DNA of 64,000 nt, taken from contig NZ_CP025581.1 of NCBI RefSeq assembly GCF_002865585.1, positions 1,674,001-1,738,000 on the forward strand, read 5' to 3'. The notes beneath the pieces were generated by a model. It worked only from the letters and a program-made list of their open reading frames with translations. It ran no database searches and was not told where the DNA came from. Positions within the stretch are counted from its first letter, which is position 1. Every line of letters begins with the position of its first letter. This document shows, in pieces, positions 1-64,000 of this stretch. The translations under genes and the position numbers were made by a program. The stretch comes from Nocardioides houyundeii (GTDB taxonomy: Bacteria > Actinomycetota > Actinomycetes > Propionibacteriales > Nocardioidaceae).

Positions 1-115
1 GCAGGGGCCTCCGGGCTGGACAAGGGCGTCCCGCGGGCTTCGCCCCAGTACGGGCGCCTGGTCTGGCCGCGCATTCGATCGCGGCGGTCGGCGACGACTG
101 GGGACGGTGCTGCGC

Positions 116-991
116 CTAGGTGGGCTCGCTCCAAGCTGTCTCGGCAGCGCACCTCGTCGAAGACACTCGGGAGGTTCGATCGAGGGCAGCGCGAGCGGTG
201 GAGGAGAGGTTGTTGGTCATCCTGTAGGTGACTCCTTGATTCGTGCGCTTGCGGCCTTCGCCTAGGTAGGTCTTCAGGACGGCGTCGAAGACGCGAGGGC
301 CTGGCTCTGCGATCTCGCGACCATCGGGGAGGGTTTCGCCGGAGTCGTACCGGCGCCAGAGCGTCTTGACGGCCTCGGTGTGCAGGTCGGCGAGCCGGTA
401 GGCGCCGGGTGCAGGCGGGTTCTCGGCGTCGAGCCAGCCGTCCAGCCAGAGTCGGGTCGAGGCTTCTTGATCGGCGCGGGAGTGCGCGCGGCGATCGCTC
501 AAGATCTCGGCGTTGCTCTTCGCCGGACCACGGGGTGGGCGCGGAGCCGCTTCGGCGATGCGGCTCTCTGGGGCGTTCGGGAGCCCTTCTCTGTAGGCCC
601 GAAGGACGTCGAGGAGGTAGGCCTCGAACCGCAGCGACGGCACCGAAGCGGCGCGGCTCAGGTCTCGGTAAGCGTCCAGGGCGTCCCGGCGATCGGGCAG
701 GCCGCGGAACGCAATTCTCAGCGGTTCGGCGAGCCCGGGTAGGTCAATCGGTAGCGGGTCTTCGTTCAAGCCGTCAGGGCGCGTCAAGAGGGCCCTGCCG
801 CGACGGAAAGCCTCGACGCCGGGGAGGCTCACGAGATGGGCGACGTCGCGAGGGGCGGGCAGTTCAACCGCTACGCGCGTGCCGTCGTCGTCGAGGAAGA
901 ACGCCGACGTCCGGGCCAGCCGGTCCCGGTCGCGGCGGCGGCGTAGGCGCAGCGCTGCCAGGGCGTCGAGATCAAGTTGCGGTGCGGTCAT
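116..991 (-). CDS. Hypothetical protein of the integrated element
   Basis: A 291-residue protein I do not recognise. It starts Met-Thr-Ala-Pro and has an Arg-rich N-terminal helix (about residues 16-25), a central charged alpha-helical part, a Pro/Ala/Arg-rich linker near residue 150 and a helical C-terminal third. It has no signal peptide and no membrane segment. Its ATG overlaps the stop of the small upstream frame in an ATGA arrangement, which suggests translational coupling and supports this start. The Ser/Thr-rich last 30 residues look less constrained than the rest. Role unknown; a DNA-binding or replication-related function would be a guess. Confidence 0.6.
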   Translation of the reverse strand: MTAPQLDLDALAALRLRRRRDRDRLARTSAFFLDDDGTRVAVELPAPRDVAHLVSLPGVEAFRRGRALLTRPDGLNEDPLPIDLPGLAEPLRIAFRGLPDRRDALDAYRDLSRAASVPSLRFEAYLLDVLRAYREGLPNAPESRIAEAAPRPPRGPAKSNAEILSDRRAHSRADQEASTRLWLDGWLDAENPPAPGAYRLADLHTEAVKTLWRRYDSGETLPDGREIAEPGPRVFDAVLKTYLGEGRKRTNQGVTYRMTNNLSSTARAALDRTSRVSSTRCAAETAWSEPT

Positions 992-1218
992 GGGTCGTCC
1001 TTAGGGGGTTGATTGGCGGGGCGGCGCGGGTCGACCGCCCGGGGTCGAGCGCCATCAGGGGAAGGGAAGAGGGAATCGAGGCGCTCGTGTTCGCCCGGGA
1101 GATCCGGGGAGCACGTGCCCTCTTCGCCGTGCCGCTTCTCGGGACGAGCCCGAGGAGGCTTCTCGCGTGCGTTGAGCCGCACGCGGCGGCGCTCGTGGGC
1201 GCAGTGCAACCGAGGCAA
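988..1218 (-). CDS. Small hypothetical protein (possible)
   Basis: A 76-codon frame starting at TTG, lying between the Cys-rich gene upstream and the 291-residue gene downstream, whose ATG its stop overlaps by four bases. The product is Arg/Pro-rich with two cysteines and several histidines in the first 40 residues. Position and coupling argue for translation; the weak start codon, absence of a clear ribosome binding site and high GC (which opens frames by chance) argue against. No family recognised. Confidence 0.3.
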   Translation of the reverse strand: MPRLHCAHERRRVRLNAREKPPRARPEKRHGEEGTCSPDLPGEHERLDSLFPSPDGARPRAVDPRRPANQPPKDDP

Positions 1219-1236
1219 GGCGCTGGACTCGGGCGC

Positions 1237-1434
1237 TCAGTCCTCGGCGGGAGCCAGCGCGGCACCGAGCGACGTCAGGAGCGCAGCCGATGTCCGGGCC
1301 TCGGCCAGGAGCGCTGCCTCACGGAGGGCGGCGCGCTCGCGGAAGGCGCGCTGGCGGCAGGCATTGGAACAGGTGCGCGCGGGGCGCATCGAGGTGAACG
1401 AGCGCGCGCAGACCTCACAAATCGAGTACCGCAC
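1237..1434 (-). CDS. Small Cys-rich zinc-finger-like protein
   Basis: A 65-residue protein with CX2C at residues 6-9 and CX3C at residues 22-26, followed by a strongly helical Arg/Ala/Glu stretch. This spacing is that of the small treble-clef or zinc-ribbon proteins common in actinobacterial phages and integrative elements. The GTG start is preceded by AAGGAGG six bases upstream, one of the best ribosome binding sites in the window, which makes this start convincing. It probably begins an operon with the two downstream minus-strand frames. Zinc binding is inferred from the cysteines; the biological role is unknown. Confidence 0.6.
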   Translation of the reverse strand: MRYSICEVCARSFTSMRPARTCSNACRQRAFRERAALREAALLAEARTSAALLTSLGAALAPAED

Positions 1435-1475
1435 GGCGGCCTCCTTCCGGTGTTACGTGATGAGAACAGGTCGAG

Positions 1476-1546
1476 AAAAACGCCCCCGGCTCCTCGCGCC
1501 GCTTCGTCGTGCTCTACGAGCACGGAGTCAGTGAGGAACCGGGGGC
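1476..1546 (-). terminator. Nested hairpin followed by a T-run (terminator or attenuator)
   Basis: Bases 1482-1497 pair with 1531-1546 in a 16-bp stem with one mismatch. On the minus strand the stem is followed at once by five T (1480 to 1476), as in an intrinsic terminator. The loop holds a second perfect 7-bp hairpin (1508-1514 with 1518-1524). It sits about 40 bases upstream of the Cys-rich gene, so it would end or attenuate transcription coming from the inverted-repeat region. Confidence 0.6.
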
Positions 1547-1768
1547 ATTCAGGCCCCGCGTGACCGATAGGTCGAGTTGAAGAGTCCGCGCGTCGCGCGT
1601 GCCCTCTGAAGGAGAAGTCCGCCTGCCCTACGACAAGCTCTGGCGCGGTCTGCCGTGTTTCTCTCGGCAAGACGAGTCCGCCTGCGGGCTGGCGCCTTGT
1701 TCGTGTCCGCACCTTTGCGAATTGGGCGCGGAGTGGGTCTCGATGTGGGACGGCCGTCGGCGGCTCAA

Positions 1769-1902
1769 AAGGGTGACGGAAGACGACATGTGACGTTCAA
1801 AGTGTCACTTCGCCCTAGCGCTATATATGGGTGGTTCGTTCCTTCTTGCCAGAACATTAGAAGTGCGACAAGAACCGTCACTTGTCGCCTTCCGTCACCC
1901 TT
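1769..1902. repeat. 42-base imperfect inverted repeat with iterated GTGACG boxes
   Basis: Arms 1769-1810 and 1861-1902 match at 33 of 42 positions when one is reverse-complemented. Each arm has two GTGACG hexamers 17 bases apart (1773 and 1790 on plus; 1893-1898 and 1876-1881 on minus). The 50 bases between the arms contain TATATA, unusually AT-rich here. This resembles paired operators around a divergent promoter, or a replication/recombination control site. No gene occupies 1435-2036. Confidence 0.65.
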
Positions 1903-2036
1903 CGGGACCCCGGCGCTCTCGCGGCCTTCGGCCCTACCCGGCGCCCGCCCCCCTCTGCGATTGAGGTGTGATAGAGGCAGCCCTCCGGGCCGACTGGTGT
2001 GTCCCATCCGCGCGGATCGCGGCATGAGCGGACGCG

Positions 2037-2306
2037 TCAGGTCCCGGCGAGTTCACTCCATGCGGCTTCAACGGTCAGGCCGTATCCGTCCGTACCCAAC
2101 TCGGGGATGAGGGGGTCGGCTGCGCGCAGGAAGGCGCCCGCGACCAGGTCCTCGCCCCTGCTTCGCGAGGGCAAGTCGCCGGTGAAGTCCATGAATGCTA
2201 TGAGTTCACGAAGTGCAATCAGTTCGGCGCGGGACATCGTGACCGTGATGCCTTGACTATCTTCGGCTGCTTGCATCTGTAGAGCATGCCGCACGCTCAT
2301 CGGCAT
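2037..2306 (-). CDS. Small hypothetical protein between inverted repeats
   Basis: An 89-residue protein of unknown family, predicted mostly helical, with a core around residues 22-45 (Thr-Met-Ser-Arg-Ala-Glu-Leu-Ile onwards) and an acidic C-terminal half. ATG codons at 2306 and 2300 are both possible starts; both lie inside a perfect hairpin (2291-2314) and no ribosome binding site precedes them. The gene is entirely enclosed by the 27-base inverted repeat and is read in the same direction as the recombinase, downstream of it. A small regulator or excision factor would fit the position, but nothing in the sequence proves it. Confidence 0.5.
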   Translation of the reverse strand: MPMSVRHALQMQAAEDSQGITVTMSRAELIALRELIAFMDFTGDLPSRSRGEDLVAGAFLRAADPLIPELGTDGYGLTVEAAWSELAGT

Positions 2307-2314
2307 GAGCGTGC
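2291..2314. promoter_or_regulatory. Perfect hairpin or palindrome over a start codon
   Basis: GCACGCTCAT at 2291-2300 and its exact complement at 2305-2314 flank a four-base centre. On the minus strand the two possible ATG starts of the 89-residue gene lie in it. It could be an operator for a dimeric repressor or an RNA hairpin hiding the start. Confidence 0.5.
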
Positions 2315-2446
2315 GTGTCGCTGCGCGCTATCACACCTCAATCGCAGAGGGGGGCGCCCGCTCCGCCGCGCGACGTGAGTGAGGCCGACGAGAGCCCCCT
2401 GCCGGAGGACTCGGCACAGGGGCTCTCAAGAGGCGCGCAAGCGGGA

Positions 2447-3904
2447 TCATTCGAGCAGGTCAGAAAGGTCCTCGGTCTGCCCGACGAGATAGTCGACCTC
2501 AGAAGAGAGCCGGACGCGGGATGGGTCCCATGCGCCTCGCCGACGGGCCGGGAGGACGCTCACGCGAACGCCGAGCGCAGCCATGTGCTTGCGGCGCTCC
2601 CCGACCGCCCACCCGTCCCACGCGGCGCCGTAAGGGGTGCGGGTGCGCCGGGTGGTGACGCGGTCCTCGGAGGCGCCTAGGCGCTCGCGCTCGGCTGTTA
2701 GCTCGGAGATCCGCTCGAAGAGCGCCGGGAGGTCGCCGGTCGCGGTATGGGCGATCTCGGCTGTCGCCACGGCGAGCGCGGTCTCAACCTCGGCGAGGGC
2801 TTCGGAGACGGAGACCTCGACGACGCGCTCGACGATCTCTACGCCAGAGAAAGCGGTGAGGAACAGGCGCTCGGCCTCGGCGTCGACCTCGGCCGCGTCG
2901 ACGAGGACGTGAGAGCCCTCGGAGATCCCTCGACAGCCGTAAAAGGCCCGGCCTCGACGGGACCGACGGATGAGGGCCTCTCCGCATGGGCAGAAGGCGA
3001 GGCCGTGAAGCAACGGACGGGGGGCGGTGAGCCCTTCGCGCGTCGCGGACGAGCGAGCCTCGTCGAGGGCCTGGGGGGTGACAAGCGCCCGGACTGCCTC
3101 GGCGGTCTCGTCGTCAACGAGGGGCTCCCAAGCGCGGACGGGCGCACCACCCTCGTCGTGCACCGGACGCCGCTGGCGGGTGGGGTGGCCCTTCTGATCG
3201 CGGACGGACTCGGTCAGGTAGCCGGAGACGTGAAGAGCCCGCGCGATGTTAAGCACGCTTGCAGGCTTCCAGTCGCGGCCCGTCGCGGTCGGGATGCCCT
3301 CGGTGGTGAGGTTACGCGCGAGGCGATTGACCGGGACGCCGTCGAGGAGGTCGGCGAAGATCCGCCGGATGACGTCGGCCTCGGCCTCGTCGACGCGGAG
3401 CACCTTCCCGACGCCGTCCGGGGCGGGCCCGGGGCGGTAGCCGTAGGGGCGGGGGCCGCCTCCCCAGCGCCGAAGGCCACGCAGGTACGCCTTCGTCGCC
3501 TTCGCGCGCTCGCCGGTTGTCGCCGCCTCTAGTCCGGCGAAGACTTGAGTGATCTGGACGATCGCGAGACCCATCGGTGAGGTCGTGTCGTAGGGCTCGG
3601 TCGCGGAGACGATCCCGACGCCTTCGTCGAGGAGCAGGCTCATATCCACGACGTTTCGCGCGATCCGGTCGAGGCGCCAGCACAGGATCGCATCGGCGCG
3701 GCTGGAGAGGACGGCCTCGCGCGCCTCGGTGAGTCCCGGGCGGTTCAGTCGAGCCTTCGTAGCGCTCACGCTCTCGTCGGCGGCGATCCCGATGAGGTCC
3801 CAGCCGCGGGCTTCGGCAGTCCTCGTGATGATGTCGCGTTGTTTCTCGATCGACGTTGAGTCCTCGCTCGCGCGGGACAGGCGGGCGTAGCCGTAGACCC
3901 TCAT
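2447..3904 (-). CDS. Large serine recombinase (site-specific integrase)
   Basis: A 485-residue large serine recombinase. The N-terminal resolvase domain starts MRVYGYARLS, with the catalytic serine at residue 10, and contains the active-site segment RLDRIARN near residue 100. A recombinase domain follows (about 150-260), then a zinc-ribbon-like part with CPCG and YGC near 330-350, and a helical C-terminal region (about 390-440) typical of the coiled-coil arm that controls integration versus excision. The ATG at 3904 is preceded by GAGGAG at good spacing. The gene lies at the element edge, reading inward, as expected for the enzyme that integrated it into the neighbouring thiamine-binding gene. 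It would join attP and attB and, with a directionality factor, reverse this. Confidence 0.92.
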   Translation of the reverse strand: MRVYGYARLSRASEDSTSIEKQRDIITRTAEARGWDLIGIAADESVSATKARLNRPGLTEAREAVLSSRADAILCWRLDRIARNVVDMSLLLDEGVGIVSATEPYDTTSPMGLAIVQITQVFAGLEAATTGERAKATKAYLRGLRRWGGGPRPYGYRPGPAPDGVGKVLRVDEAEADVIRRIFADLLDGVPVNRLARNLTTEGIPTATGRDWKPASVLNIARALHVSGYLTESVRDQKGHPTRQRRPVHDEGGAPVRAWEPLVDDETAEAVRALVTPQALDEARSSATREGLTAPRPLLHGLAFCPCGEALIRRSRRGRAFYGCRGISEGSHVLVDAAEVDAEAERLFLTAFSGVEIVERVVEVSVSEALAEVETALAVATAEIAHTATGDLPALFERISELTAERERLGASEDRVTTRRTRTPYGAAWDGWAVGERRKHMAALGVRVSVLPARRRGAWDPSRVRLSSEVDYLVGQTEDLSDLLE

Positions 3905-3974
3905 GCTGTGTTCTCCTCGTGTCATCGTTGGACGCGAGGTAGGAGTCCGCCAGTGATCCGGAACGTGCTCAGTC

Positions 3975-4154
3975 ATGTACCCCGCTAACCATGAAGGGGA
4001 GTGGGACGAGGTGATGGCCGTGGTCAAGCAGGCGGTGTTCAAGGTCGCCGAGACCTCGCCGCGGGTCGGGCTGGTGCTCAAGGCCGACCTGCGTGCCGGC
4101 CACGACGCCGGCGAGATGGAGGCGAAGGTGCGTCGCCTGGAGCAGCATCTGTGA
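3975..4154 (+). pseudogene. 3' remnant of MTH1187-family thiamine-binding protein
   Basis: From about 3993 the frame reads EGEWDEVMAVVKQAV, the conserved second half of the small MTH1187/YqgV thiamine-binding proteins, and ends at 4154 with a normal C-terminus (about 54 of the usual 95-100 residues). The expected N-terminal half is missing; upstream sequence belongs to the element. An ATG at 3975 is in frame and could give a 59-residue hybrid protein, but it lacks the N-terminal strand needed for the fold. The intact half probably lies at the other end of the element. The next gene, yjbQ, is also linked to thiamine, so the site had been a thiamine-related pair. Confidence 0.8.
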
Positions 4155-4177
4155 GCCCCCTGGATCTGTGAGGTCCC

Positions 4178-4183
4178 TAGGGT
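4178..4183 (+). promoter_or_regulatory. Leaderless -10 box of yjbQ
   Basis: TAGGGT, seven bases before the ATG at 4191, fits the actinobacterial TANNNT -10 element with transcription starting at the start codon. Confidence 0.5.
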
Positions 4184-4190
4184 GGTCGCC

Positions 4191-4595
4191 ATGGAGACGA
4201 CCACCATCGAGTACCTGACCGGGGACTCCGAGCGCGTGCTCGACATCACCGACGACTGCGCGGCGTTCGTGGCAGGGCGCGGGGACGGGCTGCTGCACCT
4301 CTTCGTGCCGCACGCCACCGCCGGGCTGGCCATCCTGGAGACCGGCGCGGGGTCCGACGCCGACCTGCTCTCCGCCCTGCGCGAGCTGCTGCCCGCCGAC
4401 GACAGGTGGCGGCACCGGCACGGCAGCCCCGGGCACGGCCGATCGCACGTGATGCCGGCCCTGGTCCCGCCGTACGCCTCCGTCCCGGTCGCCGCCGGAC
4501 GACTGGCGCTGGGGACCTGGCAGAGCCTCTGTCTGGTCGACCTCAACGTGGACAACCCCCGGCGGCAGGTCCGGATGGACTTCCTCGCCGGATGA
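4191..4595 (+). CDS. yjbQ: YjbQ family (UPF0047) protein
   Basis: A 134-residue member of the YjbQ/UPF0047 family, some members of which have thiamine phosphate synthase activity in vitro. Conserved features are HATAGLAILETG (about 38-49) and the C-terminal core GRLALGTWQSLCLVDLN (about 103-119), with conserved histidines at about 78-88. Full length for the family. The ATG at 4191 is chosen over an in-frame GTG at 4182 because the GTG overlaps a -10 box. It follows the broken thiamine-binding gene, which may once have been co-transcribed with it; the family function in vivo is not settled. Confidence 0.88.
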   Translation: METTTIEYLTGDSERVLDITDDCAAFVAGRGDGLLHLFVPHATAGLAILETGAGSDADLLSALRELLPADDRWRHRHGSPGHGRSHVMPALVPPYASVPVAAGRLALGTWQSLCLVDLNVDNPRRQVRMDFLAG

Positions 4596-4599
4596 TGTG

Positions 4600-4623
4600 T
4601 CGAACACCTGTTCGACGTAGGAT
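4600..4623 (+). promoter_or_regulatory. LexA/SOS box and -10 of the 123-residue gene
   Basis: Bases 4600-4615 read TCGAAC-ACCT-GTTCGA, a perfect match to the actinobacterial LexA box TCGAAC-N4-GTTCGA. Two bases on, TAGGAT (4618-4623) is a -10 box six bases before the ATG at 4630. The box lies between the -35 and -10 positions, the ideal place for LexA repression. Confidence 0.9.
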
Positions 4624-4629
4624 CGGCGC

Positions 4630-5001
4630 ATGCCCACCCACGTCGCGCCGCCCGGCTGGCCCTCCGCGGTCCGCCCGCCGGACGCGCCCGACTGGGAGCG
4701 CACGGCCGTCAACTGGCTCTTCGACATCAGCCCGCCGGAGTACCGCGGACACCAGACGCTGCGACGCCACGTGGTGGTGCTGGCGCGCTTCGCGGTGCTG
4801 CACGTCGAGGCGCAGCAGGCCGCGTGCCGACGCGGTCTCAGCCAGGCGCGCGCCGACCTGCGCGACGTGACCGACCTGGACACCGTCGAGGCGGCGGTGG
4901 CCACGTGGCAGGCCGAGCAGGCCCGCCTGCTCGCCGTACGACGCGAGGTCGGGCTGGTCGAGGAGGCGCTGCGAGGCCGGCGCTTCGTGGCCCGGCTGTA
5001 G
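4630..5001 (+). CDS. Hypothetical protein with SOS-type promoter
   Basis: A 123-residue soluble protein of unknown function. The N-terminus is Pro-rich (first 20 residues); the rest is predicted helical with a DWERTAVNWLFD segment (about 21-32), an Arg/His patch at 43-47 and a long amphipathic helix from about residue 80 to the end. It has no signal peptide, membrane segment, nuclease motif or metal-binding pattern that I can see. Transcription should be induced by DNA damage, because a perfect LexA box precedes it, and the transcript should be leaderless. The spacing and intact frame argue for a functional gene. A role in repair, mutagenesis or division arrest is only an inference from the operator. 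Confidence 0.8.
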   Translation: MPTHVAPPGWPSAVRPPDAPDWERTAVNWLFDISPPEYRGHQTLRRHVVVLARFAVLHVEAQQAACRRGLSQARADLRDVTDLDTVEAAVATWQAEQARLLAVRREVGLVEEALRGRRFVARL

Positions 5002-5004
5002 GTT
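4999..5004 (+). promoter_or_regulatory. -10 box of the NUDIX gene
   Basis: TAGGTT, eight bases before the ATG at 5013 and overlapping the stop of the preceding gene; consistent with leaderless initiation. Confidence 0.4.
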
Positions 5005-5012
5005 CTGCTGCC

Positions 5013-5483
5013 ATGCAGCCCGCCAGCGATGCGCCCAGCCACCCGCCCGGCGTACGCCGGTTCGCGGGAGTGATCCTGGTCGACCCACGCGGCTGGCTGC
5101 TGCTGCAGGAACGGGACGAGCACCCGGTGATCGACCCGGACCGGTGGGGCCTGCCCGGCGGCCACGTTGAGCCCGGCGAGACCTTCGCCCAGGCGGCGCA
5201 CCGCGAGCTGGCCGAGGAGACCGGGGTCGAGGTCGCCGCCGGTGGCCTGGCTTTCTGGGGGGAGTTCCGGGTCGACCACCGTCACGCCTACGGCACCTTC
5301 GACCAGATGCAGGTCTTCGTCGCCCCGACGCTGCTGAAGGATGAGGAGATCGACTGCCGGGAGGGTCGCCGGATCGTCTTCGTCGAGCCCCGGCACGCGC
5401 TGGGCCTGGAGCTCACCTCGGCGGCGTCGGTGATCGTGCCGGCCTTCCTCTCCTCACCGGAGTACGCCAGCATGGCCCCATGA
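5013..5483 (+). CDS. NUDIX hydrolase
   Basis: A 156-residue NUDIX protein that would hydrolyse a nucleoside diphosphate linked to another moiety. The full Nudix box GX5EX7REXXEEXG is present at about residues 49-71 (GGHVEPGETF, then RELAEETG), with the Mg-binding glutamates intact. The substrate cannot be told from sequence; sanitising oxidised nucleotides or trimming a nucleotide sugar are both common. The stop overlaps the start of the next gene (ATGA), so the two are probably translated together. Confidence 0.9.
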   Translation: MQPASDAPSHPPGVRRFAGVILVDPRGWLLLQERDEHPVIDPDRWGLPGGHVEPGETFAQAAHRELAEETGVEVAAGGLAFWGEFRVDHRHAYGTFDQMQVFVAPTLLKDEEIDCREGRRIVFVEPRHALGLELTSAASVIVPAFLSSPEYASMAP

Positions 5484-6433
5484 GCCTCGCGGGCAGTCCC
5501 CTCACCGTCCACCCCGTGCCGGGGGCGGGCGCCGAGGACGTCGTCGTAGCCCCCGACGGCAGCGTCTACACCGGCACCGAGAACGGCGTCGTCTGGCGGC
5601 TGAGTCCCGACGGCACCCGGACCGACCGGGTGGCCGACACCGGCGGGCGTCCGCTGGGGCTCGAGCTCTTCGACAACGGTGACCTGCTGGTCTGCGACGC
5701 CACCCGCGGGCTGCTCGTCGTGCACCAGGACGGGGCGGTGGAGGAGCTCGTGACCAGGGTCGACGGGGTGCCCATGCGGTTCTGCAACAACGCCGCCATC
5801 GCCGCGGACGGCACGATCTGGTTCAGCGACTCCTCCCAGCTCTACGGGGTCGAGCGGTGGAAGGACGACTTCGTCCAGGACACCAGGACCGGGCGCCTCC
5901 TGCGCCGGGACCCGGACGGCTCGGTGAGCGTGGTGCTGCAGGGGCTCGCCTTCGCCAACGGGGTCGCGCTGTCGAAGGGCGAGGAGTTCGTGGCGGTCGC
6001 CGAGACCGGCGCCCGGACGGTGGTGCGCTACTGGCTCACCGGAGCGCGCAGTGGTCAGCGTGACTTCCTGTGCACCGACCTTCCCGGCTATCCCGACAAC
6101 ATCTCGCGCGGCAGCGACGGCCTGGTGTGGGTCACCATCGCCAGTCCGCGCGACGCGCTCGTGGAGCGGCTCAAGCGGGCGCCGCTCCCGCTGCGCAAGG
6201 CGGTGACCCGGATCCCCGACGCGCTGCAGCCGAAGCCCAGACGCACCATCCGGGTCCAGGCCTTCGACGACGACGGCCGGCTGGTCCACGACCTCGACCT
6301 GCAGCACCCCGGCTACCACATGGTGACCGGGGTGCGCGAGCATCAGGGGCGGGTCTGGATGGGCAGCCTGCACGAGCCGGCCGTCGCCGTCCACGACCTG
6401 GTGCTCCGGAGCACCGAACGCACAGCCGACTGA
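5480..6433 (+). CDS. SMP-30/strictosidine synthase-like beta-propeller protein
   Basis: A 317-residue protein of the SMP-30/gluconolactonase/strictosidine synthase-like superfamily, a six-bladed beta-propeller that binds a divalent metal and usually hydrolyses lactones or esters. Blade-like repeats with the pattern PDGSVYTG, DNGDLLVCD, ADGTIWFSD and FANGVALS recur through the protein; the NNAAIAADGTIWFSDSS region (about 98-114) and the PGYPDNI segment (about 201-207) match the metal-site loops. No signal peptide, so cytoplasmic. ATGA overlap with the NUDIX gene indicates an operon. Substrate unknown. Confidence 0.8.
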   Translation: MSLAGSPLTVHPVPGAGAEDVVVAPDGSVYTGTENGVVWRLSPDGTRTDRVADTGGRPLGLELFDNGDLLVCDATRGLLVVHQDGAVEELVTRVDGVPMRFCNNAAIAADGTIWFSDSSQLYGVERWKDDFVQDTRTGRLLRRDPDGSVSVVLQGLAFANGVALSKGEEFVAVAETGARTVVRYWLTGARSGQRDFLCTDLPGYPDNISRGSDGLVWVTIASPRDALVERLKRAPLPLRKAVTRIPDALQPKPRRTIRVQAFDDDGRLVHDLDLQHPGYHMVTGVREHQGRVWMGSLHEPAVAVHDLVLRSTERTAD

Positions 6434-6449
6434 GCAGACAGGGACGACC

Positions 6450-7097
6450 ATGGGGAATCTGAGACCTTCGGAGGTCGCGGCAGCAGGCCTGGACGACTGG
6501 CGCCAGCTCTACCAGGCCCTCCAGGCCCGGTTCGTGACCGGTGACTTCGCCACCGGACTGGCGCTGCTGACCGACATCGCCGGCGCGGCCGAGGAGGCTG
6601 ACCACCACCCTGACCTCGATCTGAGGTACGCCCACCTCAACGTCCGGCTGCACAGCCACGACACCGGAGGGGTCACCGAGCGGGACCTGCGGTTGGCCGC
6701 CCGGATCAGTGAGCTCGCCTCGGCCCGCGGCGTGCGCGCGGCCCCCGAGCAGGTCGCCGCGATGGAGATCGCTCTCGACACCCCCGGCTACGCCGCCATC
6801 CGCCCCTTCTGGCAGGCCGTCCTCGCCATGGACAGTCCGCGCCGGGACGACGAGGTCCGGGACGACGACGCCGACCTGCCTCGCCTCTGGTTCCAGCACA
6901 GCGGGGTCGACGAGCCGCGCCAGCGGTTCCACCTCGACGTGATGGTGCCGCCGGAGCAGGCGCAGACCAGGATCGACGCCGCCCTGGAGGCCGGGGGCGT
7001 CCTGGTCAGCGACGAGGCGGCCCCGACGTTCACCGTGCTGGCCGATCCCGAGGGCAACAAGGTGTGCGTGTGCACCATGCTCCAGCGCGACGACTGA
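6450..7097 (+). CDS. Pterin-4a-carbinolamine dehydratase/VOC fusion protein
   Basis: A 215-residue two-domain protein. The N-terminal half has the pterin-4a-carbinolamine dehydratase (PCD/DCoH) signature: HHPD at 52-55, then H70-D71-TGG and the helix that follows; the catalytic histidines H52, H53 and H70 are present. The C-terminal half (about 110-213) is a glyoxalase-like VOC domain ending FTVLADPEGNKVCVC. Stand-alone PCD is about 100 residues, so this is a genuine fusion, known in other actinobacteria. No aromatic amino-acid hydroxylase is nearby, so pterin recycling is not supported by context and the substrate is unclear. Confidence 0.82.
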   Translation: MGNLRPSEVAAAGLDDWRQLYQALQARFVTGDFATGLALLTDIAGAAEEADHHPDLDLRYAHLNVRLHSHDTGGVTERDLRLAARISELASARGVRAAPEQVAAMEIALDTPGYAAIRPFWQAVLAMDSPRRDDEVRDDDADLPRLWFQHSGVDEPRQRFHLDVMVPPEQAQTRIDAALEAGGVLVSDEAAPTFTVLADPEGNKVCVCTMLQRDD

Positions 7098-7213
7098 GCC
7101 GGCGCTGGGTGCGTCCCCTAGACTCGAGGGCTGGGCCCTGTGCCGTCGAGGCAGACGCGCGGGCCGGATCAGCACCACACTGAACACCCTCATCATGTAG
7201 GAAGCGGAGGACC

Positions 7214-9084
7214 ATGGGCCACCTGGACTCGATCACCTCCCCGCGTGACCTCCGTGCTCTCTCCACCGAGCAGCTCTCCGAGCTGGCCGAGGAGATCCGC
7301 GACGTGCTGATCAGCACGACCGCGCGCACCGGAGGCCACCTGGGTCCGAACCTGGGCGTCGTCGAGCTCACGCTGGCCATCCACCGGGTCTTCGAGTCCC
7401 CCCATGACCGGGTCGTCTTCGACACCGGCCACCAGACCTACGTGCACAAGCTGCTCACCGGGCGCGCGGACCGCTTCTCCACCCTGCGTCAGGAGGGCGG
7501 GCTGAGCGGCTACCCCAGCCGGGCCGAGTCCGAGCACGACATCGTGGAGAACTCCCACGCCTCCACCTCGCTCTCCTACGCCGACGGCCTGGCCAAGGCG
7601 TACGCGATCCGCGGCGAGGACCGTCACGTGGTGGCGGTCATCGGCGACGGCGCGCTGACCGGCGGCATGGCCTGGGAGGCGCTGAACAACATCGCGATCG
7701 CCAAGGACTCGCGGCTCGTGATCGTGGTCAACGACAACGAGCGCTCCTACACCCCGACCATCGGGGGCTGGCGACCTCCCTGACTCGGCTGCGCACCAAC
7801 CCCCGCTACGAGCAGGTGCTCGACGTGGTGAAGAAGCGTCTCCAGGCCGTGCCCGGTGTCGGCGGCGCCGCCTACGACGCCCTGCACGCCATGAAGAAGG
7901 GCATGAAGGACGTCCTCGCCCCCCAGGGTCTCTTCGAGGACCTGGGCCTGAAGTACGTCGGCCCGGTCGACGGGCACGACGAGGCGGCGGTGGAGTCCGC
8001 GCTCACCCAGGCCAAGCGGTTCGGCGGCCCGGTGATCGTCCACGTGATGACGCGCAAGGGCGCCGGCTACGACCCCGCCGAGCGGCACGAGGCCGACCAG
8101 TTCCACGCTCCGGGGCCGTTCGACGTCCAGAACGGTGCCGAGAAGCCCAAGGGCAAGATCTGGACCGACCACTTCTCCGAGGCCATGGTCGAGCTGGGCG
8201 AGCGCCGCGAGGACGTGGTCGCGATGACGGCCGCCATGATGCACCCGGTGGGCCTGGACGCGTTCCAGGCACGCTGGCCCGGTCGGACCATCGACGTGGG
8301 CATCGCCGAGCAGCACGCCACGACCTCGGCCGCCGGTCTGGCGATGGGCGGTCTGCACCCCGTCTTCGCCGTCTACGCGACCTTCCTCAACCGTGCCTTC
8401 GACCAGGTGCTGATGGACGTGGCCCTGCACAGGTGCGGCGTCACCTTCGTGCTGGACCGCTCCGGCGTGACCGGTGACGACGGCGCCAGCCACAACGGCA
8501 TGTGGGACATGTCGATCCTCCAGGTCGTGCCGGGGCTGCGCCTGGCCGCGCCGCGAGACGTGACGCGGCTGCGCGAGCTGCTGGACGAGGCGGTGGAGGT
8601 CAGCGACGCCCCCACGGTGGTGCGCTTCCCCAAGGGCCCGCCGCCGGCCGACATCCCCACGCTCGCCAAGGCCGGGGGCGCCGACGTGCTCGTGCGCACG
8701 GGCGCCCGCGACGTCCTGCTCGTCGCGGTGGGCGCCATGGCCGAGGTCGCCGTCGAGGCTGCGGCGCGGCTGGAGGCCGAGGGCGTAGGAGTCACCGTCG
8801 TGGACCCGCGCTGGGTCAAGCCGGTCGACCCCGCCATCGTGGAGCTCGCGCGAGAGCACCGTCTGGTGGTCAGCGTGGAGGACAACGGGCGAGTGGGGGG
8901 CGTGGGCGCCACCCTGCTGCAGACCCTCAACGACGCGGGCGTGGAGACCCCGTTCCAGCTGCACGCGATCCCGCAGGAGTTCCTCGACCACGCCAAGCGC
9001 GCGGTCATCCTGAGCCGGATCGGGCTGGACTCCCAGACGATCGCCCGCCGCATCCTCGAGCAGGTCTCGGCCCTGGAGCCCTAA
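7214..9084 (+). pseudogene. dxs: dxs, 1-deoxy-D-xylulose-5-phosphate synthase, frameshifted
   Basis: Encodes the thiamine-diphosphate enzyme that joins pyruvate and glyceraldehyde 3-phosphate in the first step of the MEP isoprenoid pathway. The first frame (7214-7783) carries [14 protein letters not shown] and the ThDP motif [16 protein letters not shown], then ends prematurely. The second frame continues the protein without loss ([12 protein letters not shown] onward, with [10 protein letters not shown] and the transketolase C-terminal domain) to 9084. Restoring one G to the five-G run at 7763-7767 gives one frame of about 623 residues, the normal length. The start has GGAGG at 7206. Since dxs is usually essential, a sequencing error is the likeliest cause; a true mutation would need a second copy elsewhere. 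Confidence 0.9.
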
Positions 9085-9166
9085 CCGACGCTGGTGCGCT
9101 CAGACCGCTCCTGAGTCGGGCCGGTCCCGGGCGCCACACGGCATGGACGTCGTCGCCCAGGGCCTC

Positions 9167-9172
9167 TAGCGT
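9167..9172 (+). promoter_or_regulatory. -10 box of the permease gene
   Basis: TAGCGT, seven bases before the ATG at 9180; fits leaderless initiation. Confidence 0.45.
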
Positions 9173-9179
9173 GCTGGGC

Positions 9180-10700
9180 ATGGACCTGATGCGGACCAAG
9201 TCGGTCGAGCAGTCGATCGCGGAGACCGACGAGCCGGGGCGCCGGCTGAAGAAGACCCTCGGTGCCCTCGACCTCATGGTCTTCGGGGTGGGCGTCATCA
9301 TCGGGGCCGGCATCTTCGTGGTCACCGGGACCGTCGCCCGGACCAACAGCGGCCCGGCGATCACGCTCTCCTTCGCGATCGCGGGACTCGCCTGCGGTCT
9401 CGCCGCGCTGTGCTACGCGGAGTTCGCCTCCACGGTGCCGGTCGCCGGCAGTGCCTACACCTTCAGCTACGCCACGCTGGGGGAGCTGGTCGCCTGGATC
9501 ATCGGGTGGGACCTGGTGCTGGAGTTCACCATCGGTGCGGCCGCCCTGGCGACGAGCTTCTCCGGCTACTTCCAGGAGGTCTTCGCGGGCACCTTCCTCG
9601 AGGTGCCCACCTCCCTGGGCTCCGCCGCCGACGGCGTGGTGGACCTGCCGGCCGTGATCATCGCCCTCCTGGTCACCGGTGCCCTCATCGTCGGCATCAA
9701 GTTCTCCAGCCGCCTCAACCAGGTCGTCGTCGCGATCAAGCTGCTGGTCATCGCTGCGGTCATCGTCTTCGGTGTCTCCCACATCGACACCGACAACTAC
9801 TCGCCGTTCATCCCGAAGTCCCAGCCCGCCCCCGAGGGCGGCGACGGGTTCCTGGACAACACGCTGATCAGCACCCTGCTCGGGATCGACCCCGCGGTCT
9901 ACGGTCTGGCCGGGGTGATCGCCGGCGCCTCGATCGTCTTCTTCGCCTTCCTCGGGTTCGACATCGTCGCCACCACCGCGGAGGAGACACGCAACCCGCA
10001 GCGCGACATCCCGCGAGGCATCCTCGGCTCCCTGGCCGTGGTCACCCTCCTCTACATCGCGGTGAGCCTGGTGGTCACCGGGATGCAGCCCTACACCGAG
10101 ATCGACGAGAACGACGCGGCTCCACTCGCGTCCGCCTTCGACGCCGTGGGCATGGAGTGGATGGGCCGGCTGATCTCCGTCGGTGCCTGCATCGGCCTCA
10201 TCGTCGTGGTGATGATCCTGATGCTGGGGCAGACCCGGGTCGCCTTCGCGATGGCCCGCGACGGCCTGCTGCCCACCGCCCTGGCCCGGGTCCACCCCAG
10301 GTTCGGGACGCCGCACGTCATCACCGCCGTCACCGGCGTGGCCGTCGCCCTGATCGGCGGTCTGGTCGACCTGGGAACCCTGGTCAACCTGGTCAGCATC
10401 GGCGCCCTGTTCGCGTTCGTCCTGGTCAGCGTCGGGGTGGTGGTGCTGCGCCGGCAGCGTCCCGACCTGGAGCGCTCGTTCCGCACCCCGGCCGTCTACC
10501 TCGTCTCCGTCGCCTCGGTGCTGCTGTGCGTCTACCTGATGCTCAACCTCACCGGCAGCACGTGGGTGCGGTTCGCGGTGTGGATGGCGATCGGGCTGGT
10601 GGTCTACTTCGCCTACGGCCGCACCCACTCCCGCCTGGCACTCCAGCAGACGGACCGGCACGAAGGCCAGGGCACGGGTCAGGAGACGGTCTCCGGCTGA
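9180..10700 (+). CDS. APC-superfamily amino-acid permease
   Basis: A 506-residue integral membrane protein of the amino acid-polyamine-organocation superfamily, close to the cationic amino-acid transporter (CAT) branch. The first membrane helix has the hallmark GVIIGAGIFVVTG (about 36-48). Some twelve to fourteen hydrophobic segments follow, with the conserved FFAFLGFDIVATTAEE (about 244-259) in the sixth-helix region. A short cytoplasmic N-terminus (LKKTLGALDLM) precedes helix 1. It stands alone and is convergent with the fad operon. Transport of arginine, lysine or a neutral amino acid cannot be distinguished. Confidence 0.9.
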   Translation: MDLMRTKSVEQSIAETDEPGRRLKKTLGALDLMVFGVGVIIGAGIFVVTGTVARTNSGPAITLSFAIAGLACGLAALCYAEFASTVPVAGSAYTFSYATLGELVAWIIGWDLVLEFTIGAAALATSFSGYFQEVFAGTFLEVPTSLGSAADGVVDLPAVIIALLVTGALIVGIKFSSRLNQVVVAIKLLVIAAVIVFGVSHIDTDNYSPFIPKSQPAPEGGDGFLDNTLISTLLGIDPAVYGLAGVIAGASIVFFAFLGFDIVATTAEETRNPQRDIPRGILGSLAVVTLLYIAVSLVVTGMQPYTEIDENDAAPLASAFDAVGMEWMGRLISVGACIGLIVVVMILMLGQTRVAFAMARDGLLPTALARVHPRFGTPHVITAVTGVAVALIGGLVDLGTLVNLVSIGALFAFVLVSVGVVVLRRQRPDLERSFRTPAVYLVSVASVLLCVYLMLNLTGSTWVRFAVWMAIGLVVYFAYGRTHSRLALQQTDRHEGQGTGQETVSG

Positions 10701-10717
10701 CACCCGGAACCACGAAC

Positions 10718-10743
10718 GGCGCCCCGGCCAGAGCCGGGACGCC
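10718..10743. terminator. GC hairpin between convergent genes
   Basis: An 11-bp stem with one mismatch (10718-10728 with 10733-10743) and the loop CAGA lies between the permease stop and the fadB stop. It lacks a T-run on either side, but its place between converging genes suits a bidirectional transcription stop. Confidence 0.6.
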
Positions 10744-10763
10744 GTCGCCGTGGAGCGGGTTGA

Positions 10764-12850
10764 TCAGTGGAAACGCTTGCCGTTGACCTTCTCCGAGATG
10801 CCGGAGGAGTCCAGCAGCATGGTCAGGCCGCCGTTCCAGAACGAGAAGCCGGCGCCGGTGATCATGGCCAGGTCGAGGTCCTCCGGGGCTGCGACCACAC
10901 CCTCCTCGAGCATCAGGCGGGCCTCCTCGGCGAGGCCGGACAGTGCGGCCTCACGGATCTGGTCCTTGTCCAGGACGACCGGGTCCTCCGGCTTCTCCAG
11001 CAGCGCCTTGACCTCGGGGTCGATGGTCAGGTCGGGGGCGTAGAAGGAGGTCTTCTTCGCCTCCACCACGCGCTCCAGCGCGGGGGAGACGTAGAAGCGC
11101 TCCGGGAACGCCTTGACCAGCGTCTCGTTGTTGTGGAGCGCGATGGCGGGTCCGACGAGCCCGAGCAGCATGAACGGCGGCATCGGGGCGATGCCGGCGA
11201 ACGTGGCGTCCGCGGTCTCGATCGGGGTGCCTGCGTCCACGACCTTGGCGACCTCGCCCAGGAACCGACCCAGGAGACGGTTGACGATGAAGGACGGGCT
11301 GTCCTTGACCAGGATGGTCGTCTTCTTCAGGCCCTTGCCGGTGGCGAACGCGGTGGCGAGCGTGGCGTCGTCGGTGGTGTCGCCCTTGACGATCTCCAGC
11401 AGCGGCATGACGGCGACCGGGTTGAAGAAGTGGAAGCCCACCACTCGCTCCGGGTGCTGCAGCTCCGAGGCCATCTCGGTGATGGAGAGCGAGGAGGTGT
11501 TGGTGGCCAGCACGCACTCCGGGCTGACGACCTTCTCGACGTCGGCGAAGACCGACTTCTTGACCGACATCTCCTCGAAGACGGCCTCGATCACGAAGTC
11601 CGCGCCCGCGAAGGCGACCGACTTGTCAGCCGAGCCCGAGACCAGCGCCTTGAGGCGGTTGGCCTTGTCGGAGGAGATGCGCCCCTTGCCGAGCAGCTTC
11701 GCGATCTCGGAGTGGACGTAGTCCACGCCCTTCTGCGCACGCGCCTCGTCCAGGTCGGTGAGGACCACCGGGACCTCGAGGCGGCGGGCGAAGAGCAGCG
11801 CCATCTGGCTGGCCATCAGACCGGCACCCACGATGCCGACCTTGGTGACCGGACGGGCCAGCGACCTGTCGGGCGCACCCGCCGGGCGCTTGGCGCGCTT
11901 CTGGACCAGGTCGAAGGCGTAGAGGCTGGCGAGCAGCTCCGGGGTCTTCGACATCGCCTCGAGGGCCTCGTCCTCGGCCGCGAACCCCTCGTCGCGAGTG
12001 GCCGTGCGGGCGCCCTTGAGCAGCTCGACGATCTTGAGAGCCGCAGGCGAGGCGCCGCCGGTCTTGGTCAGCACGACCATCTCGGCGCGGGAGATCGCCG
12101 CGTCCCAGGCCGGGCCGCGGTCGATCTCGGGACGCTCGACGGAGATCTTGCCGGTGAGCACGTCGGCCGCCCAGAGCAGCGACTGCTCCAGGTAGTCGGC
12201 ACCACCGAAGACGGCGTCGGCCAGGCCGAGCTCGAACGCCTTGCTGCCGCCGACCGTGCGACCGTTGTTGAGCGGGTTCTCCAGGGCCACCGTGACGGCC
12301 GTGTCGGCACCGACGAGGTTGGGCACCAGGAAGGCGCCGCCCCACCCGGGCACCAGGCCGAGCATGGCCTCGGGCAGGCCGAGGGCCGGCGCGGAGTCCA
12401 TGACCGTGCGGTACGTGCAGTGCAGCGCCACCTCCAGGCCGCCACCCAGGGCGAGCCCGTTGATGAAGCCGAAGGACGGCTTGCCGCCCTCGCCGAGCTT
12501 GCGGAAGACCGCGTGCCCCAGCTCGGCGATCGTGCGCACGCCGTCGGGACCGCTGCTGGAGACCGAGCTCAGGTCCGCGCCGGCGGCCAGGATGAACGGC
12601 TTGCCGGTCACCCCGAGCGCGGTGATCTCGTCGTCGGCCAGCGCCGCGTCGATGGCGGCGTTGAGGGAGGCCAGGCCCTTGAAGCCGAACGTGTTCGGGC
12701 GGGTGTGGTCCTGGCCGTTGTCGAGGGTGATCAGGCCCAGGACACCGGCGTCGCCGGGCAGGGTCACCTTGCGCAGCTTGGCCTCGGTGACGACCTCGGC
12801 GTCGCTGGCGAGGGAAGCCGCCTTGTCGAGAAGGGTGCTCAGCTCGGTCA

Positions 12851-12851
<1 letters not shown>
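10764..12851 (-). CDS. fadB: Multifunctional enoyl-CoA hydratase/3-hydroxyacyl-CoA dehydrogenase
   Basis: A 695-residue fatty-acid oxidation protein (large subunit of the FadB/FadJ type). The N-terminal crotonase domain (about 30-290) has NGLALGGGLEVAL (131-143) and the catalytic-glutamate segment PEAMLGLVPGWGG (E161). The NAD-binding 3-hydroxyacyl-CoA dehydrogenase domain starts at about 330 with VGIVGAGLMAS and has TNTSSLSI and GFHFFNPV; a C-terminal helical domain follows. It carries out hydration and oxidation in beta-oxidation, and its product goes to the thiolase encoded just upstream. Start ATG overlaps the thiolase stop by one base (TGATG), so the two are translationally coupled, as in mycobacterial fadA-fadB. 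Confidence 0.95.
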
Positions 12852-14050
<1,199 letters not shown>

Positions 14051-14099
14051 GAAGTCTCCTAGGTGTTGGTGGGCCCGGCGATGAGCCGGGCAGGGATAC

Positions 14100-14115
14100 G
14101 TTACCTCTCAGTAAC
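14100..14115. promoter_or_regulatory. Palindromic operator candidate upstream of fadA
   Basis: GTTAC-CTCTCA-GTAAC, a perfect 5-bp inverted repeat with a six-base centre, in the short divergent region between fadA and the PAC2 gene. Size and place fit a TetR- or FadR-type operator for the fad operon. Confidence 0.45.
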
Positions 14116-14218
14116 AACATCGTGAGCCGGGAGTGGGTGTGGGTGTCGTCACCCCCGGGCGCCGCGCCCGCGGTGCCCGCCGGGACCACTCCTGCAACGC
14201 CACGCGTGCCCGGCCACC

Positions 14219-14224
14219 TAGGCT
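14219..14224 (+). promoter_or_regulatory. -10 box of the PAC2 gene
   Basis: TAGGCT, six bases before the ATG at 14231; leaderless arrangement. Confidence 0.45.
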
Positions 14225-14230
14225 GTGGTC

Positions 14231-15163
14231 ATGGACTCCTCAGCACGGCTGGTGCACATCGTTGACGACGTGCCCGAGCTGGAGGGCGTCGACGGGCTCA
14301 CCATGGTGGTCGTGCTCACCGGGTTCCTGGACGCGGGACAGGCTGCGGACCGTGCGGCGGACCACCTGACCGAGCTCGGTGACGGCCCGGTGGTAGCGAC
14401 CTTCGACGTGGACTCGCTCCACGACTACCGGGCGCGTCGGCCCCCCATCTCCTTCGTGCAGGACCACTACGAGAGCTATGAGGCCCCGCGACTGGTGGTC
14501 CGGCTGCTCCGTGACACCGGCGGCACTCCGTTCCTGCTGCTGCGCGGCGCCGAGCCCGACATCCGGTGGGAGGGGTTCGCGAGTGCGGTGCGCGAGGTCG
14601 TGGAGCGGCTCGGGGTGACCCGGGTGGTCAACCTGGGCGCGGTCCCCATGGCGGTGCCGCACACCCGGCCGATCGCGGTGACCCACCACGCCAACGACTC
14701 CTCGCTGCTGACCGGGCGCAGTCCCTGGCGTGGTGAGCTGCGGGTCCCCTCCAGCGCCCAGGCGCTGCTCGAGCTGCGGCTGGGGGAGTGGGGGCACCCC
14801 TGCCTGGGCTACGTGGCCCACGTCCCGCACTACCTGACCCAGATGCCCTACCCGGTCGCCTCGGTCACCCTCCTGGAGAACCTGGAGCTGGGTGGCCGGC
14901 TGACCATCGACCTGACGGCCCTGCGCGCGGCGGCGGTGGAGTGCGAGGCCGAGGTCTCCCGCTACCTGGCCAGCCACGACGAGGTCTCCGACGTCGTCCA
15001 GGCCCTGGAGCGTCAGTACGACGCCTTCCAGCGTGCCGAGGAGTCCGGCTCCTCCCTCCTGGCCGCCGACGAGCCTCTCCCCACCGGCGAGGACCTCGGG
15101 CGCCAGTTCGAGCAGTTCCTGGCGGGTCTGGACGGTCCTGACCACGAGCCCGGGCAGGGGTAG
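14231..15163 (+). CDS. PAC2 family protein
   Basis: A 310-residue protein of the PAC2 (proteasome-assembly-chaperone-like) family, widespread in actinobacteria. It has VVLTGFLDAGQAADRAADHL near 28-47, FDVDSLHDYRARRP (about 59-72) and VNLGAVPMAVPHTRP (about 135-149), all typical of the family. Members have a nucleoside phosphorylase-like fold; the bacterial function is not known, though a link to the actinobacterial proteasome has been suggested. The ATG is preferred to an in-frame GTG six bases earlier because of the -10 box. The tesB gene follows three bases after the stop. Confidence 0.88.
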   Translation: MDSSARLVHIVDDVPELEGVDGLTMVVVLTGFLDAGQAADRAADHLTELGDGPVVATFDVDSLHDYRARRPPISFVQDHYESYEAPRLVVRLLRDTGGTPFLLLRGAEPDIRWEGFASAVREVVERLGVTRVVNLGAVPMAVPHTRPIAVTHHANDSSLLTGRSPWRGELRVPSSAQALLELRLGEWGHPCLGYVAHVPHYLTQMPYPVASVTLLENLELGGRLTIDLTALRAAAVECEAEVSRYLASHDEVSDVVQALERQYDAFQRAEESGSSLLAADEPLPTGEDLGRQFEQFLAGLDGPDHEPGQG

Positions 15164-15166
15164 GCG

Positions 15167-16024
15167 TTGTCCGGATCTGCGACGGAGCTGCTCGACCTGC
15201 TCCAGCTCGAGGACCTCGACGTCGACCTGTTCCGGGGTCGGCAGCCGGTCACCGGGCGGCAACGCGTGTTCGGCGGCCAGGTGGCGGCCCAGGGGATCGT
15301 GGCGGCCGGGCGGACGGTGAGCCCGGAGTTCTCGATGCACTCGCTGCACTCGTACTTTCTGCGACCCGGTGACACCTCGGTCCCGATCATCTACGACGTG
15401 GAGCGGATCCGCGACGGTCGCAGCTTCGTGACCCGGCGGGTGATGGCTCGCCAGCATGGACGGCCCATCTACTACCTGACCTGCAGCTTCCAGCTCGCCG
15501 AGGAGGGCATGGACCACCAGGATCGGATGCCCGAGGTTGCCGGGCCCGACCAAGGGCTGTCGCTGCTGGACCTGGCGCGGTCGCGAGGCGAGGAGGCGGC
15601 GGCTGAGTGGCAGCGCGAGTGGTCCGCGCTGGACATCCGACACCTCGGGATGTCGGGCCTGGGTCTTCCGGTCGACCCGGCGCGTCCCGCGGAGGCCAGG
15701 CTCTGGGTCAGGGTGGACGGCGATCTCCCCGACGACCTGGTCACCCAGCAGGCGGCGTTCACCTATGCCACCGACCTGACGCTGCTGGGCGCGGCGTTGG
15801 TGCCGCACGGGGTGCAGATCGACGCTCCGAACCTCCAGGCGGCGTCGCTGGACCACACGATCTGGTTCCACCGTCCCGTGCGCGCCGACCGCTGGTGGCT
15901 CTACGACCAGACGTCACCCTCCGCGCAGGGCGGGCGGGGCCTGGCGTTGGCGCACGTCTACTCCCAGGACGGCGCTCTGCTGGCGACCGTGGCCCAGGAG
16001 GGGCTCCTCAGGCTCAAGGGCTGA
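15167..16024 (+). CDS. tesB: Acyl-CoA thioesterase II
   Basis: A 285-residue double-hotdog acyl-CoA thioesterase of the TesB type, hydrolysing medium- and long-chain acyl-CoA to free acid and CoA. N-terminal hotdog: VFGGQVAAQGIVAAG (about 34-48) and LHSYFLRPGD (about 60-69). C-terminal hotdog: the ATDLTLLGAALVPHG and ASLDHTIWFHRP segments (about 203-240), which hold the catalytic Asp. TTG start three bases after the PAC2 stop, so the two are likely co-transcribed. It sits near beta-oxidation genes. Confidence 0.92.
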   Translation: MSGSATELLDLLQLEDLDVDLFRGRQPVTGRQRVFGGQVAAQGIVAAGRTVSPEFSMHSLHSYFLRPGDTSVPIIYDVERIRDGRSFVTRRVMARQHGRPIYYLTCSFQLAEEGMDHQDRMPEVAGPDQGLSLLDLARSRGEEAAAEWQREWSALDIRHLGMSGLGLPVDPARPAEARLWVRVDGDLPDDLVTQQAAFTYATDLTLLGAALVPHGVQIDAPNLQAASLDHTIWFHRPVRADRWWLYDQTSPSAQGGRGLALAHVYSQDGALLATVAQEGLLRLKG

Positions 16025-16137
16025 CGGGTCGGCATATACCACTACAAGCGTGTAATTCGTCGGACCCGCGGACAGACACGCCGATGGCTGGTTACGGTTG
16101 AGCACTTGTGTGGCGTCCGGCCACTCCAGTGACCCCT

Positions 16138-16152
16138 GTGTCGCAGCGACAC
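16138..16152. promoter_or_regulatory. Palindrome upstream of the M23 peptidase gene
   Basis: GTGTCGC-A-GCGACAC is a perfect 7-bp inverted repeat around one base, 48 bases before the GTG start. It may be an operator; no known riboswitch is evident in 16025-16200. Confidence 0.35.
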
Positions 16153-16200
16153 GGATGTGACTGGACGGATGCCGCTCCTCGACTGACCGATGAGAGTGGT

Positions 16201-17448
16201 GTGCCCGTGCGCGTCTCCAGGCAGGCAAGGGGCTTCCGTGCCCTGGCCGTGTTGATCGTTCCCGCCGCAGGTCTCGCCCTGCTGGGTGGGACTCCCGTGG
16301 ACGCGGCGTCCCGCAAGGCGGAGCCGGTGCCGGTCACCAGGTACCAGCTGCCGTTCCTGTGCCAGCAGGCCTGGTCCGGGGGGATGCGGGCGCGTCACTC
16401 GCCGAGCCCGAACGCGATCGACTTCAACAGGACCGCGGACGAGGGCAAGCCCGTGCTGGCCGCCGCGGCGGGCGTGGTCGTCACGGCGAACGCCACCGGA
16501 CGCACCGGCTACGGCCGCTACGTCGTGCTCGACCACGGCAACGGCGAGAGCAGCCTGTACGCGCACCTGAAGAGGGTGCTGGTGAAGGTCGGCGCCACCA
16601 TCGACCAGGGAGCTCTGCTCGGCGTCGTCGGCAGCACCGGCAACAGCACGGCGCCGCACCTGCACTTCGAGCAGAAGGTGGGTCGGCAGGTGGTCCCGGC
16701 GTACTTCTCGGGACTGTCCTTCAGCTCGAGCACCCTGGCCTCGACCAACTGCCCCGACGTACCCCTGGCCGGCAACACCGACGGGGACCGGGCCGCCGAG
16801 GTCGTGGTCTTCCGGCGGACCCAGCCGGCCAGCTTCATCATGGCCCCCGCGGGCGCCGCGCCCCGCGTCGTGTCCTTCGGCGGCGCCACCGACGAGCCGC
16901 TCCTGGGCGACTGGAACGGCGACGGTGTCGCGGAGCCTGGAGTGTGGTCCCCGCGGGGCCGCCGCTTCAAGCTCGCCGCCCCCGGCGGCGTGGTCAGCCT
17001 CAAGCTCGGGATGAGCAGCGACCGACCGGTGGCCGGGGACTGGAACGGCGACGGCACCTGGGAGGTCGGCGTCTTCCGGCCCTCGCGCGCCATGTTCCGG
17101 CTGCGGGCGACGACGGGCGCGCTGACGAACGTCTCCCTGGGCAACGCCGACGACGTGCCGGTCACCGGCGACTGGAACGGCGACGGCCGGACCGACGTCG
17201 GGGTCTACGACCGGGCGACCGCGGTGTTCACGCTGCGCAGCGTGGATGCCGCGGGCGTGGCTGCCATCTCGACGGTCCAGTTCGGCGCCGTCGGTGACCT
17301 GCCTGCCGTCGGTGACTGGAACGGCGACGGCACCACCGACCTGGGCACCTGGACGCCCGCGACGGCAGTGTTCAACCAGCGTCAGTCTCCTGATGCCGCT
17401 GGCGCCGACCGCGCACCGGCGGCCGTGCAGTTCGGCAACCCGCGCTGA
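16201..17448 (+). CDS. Secreted M23 peptidase with FG-GAP-like repeats
   Basis: A 415-residue exported protein. A signal peptide (basic residues at 4-13, hydrophobic core about 14-30) ends near AAS at 35-37. The LytM/M23 metallopeptidase domain (about 60-170) has zinc ligands H66, D74 and H155 of the PHLHFE motif (H153 and H155), plus H122; such enzymes cut peptidoglycan cross-links. From about residue 190 there are five tandem beta-propeller-type units with the calcium-loop core DWNGDG (four exact copies; the first is TDGDRA). GTG start at 16201 chosen because the signal peptide begins there. The fusion suggests a wall hydrolase held outside the cell by a protein- or glycan-binding domain. 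Confidence 0.88.
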   Translation: MPVRVSRQARGFRALAVLIVPAAGLALLGGTPVDAASRKAEPVPVTRYQLPFLCQQAWSGGMRARHSPSPNAIDFNRTADEGKPVLAAAAGVVVTANATGRTGYGRYVVLDHGNGESSLYAHLKRVLVKVGATIDQGALLGVVGSTGNSTAPHLHFEQKVGRQVVPAYFSGLSFSSSTLASTNCPDVPLAGNTDGDRAAEVVVFRRTQPASFIMAPAGAAPRVVSFGGATDEPLLGDWNGDGVAEPGVWSPRGRRFKLAAPGGVVSLKLGMSSDRPVAGDWNGDGTWEVGVFRPSRAMFRLRATTGALTNVSLGNADDVPVTGDWNGDGRTDVGVYDRATAVFTLRSVDAAGVAAISTVQFGAVGDLPAVGDWNGDGTTDLGTWTPATAVFNQRQSPDAAGADRAPAAVQFGNPR

Positions 17449-17457
17449 GCCGGGCGC

Positions 17458-18303
17458 TCACACCGCGGCGGTGCGCCCCACCAGGTGTGGTGACCGGTCA
17501 CCGGGGTTGGTGAGCGCGAACTGCCAGGAGGAGCGGTCACCCTCCAATCCGAACGCGACCTTGCCGGGCAGGAACACCGGCTTCTTGAAGGCCACCTCGA
17601 TCCGGACGGCGTCCGGCAGCCGGTTCTCGATGGCGGCCAGGCATCGTGCCTTGGTCCACATGCCATGGGCGATCTGACGCTTGAAGCCGAGCGCCTGAGC
17701 GGTCAAGGGGTAGAGATGGATCGGGTTCAGGTCGCCCGACACCGCGCCGTACCGCCGGCCGAGGTCTGCGGGCAGGTCCCAGACCGCTCGCCCCTCGGGG
17801 GGTGCGGGGAGACTGAGGCCCGGCTCCGCGGACTCGTCGCCCCGACCTCGGCGCAGGTAGCTGGAGATGGACTCCCACACGATCTCGTCGCCGGAGGAGA
17901 TGGTCGTCACGAAGTCCAGCACCATGCCCTTGGCGTGCGGACGCGGGGCCCCCACCGACGTGGTGGCGCCCAGAGTCTCGGTCAGCGCGATGGGACGGTG
18001 CGAGGTGATGGTGTTCTCCACGTGCACCGTGCCGATCGCGGGCCACGGGAACTCGGGGCTGCTCATGATCTCCATGTGGAGGTCGAAGCCGAGCAGGTGC
18101 GGGTAGGTCACCGGAACGGTGTCGCGCCGGGGGAAGCCACACACGCGCGAGTAGGCCGCGACGTGGCGGGCGTCGATCGGCGTCGGGGGACCCGATGCGG
18201 AGAGCCCCTGGAACTGCGCGGCGGGGACCTTGCGGATGCCGGGCAGCAGGTTGATCCCGGGCACGGCGGGCAGAGCGGCCCGGGCGAGGGTGCGGACCCC
18301 CAT
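17458..18303 (-). CDS. MaoC-like (3R)-hydroxyacyl dehydratase, HtdX type
   Basis: A 281-residue double-hotdog protein of the MaoC family, catalysing reversible dehydration of (3R)-hydroxyacyl thioesters. The C-terminal hotdog carries the hydratase-2 motif YGAVSGDLNPIHLYPLTA (about 187-204) with the catalytic Asp and His, then FKRQIAHGMW. Length equals mycobacterial HtdX (Rv0241c). Its ATG is one base after the fabG stop, so it is coupled to it. Together with the fabG4-like and divergent thiolase genes it reproduces the mycobacterial Rv0241c-Rv0243 locus, which suggests a fatty-acyl elongation or remodelling module. Confidence 0.9.
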   Translation of the reverse strand: MGVRTLARAALPAVPGINLLPGIRKVPAAQFQGLSASGPPTPIDARHVAAYSRVCGFPRRDTVPVTYPHLLGFDLHMEIMSSPEFPWPAIGTVHVENTITSHRPIALTETLGATTSVGAPRPHAKGMVLDFVTTISSGDEIVWESISSYLRRGRGDESAEPGLSLPAPPEGRAVWDLPADLGRRYGAVSGDLNPIHLYPLTAQALGFKRQIAHGMWTKARCLAAIENRLPDAVRIEVAFKKPVFLPGKVAFGLEGDRSSWQFALTNPGDRSPHLVGRTAAV

Positions 18304-18304
18304 C

Positions 18305-19648
18305 TCAGGCGCCCAGCATCATCTGGCCGCACACGCGCACCACGTTGCCGTTCACGGCGCTGGACCCGGGCGAGGCGAACCAGGCGATGGTCTCGGCCAC
18401 GTCCACCGGCAGGCCCCCCTGGCTCAGCGCGTTCAGGCGCTGGCCGACCTCGCGGGTGGCGAACGGCACGGCGGCGGTCATCTGGGTGATGATGAAGCCC
18501 GGGGCCACGGCGTTGACGGTGATCTGGTCCTCGAGCTCGTCGGCCAGGCTGTCGACCAGGCCGATGACCCCCGCCTTGGACGCGGCGTAGTTGGTCTGGC
18601 CCACGTTGCCGGCGATGCCGGCGATGGAGGCCACCCCGATGATCCGGCCGTTGGGGTTGACCACGCCCTGGTCCAGCAGTGCCCGGGTGATGAGCTCGGG
18701 AGCCAGCAGGTTGACCGCGATCACGCTGGACCAACGGTCCTCGGACATGTTGGCGAGCTTGCGGTCCCTGGTGATGCCCGCGTTGTGCACGACGACGTCG
18801 ACGCCGCCGTGGTGCTCGGCCAGGTGGTGGGCAATGCGCTGCGGGGCGTCCGGGTGGGTGATGTCGAGGCAGAGGTGGTCGCCGCCGAGCTCGGCCATCA
18901 GCGACTGCAGCTCGCTGGCCGCCTGGGGCACGTCCACGCCGACGACCGTCGCGCCGTCGCGGTGCAGCACCCGGGCGATCGCCTCGCCGATGCCCCGGCT
19001 GGCCCCGGTCACGAGCGCCACCTTGCCTGCCAGCGGCCTGGTCAGGTCCGGTACCGCGGACCGGGTCGAGTCGGCGGCCCCGTCACGGGGAGCCACGCGC
19101 ACCACCTGTCCGGAGACGTAGGCGGACTTGGGGGAGAGGAAGAAGGCCAGCGTGGAGTCCAGCATCGACTCCGCGCCCTCGGCCACGTAGACCACCTGGA
19201 CCGTCCCGCCGCGACCGATCTCCTTGCCCAGGGAGCGGGTAAAGCCCTCCAGGGCGCGCTGGGTGATCCGCTCGGGCCCGGTCACCGTCGCCGGGGTCGT
19301 GCCCAGGACGACGACCCGGGGGGAGCTGTCCAGGCGGCGCATCAGGGGTGTGAAGAACTCCTGCAGCGCAACCAGCTGGGCCGGGTCCGTCAGGCCGGTG
19401 GCGTCGAACACCAGCCCCTTGTACGTCGTGCCCTCGGCGTCCTGCGAGAGCGCCGCGATGCCGAGCCCGTCCAGCACCTTCGGCAGGGAGTCGACCAGGC
19501 GCCCGGTGCCCCCGACGAGGACGGTGCCGGCAACCAGCGGGGCGCCCTCGGTGTAGCGCTCCAGGCGGGTGGGGCTCGGCAGGCCGAGGTTCTTGACCAG
19601 AACCTTGCCGATCGGGGAAGAGACGAAGCCCTGGTAACGGTCGCTCAT
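18305..19648 (-). CDS. fabG: High-molecular-weight 3-oxoacyl reductase (FabG4-like)
   Basis: A 447-residue protein, nearly twice a normal FabG (about 250). The C-terminal half (about 210-447) is a full short-chain dehydrogenase: GASRGIG cofactor loop, HNAG, the catalytic serine in SIAG and the Tyr-X3-Lys of NYAASK. The N-terminal half is a flavodoxin-like domain without catalytic motifs, as in mycobacterial FabG4 (Rv0242c, NADH-dependent). GGAGG precedes the ATG. It heads a two-gene operon with the HtdX-like dehydratase and diverges from the thiolase gene across 195 bases. Confidence 0.92.
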   Translation of the reverse strand: MSDRYQGFVSSPIGKVLVKNLGLPSPTRLERYTEGAPLVAGTVLVGGTGRLVDSLPKVLDGLGIAALSQDAEGTTYKGLVFDATGLTDPAQLVALQEFFTPLMRRLDSSPRVVVLGTTPATVTGPERITQRALEGFTRSLGKEIGRGGTVQVVYVAEGAESMLDSTLAFFLSPKSAYVSGQVVRVAPRDGAADSTRSAVPDLTRPLAGKVALVTGASRGIGEAIARVLHRDGATVVGVDVPQAASELQSLMAELGGDHLCLDITHPDAPQRIAHHLAEHHGGVDVVVHNAGITRDRKLANMSEDRWSSVIAVNLLAPELITRALLDQGVVNPNGRIIGVASIAGIAGNVGQTNYAASKAGVIGLVDSLADELEDQITVNAVAPGFIITQMTAAVPFATREVGQRLNALSQGGLPVDVAETIAWFASPGSSAVNGNVVRVCGQMMLGA

Positions 19649-19696
19649 CGGTTGCTGCCTCCGGAGGTGGGATGCGGGGGGTCGGGTGCGGCACCA

Positions 19697-19715
19697 TGTA
19701 ACTGCAGGTGTAACT
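19697..19715. promoter_or_regulatory. Direct TGTAACT repeats in the divergent fabG/thiolase region
   Basis: TGTAACT occurs at 19697-19703 and 19709-19715, 12 bases apart. The region 19649-19843 otherwise holds only ribosome binding sites. A shared operator for both transcription units is possible. Confidence 0.35.
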
Positions 19716-19843
19716 CGCCGTCCACTTTTCGTGATGTTGGCCTCACCGGGTTCCGAGCCGAGGAGGCACCGGCAAGGATAGGAACGCTGCACCACCTTCG
19801 TCACGTCCGACTTCGCCCTTTCCTTCGTCATGCAGGAGTCCCC

Positions 19844-21124
19844 ATGCAGGCCCAGACCCGCCGCGTCGCCGTCATCGGCGGCAACCGGATCCCCTTCGCC
19901 CGGTCCAACAGCGTCTACTCCGACGTCTCCAACCAGGAGATGCTCACCGCGGCCATCGACGGACTGGCCGTCCGTTTCGGCCTCGAGGGCGAGAAGGTCG
20001 GTGAGGTCGTGGCCGGTGCCGTCCTGAAGCACTCGCGCGACTTCAACCTGGCGCGCGAGTGCGTGCTGGGCTCCAAGCTGAGCGCCGAGACCCCCGCCAC
20101 CGACATCCAGCAGGCCTGCGGGACCGGCCTGCAGGCGGTGATCCAGGTGGCGAACAAGATCGCGCTGGGCCAGATCGACGTCGGCATCGCCGGAGGGTCC
20201 GACACCACCTCCGACGCGCCCGTCGCCGTGAGCGAGAAGCTGCGCAAGAAGCTGATGAAGGTCAACGCCGCCAAGGACACCAGGTCCCGGCTCACCGCCC
20301 TGGGCCAGATCCGCCCCGGCGACATCGGCCTGGACATCCCGCAGAACGGCGAGCCCCGCACCGGCCTGTCCATGGGCGAGCACGCCGCCCTGACCGCGCT
20401 GGAGTGGCGGGTTGGCCGTGAGGAGCAGGACGAGCTCGCGGCCCGCTCCCACCAGAACCTCGCCCGCTCCTACGACGAGGGGTTCCACGACGACCTGGTC
20501 ACCCCCTTCCACGGCGTGGAGCGCGACACCAACATGCGCGCCGACTCCTCGGTCGAGAAGCTCGCGAAGCTGAAGCCGGTCTTCGGCAAGGGCACCGCCG
20601 CCACCATGACCGCGGGCAACTCGACGCCTCTCTCGGACGGCGCCTCGGTGGTGCTGCTGGCCTCGGAGGAGTGGGCGGCCGAGCGCGGGCTGCCGGTCCT
20701 GGCCTACCTGACCGCCTACGAGACGGCCGCCGTCGACTACGTGCACGGCCAGGAGGGGCTGTTGATGGCCCCCGCCTACGCCGTCGCCCGGATGCTCGAG
20801 CGCGAGGGCCTGAGCCTGCAGGACTTCGACTACTACGAGATCCACGAGGCGTTCGCCTCCCAGGTGCTGTCCACCCTCAAGGCGTGGGAGGACCCGGTGT
20901 TCTGCAAGGAGCGGCTGGGCCTGGATGCCCCCCTGGGTGCCATCGACCGGGACAAGCTCAACGTCAACGGCTCCTCGCTCGCCGCCGCGCACCCGTTCGC
21001 CGCGACCGGTGGACGCATCGTGCCGGTCCTGGCCAAGCTGCTGGACCGCAAGGGCTCCGGCCGCGGCCTGATCTCCATCTGTGCGGCAGGTGGACAGGGC
21101 GTGGTCGCAATCCTGGAGAAGTAG
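19844..21124 (+). CDS. Acetyl-CoA C-acetyltransferase (FadA2/FadI-like thiolase)
   Basis: A 426-residue thiolase, longer than the 399-residue one at 12851, in the FadI-like group. The reactive cysteine is C92 in QQACGTGLQA, the NEAF-type motif is IHEAFASQV and the histidine is in AAAHPFAATGG. The second cysteine lies in SICAAGGQG near the end. AGGAG precedes the ATG at 19844; a nearby ATG at 19830 is out of frame. Divergent from fabG-htdX as in the mycobacterial fadA2 (Rv0243) locus, so it probably supplies or removes C2 units for the same acyl substrate. Confidence 0.92.
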   Translation: MQAQTRRVAVIGGNRIPFARSNSVYSDVSNQEMLTAAIDGLAVRFGLEGEKVGEVVAGAVLKHSRDFNLARECVLGSKLSAETPATDIQQACGTGLQAVIQVANKIALGQIDVGIAGGSDTTSDAPVAVSEKLRKKLMKVNAAKDTRSRLTALGQIRPGDIGLDIPQNGEPRTGLSMGEHAALTALEWRVGREEQDELAARSHQNLARSYDEGFHDDLVTPFHGVERDTNMRADSSVEKLAKLKPVFGKGTAATMTAGNSTPLSDGASVVLLASEEWAAERGLPVLAYLTAYETAAVDYVHGQEGLLMAPAYAVARMLEREGLSLQDFDYYEIHEAFASQVLSTLKAWEDPVFCKERLGLDAPLGAIDRDKLNVNGSSLAAAHPFAATGGRIVPVLAKLLDRKGSGRGLISICAAGGQGVVAILEK

Positions 21125-21139
21125 GCCACAATCCTCCCT

Positions 21140-21957
21140 GTGACAGACGTCGGCAGGACCCTCAAGGACTCAGGCAAGCAAGCCAACGACAGCAAGTGGA
21201 TGGACCACCTCGCGCGCGCGGGGCTCGTCGCCTACGGGGTGGTCCACCTGCTCATCGCCTGGGTGGCGGTGCAGCTGGCCTTCGGTGAGTCGGGCCGCCA
21301 GGCGTCCAGCAGCGGCGCGTTCGCCGAGCTCGCCTCGAAGCCCTTCGGCACCTTCGCCCTCTGGGCGCTGGCCATCGGGCTGATCCTGCTGGTGCTGTGG
21401 CGCGTGCTGGAGGCGGTGGTCGGGCACGAGGACGAGGAGGGGGCCGACCGCTGGAAGAAGCGGGCCGCCTCGGGTCTCAAGGCCGCGCTGTACGCGGCGC
21501 TCGCCTTCTCCGCGCTCAAGACGCTGCTCAGCAGCAACAGCGGTGGCAAGGGCCGGTCCATGACCGGCACCGTCATGTCCTGGCCCGGGGGCAGTGGCTG
21601 GTGGTGCTCGCCGGACTGGCGGTGATCGGCTACGCCGGCTACACGGCGTACCGCGGCTGGAGCGAGAAGTTCCTGGAGAGCCTCGACAGCCAGGGCCGCA
21701 CGGGCGAGGTGGGTGAGGCCTACAAGTGGTTCGGCAAGGTCGGCTACCTCGTCAAGGGGATCTCCATCGGCCTGGTGGGCGGGCTGATCGTGCACGCCGG
21801 GTGGACGCACAGCGGCAAGGAGGACAAGGGCCTGGACGACGCGCTGCGCACGGTGCTGGAGCAGCCCTTCGGTCCGGCCCTGCTGACCGCGGTGGCGATC
21901 GGGCTCGCGTGCTACGGCCTGTTCTGCTTCGCCCGCGCCCGGCACCTGGACCGCTAG
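21140..21957 (+). pseudogene. DUF1206 membrane protein, frameshifted
   Basis: Two frames together make one DUF1206 protein of about 272 residues with six membrane helices in three repeat units. The first (21140-21625) covers the N-terminal units and stops soon after a run of five G at 21587-21591; the second resumes with WLVVLAGLAVIGYAGY and ends normally at 21957. Adding one G to the run restores a single frame. The function of DUF1206 proteins is unknown. As with dxs, the break is a missing G in a G-run, so an assembly error is likely. Confidence 0.82.
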
Positions 21958-22004
21958 GGCGTTCCGCGTCCGCCCTGCGCGGCAGCGTCGTGCCTCGGCG
22001 CTGG

Positions 22005-22062
22005 TAGGGTCTGGCGCGCACGACATCCTTTAACGAGCCGTCCCGTGAGGCGGAGAAGGAGG
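22005..22062 (+). promoter_or_regulatory. pyr promoter and PyrR-binding leader
   Basis: TAGGGT (22005-22010) is a -10 box. At 22027-22062 the transcript can fold: CCTT pairs with AAGG, and an inner CCG/CGG stem closes the loop TCCCGTGAGG, the conserved PyrR-binding loop. The 3' side is the ribosome binding site AAGGAGG, so PyrR-UMP would block translation, as in Mycobacterium smegmatis. Confidence 0.85.
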
Positions 22063-22074
22063 TCCAGGCCGCGC

Positions 22075-22614
22075 ATGCCTGCCCCCGCACCAGGACGCAC
22101 CGTCCTCGACGCCCGTGACATCACCCGGGCCCTGACCCGCATCTCGCACGAGATCCTCGAGCGCAACAAGGGCGCCTCCGACCTGATCCTGCTCGGTCTG
22201 CACACCCGCGGCGTACCGCTGGCGCACCGGATCGCCGACGGCATCGCCGCGGTGGAGGGCGTGCCGGTCGCCGTCGGCGAGCTCGACGTCACGATGTACC
22301 GCGACGACCTGCGCTCCCAGCCCACCCGGCGCGCGCACAAGACCCAGCTCCCGTCGGGGGGCATCGACGGCAAGGTCGTCGTGCTCGTCGACGACGTGCT
22401 GTTCTCCGGCCGCACGATCCGCGCGGCCCTGGACGCGGTGAGCGACCTGGGTCGTCCCGCCGCGGTCCGCCTCGCCGTGCTGGTGGACCGCGGTCACCGT
22501 GAGCTGCCCATCCGTGCCGACCACGTGGGCAAGAACCTGCCCAGCGCCCGCTCCGAGCGGGTCAGCGTCAGGCTCGCCGAGACCGACGACCTCGACGAGG
22601 TGACGATCTCGTGA
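22075..22614 (+). CDS. pyrR: Bifunctional pyr operon regulator/uracil phosphoribosyltransferase
   Basis: A 179-residue type I phosphoribosyltransferase. The PRPP loop [19 protein letters not shown] (about 102-120) is intact, and the basic patch [10 protein letters not shown] (about 81-90) matches the RNA-binding face of PyrR. With bound UMP it binds the leader hairpin in pyr mRNA and represses it; it also makes UMP from uracil and PRPP. It follows one such hairpin, so it is autoregulated. Its stop overlaps the pyrB GTG by four bases. Confidence 0.96.
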
Positions 22615-23537
22615 AGCACCTGCTCTCCATCGACGACCTCTCCGTCGACGACATCGGCGCCATCTTCGACACCGCGGCCGAGATGCACGACGTGCAGCGC
22701 CGGGACGTCAAGAAGCTGCCGGCCCTTCGCGGACGCACCATCGTCAACATGTTCTTCGAGGACTCCACCCGCACCCGGTCCTCGTTCGAGATCGCGGGCA
22801 AGTGGCTCTCCGCCGACGTCATCAACGTCAGCGCCAAGGGCTCCAGCGCCTCCAAGGGCGAGAGCCTGCGCGACACCGTGCTCACGGTCTGTGCCATGGG
22901 GGTCGACGGGCTCGTCATCCGGCACCCGGCCAGCGGTGCCGCGCACCAGGTGAGCCAGTGGGTCGACGCGGTGGTGGTCAACGCCGGCGACGGCACGCAC
23001 GAGCACCCCACCCAGGCGCTGCTGGACGCCTACACGCTGCAGCGCCGCATGGGCTCCCTCGAGGGTCGCCACGTGGTCCTGGTCGGCGACCTGACCCACA
23101 GCCGGGTCTTCCGCTCCAACGTGCTGTGCCTGACCAAGCTGGGGGCGCGGGTCACCGTCGTCGCCCCTCCCACCCTGATGCCCGCCGGCATCGACTCCTG
23201 GTCGCGCGCCGTCGGGTTCGAGACGTCGTACGACGTGGACCAGGTGCTCCCGCAGGCGGACGCGGTGATGATGCTCCGCGTGCAGCGCGAGCGCATGTCG
23301 GGCGCCTTCTTCCCGACCGCCCGCGAGTACACCGTCGGCTACGGCCTCACCCGCAACCGGCTGGCGCTGCTGGGGCCGGACGTGCCGATCTGCCACCCCG
23401 GCCCGATGAACCGGGGCCTGGAGATCGCTGCCGACGCCGCGGACGCCGCCCAGTCGGTGGTCCTCGAGCAGGTCTCCAGCGGCCTGGCCATCCGGATGTC
23501 CGTGCTCTACCACCTGCTTGCCGGAGAGGAAGCCTGA
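22611..23537 (+). CDS. pyrB: Aspartate carbamoyltransferase catalytic subunit
   Basis: A 308-residue ATCase catalytic chain, condensing carbamoyl phosphate with aspartate in the first committed pyrimidine step. Motifs are [13 protein letters not shown] (about 46-58, carbamoyl-phosphate site), [14 protein letters not shown] (about 131-144) and MLRVQRERM (about 223-231). No pyrI regulatory chain is nearby, as expected for actinobacteria. GTG start overlaps pyrR; stop overlaps the pyrC ATG by one base. Confidence 0.96.
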
Positions 23538-24823
23538 TGGCGCTCGTGATCAAGGGGGCCTCGCTGCTCGGCGAGACCTCGGCCGACCTGCTGATCCGCG
23601 ACGACGTGATCACCGAGGTCGGCTCCGTCGACGCCGCCGGCCACGAGGTGATCGAGGCCGACGGACTCGTCGCGCTCCCGGGACTGGTGGACCTGCACAC
23701 CCACCTGCGCGAGCCCGGCCGGGAGGACGCGGAGACGGTCCTGACCGGCTCCCAGGCGGCAGCGCTGGGCGGCTACACCGCCGTGCTGGCGATGGCGAAC
23801 ACCACCCCGGTCACCGACACCGCCGAGGCCGCCGTGCGGGTCTGGGAGCTGGGCCGCGAAGCAGGTCTGGTCCACGTGCAGCCGGTGGGCGCGGTGACCC
23901 GCGGCCTGGGTGGCGAGGAGCTCGCCGAGCTCGGGCTGATGGCCCGGTCCCGGGCCGGGGTGCGGGTCTTCTCCGACGACGGCAGGTGCGTCCACGACGC
24001 CCGGGTGATGCGCCGTGCCCTGGAGTACGTCAAGGCGTTCGGCGGGGTCATCTCCCAGCACTCCCAGGACCCCACGCTGGCCGGATCGTCGGCCTGCTGC
24101 CACGAGGGCGAGATCTCGGGTCGGCTCGGGCTTCCCGGCTGGCCGGGCGTGGCCGAGGAGGTCGTGGTGGCCCGCGACGTCATGCTCGCCCGGCACACCG
24201 GCTCCCGGGTGCACGTCGCGCACGTGTCCACCGCGGGGTCGGTGGAGGTGATCAGGTGGGCCAAGGCCCAGGGGATCGCCGTCACCGCCGAGGTGACGCC
24301 GCACCACCTGATGCTCACCACCGACCTGCTCACCGGCTACGACCCGACGTACAAGGTGAACCCGCCGCTGCGCCCCGACGAGGACGTCGCCGCCCTGCGC
24401 GCGGCCCTTGCCGACGGCACCATCGACGCCGTGGCCACCGACCACGCACCCCACGCTCGGCACGACAAGGAGCACGCCTTCACCGACGCCGCCTTCGGCA
24501 TGGTCGGGCTGGAGACGGCGCTCCCGGTGGTGCGCACCGCGATGGAGGCGATGTCCTGGGCGGACATCGCCCGGGTCATGTCGCACACTCCGGCGCGGAT
24601 CGCCGGACTGGGTGCCCAGGGGCAGGCGCTCGTGCCCGGCGCCCCGGCGCACCTGGTGCTGGTGGACCCGTCCGCGGTGGTCCGGGTCGACCGGGACGCG
24701 TCAGCCTCGCTGTCGCGCAACAATCCGTGGCACGGTCGCGAGCTCACCTCCCGAGTGGTACACACGGTGTACGGCGGTCGCGTCACCGTGCGCGACGGCG
24801 TCCTGGCGCGAGGCGAGGAGTGA
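23537..24823 (+). CDS. pyrC: Dihydroorotase
   Basis: A 428-residue type I dihydroorotase that cyclises carbamoyl aspartate to dihydroorotate. The metal motif DLHTHLREPG is at about 54-63, the HSQD segment near 173, HVAHVS near 230 and the catalytic-aspartate segment ATDHAPH near 302-308. Length and motifs are normal. Translationally coupled to pyrB and followed 13 bases later by a VOC gene, so the cistron order departs from the usual pyrC-carA. Confidence 0.96.
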   Translation: MALVIKGASLLGETSADLLIRDDVITEVGSVDAAGHEVIEADGLVALPGLVDLHTHLREPGREDAETVLTGSQAAALGGYTAVLAMANTTPVTDTAEAAVRVWELGREAGLVHVQPVGAVTRGLGGEELAELGLMARSRAGVRVFSDDGRCVHDARVMRRALEYVKAFGGVISQHSQDPTLAGSSACCHEGEISGRLGLPGWPGVAEEVVVARDVMLARHTGSRVHVAHVSTAGSVEVIRWAKAQGIAVTAEVTPHHLMLTTDLLTGYDPTYKVNPPLRPDEDVAALRAALADGTIDAVATDHAPHARHDKEHAFTDAAFGMVGLETALPVVRTAMEAMSWADIARVMSHTPARIAGLGAQGQALVPGAPAHLVLVDPSAVVRVDRDASASLSRNNPWHGRELTSRVVHTVYGGRVTVRDGVLARGEE

Positions 24824-24836
24824 AGGAGACCCGCTG

Positions 24837-25241
24837 ATGAGTGCCCCTCACCTGCTGCACACCGTGCTGGACGCGGTCGAGATCCGGCGGGAGGCCGAGT
24901 TCTGGCGCCAGCTCCTGGACCTGGTCTACCGGCCCGGGGACGAGGCCGGCGAAGGCGACGACGAGGTGGACTGGCTGGTGCTGACCCGGGACGACGGCAC
25001 CCGCGTGCTGGCGTTCCAGCGGGTCGCCGAGCAGGCCCGGAGCACCTGGCCCAGCCCCGAGGTCCCGCAGCAGCTGCACCTCGACCTGACCGTCGACACT
25101 CCTGCGGAGCTGAGCGCCCAACGGGACCGGGCGGTGGGACTGGGGGCCAAGGTGCTGCTGGACCGCTCCGCGGACGAGGACGAGCAGCTGTACGTGTTCG
25201 CCGACCCCGAGGGGCACCCCTTCTGCATCTTCGTGGCCTGA
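24837..25241 (+). CDS. VOC family protein inside the pyr operon
   Basis: A 134-residue glyoxalase/bleomycin-resistance-type (VOC) protein with two beta-alpha-beta-beta-beta modules: a first half with FWRQLLDLVY and WLVLTRDDG, and a second with QLHLDLTV and the terminal YVFADPEGHPFCIFV. The possible metal ligands (H6-8 region, H80, E near the end) fit the family but do not tell the substrate. It has its own GAAGGAG site and lies between pyrC and carA. In Mycobacterium tuberculosis this slot holds an unrelated gene, so its link to pyrimidine synthesis may be only positional. Confidence 0.85.
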   Translation: MSAPHLLHTVLDAVEIRREAEFWRQLLDLVYRPGDEAGEGDDEVDWLVLTRDDGTRVLAFQRVAEQARSTWPSPEVPQQLHLDLTVDTPAELSAQRDRAVGLGAKVLLDRSADEDEQLYVFADPEGHPFCIFVA

Positions 25242-25319
25242 GCGCAGCATGCGGCCAGGTCGGCTCCAGCTCGACGGCCACGCCCCGAGACCGGTCCCCG
25301 TCGCGGGACCCGGCGCTGA

Positions 25320-25379
25320 TAGGGTCAGGGACGGTTCGAACATCCTTTAACTATCCGTCCTGTGAGGCGGAGAAGGAGG
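25320..25379 (+). promoter_or_regulatory. Second promoter and PyrR-binding leader, before carA
   Basis: TAGGGT (25320-25325) and a leader at 25344-25379 nearly identical to that of pyrR: CCTTTAAC, a CCG/CGG stem closing TCCTGTGAGG, then AAGGAGG six bases before the carA ATG. The stem differs mainly in its unpaired side (CTATC for CGAGC). Confidence 0.85.
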
Positions 25380-25385
25380 TGCGGC

Positions 25386-26512
25386 ATGGCTCTGCCTGCC
25401 CCTGCGCTCATGGTCCTCGAGGACGGGCGCACCTTTCGCGGTGACTCTTTCGGAGCCGAGGGCGAGACCTTCGGCGAGATCGTCTTCTCGACCGGCATGT
25501 CCGGCTACCAGGAGACGCTGACCGATCCCAGCTACCACCGGCAGGTCGTCGTGATGACGGCTCCGCACGTGGGCAACACCGGGATGAACGACGAGGACCC
25601 CGAGTCCGGGCGCATCTGGGTCGCCGGCTACGTGGTGCGCGACCCCGCTCGGGTGCCCTCGAACTGGCGCAGCGTCCGCACCCTGGACGACGCGCTGCGC
25701 GAGCAGGACGTCGTGGGCATCAGTGGCGTCGACACCCGTGCGCTGACCCGCCACCTGCGTGAGCGGGGCGCGATGCGGGTGGGGATCTCCACCACCGAGA
25801 CCGACCCCGAGCGGCTCCTGGCCCGGGTCCGGGAGTCGGGCGAGATGGCGGGAGCCAACCTCAGCGAGGCCGTCTCCACCGCGCACGCCTACGTGGTCCC
25901 ACCGGTGGGGGAGAAGCGCTTCACCGTCGCGGCGATCGACCTCGGCATCAAGTCCAACACGCCGAGGATGATGAGCGAGCGCGGCATCGAGGTGCACGTG
26001 CTGCCCGCCACCGCCACGCTCGACGAGGTCCGGGCGGTCGCTCCCGACGGGCTCTTCTTCTCCAACGGGCCCGGCGACCCGGCGGCGACGACCGCCCAGG
26101 TCGAGCTGCTCCAGGGCGCCCTGGCCGACGAGGTGCCCTACTTCGGCATCTGCTTCGGCAACCAGCTCTTCGGCCGCGCGCTCGGCTTCGGCACCTACAA
26201 GCTCAAGTACGGCCACCGGGGCATCAACCAGCCCGTGATGGACCGGACCACCGGCAAGGTGGAGGTCACCGCGCACAACCACGGCTTCGCCGTCGACGCC
26301 CCGCTCGAGGGGTCGACCGCCACGCCGTACGGCGAGGCGAGCGTGTCCCACGTGTGCCTCAACGACGACGTGGTCGAGGGCCTGGAGCTGCGCGGGCCGG
26401 ACGGCGCGCTGAAGAGCTTCTCCGTCCAGTACCACCCCGAGGCCGCGGCGGGTCCGCACGACGCGGCGTACCTGTTCGACCGTTTCTGCGAGCTCATGGA
26501 GGCGAGGGCCTG

Positions 26513-26513
<1 letters not shown>
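25386..26513 (+). CDS. carA: Carbamoyl-phosphate synthase small subunit
   Basis: A 375-residue glutaminase subunit that releases ammonia from glutamine for CarB. The class I amidotransferase domain (about 180-375) has the nucleophile cysteine in [11 protein letters not shown] and the His/Glu pair in [12 protein letters not shown]. The N-terminal domain starts [13 protein letters not shown]. Preceded by its own PyrR leader. Stop overlaps carB ATG by one base. Confidence 0.97.
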
Positions 26514-29817
<3,304 letters not shown>

Positions 29818-29818
<1 letters not shown>

Positions 29819-30846
29819 TGTACGACGTCATCTTCGACACGGTGCTGACCCGGGTGGACCCCGAGCGTGCCCACCACGTCGGGTTCGGGGCGATCCGCGC
29901 CGCGCGTCCCCTGACCCGTCGGGTGCTGGGCGCCTGGGAACGCCCGGTCGGCACCCCGGTGACGGCCATGGGCCTCACGTTCCCGCACGTCCTGGGGCTC
30001 GCTGCCGGCTTCGACAAGAACGCCCTCGGCATCGACGCGCTGGCCGGGCTGGGTTTCGGGCACGTGGAGATCGGCACCGTCACCGGGGAGCCGCAGCCGG
30101 GCAACCCCACCCCGCGGCTGTTCCGGCTGCCGGGGGACCGAGCCATCGTCAACCGGATGGGGTTCAACAACGACGGCGCGGAGGCGGTGGCCCGACGGCT
30201 GGCCGCGCGTGGCCGCAACGACGTGGTGGTCGGGGTCAACATCGGCAAGACGAAGGCGGTGCCCGAGGAGTCGGCGATCGGCGACTACCAGAAGAGCGCC
30301 GGCCTGCTCGCGCCGCTCGCCGACTACCTGGTCGTCAACGTCTCCTCGCCCAACACCCCCGGGCTGCGCGACCTGCAGGCGGTGGAGAAGCTGGAGCCCC
30401 TGCTGCGCGCCGTACGGCGGCGCGCCGACGAGGTCGTGGACGACCGTCGGGTGCCGTTGCTGGTCAAGATCGCGCCCGACCTCAGCGACGAGGACGTGCT
30501 CGCGGTGGCGGACCTCACCCTGGCCGTGGGCCTGGACGGCATCAGCGCGACCAACACCACCATCACCCGTGACCGCCTGACCACCGACCCGAGCGAGGTG
30601 GAGCGGATCGGCGCCGGGGGCCTGTCGGGCGCCCCGCTGAGGGCCCGGGCCGAGGAGGTGACGGCGATGCTGCGCCGTCGGGTGGGGCCCGACCTCACCA
30701 TCATCGGAGTCGGCGGCATCAGCACGGTGCCCGAGGCGCGGGCTCGGCTGGCGGCCGGCGCCACCCTCATCCAGGCCTACACCGCCTTCGTCTACGGCGG
30801 ACCGTTGTGGCCCCGGCGGATCGCCCGCGGCCTGGCCGGCGGCTGA
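29818..30846 (+). CDS. pyrD: Dihydroorotate dehydrogenase (quinone), class 2
   Basis: A 342-residue class 2 enzyme, membrane-associated and quinone-linked, which oxidises dihydroorotate to orotate. It has AAGFDKNALGIDALAGLGFG (about 62-81), RMGFNNDGAEAVARRL and the catalytic-serine loop NVSSPNTPGLRDLQ, then ATNTT and VGGISTVPEARA in the FMN-binding C-terminal part. Complete and typical, so it can serve the pathway alone. A second, class 1-like copy lies two genes downstream. Confidence 0.96.
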
Positions 30847-30850
30847 ACCG

Positions 30851-31690
30851 GTGCCGGACGTCGTACCCACTCGGGCGCTGCCGGACCGGGGCCCGGTGCA
30901 CGCCACGGGGGAGGTGCTGGCGACCAGGCGAGCCGGCGCCTACCGCGTCCTGACGCTGGCGGTCCCGGGCATCCCCGAGCGCTTCCGGCCCGGGCAGTTC
31001 GTCGCGGTCTCCCTGGACACCGCGCACCTGGCCCGCCGCCCGCTGTGGATCCACCGGGTCCGCGCCACCGGCACGCACGGGGCGACCCTCGAGGTAGTGG
31101 TGGAGCCGTGCGGGGTGGGAGGCCGGTGGCTCAGCGCCCTGCCGCAGGGCGCCCGGCTGCCGGTCACGGGTCCCCTGGGACGCCCCTTCGCGCTGCCCCG
31201 GGAGTCGGTGCCCTGCCTGCTGGTGGGGGAGGGGTACGCCGCGGCGGCCCTGTTCAGCCTGGCCGAGCGGCTCCGCGACCGGGAGTGCCCCGTCACCATG
31301 CTGGTGGCCGCCCGGGACGAGGCCCATCTCCTCTCCGCGCTGGAGGCGCGCAGGCTGGCCCGCAGCGTGACGGTCGTGACCGAGGACGGCTCCGTGGGAA
31401 GCCGCGGCACGGCCGCGACGCACGTCGGGGCGGCGCTGGACGCCAGCGGTGCCCCCGTCGTGTACGCCGCCGGTGCGGCCTCGACCCTGGCCGTGGTGGC
31501 CCGCGAGGCCAGTGCGCGCGGCGTGAGCTCCCAGGTGGCCCTGGAGCGTCCGATGCCGTGCGCCACCGGCCTGTGCCACGCCTGCGTCGTACCGGTCCTG
31601 GGCGGCGACGGAGGGGTCCTGCAGGTCCGCGCCTGCCTGGAGGGGCCCGCGTTGCCGGGCGACCGCGTGCTGTGGGACGAGCTGGGATGA
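30851..31690 (+). CDS. pyrK: Dihydroorotate dehydrogenase electron-transfer subunit-like protein
   Basis: A 279-residue PyrK-type flavoprotein: ferredoxin-reductase-like FAD domain (RPGQFVAVSLD, RRPLWIHRV), an NAD-binding domain (about 120-230) and a C-terminal 2Fe-2S site with four cysteines, C237, C242, C245 and C262 (CX4CX2CX16C). In class 1B enzymes PyrK passes electrons from PyrD flavin to NAD. The nucleotide loop reads VGEGYAAAALF instead of the common GGGxGxxPL, so NAD binding may be altered. GTG start four bases after pyrD; ATGA overlap with the following PyrD-like gene supports a two-subunit complex. Confidence 0.85.
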   Translation: MPDVVPTRALPDRGPVHATGEVLATRRAGAYRVLTLAVPGIPERFRPGQFVAVSLDTAHLARRPLWIHRVRATGTHGATLEVVVEPCGVGGRWLSALPQGARLPVTGPLGRPFALPRESVPCLLVGEGYAAAALFSLAERLRDRECPVTMLVAARDEAHLLSALEARRLARSVTVVTEDGSVGSRGTAATHVGAALDASGAPVVYAAGAASTLAVVAREASARGVSSQVALERPMPCATGLCHACVVPVLGGDGGVLQVRACLEGPALPGDRVLWDELG

Positions 31691-32640
31691 GCGGGCTCGG
31701 GCTGAGGTCCCCGGTCATGGTCGCGTCGGGCTGCGGAGGGACGGGCCGGGAGCTGGCTCCCTTCACCGACCTCGACGGCCTGGCGTTCGTCACCCGCACG
31801 CTGACCTCGGGCGCCAGGAGCGGCGGCCCGACGCCGCGCCTGGTCGAGTCGCCGAGCGGGTTCCTCAACGCCGTGGGGCTGCACAACCCCGGCCTCACGG
31901 TGTTCTGCGAGACCGAGCTGCGCTGGCTGGTCCGGGCCGGCGCGCAGGTGTTCGTCTCCATCGCCGGCTCCTCGCTCGCCGAGTACGCCGAGCTCTCGCG
32001 CAGCCTGGGCCGCACCCCCGGCATCGCCGGGGTGGAGGTCAACCTCTCGGTGCCCGACCCCGAGGGTGCCGGGGTCTTCGACGCCCGCGAGCCCTACCTG
32101 GCGGCGTCCGCGATCTCCGTGGTGCGCCGCGAGCTGCCCCGTGACCTCCCCGTCCTGGCCAAGCTGCGGCTCGACGTCTCCCGGGCGGTGGAGACGGCCC
32201 GCGCGGTGAGCGAGGCGGGGGCGAGCGCCGTGGTGCTGGGCAACGCGCTGCCGGCCGCGATGCCGGACGGGCGCCCTGCCGGACTGAGCGGCCCTGCGCT
32301 CCGGCCGGTCGCGCTGCGCTGCGTGCTCGAGGTGGTCCGCGCCCTGCCCGGGGTCGCGGTGATCGGGGCGGGCGGGGTCGAGAGCACCGACCACGCCCGG
32401 GAGCACCTGCGCGCCGGCGCGGTCGCGGTCCAGGTCGGCACTGCCCTGCTGCACGACCCCACCACCGTGTCCCGGCTCGTCTCCGACCTGGCGGGAGCCC
32501 CCCACCTGGTGCGCGGCTCGGACTCGGACCACCGGGACCAGCACCACCACCGCGACCTCCACGACCATCACGCCCCAGACCCCCACGACCCCGGGAGAGA
32601 CCATGACCGTCGTACCGACCTTCGGAGCCCGGCTGAGTGA
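31687..32640 (+). CDS. Class 1 dihydroorotate dehydrogenase-like protein, catalytic Cys absent
   Basis: A 317-residue FMN-binding TIM-barrel protein of the class 1B type. Conserved parts are PRLVESPSGFLNAVGLHNPG (50-69, substrate asparagine), AKLRLD (lysine), GLSGPALRPVALR and GAGGVESTDHAREHLRAGA (FMN site). The catalytic-base loop, normally NISCPN, reads NLSVPD here, so V122 replaces the cysteine, and R37 replaces the lysine of the TK motif. Residues 277-317 form a tail with nine His and ten Asp that reads over the pyrF start. It may be a pseudoenzyme or have another substrate, working with the PyrK-like protein before it. Confidence 0.8.
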   Translation: MSGLGLRSPVMVASGCGGTGRELAPFTDLDGLAFVTRTLTSGARSGGPTPRLVESPSGFLNAVGLHNPGLTVFCETELRWLVRAGAQVFVSIAGSSLAEYAELSRSLGRTPGIAGVEVNLSVPDPEGAGVFDAREPYLAASAISVVRRELPRDLPVLAKLRLDVSRAVETARAVSEAGASAVVLGNALPAAMPDGRPAGLSGPALRPVALRCVLEVVRALPGVAVIGAGGVESTDHAREHLRAGAVAVQVGTALLHDPTTVSRLVSDLAGAPHLVRGSDSDHRDQHHHRDLHDHHAPDPHDPGRDHDRRTDLRSPAE

Positions 32641-33439
32641 GGCGATGTCCACCCGTGGGCGGCTGTGCGTGGGCATCGACCCCCACGCGGGGCTGCTGCT
32701 GGAGTGGGGCCTGGGCGACGACGTCGCCGGGTTGGAGAGGTTCGCGATGACGTGCGTCGAGGCGCTCGCTCCGGTGGTCTCGGTGGTGAAGCCGCAGAGC
32801 GCGTTCTACGAGCGGTTCGGCAGCGCCGGGATCGCGGTCCTGGAGCGCGTGGTGGCCGAGTCCCGCGCGGCCGGGGCCCTGGTCCTGCTGGACGTCAAGC
32901 GGGGCGACATCGGCTCCACCACCCGGGCCTACGCCGACGCCTACCTGGATCCGGCCTCCCCGCTGGCCTCGGACGCGATCACCGCCTCGCCCTTCCTGGG
33001 CTTCGGGTCGCTGGACCCGATGGTCGAGGTGGCGCGGCGGCACGGCGGCGGACTCTTCGTGCTGGCTCTGACGTCGAACAAGGAGGGGGCCGAGGTCCAG
33101 TCCGCGGTCTCGGGCGCGGACACGGTGGCCGGCACCGTGCTGGCCAACCTGAGCCGGCTCAACGCCGGTGCCGAGCCGATGGGGGACTTCGGAGCGGTCA
33201 TCGGGGCCACGATCGGCCGACCCGCAGAGGACCTGGACTTCAACGGGCCGATCCTGGCGCCGGGCTTCGGCGCCCAGGGCGGCACGGTGGAGGACCTGCG
33301 CCGGATCTTCGGCGCCTCGGCCTCCCGGGTCCTGCCGAGCACCTCGCGGGAGGTGCTGCGCGCCGGCCCGGACCTGATCTCGCTGCGGGACGCGGCACGT
33401 CGCGGCAACGACGCGATCGCGGTGCTGGGCGAGGGCTGA
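32603..33439 (+). CDS. pyrF: Orotidine 5'-phosphate decarboxylase
   Basis: A 278-residue OMP decarboxylase of the longer actinobacterial type (PyrF subfamily 2), making UMP. It has LCVGIDPHAG near 21-30, the catalytic KxxD segment LLDVKRGDIGSTT (about 94-106) and PGFGAQGG near 222. The start ATG (GGGAGAG upstream) lies inside the last 38 bases of the preceding gene in another frame. It closes the pyrimidine operon; 160 bases follow before the next promoter region. Confidence 0.96.
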   Translation: MTVVPTFGARLSEAMSTRGRLCVGIDPHAGLLLEWGLGDDVAGLERFAMTCVEALAPVVSVVKPQSAFYERFGSAGIAVLERVVAESRAAGALVLLDVKRGDIGSTTRAYADAYLDPASPLASDAITASPFLGFGSLDPMVEVARRHGGGLFVLALTSNKEGAEVQSAVSGADTVAGTVLANLSRLNAGAEPMGDFGAVIGATIGRPAEDLDFNGPILAPGFGAQGGTVEDLRRIFGASASRVLPSTSREVLRAGPDLISLRDAARRGNDAIAVLGEG

Positions 33440-33484
33440 AGCAGCGTACGTGGGGGTGATCACGTGCCCGGGCAGGCCCCGCGA

Positions 33485-33514
33485 TTGCTCGTGGACAGGC
33501 TCTCTGACTAGATT
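33485..33514 (+). promoter_or_regulatory. Candidate promoter of mihF-gmk-rpoZ-coaBC
   Basis: TTGCTC (33485-33490), 18 bases, then TAGATT (33509-33514), in the gap between pyrF and mihF. Confidence 0.45.
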
Positions 33515-33601
33515 GATCGGGCCGTGAGCGGCCGCCTGCCGCAACGGCCTGCGACCCGCTGACGACACGACTTTTGCCTGCCGACGACTAGGACTGCTCA
33601 C

Positions 33602-33922
33602 GTGGCACTGCCTCCCCTCACCCCCGAACAGCGCCTCGCGGCGCTCGACAAGGCTGCCGCCTCCCGCAGGGAGCGCGCGGAGGTGAAGAACCGGCTCAAG
33701 AACTCGGGCGCCTCGATCATCGAGGTGATCCGCGAGGGGCAGGACAACGAGGTGGTCGGCAAGATGCGGGTCGTCGACCTGCTGCAGTCGATGCCCGGCC
33801 TGGGCAAGGTGCGGGCCCGACAGGTGATGGAGCGCCTCGGCATCGCCGAGAGCCGACGGGTCCGCGGGCTCGGCACCAAGCAGGTGGCCGCGCTGGAGCG
33901 CGAGTTCGCCGACGGCGCATGA
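33602..33922 (+). CDS. mihF: Integration host factor, actinobacterial type
   Basis: A 106-residue nucleoid-associated protein of the mIHF family, which bends DNA and is essential in mycobacteria. It starts [18 protein letters not shown], has the basic helix [12 protein letters not shown] and the helix-hairpin-helix-like [18 protein letters not shown] (about 65-82). GTG start. First gene of the group with gmk, rpoZ and coaBC, in the same order as in Mycobacterium; stop and gmk start overlap (ATGA). Confidence 0.95.
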
Positions 33923-34503
33923 GCGCCGTGGGCTCCATACCGGTCTCCCGACTCGTCGTCCTGGCCGGGCCCACCGCCGTCGGCAAGGGCACCGTGGCCG
34001 CCGACGTCCGGCGACGCCACCCCGAGGTCTGGATCTCGGTCTCGGTGACCACCCGGGCGCCGCGGCCCGGCGAGATCGACGGCGTGCACTACCACTTCGT
34101 CGACGATGCCCAGTTCGACGCGATGGTCGCCAACGACGAGCTCCTGGAGTGGGCCTGCGTGCACGGCGCCGCCCGGTACGGCACGCCGCGCGGTCCGGTC
34201 GAGGAGGTGCTGGCCCAAGGTCGCCCGGCGATGCTGGAGATCGACCTGCAGGGGGCCCGCCAGGTCCGCCGGACGATGCCGGAGGCCCTGTTCGTCTTCC
34301 TCAAGCCGCCGTCGTGGGACGAGCTGGTCCGCCGGCTCGTCGGTCGGGGCACCGAGAACGCCGAGGAACGGGCTCGTCGACTGGCCACCGCGCGCGAGGA
34401 GCTGGAGGCCGAAGCGGAGTTCGACGTCACCATCGTGAACCATGAAGTTCACGCTGCGGTCGAGGAGTTGGTAAACTTGATGGTGCTCGACCCCGGGCGT
34501 TGA
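33919..34503 (+). CDS. gmk: Guanylate kinase
   Basis: A 194-residue enzyme phosphorylating GMP to GDP. P-loop GPTAVGKGT (about 18-26), the GMP-binding segment [21 protein letters not shown] (positions about 40-60) and [15 protein letters not shown] region (about 77-87), and the lid [13 protein letters not shown] (about 143-155). Coupled to mihF. Confidence 0.96.
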
Positions 34504-34550
34504 TCCGACTCCGCCCGAACACCCAACTTCGAACCTTGTGAGGCTCACGC

Positions 34551-34871
34551 GTGTCTGCCCCCAACATCGCCGCAGAGGGCGTCACCAACCCCTCGATCGA
34601 CGACCTGCTCACCAAGACCGACAGCAAGTACAAGCTGGTCCTCTACAGCGCCAAGCGCGCCCGGCAGATCAACGCCTACTACTCCCAGCTCGGCGAGGGC
34701 CTGCTGGAGTACGTCGGCCCGCTGGTCGACACCCACGTCCAGGAGAAGCCCCTCTCCATCGCCCTGCGCGAGATCAACGAGGACCTGCTGACCTGTGAGG
34801 ACATCGACCCCGCAGAGCTCGCTGCCGAGGAGGCCGCCAAGGCTTCGGCGGGAGCCACCAGCGCAGAGTGA
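34551..34871 (+). CDS. rpoZ: RNA polymerase omega subunit
   Basis: A 106-residue omega subunit that helps RNA polymerase assembly. It has the conserved [20 protein letters not shown] start (from about 14) and [10 protein letters not shown] (about 35-44). GTG start 47 bases after gmk. The last four bases overlap the coaBC start (GTGA). Confidence 0.96.
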
Positions 34872-36169
34872 CCAGCTCTGATGATCGTCCCGTCGACCAC
34901 ACGCCCGACCCGGTGAACCCCGTCGACGACCACGAGGCCGTGCTCCCGGAGGGGGCGCGGCCGCGTGTCGTTCTTGGGGTGAGCGGCGGTATCGCCGCCT
35001 ACAAGGCCTGCGAGCTGCTGCGCCGGTTCACCGAGTCCGGCCACGACGTCACCGTGGTCCCCACCGCCGCCGCCCTGGCCTTCGTGGGCGCCCCGACCTG
35101 GGCCGCGCTCTCGGGCAAGCCGGTCTCCAGCGAGGTGTGGACCGACGTGCACCAGGTCCCGCACGTCCGGGTGGGACAGACCGCCGACCTGGTCGTGGTC
35201 GCGCCTGCGACCGCGGACGTCCTCGCCAAGGCGGCGCACGGGCTGGCCGACGACCTGCTCACCAACACCCTGCTGACCGCGCGCTGCCCGGTGGTCTTCG
35301 CCCCCGCGATGCACACCGAGATGTGGGAGCACCCGGCGACCGTGGCCAACGTGGCGACCCTGCGCAGCCGCGGCGCCCTGGTGCTGGAGCCCGCGGAGGG
35401 GCGCTTGACCGGCAAGGACACCGGCAAGGGCCGGCTCCCGGACCCGGCCGAGATCTTCGAGATCGCCTCCGGGGTGCTCCAGCGCGGCGCTGGTGGGGCC
35501 GACCTGGCGGGTCGCACCGTGCTGGTCTCCGCCGGCGGCACCCGTGAGTACCTCGACCCGGTCCGCTTCCTGGGCAACCGGTCCTCGGGACTCCAGGGCT
35601 ATGCGCTCGCCAAGGCGGCCGCCTCGCGGGGTGCTAGCGTCACCCTGGTCAGCGCCAACGTCGCCCTGCCGGACCCCGCCGGGGTGCGCGTGTTGCGGGT
35701 GGAGACCACCGCCGAGATGCGGGACGCCGTGGTGCGGGAAGCCGCACGCTCCGACGCGGTGGTGATGGCTGCGGCGCCCGCCGACTTCCGTCCCGCCGCG
35801 GTGCAGGACGCCAAGATCAAGAAGAGCTCCGACGGGTCCGCGCCCGCGCTGGACCTGGTGCAGAACCCCGACATCCTGGCGGAGATCTCCTCGGCCCGGT
35901 TCCGTCCCGACGCCCTCATCGTGGGCTTCGCCGCCGAGACGGGTGACCAGACGGGCTCGGTGCTGGAGCTGGGCCGGGCCAAGCTCGCGCGCAAGCGCTG
36001 CGACCTGCTCGTCGTCAACGACGTGAGCCAGGGTGCGGTCTTCGGCAGTGCGGACAACGAGGTGGTCATCCTCGGCGCCGACGGCACCTGCGTCGAGGTC
36101 CCGCACGGCCCCAAGTCGCGGGTCGCGCACGCCATCTGGGACGAGATCTCCCGCCGTCTCCAGCCCTGA
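34868..36169 (+). CDS. coaBC: Bifunctional phosphopantothenoylcysteine decarboxylase/synthetase
   Basis: A 433-residue CoaBC (Dfp) making 4'-phosphopantetheine for coenzyme A in two steps. CoaC, N-terminal, flavin-dependent: [16 protein letters not shown], the catalytic His in [19 protein letters not shown] and PAMHTEMW (about residue 151). CoaB, C-terminal from about 215: [19 protein letters not shown] and the lysine-rich KIKKSSDG. An unusual 30-residue acidic N-terminal extension precedes the flavodoxin-like fold. GTG start overlaps rpoZ. Confidence 0.96.
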
Positions 36170-36183
36170 GGATTCGCCCAGTG

Positions 36184-36195
36184 AGACGATCGTCT
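36184..36195. promoter_or_regulatory. Palindrome in the metK promoter region
   Basis: AGACGA-TCGTCT is a perfect 12-base palindrome located where the -35 region of a -10 box TAGTGT (36214-36219) would be, 74 bases before metK. It could be an operator. No SAM riboswitch is seen. Confidence 0.35.
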
Positions 36196-36257
36196 TGCAT
36201 GCTGACGCGGGTCTAGTGTGATCGACCACCATCAACAACCCGGGAGAGAGTGACACC

Positions 36258-37451
36258 GTGGCAGGACGCCTTTTCACGTCTGAGTCGGTGACCGAGGGTC
36301 ACCCCGACAAGATCGCTGACCAGATCAGCGACACCGTGCTCGACTACCTCCTGGCCCACGACCCGGCGAGCCGCGTGGCCGTCGAGACGCTGCTGACCAC
36401 CGGGCTGGTCGTCGTGGCCGGCGAGGTCACCACCACGGCGTACGCGCCCGTGGCCAAGCTGGTGCGCGACAAGATCCTCGAGATCGGCTACGACGCCTCC
36501 GAGAAGGGCTTCGACGGCGCCTCCTGCGGCGTCACCGTGGCCATCGGCGCCCAGTCGCCCGACATCGCCCAGGGTGTCGACGACGCCTACGAGGAGCGTC
36601 ACGACCAGTCCACCGACGAGCTGGACCGTCAGGGCGCCGGCGACCAGGGACTGATGTTCGGCTACGCCTGCGACGACACTCCCGAGCTGATGCCGCTCCC
36701 CATCACCATCGCCCAGCGGCTCGCCGAGCGGCTGTCCCGGGTGCGCAAGGACGGCACGATGCCCAACCTGCGTCCCGACGGCAAGACCCAGGTCACCATC
36801 GAGTACGACGACGACAACCGCCCCGTGCGCGTCGACACGGTCGTGCTCTCCACCCAGCACTCCGAGGACACCGACCTCGCCAAGCTCGAGGACGAGATCC
36901 GGCAGCACGTGATCGACCCCGTCCTGGCGTCGTTCGACATCCCGTCGGCGGGCTACCGGATGCTGGTCAACCCGACCGGCCGGTTCGTCGTCGGAGGACC
37001 GATGGGCGACGCCGGCCTCACCGGTCGCAAGATCATCATCGACACCTACGGCGGCATGGCCCGTCACGGCGGCGGTGCCTTCTCGGGCAAGGACCCCTCG
37101 AAGGTCGACCGCTCCGCGGCGTACGCGATGCGCTGGGTCGCCAAGAACGTCGTGGCCGCCGGGCTCGCCCGTCGCTGCGAGGCCCAGGTCGCCTACGCCA
37201 TCGGCAAGGCCGCCCCCGTGGGCGTCTTCATCGAGACCTTCGGCACCGGGGTGGTCCCGGACTCCAAGATCCAGGAGGCGGTGCTCGAGGTCTTCGACCT
37301 GCGCCCCGCCGCGATCATCCGCGACCTCGACCTGCTGAAGCCGAAGTACGCCCAGACGGCGGCCTACGGCCACTTCGGTCGTGAGCTGCCGGGCTTCACC
37401 TGGGAGATCACCGACCGCGCCGACCAGCTGAAGGCGGCAGCCGGTCTCTGA
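36258..37451 (+). CDS. metK: S-adenosylmethionine synthetase
   Basis: A 397-residue enzyme making SAM from methionine and ATP. Motifs: [20 protein letters not shown] (about 6-25), the loop [12 protein letters not shown] (about 130-141), and the P-loop [20 protein letters not shown] (positions about 272-291). GTG start with GGGAGAG upstream. Single gene, followed 60 bases later by priA. Confidence 0.97.
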
Positions 37452-37511
37452 CCGACTCCGGCCCCCCCGGCCCGCACCGCGGCGTCGGTGGCGACTGGTA
37501 GACACACCCTC

Positions 37512-39533
37512 ATGAGCGCACACGAGGCCGGGCAGCCGGAGATGCTGCCCGGCCTTCGTGCGTCCGTGGCGGACGCCCGGGCCAAGGCCGCCGCCACCCG
37601 ACGCCGCCGGGTCGACGAGGCCGAGCCTGCCGGGACCGACCCCGTGGCCCGGGTCCTGGTCGACGTCCCGCTCGCCCACCTGGACCGGCCCTTCGACTAC
37701 CAGGTGCCGGCCGCGATGGCCGCCAGCGCCGTCCCGGGAGCCCGGGTCAAGGTCCGTTTCGCCGGCCAGGACGTCGACGGCTTCGTGGTGGCCCGTGCGG
37801 CCGGCAGCGACCACCCTGGTCGCCTGACGCCGCTGCGCCGCGTCGTCAGCGCCGAACCGGTGCTGAGCCCCGCGGTGGCCGAGCTCACCGGGGCGGTGGC
37901 AGCCCGCTACGCCGGCGCCCGGGCCGACGTGCTCCGGCTCGCGGTGCCGCCCCGTCATGCCGGCACGGAGTCCGCGCCGGTGGTCGGCGCACCTGACCCT
38001 GCCCCCTGCGACCCGGCCGCGGCAGCCCGCGCCTGGCTCGACCACGACCACGCCGACTCGTGGTTGCAGCAGCTGGGCGACGGCGGGTCGCCCCGGGCGG
38101 TCTGGCAGGCCGTGCCCGGCGCCGACTGGCCGACGCTCCTCGCGCACGCGGCTGCGGTGACGCTGCACGGCGGCCGCGGGGTGCTGGTGTGCGTGCCCGA
38201 CCACCGCGACGTCGTCCGGGTCTCCGCCGCCTTCGAGCAGGTGCTGGGGCCCGGCCAGCACTCGGTGCTCAGCGCCGAGGCCGGGCCGGCCAAGCGGTAC
38301 GGCGCGTTCCTCGAGGTCTCGCGTGGGGTCCACCGAGCGGTGGTCGGCACCCGTTCGGCCGCGTTCGCGCCGGTGCACGACCTGGGCCTGGTCGTCATCT
38401 GGGACGACGGCGACGACCTGCACGCGGAGCCCCGGGCGCCCTACCCCCACACTCGGGAGGTGCTGCTGATGCGCGCCGAGCAGGAGGGCGCCGCGGCCCT
38501 GGTGGGCGGCTGGTCTCGCACCTGCGAGGCGGACTACCTGCTCCGCACCGGGTGGGCGCAGCCGCTGGTCCCGAGCCGGGAGACCGTGCGGGCGCGGGTG
38601 CGGGTCGACGTCGCCCCGGCAGAGGACCGGGCGATCGGGGCGCGCATCCCCGGGGCGGCCCATGCCATGGTGCGCCGCGCGCTGACCGAGGGACCGGTGC
38701 TGGTGCAGACGCCGCGCTCGGGCTATGCGCCGTCGCTGGCGTGCGAACGCTGCCGGACGCCGGCCCGGTGCCGCGTGTGCGCCGGAGGGCTCCAGCTCGC
38801 CGGTCACACCGACCTGCCCACGTGCCGCTGGTGCGGTGCGGTGGAGGACCGCTGGCGCTGTGCCGAGTGCGGGCACCACGGCCTGCGTGCCCCGGTGATC
38901 GGGCGGGACCGGACCGCTGAGGAGCTGGGCCGGATGTTCCCGGGCACCACCATCCGCAGCTCAGGTGGGGAGCGGGTGCTGGACGGAGTCGACTCGCACT
39001 CCCAGGTCGTGGTGGCCACCCCCGGCGCGGAGCCGGTCGCCCTGGGGGGCTATGCCGGGGTGCTGCTGCTGGACACCTGGATGCCCCTGGCCCGCACCGA
39101 CCTGCGCACGGAGGAGGAGGCGTTGCGCCGATGGCTCACCGCGGCCGGACTGGTGCGCGCAGGGGGGCACGTGATGGCGGTGGGCGATCCGGCGCATCCG
39201 GCCCTGCAGGCGCTGGTGCGGTGGGACCCAGCGGGGTTCGCGGCCCGCGAGGTGGAGCAGCGGCGGCAGGCACACCTGCCGCCGGCCGTGCGGCTGGCCA
39301 CCGTCACCGGGGAGCCGGGCGCGGTCGACGACGCGCTGACGCTGCTGGCCCTGCCGGCGGTCGCGGAGGTCCTGGGTCCGGTGCCGGTGGGGGAGTCGGA
39401 GGTGCGTCTTGTGGTGCGGGCGCCCAGGAGCCAGGGAGGGGCGTTGTCCGCGGCCCTGCTGGAGCTGCAGCGGGTGCGCTCGGCCCGCAAGCTCGAGGCG
39501 GTGCGGATCCAGGTCGACCCGCACTCCCTCTGA
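37512..39533 (+). CDS. priA: PriA-like primosomal protein without helicase motifs
   Basis: A 673-residue actinobacterial PriA. The N-terminal DNA-binding domain is recognisable (ARVLVDVPLAHLDRPFDYQVP, about 45-65) and the zinc site has eight cysteines in four CX2C pairs (CERC, CRVC, CRWC, CAEC, about 414-457). Walker A is absent (the GSGKT position reads GGRGVL) and the DEAH box is WDDGDD, so ATPase and helicase activity should be missing, as usual in this phylum. It probably retains fork-structure binding. A 12-bp hairpin lies in codons 5-15. Confidence 0.9.
   Translation: MSAHEAGQPEMLPGLRASVADARAKAAATRRRRVDEAEPAGTDPVARVLVDVPLAHLDRPFDYQVPAAMAASAVPGARVKVRFAGQDVDGFVVARAAGSDHPGRLTPLRRVVSAEPVLSPAVAELTGAVAARYAGARADVLRLAVPPRHAGTESAPVVGAPDPAPCDPAAAARAWLDHDHADSWLQQLGDGGSPRAVWQAVPGADWPTLLAHAAAVTLHGGRGVLVCVPDHRDVVRVSAAFEQVLGPGQHSVLSAEAGPAKRYGAFLEVSRGVHRAVVGTRSAAFAPVHDLGLVVIWDDGDDLHAEPRAPYPHTREVLLMRAEQEGAAALVGGWSRTCEADYLLRTGWAQPLVPSRETVRARVRVDVAPAEDRAIGARIPGAAHAMVRRALTEGPVLVQTPRSGYAPSLACERCRTPARCRVCAGGLQLAGHTDLPTCRWCGAVEDRWRCAECGHHGLRAPVIGRDRTAEELGRMFPGTTIRSSGGERVLDGVDSHSQVVVATPGAEPVALGGYAGVLLLDTWMPLARTDLRTEEEALRRWLTAAGLVRAGGHVMAVGDPAHPALQALVRWDPAGFAAREVEQRRQAHLPPAVRLATVTGEPGAVDDALTLLALPAVAEVLGPVPVGESEVRLVVRAPRSQGGALSAALLELQRVRSARKLEAVRIQVDPHSL
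37525..37555 (+). terminator. Hairpin in the 5' coding end of priA
   Basis: A perfect 12-bp stem (37525-37536 with 37544-37555) with a 7-base loop begins 13 bases after the priA start. Only a weak T tract (TTC) follows. It may end metK transcription or hinder priA translation. Confidence 0.4.
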
Positions 39534-39575
39534 GGCGACCACGGGCAGCAGGTCTGCAGTGCGACGTGCGGCTGC

Positions 39576-40427
39576 TCAGCGGATCCACTGCAGGCTGGCG
39601 TCCCGGGCCGCCTCCACCTGGGACCCGGTCTGGCGGCGCGCCATGCGCCGCAGCACCATCGGGGTCACCACGGCGCCGACCACCGCCCAGGCGCCCAGCA
39701 CGCCCACGGTCTCCAGCGTTCGCCAGCTGCCGCCGATCTCCAGCTCCGCGGCCTCGTCGGGCAGGAAGGCCGAGCGCATTCCCAGCGAGAGCCAGTACAT
39801 CGGGAAGAGCTGGGCCACGACCTGGAGCCAGCCCCACAGCTGCTGGATCGGGTAGAAGACCCCGGAGATGCCCGCGAGGGCCATCACGGGCAGCATCCCC
39901 CAGGTGCCGATCTTGGCCACCCCCGGGACCAGACCGCCGATCACCATCCCGATGGGCATCAGGGCCAGCAGCCCCAGCAGCAGCACCCAGACGACGGTGA
40001 ACCAGCCCGACGAGCTCGCCATCAGGCCGTCGAACAACCAGAAGCTCGGCACCAGGATGACCGTGAGCTGGGGGACCAGCCCCAGTGACTGCAGCAGCAG
40101 CTGGCCGGTGAAGTAGCCGCGGAGCCCGTGGGGCACCGCCTTGTAGCGCAGCAGGGTGCCGTCCTCCTTCTCCATGGCCAGGGTGGAGGCCGGACCGATC
40201 ACCACACCGAACGCCACCAGGGCGCCCAGGATGCTCGGCAGGGACACGGAGGGCAGGAGCAGGTCGGTCCCCGCTACCTCGGTGTTGCGGCGCAGGTAGA
40301 GGTAGCCGACGACCGCGGCGGCCGTGAACAGGTAGTAGCCCTGGTCCTGGGTGCTGCGGATGCTCTGGAGGAACTCCGTCCAGCCTCGCCGCACGCCCAG
40401 TCGGATCGCCTGCAGGGTGGGGCTCAT
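39576..40427 (-). CDS. ABC-2 type transporter permease
   Basis: A 283-residue membrane protein with about six hydrophobic helices, of the ABC-2 family. The segment EKEDGTLLRYKAVPHGLRGYF (positions about 86-106) is the typical cytoplasmic coupling helix, and GISGVFYPIQQL (about 186-197) the periplasmic-side loop before the last helices. ATGA overlap with the ATPase upstream. The pair probably exports a drug-like or lipid compound; the substrate is unknown. Confidence 0.88.
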   Translation of the reverse strand: MSPTLQAIRLGVRRGWTEFLQSIRSTQDQGYYLFTAAAVVGYLYLRRNTEVAGTDLLLPSVSLPSILGALVAFGVVIGPASTLAMEKEDGTLLRYKAVPHGLRGYFTGQLLLQSLGLVPQLTVILVPSFWLFDGLMASSSGWFTVVWVLLLGLLALMPIGMVIGGLVPGVAKIGTWGMLPVMALAGISGVFYPIQQLWGWLQVVAQLFPMYWLSLGMRSAFLPDEAAELEIGGSWRTLETVGVLGAWAVVGAVVTPMVLRRMARRQTGSQVEAARDASLQWIR

Positions 40428-41338
40428 CGGGTCACCTCGCTGAAGAGCTGGGCCGCGGCGTCGGTGTGCCCGGCCTCGTGCTGACGGACCAGTGAGAGGT
40501 AGGCGTCCTCCAGGCTCGCCCGGCGTACCTCCAGGTCACGGATGTCATCCCCGTGGTGCAGCAGCTCCCGGACGAACGCGGTGGCGTCGAGCACCGACTC
40601 CGAGTGCGCGCGGCCGCTCTGGGTCCACCTGACCTGTGACTCACCCTCGACCCGCCGCGACAGACCCCCGACGGTGTCGTCCGCGACGATCCGGCCGCCG
40701 GCCAGCACCAGCACCCGGTCCGCGAGCTTCTCGGCCTCGTCGAGGTCGTGGGTGGTGAGCAGGATCGTCGTCCCCTCGGCCTCCCCGAGGCGCCGCACGA
40801 GCTCGTGGAACTCCCGCCGGGCCTGCGGGTCGAAGCTTGCGGTGGGCTCGTCGAGGAAGAGCAGCTCGGGCCGTCCCACGATGCCGACGGCGACGTCGAG
40901 GCGGCGCCGCTGGCCACCGGAGAGGGTCGCGATCTTGCGGTCGGCGAGCTCGGTGAGCCCCACGGTCTCCAGCAGCAGGTCGATGTCGTGCGGCCGACGC
41001 CGGTCCGGGGTGGAGAAGGGCGCGAAGTACCCGCCGAGGTGGGTGAGCAGCCGACGAGGCGTCCAGCGGGGATGGTCCCGCCAGGACTGCAGGACCACGC
41101 CGGTCCGGGCGCGCCAGGACTCGTCCGCGTTGGCCGGGTCCTGGCCCAGGACGCTCACCTCCCCGGCGGAGCGGATCCGGAAGCCCTCGAGGATCTCGAT
41201 CGTGGTGGTCTTGCCGGCGCCGTTGGGACCGAGCAGGCAGAGCACCTCCCCGGCGGAGATGTCGAAGTCGACGCCGGTGAGCACGTCGGTGCTGCCGTAG
41301 CGCATCCGCAGGCCTCGAACCGTGACTACCGGAGCCAT
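40424..41338 (-). CDS. ABC transporter ATP-binding protein
   Basis: A 304-residue ATPase. Walker [11 protein letters not shown] (about 38-47), signature [11 protein letters not shown] (about 138-148), Walker B LLFLDEPT (about 157-164), H-loop TTHD (about 191-194). After about residue 220 a C-terminal extension typical of drug-export (DrrA-type) ATPases ends in [17 protein letters not shown]. Start ATG with GGAGGTGCGGGAG upstream. Partner of the permease downstream; the unit interrupts an otherwise conserved priA-def-fmt order. Confidence 0.92.
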
Positions 41339-41519
41339 CTCCCGCACCTCCACCCTCGTCGCCCGCGCGCAGAACGGGCCCACCCTAGGGTTCCCGCGGC
41401 CCGGTGCCCGGAGCTGTCCGCCGCCGGGGACGAGCCTCGACCGGGGGAGAGGAGCCAGGCGTTCGTAGACTGTCGTTGCGCACCCCTGTGTTCGTCGTCC
41501 TCGCAAGGAGCACCACCTC

Positions 41520-42064
41520 GTGGCAGTCCAGCCCATCCGTCTCTTCGGGGACCCGATCCTGCGTACGCGCGCGATCGAGGTCACCGACTTCGACAAGGAG
41601 GTCCGCACGTTGGTCACGGACCTCACCGACACCATGCTCGCCGCCCCCGGCGCCGGGCTGGCGGCCCCCCAGATCGGGGTGGGACTGCGCGTGTTCACCT
41701 GGAACGTCGAGGGGGAGATGGGGCACCTGGTCAACCCGACCCTGAGCCTGTCCGACGAGACGCAGGACGGGGCGGAGGGGTGCCTGTCGCTGCCCGAGCT
41801 CACCTACGACTGCCTGCGGGCGCTGCGGGTGGTGGCCACCGGCTTCGACATGTACGGCGAGCCGCTGCGGATCGAGGCCTCCGAGCTCCTGGCCCGGGCC
41901 CTGCAGCACGAGACCGACCACCTCGACGGGGTGCTGTTCATCGACCGCCTCGACGTCGAGGCACGAAAGGCTGCCATGAAGGCGATCCGCGAGTCCGACT
42001 GGTTCGGCCTGGAACGGCCCGTGGTCAAGGTCTCCCCGCACGCCACGCACGGGTTCGGCTCCTG

Positions 42065-42065
<1 letters not shown>
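41520..42065 (+). CDS. def: Peptide deformylase
   Basis: A 181-residue metalloenzyme removing the formyl group from nascent proteins. The three motifs are complete: [10 protein letters not shown] (about 43-52), EGCLSLPE (about 84-91) and QHETDHLDG (about 128-136). GTG start with AAGGAG 11 bases upstream. Directly coupled (TGATG) to fmt, which adds the formyl group to initiator tRNA. Confidence 0.96.
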
Positions 42066-43054
<989 letters not shown>

Positions 43055-43064
43055 GACACCCGGC

Positions 43065-43493
43065 ATGACCGAGCGCACGGACCGCGCGGCCCGACCCGAG
43101 GACATCGACGAGATCTGCCTGTCGCTGCCCGAGGTCGAGCTCGGGGTGTCGTGGGGTGACCGCCCCACCTACAAGGTGCCGAGCGGTCCCAAGGGTCGTG
43201 GCTTCCTGCTCTTCCGGATGCCGCACCCCACCGCGACCGACCCCGAGACCGGCGAGATGTACGACGACGTCGTGGTGATCACCGTCGCGGACGAGGCGGC
43301 CAAGGACGCCCTGGTGGCGGATCCGGGCACCCCCTTCTTCACCATTCCCCACCTCCGCCGAGCCAACGCGGTGCTGCTGCGCCAGTCGCAGGTCGGCGAG
43401 CTCGACCTCGGTGAGCTGCGCGAGGTCATCACCCAGGCATGGGCGGCCCGTGCCCCCAAACGACTCTTGAAGGAGTACCGCGACCATGGCTGA
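43065..43493 (+). CDS. MmcQ/YjbR family DNA-binding-like protein
   Basis: A 142-residue protein of the MmcQ/YjbR family (CyaY-like fold, double-stranded-DNA-binding-like). Conserved features: CLSLPEVELGVSWGDRPTYKV near 19-39, FLLFRMPHP, and the C-terminal VITQAWAARAPKRL. Family function is unknown; some members have been proposed to bind DNA. It overlaps the start of rsmB by eight bases. Confidence 0.85.
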   Translation: MTERTDRAARPEDIDEICLSLPEVELGVSWGDRPTYKVPSGPKGRGFLLFRMPHPTATDPETGEMYDDVVVITVADEAAKDALVADPGTPFFTIPHLRRANAVLLRQSQVGELDLGELREVITQAWAARAPKRLLKEYRDHG

Positions 43494-44901
43494 CCCCAGA
43501 CGCCGAGCCCCCCGGGCGGGCGGGCGTCCCCCGAAGCCACGCCCGGTCGCCGACCCGCCCCGCCGGGCAGCGTTCGAGGTGCTCAAGGCGGTGCGCGTCG
43601 ACGGCGCCTACCCCAACCTGGTGCTGCCCGAGGTGCTGCGTCAGCACGGGCTCGAGGCGCGCGACGCCGCGTTCGTCACCGAGCTGGTCTCCGGCACGCT
43701 CCGCCGTCGCGGCACGTACCAGGCCGTCCTGGCCGCCTGCGTGGACCGGCCGCTGGCCAAGGTGGAGGAGCGGGTCCTGGACGCGCTGCTGCTGGGCACC
43801 CACCAGCTGCTCTCGATGCGGGTGCCCGCACACGCGGCGATCAGCACCACCGTGGACCTGGTGCGGGCCACCACGGGCCAGGGGCCCGCCGGCTTCTCCA
43901 ACGCCGTGCTGCGCCGGGTCAGCGAGCACGACCTGTCCGCCTGGGTACGCCGGGTGGCCCCGGACCCCGCTCGCGACCCGCACGGCTTCGCCTCCGTCGC
44001 CCACTCCCACCCCCGCTGGGTGGTGGACGCGCTCGCCGCGGCGGTGGGGGAGGAGGAGCTGGAGGACCTGCTCGCTGCCGACAACGAGGCGCCCCGGGTG
44101 GTCCTGGTGGCGCGCCCGGGCCGCGCGGACCGTTCCGAGCTGCCAGGCGCCCCGACGGCGTACTCGCCGTACGGCGTGGTGCTGGAGGGCGGCGACCCGG
44201 GCTCGGTGCCGGCGGTGGCCCAGGGCCGCGCCGGGGTGCAGGACGAGGGCTCCCAGCTGGTGGCGATCGCCCTGGCTGCCGCTGACGTGCCGGCAGGCCG
44301 GGACGGCTCCGAGACTCAGCGCTGGCTCGACATGTGCGCGGGCCCCGGCGGCAAGGCGGCCCTGCTCGCAGCGCTGGCGGACCGCAGTGGTGCCACCTTG
44401 CTGGCCAGCGAGCGGCAGCAGCACCGCTCCGGCCTGGTGGCGCGTTCGCTGCGGGGGGCGGCCGGTGTGTCCGGCGTGGTCACCGCGGACGGCACCCGGC
44501 CGCCCTGGGCGCCGGAGACCTTCGACCGGGTGCTGGTCGACGTGCCCTGCACGGGCCTGGGAGCGCTGCGCCGCCGACCCGAGGCCCGGTGGCGGCGTAC
44601 GCCGGCGGACCTCGAGGCCCTGGTGCCGCTGCAACGGGCGCTGCTGGACTCCGCGCTGGACAGCGTGCGCCCCGGCGGCGTGGTCCTCTACGCCACCTGC
44701 TCCCCGGTGCTGGCGGAGACCGCAGGTGTGGTCACCGAGGTCCTCGCCGGGCGTGACGACGTTGCGTTGGAGGACATGTCGGGGCTGCTTCCAGGGGTCG
44801 CCGACGCCGCCGGACCGCTGCCCGGGACGGTGCAGCTGTGGCCGCACCGGCACCAGACCGACGCCATGTTCATGGCGCTGCTGCGGCGCAATCCCCGCTA
44901 G
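43486..44901 (+). CDS. rsmB: 16S rRNA (cytosine-967-C5)-methyltransferase family
   Basis: A 471-residue RsmB/Fmu-type methyltransferase. N-terminal NusB-like RNA-binding domain (about 25-160), then the SAM-binding domain with DMCAGPGGKAALLAAL (about 283-298), the motif DVPCTGLGALRRRPE (about 350-364) and the second cysteine in LYATCSP (about 405-411), both cysteines required for m5C chemistry. Same order fmt-rsmB-rpe as in mycobacteria, with one gene inserted before rpe. Confidence 0.95.
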   Translation: MADPRRRAPRAGGRPPKPRPVADPPRRAAFEVLKAVRVDGAYPNLVLPEVLRQHGLEARDAAFVTELVSGTLRRRGTYQAVLAACVDRPLAKVEERVLDALLLGTHQLLSMRVPAHAAISTTVDLVRATTGQGPAGFSNAVLRRVSEHDLSAWVRRVAPDPARDPHGFASVAHSHPRWVVDALAAAVGEEELEDLLAADNEAPRVVLVARPGRADRSELPGAPTAYSPYGVVLEGGDPGSVPAVAQGRAGVQDEGSQLVAIALAAADVPAGRDGSETQRWLDMCAGPGGKAALLAALADRSGATLLASERQQHRSGLVARSLRGAAGVSGVVTADGTRPPWAPETFDRVLVDVPCTGLGALRRRPEARWRRTPADLEALVPLQRALLDSALDSVRPGGVVLYATCSPVLAETAGVVTEVLAGRDDVALEDMSGLLPGVADAAGPLPGTVQLWPHRHQTDAMFMALLRRNPR

Positions 44902-44941
44902 CCGCGGCAGCACCTGGGGGACGGTGGTGGTCTCGGGACGC

Positions 44942-44947
44942 TAGCGT
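44942..44947 (+). promoter_or_regulatory. -10 box of the LigD-type polymerase gene
   Basis: TAGCGT six bases before the GTG at 44954; leaderless arrangement. Confidence 0.5.
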
Positions 44948-44953
44948 GGGCGA

Positions 44954-45913
44954 GTGCCCACGAAGTCACCAGCAGTCGAGCTCGAGGTGGACGGGCGCGT
45001 CGTCCGGGTCAGCAACCCCGAGCGGGTCTACTTCCCCGAGATCGGGGCGACCAAGCTCGACCTGGTGGAGTACTACCTCGCGGTCGGCGACGGAATCGTG
45101 AACGCCCTGCTGGAGCGCCCCTGCATGCTGCACCGGTTCCCCAAGGGGCTGGCCGGTGACAAGGTGCACCAGAAGCGGTTGCCCGCGGGAGCGCCGGACT
45201 GGGTGGAGACCGTGGAGCTGTTCTTCCCGCGCTGGAAGCGGACGGCCGATGAGCTGTGCGTCACCGAGCTGGCCCAGGTGATCTGGGCGGTGCAGATGTC
45301 GACGGTGGAGTTCCACCCGTGGAACAGCCGGCGCCACGACACCGAGAAGCCCGACGAGTGGCGCATCGACCTCGACCCGGGACCCGACTCCGACTGGGCC
45401 CAGGTGCGGCGCGTGGCCCACGTCGCCCACGAGGTCCTCGACGAGCTGGGGGCGACCGGATTCCCCAAGACCAGCGGCGGCAAGGGGATGCACATCTACG
45501 TGCGCATCGCCCCCGAGCACGGCTTCGCCGACGTACGGCGGGCCGCGCTGGCGTTCGCCCGCGAGGTGGAGCGCCGCTCGCCCACCGACGTCACCACCGC
45601 CTGGTGGCGCAAGGACCGGGATCCCGGCGCGCTCTTCGTCGACTACAACCAGAACGCCCGGGACCACACCATCGCCGCGGCCTACTCCGTGCGCGGGGCG
45701 CCCCGGGCCCTGGTCTCGACCCCGGTGTCCTGGGCGGAGGTCGACGAGGTGGAGCCGGACGACTTCACCATCCGGACGGTGCCGAAGCGCTTCGCCGAGC
45801 TCGGGGACCTGCACGCCGACATCGACGAGCAGGTCTTCGACCTGGCCCCGCTGCTGGAGTGGGCGGACCGTGACGAGGCGGCAGGCGCCCCGCCGCCGGC
45901 CGAGCCGGACTGA
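44954..45913 (+). CDS. LigD-type primase-polymerase domain protein
   Basis: A 319-residue stand-alone polymerase domain (AEP/PolDom) of the LigD family, used in non-homologous end joining to fill gaps with ribonucleotides or deoxynucleotides. The catalytic metal motif is DLDPGPDSDW (about 138-147), the nucleotide-binding motif SGGKGMHIYV (about 175-184) and the third acidic residue is in FVDYNQNAR (about 230-238). No ligase or phosphoesterase domain is fused, and no ku gene is next to it. Similar solo PolDoms are common in actinobacteria. GTG start and leaderless promoter separate it from rsmB. Confidence 0.9.
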   Translation: MPTKSPAVELEVDGRVVRVSNPERVYFPEIGATKLDLVEYYLAVGDGIVNALLERPCMLHRFPKGLAGDKVHQKRLPAGAPDWVETVELFFPRWKRTADELCVTELAQVIWAVQMSTVEFHPWNSRRHDTEKPDEWRIDLDPGPDSDWAQVRRVAHVAHEVLDELGATGFPKTSGGKGMHIYVRIAPEHGFADVRRAALAFAREVERRSPTDVTTAWWRKDRDPGALFVDYNQNARDHTIAAAYSVRGAPRALVSTPVSWAEVDEVEPDDFTIRTVPKRFAELGDLHADIDEQVFDLAPLLEWADRDEAAGAPPPAEPD

Positions 45914-45921
45914 GCGCCGCC

Positions 45922-45927
45922 TAGCAT
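45922..45927 (+). promoter_or_regulatory. -10 box of rpe
   Basis: TAGCAT seven bases before the GTG at 45935. Its ATG-containing end is also a possible earlier start codon. Confidence 0.5.
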
Positions 45928-45934
45928 GTGCGGC

Positions 45935-46600
45935 GTGGGAATCCAGATCACGCCGAGCATCCTGAACGCCGACCTAGCCGCCCTCGGAGCGGAGGTGGCA
46001 CGGATCCCTCATGCCGACTGGGTCCACGTCGACGTGATGGACAACCACTTCGTGCCCAACCTGACCCTCGGCCTGCCGGTGGTCGAGAGCCTGCTCAAGC
46101 ACACCGAGCTGCCGCTGGACGCCCACCTGATGATCGAGGACCCGGACCGCTGGGCGCCGGCGTACGCCGAGGTCGGCTGCGGCAGCGTGACCTTCCACGT
46201 CGAGGCGGCCAAGGCGCCGGTGCGGCTGGCGCGCGAGATCCGCGCCCAGGGCGCCCGCGCCAGCATGGCGCTCAAGCCGGCTACCCCGATCGAGCCCTAC
46301 GAGGCGCTGCTGCCGGAGCTCGACATGCTGCTGATCATGACCGTCGAGCCCGGTTTCGGCGGGCAGAAGTTCCTCGATCTCTGCCTGCCCAAGATCTCCT
46401 CGGCACGGGCGATGATGGACCGGCACGGGGTCGAGACCTGGTTGCAGATCGACGGCGGCGTGAGCATGGAGACGATCGAGCGCTGCGCGGAGGCCGGCGC
46501 CGACGTGTTCGTCGCCGGCTCCGCGGTCTACTCCGCACAGGACCCCGACCGGATGGTCCGTGACCTCAAGGCGAAGGCGGAGGCGGCAGCCGCGCGCTGA
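45935..46600 (+). CDS. rpe: Ribulose-phosphate 3-epimerase
   Basis: A 221-residue TIM-barrel enzyme interconverting ribulose 5-phosphate and xylulose 5-phosphate. It starts [16 protein letters not shown], has the metal ligands in [13 protein letters not shown] (about 30-42) and HLMI, and the flexible loop [11 protein letters not shown] (about 135-145), then QIDGGV. The GTG at 45935 is preferred to the in-frame ATG at 45926 because family members begin at this residue and the ATG lies in the -10 box. Confidence 0.95.
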
Positions 46601-46941
46601 GCTCGACCGAGCACGACGGGGCCGGAGCGGCCCTGTTCAGCACCACCTCGCCGCTGGCGTACCCCATCTGGCCCTCGAACCGCCTCACGTCGGTACGACG
46701 CCAGGTGCGGCCGTCGTCCACCGACCGGGCCACCGCCATGAACGGGAAGAGGGTGGCGCCGTCTCCGCCGCCCACCACCGCCCGGACTCCGGGTGCCAGG
46801 CTCGGGATCCGTTGCTGGAGCAGTCCCGCGAGCTCGGGTCGGTCGGGGTACGGCGACACCGACCACTGGCTCCCGATCCGACCTGGTCCAGCGGTACCGC
46901 GCGTAGGTGGCGGTCCTGAACCCGTCCGCGCTCGACGTCAC
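46566..46941 (-). pseudogene. BNR/sialidase-like small gene, apparently frameshifted
   Basis: Two minus-strand frames join into a plausible protein: FRTATYARYRW in one (about 46941-46878) and SQWSVSPYPDRPELAGL followed by AVARSVDDGRTWRR in the other (to 46566). Removing one G of GG near 46875 restores one frame of about 124 residues. The SVDDGRTW segment resembles an Asp-box (BNR) repeat of sialidase-like propellers, but only one such unit is present. It converges on rpe with a 35-base overlap. The start is uncertain and the gene may be a remnant. Confidence 0.4.
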
Positions 46942-47068
46942 GGCATCGGCTGCCCGGCCGGGCGGGCCCCACACCGCATCGACGCGGATGCACACCAGCT
47001 GGACACCTGCGCGCCCCGTGCGGTGCGCTGTGGCAGAGTTGGGTCCGCAAGAGCAGAAACAAGAGCTC

Positions 47069-47195
47069 GCGTGCTCTGGGGGCGGTGAAACTCCGCACCG
47101 GCGGTGAAAGTCCGCGACCCGGCCACCTCCAGTGGTCGGTTGACCAGGTGAAACTCCTGGACCGACGGTCAAAGTCCGGATGAGAAGACGCACGC
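47069..47195 (+). ncRNA. FMN riboswitch (RFN element)
   Basis: All parts of the FMN aptamer are present: closing stem GCGTGC (47069-47074) with GCACGC (47190-47195), the paired GGCGGTGAAA and CACCGGCGGTGAAAGTCCGCG blocks near 47081-47116, and GACCGACGGTCAAAGTCCGGAT near 47160-47181. With FMN bound it would repress the rib operon. About 96 bases of expression platform separate it from ribD, whose ribosome binding site AGGAGG is at 47282-47287. Confidence 0.95.
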
Positions 47196-47291
47196 AGATC
47201 TTGTGGAATCCCTTCGTTCGACCTCTTCGGCGACGAGCGTTCCGCGAGATCACGCCCCCCGGTGCCCGCGAGGCCCAAGGCAGGAGGCGTG

Positions 47292-48341
47292 ATGGGAACG
47301 AGCCAGGCAGAGCAGCAGGCGATGCTGCGCGCCCTCGGGCTTGCCGCCTCCCCGGACGCACCGCTGGGTCCCAATCCGCGGGTGGGCTGCGTGCTGCTGG
47401 CACCGGACGGCAGCACCGTCGCCGAGGGGCACCACCGAGGTGCCGGCACGCCGCACGCGGAAGCCGATGCCCTGGCTCGGGCCGGTGCCGCCGCGCGCGG
47501 CACCACCGCGGTGGTCACCTTGGAGCCTTGCAACCACACCGGTCGCACCGGGCCGTGCGCCGAGGCACTGGTGAGCGCCGGCGTACGCCGGGTGGTCTTT
47601 GCCCAGGTCGATCCGAACCCGGTCGCCAGCGGCGGCGCACAGACGTTGCGCCAGGCCGGCGTCGAGGTGGAGTCCGGGCTCCTCGCCGAGCCGGCACGGG
47701 CAATCAACCGGGTCTGGACGTTCGCGGTGGAGCACCAGCGACCCTTCGTCACCTGGAAGTTCGCCACCACCCTGGACGGGCGGAGCGCGGCGGAGGACGG
47801 GACCAGCCGTTGGATCAGCTCGCGGCCCGCTCGGCTCGACACGCACCGGCTGCGCGCGCTGTGCGACACCATGCTGATCGGCACCGCCACGGTGGCGGTC
47901 GACGACCCCGAGTTCACCGTGCGCGACGAGCACGACCAGCCGCTCGAGCACCAGCCGCTGCGGGCCGTGATGGGCCTGCGCCACCTGCCCCCGGACCGCC
48001 GGGTCTTCAACGACCGTGCCGAGACGCTCCGGCTGCTCACCCGGGACCCGGCGGAGGCTCTGGCCACGCTGTTCGCCCGCGACCGCCAGCACGTCTTCCT
48101 GGAAGGCGGCCCAACCCTGGCGGCCGCGTTCCTCACAGCAGGCCTGGTCGATGAGGTCGTGGCCTACGTGGCGCCGTTGCTGCTGGGCGCAGGCCGGGCG
48201 AGCGTGGCGGACCTGGGCATCAGAACCATCGCCGACGCGCGCCGGCTCGACGTCACCGACGTCACGGTGCTGGGTGAGGGCACCGAGACCAATGTCCGCC
48301 TGACCCTGTCACCTGCCCCGTCGCCTGCAGAGAAGAGCTGA
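47292..48341 (+). CDS. ribD: Bifunctional riboflavin deaminase/reductase
   Basis: A 349-residue enzyme: the N-terminal deaminase has the zinc motif PHAEADAL (about 55-62) and EPCNHTGRTGPCAEAL (about 78-93), the C-terminal reductase (about 150-345) has TTLDGRSA and FLEGGPTLAAAFL. It carries out two steps after GTP cyclohydrolase II. ATG at 47292 follows AGGAGG; upstream GTG codons overlap that site. First gene after the FMN riboswitch; stop overlaps the ribE start. Confidence 0.95.
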   Translation: MGTSQAEQQAMLRALGLAASPDAPLGPNPRVGCVLLAPDGSTVAEGHHRGAGTPHAEADALARAGAAARGTTAVVTLEPCNHTGRTGPCAEALVSAGVRRVVFAQVDPNPVASGGAQTLRQAGVEVESGLLAEPARAINRVWTFAVEHQRPFVTWKFATTLDGRSAAEDGTSRWISSRPARLDTHRLRALCDTMLIGTATVAVDDPEFTVRDEHDQPLEHQPLRAVMGLRHLPPDRRVFNDRAETLRLLTRDPAEALATLFARDRQHVFLEGGPTLAAAFLTAGLVDEVVAYVAPLLLGAGRASVADLGIRTIADARRLDVTDVTVLGEGTETNVRLTLSPAPSPAEKS

Positions 48342-48975
48342 TGATGTTCACCGGAATCGTGGAGGAGCTCGGAACCGTGCACGCCGTGCAGGACCAGGGC
48401 GACGCCATCAGGCTCACCATCCACGCCGAGAGGGTCCTCGACGACGTGCACCTGGGCGACTCGATCGCCGTCAACGGCTGCTGCCTCACCGTCGCCGCGA
48501 CCGAGGCCTCCGGCGATCCCGGAGCCGTCGACCTCTGGACCGCAGACCTGATGCAGGAGACGCTGCGGCGCACCAGCCTGGCCGGGGTGGCGCCGGGGGA
48601 CCGGGTCAACCTCGAGCGCGCCGTCCTGGCGACCGCTCGGCTGGGTGGACACATCGTGCAGGGCCACGTCGACGGCGTGGGCACCGTGATCTCCCGCAGC
48701 CCCAGCGAGCACTGGGACCTGGTCGTCGTCTCGCTGCCCCCCGACCTGGCGCCCTACCTCGTCGAGAAGGGCTCCATCACCGTCGACGGCGTCAGCCTCA
48801 CCCTCGTCGAGGTCGCCGCGGACTCCTTCACCGTCAGCCTCATCCCCGAGACGCTGGCACGCACCACCTTGGGGACGCGTCACCCGGGCGACCGGGTGAA
48901 CCTCGAGGTCGATGTCATCGCCAAGCACGTGGAGAAGCTCCTGCGTGCCTACCTCCCCCAACCGAAGCAGGATTC

Positions 48976-48979
<4 letters not shown>
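48341..48979 (+). CDS. ribE: Riboflavin synthase alpha chain
   Basis: A 212-residue trimer-forming enzyme that dismutates two 6,7-dimethyl-8-ribityllumazine to riboflavin. Two lumazine-binding repeats: [10 protein letters not shown] start, NGCCLTV in repeat 1 (about 46-52) and [10 protein letters not shown] in repeat 2 (about 148-157), with [13 protein letters not shown] linking. The start could also be the next codon, giving [13 protein letters not shown] overlap with ribD. Confidence 0.95.
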
Positions 48980-51412
<2,433 letters not shown>

Positions 51413-51429
51413 GCTGCGCCGGCAACGCT

Positions 51430-51435
51430 TAGGCT
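51430..51435 (+). promoter_or_regulatory. -10 box of hisE
   Basis: TAGGCT seven bases before the GTG at 51443; the his unit is thus separate from the rib operon. Confidence 0.5.
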
Positions 51436-51442
51436 GGGTGGT

Positions 51443-51706
51443 GTGAAGACGTTCGAAGGACTCTGGGCCGAGCTCAACGACCTGGCAGTGACTCGCCCCG
51501 AGGGATCTGGCACCGTGCGCGCCCTGGAGGCGGGGGTCCATACGATCGGCAAGAAGCTGGTCGAGGAGGCCGCGGAGTCCTGGATGGCCGCGGAGCACGA
51601 GGGCAAGGAGCGCGCGGCGGAGGAGATCAGCCAGCTGCTGTACCACGCCCAGGTCCTCATGCTCGCCAGCGGCATCACGCTCGAAGACGTCTACGCACAC
51701 CTGTGA
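51443..51706 (+). CDS. hisE: Phosphoribosyl-ATP diphosphatase
   Basis: An 87-residue enzyme of the MazG-like fold, second step of histidine synthesis (PR-ATP to PR-AMP). Conserved [14 protein letters not shown] (about 37-50) and the EEISQLLYH segment (about 60-68) hold the Mg-binding acidic residues. Followed by hisG, as in mycobacteria. Confidence 0.94.
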
Positions 51707-51717
51707 GGCACACACCC

Positions 51718-52584
51718 ATGTCCCAGTCCACCGGCAACGGCACGTTGCGGATCGCGGTCCCCAACAAGGGCGCCCTGTCCCAGTCCGCCTCCGAGATCCT
51801 GCGCGAGGCCGGCTACCGGCAGCGCAGCGACTCTCGTGAGCTCGCTCTGACCGACCCCGAGAACAACGTCGAGTTCTTCTACCTGCGTCCTCGCGACATC
51901 GCCCTGTACGTGGGGGAGGGCACCTTGGACGTCGGCATCACCGGTCGCGACCTGCTGCTCGACTCCGGGGCGAAGGCCGACGAGGTGCTGCGGCTGGGCT
52001 TCGGTCGCTCCAACTTCCACTTCGCCGGCCCTGCCGGCGCGTACTCCTCGGTGGACGACCTGGCGGGCAAGCGCATCGCCACCTCGTACGACGGCGTGGT
52101 GCGCACCTTCCTGGAGAGCCGGGGCATCGAGGCCACCGTGACCCGGCTCGACGGCGCGGTCGAGACGAGCATCCAGCTGGGCGTGGCCGACGTCATCGCC
52201 GACGTCGTGGAGACCGGGTCGACCCTGCGGGCTGCCGGGCTGGCTACGTTCGGTGAGGTGATCCTCTCCTCCGAGGCGGTCGTCATCACCCGGGGCGGGG
52301 AGCAGCCGGCCGGCTTCGAGATCTTCAAGCGCCGCGTCGAGGGGGTGCTGGTCGCCCGCAGCTACGTGATGATGGACTACGACATCCGCAGCGAGCAGGT
52401 CGGCGACGCCGTTGCCCTGACGCCCGGCATCGAGAGCCCCACCGTCTCGCCGCTGCACCGCGAGGGCTGGGTCGCGGTGAGGGCCATGGTCCCGCGCGAC
52501 GGAGCCCAGAGGCTGATGGACGAGCTCTTCGAGCTGGGCGCACGCGGCATCCTGCTCACCGACATCCATGCCTGCCGGCTCTGA
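51718..52584 (+). CDS. hisG: ATP phosphoribosyltransferase, long form
   Basis: A 288-residue HisG with the C-terminal ACT-like domain that binds histidine for feedback inhibition. LRIAVPNKGALSQSA (about 10-24), the PRPP region EATVTRLDGAVETSIQLGVAD (positions about 138-158) and DVVETGSTLRAAGL. The ATG at 51718 fits family starts; a GTG 15 bases earlier is also in frame. The last 17 bases overlap the PH-domain gene. Confidence 0.94.
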   Translation: MSQSTGNGTLRIAVPNKGALSQSASEILREAGYRQRSDSRELALTDPENNVEFFYLRPRDIALYVGEGTLDVGITGRDLLLDSGAKADEVLRLGFGRSNFHFAGPAGAYSSVDDLAGKRIATSYDGVVRTFLESRGIEATVTRLDGAVETSIQLGVADVIADVVETGSTLRAAGLATFGEVILSSEAVVITRGGEQPAGFEIFKRRVEGVLVARSYVMMDYDIRSEQVGDAVALTPGIESPTVSPLHREGWVAVRAMVPRDGAQRLMDELFELGARGILLTDIHACRL

Positions 52585-53008
52585 CCTCGAGCTGCCCCGC
52601 ACGTGGCGCCCCCTGGGCGTGCGGCTGGCAGCGGGGTTCTTCGGCGGTGTGCTGGTGCTGCTGTGCCTGTTCGCCTGGTTCGGCTTCGACGAGTCGATCC
52701 GGGACCGGTTCACGCTGTTCCAGCGTGGCACCATCCTGGTGCTCGGGCTGATGGCCGGCTCGCTGGGCCACGCCCTGGCTCGTTCTCGGGTGACGGCCAC
52801 CGCGGACCGGCTGGTCGTGGTCAACGGCTACCGCAAGCGCGAGTTCGAGTGGCCCGCGGCGGTCGCCGTACGCCTGCCCCCGGGCGCGCCCTGGGCCACC
52901 TTGGACCTCAGCGACGGCACCAGCGTGCCAGTGATGGGGATCCAGGGCTCCGACGGCGACCGGGCACGGGTCGCCGTCCGTGAGCTGCGGGCCCTGCTCG
53001 ATCGCTGA
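52568..53008 (+). CDS. PH domain-containing membrane protein
   Basis: A 146-residue protein with two hydrophobic helices (about 17-36 and 52-70) and a C-terminal bacterial PH-like domain (about 75-143: ATADRLVVVNGYRKREFEW, then LDLSDGTSVPVMGIQ). It follows hisG with a 17-base overlap, the same neighbourhood as in Mycobacterium (hisE-hisG-membrane protein). Function unknown. Confidence 0.8.
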   Translation: MPAGSDLELPRTWRPLGVRLAAGFFGGVLVLLCLFAWFGFDESIRDRFTLFQRGTILVLGLMAGSLGHALARSRVTATADRLVVVNGYRKREFEWPAAVAVRLPPGAPWATLDLSDGTSVPVMGIQGSDGDRARVAVRELRALLDR

Positions 53009-53018
53009 CCCGGCCTGC

Positions 53019-54281
53019 TCACTGGCCGAGCATGACCCCGACCCGGGTGGGTGAGAACCCGGGGAACACCGTGGGGATGCTGGCACCGAACCGGGATGAG
53101 ACGACCTCGGCCAGCACGCTGCGGTAGTCGGTGGTGACCAGCAGGTCCGCGTCCGGGTCGTTGGTCAGTCCCGGCCAGGTGCCGTGGTAGCCGCCGCGCA
53201 CCCCGGCCCCGAGCAGCAGCATGGCGTTGCCGTAGCCGTGGTCCAGGCCCCAGTTGGCGTTCTCCGCCACCCGGCGTCCGAACTCGCTCAGGCACACCAC
53301 CGTGACCGTGTCCCCGAGCGCGCCGAGGTCGGTGAAGAACGCGGCCAGCGCGCCGGAGAGCTGCTCGGCGTTGCGCTTCATCGCGCCCCACTCGGTGGTG
53401 CCCAGGTCGGCGTGCATGTCCCAGTCACCGTGGTCCACGGTGACCACCTCGACGCCCACGTCGCTGCGCACGATCCGGGCCACCTCCGAGAGTGCCTTGG
53501 CCAGATCCCCACTGGGATAGGCGGCGCCGTTGGCCGGCGTGCTCGGCGAGGCCACCACGGGGGCGAAGTCGGCGACCGCGCCGAACGCGGCCCGCATGGA
53601 CCCTGCGAGACGGGTCTGTCGCTTGTCCCACATGGTGTGCAGCGACCGGTTGCGCCCGCCGTAGGTGTCCCACTTGTCCGCGCCGGCGATCCCCACCTCG
53701 GAGATCGAGCGCGTGGTCAGGAACGGGGCGCTGCCGTAGAGGGCCGCCGGTGCGGTGCCGCCCATCTGCAGGGCCTGCAGCGGAGACGCGATGGCGTCGG
53801 AGCCGATCAGCCGGTTGAGCCAGCCGCTGCGCGTGGTGGAGCCGGGGGAGGCGTCCTCGAGCTCCTCCATGGCCGAGAAGTGCGACCGGTTGCGCACCGG
53901 CAGGCCGGTGGCGTGGACCGCGGCCATCCGCCCCGCGTTCCACAGCGGCAGCAGCGGTGACAGCGCGGGATGCAGACCGAAGAACCCGTCCTTGGCCACC
54001 AGCCGGTCGCTGGGCACCGCCAGGCGCGGGCGGGCGAGGGCGTAGACGGGGTCGCCGTGCGGCACCACCAGCGACAACCCGTCTGCGGCGCCCCGCATCG
54101 AGAGCACCACGACCACGCCGCGCGCGGGTGTGCCTGCTGCCGCGGCGGCGGTCTGGATGACCGCCGAGCCGATGGTCGTGGCGACCCCGGCGGCCAGGGC
54201 GCCGCCCAGGAAGGCGCGACGTGAGGTGCGGGCGACGGCGCTGAACTCCGCGCAGCACCCGGGCTGGTTCTCGTGGTCCAT
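53019..54281 (-). CDS. DUF1501 family protein with Tat signal
   Basis: A 420-residue secreted protein of the DUF1501 family, related to sulfatase/alkaline phosphatase-like enzymes. A twin-arginine signal TSRRAFLGG has R21-R22, a hydrophobic stretch to about 46 and a cleavage region AAAAAG. Conserved later parts: VLSMRGAADGLSLVVPHGDP (about 58-77), HATGLP, RSHFSAMEELE and TVDHGDWDMHADLG (about 302-315). Family function is unknown. It is five bases downstream of the DUF1800 gene, its usual partner. Confidence 0.9.
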   Translation of the reverse strand: MDHENQPGCCAEFSAVARTSRRAFLGGALAAGVATTIGSAVIQTAAAAAGTPARGVVVVLSMRGAADGLSLVVPHGDPVYALARPRLAVPSDRLVAKDGFFGLHPALSPLLPLWNAGRMAAVHATGLPVRNRSHFSAMEELEDASPGSTTRSGWLNRLIGSDAIASPLQALQMGGTAPAALYGSAPFLTTRSISEVGIAGADKWDTYGGRNRSLHTMWDKRQTRLAGSMRAAFGAVADFAPVVASPSTPANGAAYPSGDLAKALSEVARIVRSDVGVEVVTVDHGDWDMHADLGTTEWGAMKRNAEQLSGALAAFFTDLGALGDTVTVVCLSEFGRRVAENANWGLDHGYGNAMLLLGAGVRGGYHGTWPGLTNDPDADLLVTTDYRSVLAEVVSSRFGASIPTVFPGFSPTRVGVMLGQ

Positions 54282-54286
54282 GGGCC

Positions 54287-55852
54287 TCACCTGGCGAAGA
54301 ATTCTGGGGAGTCCAGCAGCGTGGTGAGCAGTCGCGCCATGCTCCACCGCACCAGTGGGTGGTCGTGGGTGATCTTCTCGCCGGGACGCAGGTTGGTGGC
54401 CTCGCAGCAGGCCTTCAGCAGCACCGAGGTCGAGGGCTGGTGCAGCAGCTCGCGGCTCAGGTGGTCGACGAGCTGGTCGAAGCGCATCCCGGACTTGGGG
54501 ACCCATGCCTTCGGGGGTCGATAGCCCACGTCCTGGGTCGGCCACCAGCCGCCGGCCATCTGGTAGTGGGTCCGCAGCGAGGCCAGCAGCCGTGAGGTTG
54601 AGGACCACGTCGCGTTGTCCAGCGGGGTGCCGTCGGGGCGCGGCCAGGAGAACGGCATCGCGCCGATCGTCGCTGCCTGCCAGAGCATGGTGTTCGCCGC
54701 GGAGTCCGTACCGCGCGGACGGCCCAGCCGGACGCGGAGCACCCGGTAGGTCGCGACCACGTCCTCGGCCGGGTCGCGCAGCTTGTCACCCACCGAGCGG
54801 CGGAACTCACGTGAGTCGACCAGCGCCTCCAGCACCGGCTTGATCGCGGTGTCGTGGTGCAGGTAGACCTTCGCCAGCCGTCGTACCAGGGCCGGAGAGG
54901 GGTCGTCACCGACGAACTTCACCGCCAGCTTCTGTGCCAGGCGCCGCGCGGTGTCGGGGTGGTGCGCCAGGTAGCGCAGGTAGTCAGCGGTGACAGCCCG
55001 ACCGTCGGCGGACTTGTTGGCGGCGGTGAACCCCTTGACCTGCACCCGGCCGGTGGCGTGCAGGTCCGGCCGGTAGGAGGCCTTCCAGCTCTTCCACATG
55101 TCGACGTACCACCCGGTGAGGATCCGGGCGGAGTCCTTGACGTCCGACTCGGTGAAGCTCCCGCGGCCCACGGTGTGCAGCTCCAGGAGCTCACGCCCCA
55201 GGTTCTCGTTGGGGTGGGCAGCGCTGGAGGTGGCGTTGTCGAGGTAGATCAGCATGGCGGGGTGGGTGATCGCCGCGTGCAGGAGCTCGTCGAAGCGGCC
55301 CAGGGCGTGCCGGCGGATGACGTCGCCGTAGGTCTTGCGGTACAGGAACCACTGCTCGCCGTTGGTGGGGACGTTGAGGTGGTTCTCCCAGAACTGGGCC
55401 ATGGTCTCCAGGACCTGACGGCGCGACTGCATCCGGCGCGCCATCACCCACCGCTGGTAGTCCTCCATGACCAGCCAGCCGCCGCGGATCCCGCCGGCGT
55501 GGTTCTGCCACAGCGTCAGCGGGCCCTGCGCGAGCTCGGGCCACCACGCCTGGGTGCGGTCGCCGGCCTTGTCGTTGATCTTCCCGGGCGTGAGCTGCCA
55601 GGCGAACCAGGCCCGGGCGCCGCCCTTCTTGCGGACCTCGGCAGCCAGGTCGGGGGTGACCCCGTAGCTGAAGCGGCTGACCAGGTGGCGGTCGCGGCCC
55701 GAGAGCAGCGTGCGCTTGGCGTAGGTGCGTGGCCGGTACCGGCGCCCTGCTGCGGCCGGAGAGGAGGTCGCCACGATGCCGGCGGCCGCCGCGCTACCCG
55801 CCAGCAGGCCGCGACGGGTCGCGGTTGTGCTGCCGGTGGTCCGAGAAGACAT
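54287..55852 (-). CDS. DUF1800 family protein, exported
   Basis: A 521-residue protein of the DUF1800 family. Twin arginines R13-R14 and a hydrophobic segment (about 15-35) give a Tat-type signal. Conserved parts are HLVSRFSYGVTPDLAAEV (about 56-73), FWENHLNV (about 154-161), RELLELHTVG (about 221-230), DSARILTGWYVD and LAQKLAVKFVGDDP (about 295-308). Function unknown; always linked with DUF1501. Transcription probably starts leaderless at its ATG (TACTCT six bases upstream). Confidence 0.9.
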   Translation of the reverse strand: MSSRTTGSTTATRRGLLAGSAAAAGIVATSSPAAAGRRYRPRTYAKRTLLSGRDRHLVSRFSYGVTPDLAAEVRKKGGARAWFAWQLTPGKINDKAGDRTQAWWPELAQGPLTLWQNHAGGIRGGWLVMEDYQRWVMARRMQSRRQVLETMAQFWENHLNVPTNGEQWFLYRKTYGDVIRRHALGRFDELLHAAITHPAMLIYLDNATSSAAHPNENLGRELLELHTVGRGSFTESDVKDSARILTGWYVDMWKSWKASYRPDLHATGRVQVKGFTAANKSADGRAVTADYLRYLAHHPDTARRLAQKLAVKFVGDDPSPALVRRLAKVYLHHDTAIKPVLEALVDSREFRRSVGDKLRDPAEDVVATYRVLRVRLGRPRGTDSAANTMLWQAATIGAMPFSWPRPDGTPLDNATWSSTSRLLASLRTHYQMAGGWWPTQDVGYRPPKAWVPKSGMRFDQLVDHLSRELLHQPSTSVLLKACCEATNLRPGEKITHDHPLVRWSMARLLTTLLDSPEFFAR

Positions 55853-55858
55853 AGGTCG

Positions 55859-55864
55859 AGAGTA
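55859..55864 (-). promoter_or_regulatory. -10 box of the DUF1800 gene
   Basis: On the minus strand TACTCT ends six bases before the ATG at 55852; leaderless arrangement. Confidence 0.45.
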
Positions 55865-55882
55865 AGGGCCCTGAGGCCCACG

Positions 55883-56809
55883 TCACGTCGAGTTGCGCAT
55901 TTCCTTCACTCCCCAGGTCGCCGAGACCCGGGCCCCGTCCTGGCCGGCGGGGGCGAGGATCACCAGGCCGGCACCGGAGTTGAAGGCGTCCGCCGGTGCG
56001 GTCATGGGCTCCACCGCCAGTGAGCGCCGCGCCTTGTCCGGGACCTCGTCGGCGCTGAAGAGCTGGATCCAGCCGTGGGCGGTGTCCACCCACAGCGCCA
56101 CCCCGTCGCCGGAGGCCGGGTCGCGCAGCACGACGGTGGCCGTGCCGGTGTCATCGCGTTCCAGGTCGCCGAAGGCGTCGTTGAAGGAGGTGCTGCCGAT
56201 GGTGCGCGGGGTGCGGAAGTCGTGCGCCGTGCCCGCGACCTCCTCCTCGCCGGTCGGCAGCAGCCGGTCGTCGGTGAGGACGCGCCGCGTAGCAGGCAGG
56301 GTCAGCTCGAGGTGGTCGATCCCGGTGCCCACGCACAGGTAGGGATGGGCACCGCTGGCGTAGGGGGCAGGCTCGCTGGACCGGTTCGTGGCGCTCTGGG
56401 TGACGCGGAGCCCCGCCGGCGAGACGGAGTAGGTGACGCGCAGGTCCAGCGTCCACGGGTAGCCGGTCTGCGCCATCACCCGGTAGGTCAGCGTCACGGA
56501 GTCCGCCTGCTGGTCGACCGCCGTCCACTGCGCCCAGCGGGCGAGACCGTGCGAGGCGGTGCGGGTCCCGGGGTCGCTCAGCGCCAGCTGGTGCCGGCGG
56601 CCCCCGAACTCGTGGACGCCGTCGCGGATGCGGTTCGGCCACGGCATGAGCAGCTGGCCCCTGCCCCCGGAGGACATCTCGTGCTGGGCGAAGCCGTCGA
56701 CCAGGGGGCGGCCGCGGTGCTCGAGGAGACGCAGCGCCCCGCCGCTCTCGGTGACGACCGCCCGGTAGCCCGAGCCCTCGATCTGGAACTGCTCGCCGCT
56801 GGGGTCCAT
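55883..56809 (-). CDS. Aldose 1-epimerase family protein
   Basis: A 308-residue galactose-mutarotase-like protein interconverting sugar anomers. Catalytic residues are in place: the His of ASHGLARW (about 85-92), the His of GAHPYLCVG (about 153-161) and the Glu of AVEPMTAPADAFNSG (about 267-281). Similar actinobacterial enzymes may act on hexose 6-phosphates or galactose. Leaderless -10 TAGGGT on the minus strand. Confidence 0.9.
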   Translation of the reverse strand: MDPSGEQFQIEGSGYRAVVTESGGALRLLEHRGRPLVDGFAQHEMSSGGRGQLLMPWPNRIRDGVHEFGGRRHQLALSDPGTRTASHGLARWAQWTAVDQQADSVTLTYRVMAQTGYPWTLDLRVTYSVSPAGLRVTQSATNRSSEPAPYASGAHPYLCVGTGIDHLELTLPATRRVLTDDRLLPTGEEEVAGTAHDFRTPRTIGSTSFNDAFGDLERDDTGTATVVLRDPASGDGVALWVDTAHGWIQLFSADEVPDKARRSLAVEPMTAPADAFNSGAGLVILAPAGQDGARVSATWGVKEMRNST

Positions 56810-56815
56810 GGCGCC

Positions 56816-56821
56816 ACCCTA
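56816..56821 (-). promoter_or_regulatory. -10 box of the epimerase gene
   Basis: TAGGGT on the minus strand, six bases before the ATG at 56809. Confidence 0.5.
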
Positions 56822-56831
56822 TGAGCTGCGC

Positions 56832-57434
56832 TCAGCCGGTGGTCAGCACCAGGTCCGCTCGGTCCCGGGTCCGCTCCCGGGCGAAGTGCTCGTGCTCCTT
56901 GCCCGCCCAGGCGTCCCAGTGCGGGGCGAAGGCATCGCCGTCGCGAGCCAGCCCCCGCCGCATCCTGACGTCGTGCGCAGCCTCGACCCAGACCAGTGCC
57001 GAGCTGAAGGGCGCGGTGGCGCCGGAGCCGGCCGCGACGCCCTCCACCACCAGCACGGACGATGCCGGGACCGGCACCCGGTCGGCGAAGCCTCCCGCCA
57101 GCCAGTCGTAGCGGCGGTACGAGGCGGGGGCGCCGGCAGCAAGCGGCTCGAGCACGTCGGAGACCAGTGCGGCCACCGCCCCGTCCAGGCTGCCGTCCCA
57201 CCCGTCCAGCAGCTCGTCCAGGTGTACGACGGGCGCCCGGGTCGCCGCGGCCAAGGTCGCGGCCAGCGTGGTCTTGCCGGAGCCCGCGGGCCCGTCGATG
57301 CAGATCAGCCGGCCCGCGCCCAGGCGCGCGGGTCGCGAGGTCGCGAGCGCCAGGACGCGCGCGACCACGTCGGGGTCGGTGCTCGCTGGTGTGGTCACGG
57401 TCGGGGGCACGGTCGGGGGCACGGTCGGGGGCAC
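56832..57434 (-). CDS. Uridine kinase-like P-loop protein
   Basis: A protein of up to 200 residues with Walker A GPAGSGKTT (48-56), the acidic DELLDGW after strand 2 (about 72-78), and a lid with RMRRGLARDG. This is the layout of small nucleoside/uridine kinase-like proteins. The N-terminus is uncertain: the first codons are a 12-base tandem repeat coding Val-Pro-Pro-Thr, offering several GTG starts. Substrate unknown. Confidence 0.8.
   Translation of the reverse strand: MPPTVPPTVPPTVTTPASTDPDVVARVLALATSRPARLGAGRLICIDGPAGSGKTTLAATLAAATRAPVVHLDELLDGWDGSLDGAVAALVSDVLEPLAAGAPASYRRYDWLAGGFADRVPVPASSVLVVEGVAAGSGATAPFSSALVWVEAAHDVRMRRGLARDGDAFAPHWDAWAGKEHEHFARERTRDRADLVLTTG
57399..57434. repeat. 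Three exact 12-base tandem repeats
   Basis: GGTCGGGGGCAC occurs three times without change at 57399-57434. On the minus strand each unit supplies a GTG and codes Val-Pro-Pro-Thr at the start of the kinase-like gene. Confidence 0.9.
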
Positions 57435-57450
57435 GGAGTCCTGTGGCCCC

Positions 57451-58668
57451 TCAGAAGGACTGTCCGGACCCGCGGTAGGTGGGTACGGAGTCCACGAGGC
57501 GATCGCCGCTGAGCAGGTGCGCGGTGTTCGTGTGCTCGAACAGCTCCCCGGACTTGGCGTGCCGGAACCACACCAGGTCGCCGATGCGCAGGCTGCTGGC
57601 GGGATGCCCGGCGAGCGGGGTCTGCACCTCCCCGGCGCCCTCCAGGCCGGTCAGCCGGAGCCCGGGCGGGGCCCAGGGGATGGGGGCGCGGTCCTCCCCG
57701 ACGGGTCCCGAGGCGATGAGCCCACCCCCGTGCACCGTGGCCACGTCGGCGGATGGTCGTCGCGTCACCGGCACCCCGAAGAAGGCGGCGGGACGCGGAC
57801 GGAAGGATTGGTAGTGGTCGAACAGCCCCGGGACCAGCAGGCCCGACCCGGCGGAGACCTCGGTGACCACCGGGTCCTGCGAACTCGTCTCGATCGAGCC
57901 CGAGCCGCCGGCGTTCCACAGCTGCAGCGCGCCGAAGGGCTCCAGGGCACGGGCGATCTCGGCGCGCCGGGAGCCCAGCTGACTGACCGAGGCCTGCTTC
58001 AGTCGACGTACGACCGCGGACCGGGCACGCTGGCCGGGGACGTCGTCGGGCACGCCCGCGACCTGGCCCTCGTAGGTCATCACGCCCACCAGCCGGAATC
58101 CCTCGCGGCGCGAGATCTCGGCGGCCAGGTTCACCACCGCGCCGGCGTCGTACAGGGGGGAGCGCTTGGGGCCCACGTGCTGGTTGGCCATCCTCAGGCC
58201 GGCGTCCACGTCGATGGCGACCCGGACCTGCACCGCCTTGGAGGCGCGGACGGCGTCGACGACGTCGAGATGGGCGACGTCGTCCATCATCAGGGTGATG
58301 GCGGCCGCGGCCGACGGGGAGGCGACGAGCCGGGAGAGCGCCTCCAGGTCCACCGTCGGGTAGGCGACCAGGATGTCGTCGCTGATGCCGTGCTCCAGCA
58401 GCCACAGGGCCTCGCGCAGGGAGTAGCCGAGCACGCCCTGGAAGCCCGGTGTGGCCAGGGCGCGTGCGACCAGCGCGGGGACTCGCAGCGACTTGGAGGC
58501 CACCCGCACCGGGGTGTCCCCGGCCCGCCGCACCAGGTCCGCCGCGTTGGCGTCGAAGGCGTCCAGGTCGACCACCACCAGCGGGGTGGGCAGGTGGTCG
58601 CCGTGCTCCGCGACCGCCGAGGCCAGCCTGGTCGCCAGCCGGTGCCGGGCGATGGTGGCGTCGTCCAT
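57451..58668 (-). CDS. PLP-dependent amino-acid deaminase/aldolase
   Basis: A 405-residue fold-type III PLP enzyme, alanine racemase-like N-terminal barrel plus D-serine dehydratase-like C-terminal domain. PLP lysine K59 in VRVASKSLRVP; WNAGGSGSIE (about 257-266) binds the phosphate; C-terminal VHGGGLIASG and WFRHAKSGELFEHTN segments. It may deaminate or cleave D-amino acids (D-serine or D-threonine type). The usual His-x-Cys zinc pair is not obvious, so metal dependence is doubtful. ATG overlaps the stop of the membrane-protein gene by one base. Confidence 0.88.
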   Translation of the reverse strand: MDDATIARHRLATRLASAVAEHGDHLPTPLVVVDLDAFDANAADLVRRAGDTPVRVASKSLRVPALVARALATPGFQGVLGYSLREALWLLEHGISDDILVAYPTVDLEALSRLVASPSAAAAITLMMDDVAHLDVVDAVRASKAVQVRVAIDVDAGLRMANQHVGPKRSPLYDAGAVVNLAAEISRREGFRLVGVMTYEGQVAGVPDDVPGQRARSAVVRRLKQASVSQLGSRRAEIARALEPFGALQLWNAGGSGSIETSSQDPVVTEVSAGSGLLVPGLFDHYQSFRPRPAAFFGVPVTRRPSADVATVHGGGLIASGPVGEDRAPIPWAPPGLRLTGLEGAGEVQTPLAGHPASSLRIGDLVWFRHAKSGELFEHTNTAHLLSGDRLVDSVPTYRGSGQSF

Positions 58669-59123
58669 CAGTTGATGCCGCGCTTGCGCAGCAGGGCCTC
58701 GATGTCCGCCAGGTCGTCGTCGACCACGGGGGCGGTGCGCGCGGAGGCGCCCCGGGGCAGCTTGCGCTCGCCGGCCTTGTCCCCGGCCACCGCCGGGACG
58801 GCCCGCTCCTGCCGGGAGCGCAGCAGGCCGGAGAGCAGGAACAGGCCCACCGCCGCACCGCCGAGCACCACCCCGGCCCACACGACGGGGCTGAAGACGA
58901 GGTGGGTGGCCCAGTCGGCGATAGAGCCGGCGATCTCGGTGACCATCTCCAAGGTCCCGGTGAGCCAGGCAGCGGCAGGCAGCAGCGTGAAGGCCGCGCC
59001 GCGCGTCCCGGCCGCGGCGCCGCGCCGGGTGAAGGCCCACCACGTGTACAGCGCGCCGAGCAGGGTCAGCGTCAGGGTCAGTGCGCCCCAGGTCACCTCG
59101 TCCACCCGCCAAGCGTCCCACAT
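58668..59123 (-). CDS. Small membrane protein of unknown function
   Basis: A 151-residue protein with two to three hydrophobic helices (about 12-31, 40-55 and 76-100), then a basic and acidic cytoplasmic tail ending DLADIEALLRKRGI, a short helix seen in actinobacterial proteins of unknown function. It is coupled to the deaminase/aldolase gene and diverges from the SseB gene across 22 bases. No catalytic motif. Confidence 0.7.
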   Translation of the reverse strand: MWDAWRVDEVTWGALTLTLTLLGALYTWWAFTRRGAAAGTRGAAFTLLPAAAWLTGTLEMVTEIAGSIADWATHLVFSPVVWAGVVLGGAAVGLFLLSGLLRSRQERAVPAVAGDKAGERKLPRGASARTAPVVDDDLADIEALLRKRGIN

Positions 59124-59130
59124 CTGCGTC

Positions 59131-59136
59131 TAGGCT
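59131..59136 (+). promoter_or_regulatory. -10 box of the SseB-family gene
   Basis: TAGGCT nine bases before the ATG at 59146, a slightly longer distance than at the other leaderless genes. Confidence 0.35.
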
Positions 59137-59145
59137 CGGACCATC

Positions 59146-59664
59146 ATGGTCGACCCACACCGCTTCGACGGCGCCCGGATCCTGGAGTCCTCGTTCCCTG
59201 ACGACACCGGAGCGGCGGACCCCGCGCTGTCGGCGGCCCTGGCTGCCTTCGCTGCCGGCTCCGGCGGCTTCGCCGAGGTGGTCCAGGCCCTGGCTCCGAC
59301 CCGGGTGCTGGTCCCGGTCGTGGCGGTCCTCGGCGAGGTGGAGGTCGACGACCAGGGCCTGGCCCACGACAAGTCCAGCGACATGGCCGCCGTCCTGCTC
59401 ACCGGTGCCGACGGGCGGCTGGCGCTGCTGGCCTTCACCTCCTCGGACTCGCTGACCCGATGGAGCGCCGAGGCCCGCCCGGTGCCGGTGCCCGCCCAGG
59501 TGGCGGCCCAGAGCGCCGTGCAGGAGGGCGCCGCCGCCCTGGTCATCGACGTGGCGGGGCCGTCCCAGTTCGTGCTCGAGGGCGAGGACCTGGCGGCGTT
59601 CGCAGCGGGATGGACCCTGACCCGGGTGGGCGACGACCTGGGCTGGTTGCGCCCCGCGGAGTGA
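59146..59664 (+). CDS. SseB family protein
   Basis: A 172-residue protein of the SseB N-terminal-domain family. Features: VLVPVVAVLGEVEVDD (about 54-69), MAAVLLTGADGRLALLAFTS (about 80-99), SLTRW and VAAQSAVQEGAAALVID. The family is named after a Salmonella type III factor but the domain is widespread in actinobacteria with unknown role. It commonly precedes infC in related genomes. Confidence 0.82.
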   Translation: MVDPHRFDGARILESSFPDDTGAADPALSAALAAFAAGSGGFAEVVQALAPTRVLVPVVAVLGEVEVDDQGLAHDKSSDMAAVLLTGADGRLALLAFTSSDSLTRWSAEARPVPVPAQVAAQSAVQEGAAALVIDVAGPSQFVLEGEDLAAFAAGWTLTRVGDDLGWLRPAE

Positions 59665-59723
59665 GACTCGTGCGGGTCCGGGGGAGCGGCCACCGGAGAG
59701 TCGGCGGCGGCACGGGAGTCCGA

Positions 59724-60007
59724 TTGGCCGGAGCGGGAATGCTCGGGTAGCATTCATGCGTTGACCGATCGTCTCCGGCACCCGTCGGAGGAGATCACCA
59801 AGCGGAGGCAAGCACCACGCCCCCCACCCGCATCGGCCGAGTCAGGTCGTCGGGTCCGGTCGCGAAGGATGATCGACGGCAGGATTTGTCGGACATCCCT
59901 CGAGGTGCATCCCGCAAAGGATGCGCCTGACTGGCTTCCGCTTGTACGAGCGGGAGCCATTGTTCATTTGTGGACGATGGCCCTGACATCAGACCACTGG
60001 AGGACAC
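59724..60007 (+). promoter_or_regulatory. infC promoter and structured 5' leader
   Basis: TTGGCC (59724-59729), 18 bases, TAGCAT (59748-59753) form a likely promoter, giving a leader of about 250 bases. It holds a 9-bp hairpin (59904-59912 with 59919-59927) and a 5-bp one (59938-59942 with 59949-59953), and ends with GGAGG four bases before the infC start. No other gene is seen in 59665-60007. It may be an autoregulatory leader for the infC-rpmI-rplT unit. Confidence 0.55.
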
Positions 60008-60688
60008 ATCAGCACTGAGCTTCGTATCAACGAGCGGATCCGGGTACCCGAGGTCCGCCTTGTTGGACCCAACGGCGAGACGGTCGGCATCGTTCCGACC
60101 GACCAGGCCCTCAAGCTGGCCCAGGAAGCAGACCTCGACCTCGTCGAGATCGCGCCCCAGGGCCGCCCGCCCGTCTGCAAGCTCATGGACTACGGGAAGT
60201 TCAAGTACGAGAACGCCCAGAAGGCCCGTGAGGCTCGACGGAACCAGACGAACGTGATCATCAAGGAGATGAAGCTTCGTCCCAAGATCGACGCGCACGA
60301 CTACGAGACGAAGAAGGGCCACGTGGTCCGCTTCCTCCGTGCCGGGGACAAGGTGAAGATCACCATCATGTTCCGTGGCCGTGAGCAGCACCGTCCCGAG
60401 CTCGGGTTCCGTCTGCTGCAGAAGCTGGCCGAGGACGTCAGTGAGCTCGGCTTCATCGAGTCCTCGCCCAAGCAGGACGGGCGCAACATGATCATGGTGC
60501 TCGGCCCGCACAAGAAGAAGGCCGACGCCAAGGTCGAGCTCCAGGCCGAGAAGGTGACCAAGGCCGCCGAGAAGGCAGCCGCCGACGCCGAGGAGCGCGC
60601 AGTGTTCGCTCCCAAGTCGGACCAGAAGGTCGCCCAGAAGAAGGAGCGCGGCCGCTCCGAGAACCTCGATCCCGAGATCGAGGCCTGA
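60008..60688 (+). CDS. infC: Translation initiation factor IF-3, rare AUC start
   Basis: A 226-residue IF-3, which keeps 30S subunits free and checks start codons. The protein begins [20 protein letters not shown], and the codon before it is ATC at 60008, preceded by GGAGG at four bases; no ATG or GTG is available until residue 60. Rare AUU/AUC starts are the known autoregulatory feature of infC. C-terminal domain has [19 protein letters not shown] (about 88-106) and [14 protein letters not shown]. An Ala/Lys/Glu-rich tail of about 50 residues extends the end, as in other actinobacteria. Confidence 0.95.
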
Positions 60689-60757
60689 GCCCCACCCACG
60701 CACTCTCGGCGGTCCGCAGACCGTCGACGCACCACCACGAGTAGAGAGAGCATCCTG

Positions 60758-60952
60758 ATGCCCAAGAACAAGAGCCACTCCGGTGCCGGCAAGCGCTTCC
60801 GCGTGACCGGTTCAGGCAAGATCCTTCGCGAGAAGGCCGGCAAGCGCCACAACCTGGAGAAGAAGTCCTCCAAGGTGACGCGTCGCCTGACCGGGACGGT
60901 CGAGGTCGCCAAGGCCGACGTTCCGCGCGCCAAGAAGATGCTGGGTCTCTGA
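60758..60952 (+). CDS. rpmI: 50S ribosomal protein L35
   Basis: A 64-residue very basic ribosomal protein with the standard start [20 protein letters not shown] and [15 protein letters not shown]. Between infC and rplT in the universal order; 69 bases after infC hold nothing but its ribosome binding site. Confidence 0.97.
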
Positions 60953-61020
60953 CCGTTCTTCGCCCCACTCACTTCCTCCTGGTCCGCTGACCGGGAAACA
61001 CACAGCAACAAGGAGCAAAA

Positions 61021-61404
61021 ATGGCACGCGTCAAGCGGGCAGTAAACGCCCACAAGAAGCGTCGGGTCGTCCTCGAGCGGGCCTCGGGCTACCGGGGTCA
61101 GCGTTCGCGTCTGTACCGCAAGGCCAAGGAGCAGGTCACCCACTCCCTGGTCTACAGCTACAACGACCGTCGCAAGAACAAGGGCAACTTCCGCAAGCTG
61201 TGGATCCAGCGCATCAACGCCGCGGCCCGCGCCAACGGCATGACCTACAACCGGTTCATCCAGGGCCTCGGCCTGGCCGGTGTCGAGGTCGACCGCAAGA
61301 TCCTGGCCGAGCTGGCCGTCAACGACGCTCCCGCCTTCGCGGCGCTGGTGGAGACGGCCAAGGCCGCCCTGCCCGAGGACGTCAACGCCCCCAAGGCGTC
61401 CTGA
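61021..61404 (+). CDS. rplT: 50S ribosomal protein L20
   Basis: A 127-residue 23S rRNA-binding protein, needed early in 50S assembly and in many bacteria an autoregulator of this operon. [20 protein letters not shown] start, [19 protein letters not shown], and the C-terminal domain with [20 protein letters not shown] (about 61-80). AAGGAG upstream of the ATG. The methyltransferase GTG follows eight bases after the stop. Confidence 0.97.
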
Positions 61405-61412
61405 CCCCACTC

Positions 61413-62207
61413 GTGGCCACTCCTCTGTCGCACGGCAACAGCCGCGTCAAGGAGGCACGGAAGCTCAGCCGCCGCTCGGTGCGAACCGAGCGGCGGCTTT
61501 TCCTTGCCGACGGCCCGAAGGCCGTCGCGGGTGCCCTGGGTGTTCGTGACTGCGTCGTCGAGGTCTTCGCCACCGCCGCCGCTCTCGAGCAGTACGCCGA
61601 CCTGCTGGCCGGCGTCGACGAGGTCACACTGGTCGATCCCCGGGCGATGGACTCCCTCTCGGACTCCGTCACCCCGGCTGGGGTGGTGGCCGTGTGCCGC
61701 TTCCTCGACGTCCCCCTGGACTCGGTGCTGGCCGCCGGGCCCCGGTTGGTGAGCGTGTGCGCCGACGTCCGCGACCCCGGCAACGCCGGGACCGTGATCC
61801 GGACCAGCGACGCGGCCGGTGCCGACGCCGTGGTGCTGAGCGGCCACTCGGTCGACCCCTACAACCCCAAGACCGTGCGCGCCACCGTGGGCAGCCTGTT
61901 CCACCTGCCGTTGGTGATCTCCGAGGACTCCGAGGCGGTGGTCGCCGCTCTCCGGACGGCCGGGCTCAGGGTGCTGGCCACCGACGGCGCCGCGGAGCGC
62001 GACCTGCATGACCCGGCCCTGGAGGCCGACCTCGGCGGGCCCACCGCCTGGCTCTTCGGCAACGAGGCGCACGGTCTGCCCGAGGCGCTCGCCACCCTGG
62101 CCGACGACCGGGTCTCCATCCCCATCCACGGTCGTGCCGAGAGCCTCAACCTGGCAACCGCGGCGGCGCTCTGCCTCTACGCCAGTGCCCGGGTCCAGCG
62201 TTCCTGA
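61413..62207 (+). CDS. TrmH/SpoU family rRNA methyltransferase
   Basis: A 264-residue SPOUT methyltransferase using SAM for 2'-O-ribose methylation of rRNA. N-terminal substrate-binding domain (SRVKEARKLSRRSVRTERRL onward), then the knotted SAM site: ADVRDPGNAGTVIRTSDAAG (about 114-133), LFGNEAHGLP (about 214-223) and IPIHGRAESLNLATAAALCLY. GTG start eight bases after rplT. Codons 19-31 form a perfect terminator hairpin, so its level must depend on read-through or an unseen internal promoter. Confidence 0.93.
   Translation: MATPLSHGNSRVKEARKLSRRSVRTERRLFLADGPKAVAGALGVRDCVVEVFATAAALEQYADLLAGVDEVTLVDPRAMDSLSDSVTPAGVVAVCRFLDVPLDSVLAAGPRLVSVCADVRDPGNAGTVIRTSDAAGADAVVLSGHSVDPYNPKTVRATVGSLFHLPLVISEDSEAVVAALRTAGLRVLATDGAAERDLHDPALEADLGGPTAWLFGNEAHGLPEALATLADDRVSIPIHGRAESLNLATAAALCLYASARVQRS
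61468..61501 (+). terminator. Intrinsic terminator within the methyltransferase coding start
   Basis: A perfect 13-bp GC-rich stem (61468-61480 with 61485-61497), GNRA-type loop GCGA and four T (61498-61501). It is the strongest intrinsic terminator in the window and would end the infC-rpmI-rplT transcript 64 bases after rplT. Confidence 0.85.
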
Positions 62208-62212
62208 GCGGC

Positions 62213-62218
62213 TATCGT
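62213..62218 (+). promoter_or_regulatory. -10 box of the DUF4031 gene
   Basis: TATCGT seven bases before the GTG at 62226; leaderless arrangement. Confidence 0.45.
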
Positions 62219-62225
62219 TCTCCCG

Positions 62226-62492
62226 GTGATCCTGATCGACCCGCCGAGCGTGCCGCGCTGGGACCGGTGGTGGTCGCACCTGGCCAGCGACACCGGCTTC
62301 GCCGAGCTGCACGAGTTCGCGCGGCGCGCCGGTCTGCCCAGCCGCGGGTTCGACCGGGACCACTACGACGTCCCGCAAGAGCTCTACCAGGCGATGGTGC
62401 TGGCCGGAGCTGTGCCGGTGCCGTCCCGGGAGCTGGTCAGGCGTCTGCGTCTGGCAGGCCTGCGACGTCCCAAGCCATCGTCCGCAACGTGA
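62226..62492 (+). CDS. DUF4031 domain-containing protein
   Basis: An 88-residue protein that is essentially one DUF4031 domain: VILIDPPSVPRW at the start, HLASDTGFAELHEFARRAGL (about 18-37) and FDRDHYDVPQELYQAMVLAG. Function unknown, common in actinobacteria. Its 3' end overlaps the convergent HD-domain gene by 56 bases. Confidence 0.85.
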   Translation: MILIDPPSVPRWDRWWSHLASDTGFAELHEFARRAGLPSRGFDRDHYDVPQELYQAMVLAGAVPVPSRELVRRLRLAGLRRPKPSSAT

Positions 62493-63096
62493 TGAGCTCG
62501 GAGGAGACGTTGGCGCGTGCCTGGTGCTCCCACCGCTCACGCGCGTGCCGGGTCGCGTAGATCCACTCGCCTGACAGCAGTTCCTCGAGCACGGCGATCC
62601 GACCCACGGCGAACTCGTGGTCGCCGTACCGGGCGTACTCGCGGCGAACCCCCGCGGCGTACTCGGCGTAGCGCTGCGGGGTCGCGGCCAGGATGGCCAG
62701 GTCCGCGTCCGAGAGCGCCTGACCGGCCGCGTCCCCGGGCTCGGGACGGTGCCCGGCGGTGAGCCGGACCAGCCTCGCCACCTCGGCGGCGTCCGCGTCG
62801 GTGCCCCCGAGCGCCTCCGCTGCCCACTGGGCCGACCGCTCCTCGGCAGCTGACGTGCCGTCGTACACCGCGTCGTGGAACCACGCCGCCAGCAGCACCT
62901 CGGTCGGCTCGAACCGATGGTCGACCGAGAGCTCTGCCAGCCGCTCGAACACCTCCACCAGGTGCCGTACGTCGTGGTACCCCCGGTCCGGGGAGCGGTA
63001 GGCCGCCTCGAGGTCGTGTCGCAGCTCGTCGTGATCGGGCAGGGGCCACCAGCGAGTCAGGTCCGTCAGGTGCCCGGGGGACTCGCTAGATTCCAT
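62437..63096 (-). CDS. HD-domain metal-dependent phosphohydrolase-like protein
   Basis: A 219-residue HD-type protein: GYHDVRHLVEVF (about 39-50) gives the first His, WFHDAVYDG (about 70-78) the HD pair, and the later AGHRPEP and LSDADLAILA segments the remaining ligands. Close relatives are annotated as predicted metal-dependent HD phosphohydrolases without known substrate. Start ATG at 63096 lies three bases from the divergent histidine-kinase start; no -10 box or ribosome binding site is apparent, so the true start may differ slightly. Confidence 0.85.
   Translation of the reverse strand: MESSESPGHLTDLTRWWPLPDHDELRHDLEAAYRSPDRGYHDVRHLVEVFERLAELSVDHRFEPTEVLLAAWFHDAVYDGTSAAEERSAQWAAEALGGTDADAAEVARLVRLTAGHRPEPGDAAGQALSDADLAILAATPQRYAEYAAGVRREYARYGDHEFAVGRIAVLEELLSGEWIYATRHARERWEHQARANVSSELITLRTMAWDVAGLPDADA
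63087..63092 (+). promoter_or_regulatory. -10 box of the histidine kinase gene
   Basis: TAGATT seven bases before the GTG at 63100, within the first codons of the divergent HD-domain gene. Confidence 0.5.
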
Positions 63097-63099
63097 GCC

Positions 63100-64000
63100 G
63101 TGAGTCAACCAGATCTCGACGCGTTGCCCGACGGCGTGCTGATCGCCGACGCCGACGGCCTCGTCACCGTCGCCAACGCCGCCTCCCGATCCATGCTGGG
63201 GCGCTCCGAGCTCGTGGGGCGGCCGCTGTACGACGTGCTGACCCTGCTGGACCAGGACGGTCGGGACTGGTGCTCGGCCAACGAGCCGTACGGGGGCCTG
63301 GGGATCCGCACGGGCGTCCCCGAGCAGTCCTGGATCCTGCCCAACGGCGACGAGGTCCTGGTCAACGCCCGGCTCCGGCGATCCTCGCCCACCGCGCCGG
63401 TCGACCTGGTCACCCTCTGCCTGCGCAACGGGCGTGGACGTGCGCGCCTGGACCGGGAGCGCTCCGACCTGGTGGCGACAGTGGCCCACGAGCTCCGCTC
63501 GCCGCTGACCGGGGTCAAGGGCTTCGTCCAGGCGCTGCTCAACCGCTGGGACCAGCTCAGCGACGACCAGCGCAAGCTCATGCTCACCACCGTCAACGCC
63601 GACGCCGACCGGCTGGCCCGGCTGATCGCGGAGCTGCTGGACGTGGCACGGATCGACACCGGGCGACTGAGCATCTATCCCCGCGAGGTCGACCCGGTCC
63701 TGCTGGCCGGGCGGGTCGTCAGCTCGGTGCAGGCGGCCACCTCGCGCCAGGTGCAGCTGGAGGCTCCCGAGGAGCAGCTGTGCGCCCATGCCGACCCGGA
63801 CAAGTTCACCCAGGTGCTCACCAACCTGGTCGAGAACGGCGTCCGTCACGGTGAGGGCACGGTCCGGGTGTCCCTGCGGCGGCTGGACGGCGGGGAGTGG
63901 CCCGGGGTCAGGCTGATCGTGGACGACGAGGGAGAGGGCATCGCCGAAGGGATCCGGCGCCGGGTGTTCACCAAGTTCTGGACCGGCGGCACCGGTGGGG
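63100..64000 (+). CDS. PAS-domain sensor histidine kinase, 3' end beyond the window
   Basis: The frame stays open from the GTG at 63100 to the window end (300 codons). It has a PAS-like sensor (about 5-110: GVLIADADGLVTVANAASR), a HisKA domain with the phosphorylated histidine H130 in VAHELRSPLTG, and an ATPase domain with the N box TNLVENGVRHG (about 243-253) and the G1 box DDEGEGI. There is no membrane segment, so it is a cytoplasmic kinase. The partner response regulator is not in view. Confidence 0.9.
   Translation, partial: MSQPDLDALPDGVLIADADGLVTVANAASRSMLGRSELVGRPLYDVLTLLDQDGRDWCSANEPYGGLGIRTGVPEQSWILPNGDEVLVNARLRRSSPTAPVDLVTLCLRNGRGRARLDRERSDLVATVAHELRSPLTGVKGFVQALLNRWDQLSDDQRKLMLTTVNADADRLARLIAELLDVARIDTGRLSIYPREVDPVLLAGRVVSSVQAATSRQVQLEAPEEQLCAHADPDKFTQVLTNLVENGVRHGEGTVRVSLRRLDGGEWPGVRLIVDDEGEGIAEGIRRRVFTKFWTGGTGG

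Follow-up and report, generated by a model that had tools for sequence, protein, structure and literature searches.

Results

A small gene beneath a perfect LexA box

The window, by which we mean the whole stretch of 64,000 nucleotides of the Nocardioides houyundeii genome that was analyzed, contains a 123-codon gene whose start lies just past a perfect LexA palindrome. The features on which the argument turns are these:

4191..4595, plus strand: upstream neighbor, a UPF0047/YjbQ-type protein gene (from a family scan), stopping 4 bases short of the box
4600..4615, palindromic, no strand assigned: LexA (SOS) box TCGAACACCTGTTCGA, a perfect palindrome, exactly TCGAAC-N4-GTTCGA
4618..4623, plus strand: -10-like element TAGGAT, 6 bases (CGGCGC) before the ATG at 4630
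4630..5001, plus strand: gene for a 123-aa protein of an unnamed actinomycete family, a predicted helical hairpin matching no family model over cut-off
5013..5483, plus strand: downstream neighbor, a NUDIX hydrolase gene, beginning 11 bases past the 123-codon gene
7214..9084, plus strand: putative dxs region

Read 5' to 3', TCGAACACCTGTTCGA (4600-4615) begins 4 bases past the stop codon of the yjbQ-type gene, which ends at 4595, and is followed by CG, TAGGAT (4618-4623), CGGCGC and the ATG at 4630, with 14 bases between box and gene and the LexA palindrome overlapping the promoter. The initial annotation had placed a perfect LexA box between the -35 and -10 positions of a leaderless promoter: the match to TCGAAC-N4-GTTCGA is indeed exact and the box fills the spacer before TAGGAT, but no clear -35 hexamer was seen upstream of the gene. 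The spacing of the -10-like element (4618-4623) and the ATG (4630) leads us to expect a leaderless start, from a promoter that the layout of the sequence predicts to have the operator as its spacer. The NUDIX hydrolase gene could be co-transcribed with the 123-codon gene.

This is the sole perfect LexA match in the window, where sites with up to two mismatches number seven against a mean of 2.06 in shuffled sequence. A LexA-like site with one mismatch at 62909-62924 falls within a minus-strand coding sequence and was set aside as probably due to chance.

The flanks of the locus have peculiarities of their own. The putative dxs at 7214-9084 is split over two open frames (7214-7783 and 7816-9084), whereas its counterpart in relatives is a single frame, and it therefore carries a frame break, whether by mutation or by sequencing error. 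At 3975-4154 roughly the last 55 codons are left of a small conserved gene whose intact version, of about 100 codons, is found in Nocardioides gilvus (L082); adjoining it, an open reading frame on the minus strand (approximately 2447-3904, with its start near 3904) reads as a large serine recombinase. It seems from this arrangement that the small gene, which lies 0.45 kb upstream of the LexA box, was interrupted by an integrative element, and no exact repeat of 12 bases or longer linking 3900-4060 with the 17.8 kb upstream was found.

An unnamed family of predicted helical proteins

The gene at 4630-5001 looks real, as its differences from a close orthologue (L017) are distributed 11/7/42 over the three codon positions and members of its family occur in 149 of 394 Actinomycetes genomes. 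Among the best 80 of 259 relatives, the nearest named ones belong to Nocardioides, with N. solisilvae at the top (91%). For the product, of about 14 kDa, a helical hairpin with a conserved N-terminal arm is predicted, and the family carries the motif PPGWP...VRPP...WLLD..P..YR...LRRH...LAR, with W10, P11, W29, D32 and R39 among the residues that are conserved; the AlphaFold model is a confident helical hairpin (pLDDT 90.8, pTM 0.81).

That the product resembles no recognizable repair family, as had first been remarked, agrees with the curated models: scans of the window protein gave no match over cut-off in Pfam and NCBIfam, and none at E 1 in PHROGs and PADLOC. When 81 family members were compared with the models, Pfam ThcOx was touched by five of them (best E 0.00077) and any one NCBIfam model by at most three, while the lone match to RecX (E 0.013) looks like chance. 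No enzyme-like signature was recognized in the 123-aa protein, and a Foldseek search against solved structures returned 225 matches with none at E 0.001 or better, and thus no clear relative. The family is one for which we found neither a name nor a function.

Other LexA boxes of the genome

Perfect LexA boxes number seven in the 3,840,802 bases of the complete genome, against an expectation of 0.07 derived from the base composition of the window. One of the other six precedes an operon encoding a DUF6504 protein, a SAV_6107-like protein, a DnaE-type polymerase, a methyltransferase and DinB; for the SAV_6107-like protein the NCBIfam models gave no match. The polymerase passed the cut-off of TIGR00594 but neither that of the replicative model nor that of the error-prone one, and for that reason we do not call it DnaE2. 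Another perfect box is flanked by an AlkB-type oxygenase gene and a divergent ABC-transporter open reading frame, and the remaining four (G000:C1:164033, 3025030, 3247937 and 3353027; loci L001, L005, L006 and L007) precede open reading frames resembling HNH proteins of the DUF222/13E12 type. Two of these four were scanned: one matched DUF222 at E 3e-5, just below cut-off, and the other had no match. Those at L001 and L007 are near-copies of one another.

Boxes with one mismatch stand before recA, lexA, ruvC and an open reading frame that reads as uvrA, the last being named from its sequence. The genome as a whole has 33 sites with at most one mismatch, compared with 10 for the reversed pattern, so that not every one-mismatch site can be real. 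LexA and RecA are both encoded, and matching boxes are found at canonical SOS genes, which together constitute the setting that we took to mark a LexA-controlled gene. Three further one-mismatch boxes are clustered about 1 kb from the lexA box (L231, 2536-2619 and 3625), flanked by a divergent gene for a LysM protein and by an open reading frame that looks, by eye, like an acetyltransferase.

Conservation of the box and its promoter position

The initial annotation had made its proposal of SOS induction turn on whether a LexA box also precedes orthologues of the gene, and close to home it does. From 259 relatives in the genome collection we took the best 80 as orthologous loci, labeled Nocardioides, Marmoricola, Pimelobacter or Nocardioidaceae apart from two metagenome-assembled genomes labeled Nostocoides (L049) and Actinomycetota (L086), and scored the box within 250 bases upstream of each. 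It is perfect in 63 and has one mismatch in 15, with two loci (L072 and L085) having none. Counting up to one mismatch, the box is thus present at 78 of the 80, as compared with 2 of 2549 control windows from the same loci. Of the 78 boxed loci among these best 80 of 259, 66 have a TANNNT past the box and then a start codon, ATG or GTG, in frame; in 56 of those 66 the gap from TANNNT to the start codon is exactly 6 bases.

It might be argued that the palindrome is fortuitous, or serves some other factor, and that the gene is not SOS-regulated at all. Palindromes can of course arise by chance, but with 0.07 perfect sites expected per genome, and with the box kept at a fixed promoter position in 78 of the 80 loci (best 80 of 259), we regard this as scarcely credible and LexA control of the 123-codon gene as highly probable.

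Across the class the picture is more divided. We fetched all 150 hits from the class-wide search, which span 31 GTDB families, overlap the 80 loci above and include the window's own gene. In family f1, to which that gene is counted, the box with at most one mismatch was found before 17 of 18 members; in f20 it was found before 28 of 33 (33 of 33 with up to two mismatches), in f36 before 4 of 6, and in f2 and f50 before the single member of each, whereas 4 of 2707 class-wide control windows contained it. None of the 91 hits in the 26 other families had a box with up to two mismatches (one hit was not scorable), nor did a second f2 genome (G045, L034) from outside the class-wide draw. The expectation that the box would accompany the gene in other actinobacteria was therefore borne out in five GTDB families and failed in 26, and because of these 26 families and the second f2 genome SOS control cannot be universal for the family. 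When upstream sequences of the box-less lineages were inspected by eye, nothing clearly resembling another damage promoter was seen.

Two of the families can be given a likely identity by eye. The f22 proteins are nearly equal to one of Streptomyces chartreusis, which makes this family look Streptomyces-like, and in f20 the L169 protein closely resembles one of Nonomuraea gerenzanensis, which suggests Streptosporangiaceae; 13 bases before the matched domain, the N. gerenzanensis copy has a box with one mismatch. In several f22 genomes (L205-L216) a GC-rich inverted repeat, GCGGCCCCGG...CCGGGGCCGC and similar, is visible by eye just upstream of the family gene.

Distribution and ancestry of the family

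The 149 Actinomycetes genomes with the gene (150 hits) belong to 31 GTDB families. Genome counts here are lower bounds, because only the best first-look candidates were scored in each genome (11 per genome in the 394-genome draw and 18 per genome in a 246-genome draw from the phylum). The phylum draw gave 13 matched genomes, nine of them within the class; the other four were weak partial matches (E 0.0005 to 0.0045), which were not counted and are all that speaks for membership outside the class in that draw. A viral origin was also considered and set aside, as viral contigs and phage records held no relative. Five records of the plasmid collection contain distant relatives (two from Embleya, two from Nonomuraea and one from Streptomyces), although one of the Nonomuraea records is of chromosome size; one of the five relatives lies under a listed gene described as 'hypothetical protein', and the best upstream box has one mismatch in one record (Nonomuraea gerenzanensis), two in three and four in one.

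The genomic neighborhood appears to be old. Among 80 distant members (L146-L225, of the 150 hits), a gene that we take to be dxs lies within 3 kb in 34, one that we take to be aconitase in 29, and both in 20; several show the order aconitase, family gene, dxs with almost no space between them. In the 80 Nocardioides-group loci (best 80 of 259), within about 5 kb, presumed dxs is present in 65 and presumed aconitase in 37. A protein tree, although built on 118 columns and weakly resolved with many open forks, needs 30 changes to fit the 31 GTDB family groups, the least possible, and as it follows the families the gene appears to be mostly vertically inherited. On the same weakly resolved tree a single origin of the box is not upheld, as seven changes of box state are needed when a box is defined by up to two mismatches. 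Vertical inheritance of the gene together with these seven changes suggests an old actinomycete gene that acquired LexA control in some lineages, or that lost its box in others.

These data invite the reading that the product is a housekeeping protein tied to the old aconitase/dxs site, and that LexA control in some lineages has nothing to do with DNA repair. The proximity of dxs, aconitase or both in the distant members would fit this, as would the lack of a LexA box in most gene-bearing families and a protein tree that follows the families as under vertical inheritance. Descent alone, however, can preserve a neighborhood; the boxed lineages appear to give the gene a promoter of its own, with a box that is near-invariable in f1 and f20; and the gene is absent from 42 of 98 genomes of the genus, unlike what would be expected of a housekeeping gene. 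We therefore consider this reading unlikely.

Co-occurrence with an SOS polymerase operon

A clue to what the protein might do comes from the gene's distribution within the genus, for which we used 98 genomes of completeness 98 or more, 56 with the gene and 42 without. DUF6504, whose gene opens the boxed polymerase operon, was found in 50 of the 56 and in 1 of the 42 (a weak match, in G500), for a Fisher value of 5.8e-20 that, like the other co-occurrence statistics here, is inflated by kinship among the 98 genomes. A probe for the C-terminal part of the DnaE-type polymerase was found in 43 of the 56 and in none of the 42, and all 43 also have DUF6504; the probe may undercount, as it missed seven genomes with both the gene and DUF6504. 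Seen from the other side, the gene is present in 50 of 51 DUF6504 genomes and in 43 of 43 genomes with the probe. In ten genomes inspected by eye the distance from DUF6504 to the probe is about 3 to 5 kb. The gene is not part of the operon, which lies 163 kb away in the N. houyundeii genome, yet both are preceded by perfect LexA boxes, that of the operon having been read in this genome.

Control genes behave differently: the AlkB-type SOS gene is in all 98 genomes, and the neighbors of the 123-codon gene are spread rather evenly, with YjbQ in 52 of 56 versus 32 of 42 (p 0.038), an SMP-30-like neighbor in 47 of 56 versus 30 of 42 (p 0.15) and NUDIX in 50 of 56 versus 33 of 42 (p 0.17). On a single-gene tree (AlkB-type) of 40 genomes of our own choosing, made up of 22 gene-bearing genomes out of the 56 (among them all six that lack DUF6504) and 18 of the 42 without, gene and DUF6504 agree in 33 of 40, and a neutral simulation of DUF6504 reached at least 33 in 2 of 5000 runs; the well supported independent changes on this tree are two, too few for a test. 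Of the six gene-bearing genomes without DUF6504, upstream regions were examined in four (L127, L129, L136 and L144), and all four retain a perfect box; the gene is therefore not strictly dependent on the polymerase operon.

The association loosens across the class, where, counting DUF6504 at E 0.01 or better, 105 of the 394 genomes have both, 44 the gene only, 70 DUF6504 only and 175 neither, so that the gene is in 105 of 175 DUF6504-bearing genomes. Of the 24 gene-bearing f22 genomes, 23 gave no match to DUF6504 at E 0.01 and the remaining one gave a match at 0.0019; in f29, 39 genomes have DUF6504 and one has the gene, leaving 38 with DUF6504 alone. A tally by family (26 with both, and 5, 6 and 13 in the other three cells) is rough, since genomes with no match are incompletely listed by family. 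We regard the co-occurrence in the genus as a good lead to a polymerase partner, not as proof. Among the three activities initially put forward for the gene, namely repair, mutagenesis and division control, it favors mutagenesis.

The same domain gives a hint of what the operon may be related to: a PF20114 (DUF6504) match was found in 1 of 14 control genomes, that of Caulobacter vibrioides, an organism with an ImuA-ImuB-DnaE2 operon, and DUF6504 may be a relative of ImuB-C.

Discussion

Both survival of DNA damage and the pace of mutation in bacteria are governed by the genes of SOS regulons, which have been studied for the most part in a few model species. An unnamed family present in 149 of 394 Actinomycetes genomes, with a near-perfect LexA box across the sampled members of whole families, is a concrete gap in this picture. 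In one open library we found no literature on this gene, papers on Nocardioides and LexA being judged by their titles and the starts of their abstracts, and none joining Nocardioides, LexA and the SOS response; on DUF6504/SAV_6107 the same library yielded only a HEPN survey. As dozens of Nocardioides species and some other actinomycetes have retained the LexA switch, the protein is very probably an overlooked part of the actinomycete DNA-damage response.

How might it work? In undamaged cells, LexA would sit on the box, filling the spacer up to the -10 element and blocking transcription, and upon damage RecA filaments would trigger LexA self-cleavage, allowing the small protein to be made, presumably concurrently with the polymerase operon. 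The predicted helical hairpin and the lack of a recognizable enzyme-like signature make it most likely that the product works by binding, as a non-enzymatic partner of another protein or of DNA. The best-supported candidate partner is the SOS polymerase operon, for which the protein could be an accessory factor or adaptor encoded elsewhere, helping or placing the DnaE-type or DinB polymerases. We would put the probability of this reading as a whole, a LexA-repressed and probably leaderless SOS gene whose product is an adaptor of the SOS polymerase operon, at roughly 0.4; the assignment of a polymerase accessory or adaptor role, drawn from genome comparison, is tentative. Doubtful, in our view, is the fuller account in which a helical-hairpin adaptor with its own LexA box is required by the DnaE-type and DinB polymerases for damage-induced mutagenesis, and descends from an ancestor between aconitase and dxs that came under LexA control in several lineages. 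If the protein does serve mutagenic polymerases, it would be a missing part of induced mutagenesis in Actinomycetes.

Two other roles within the SOS response have to be weighed. The protein could regulate RecA, LexA or recombination, much as DinI, RecX or PsiB do, acting early in the response to tune the filament, and its small size, predicted helical fold, lack of an enzymatic signature and perfect box, to which LexA would probably bind tightly because it is perfect, would all suit such a switch. On the other hand, there is no sequence match to such families, the single RecX match (E 0.013, among 81 members) being of the kind expected by chance, and as RecA and LexA are general this role would leave the co-occurrence with the polymerase operon unexplained; we find it improbable. 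The protein could also be an SOS division inhibitor or checkpoint factor with a role like those of the SidA, DidA, YneA or Rv2719c type. SOS division inhibitors are common, small and lineage-specific members of their regulons, which speaks in favor, but those known are mostly membrane or wall proteins whereas the model here is a helical hairpin, and the LysM protein gene at the box cluster near lexA already fits the role. In our judgment, old vertical inheritance near aconitase and dxs would moreover be unusual for such a factor, and a place in division control appears quite improbable. An adaptor of the SOS polymerase operon remains our preferred reading.

It is useful to set the protein beside what has been described elsewhere. 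Helical hairpins occur in the PDB in, for example, the arm of seryl-tRNA synthetase, the linker of topoisomerase I and SMC coiled coils, and the arrangement is common according to the tool's own note, although 0 of the 225 Foldseek matches reached E 0.001. Like DinI, RecX, PsiB, SidA, YneA and proteins of the Rv2719c type, the 123-aa protein is small, apparently SOS-controlled and without an enzyme signature, but it differs from them in matching no model and in having no LysM part.

A closer parallel might be sought in the ImuA-ImuB-DnaE2/DinB modules, since within the genus the gene tends to be found together with an operon that encodes DUF6504, a DnaE-type polymerase and DinB; it differs in lying outside the operon, and no sequence relation was found. 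Solo ImuB-C proteins are encoded beside DnaE2 or DinB in SOS operons and are described as mainly beta (PMC3765255), in contrast to the predicted helical hairpin of the 123-aa protein.

The likeness in regulation is greatest to the LexA regulon of Streptomyces venezuelae. The operator there is of the same type, many of the boxes being TCGAAC-N4-GTTC variants, and both the promoter position and the companions of the regulon (recA, lexA, ruvC, dnaE2-dinP and alkB) recall those of N. houyundeii (PMC9380542). A point of difference lies in Streptomyces itself, as the 24 Streptomyces-like members (f22) show no box. Table 1 of the study, which is a selection, includes three hypothetical proteins, vnz_21545, vnz_21550 and pvnz_37140, the last of which precedes a plasmid DNA polymerase IV gene (PMC9380542). 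A member of the family may be among these three.
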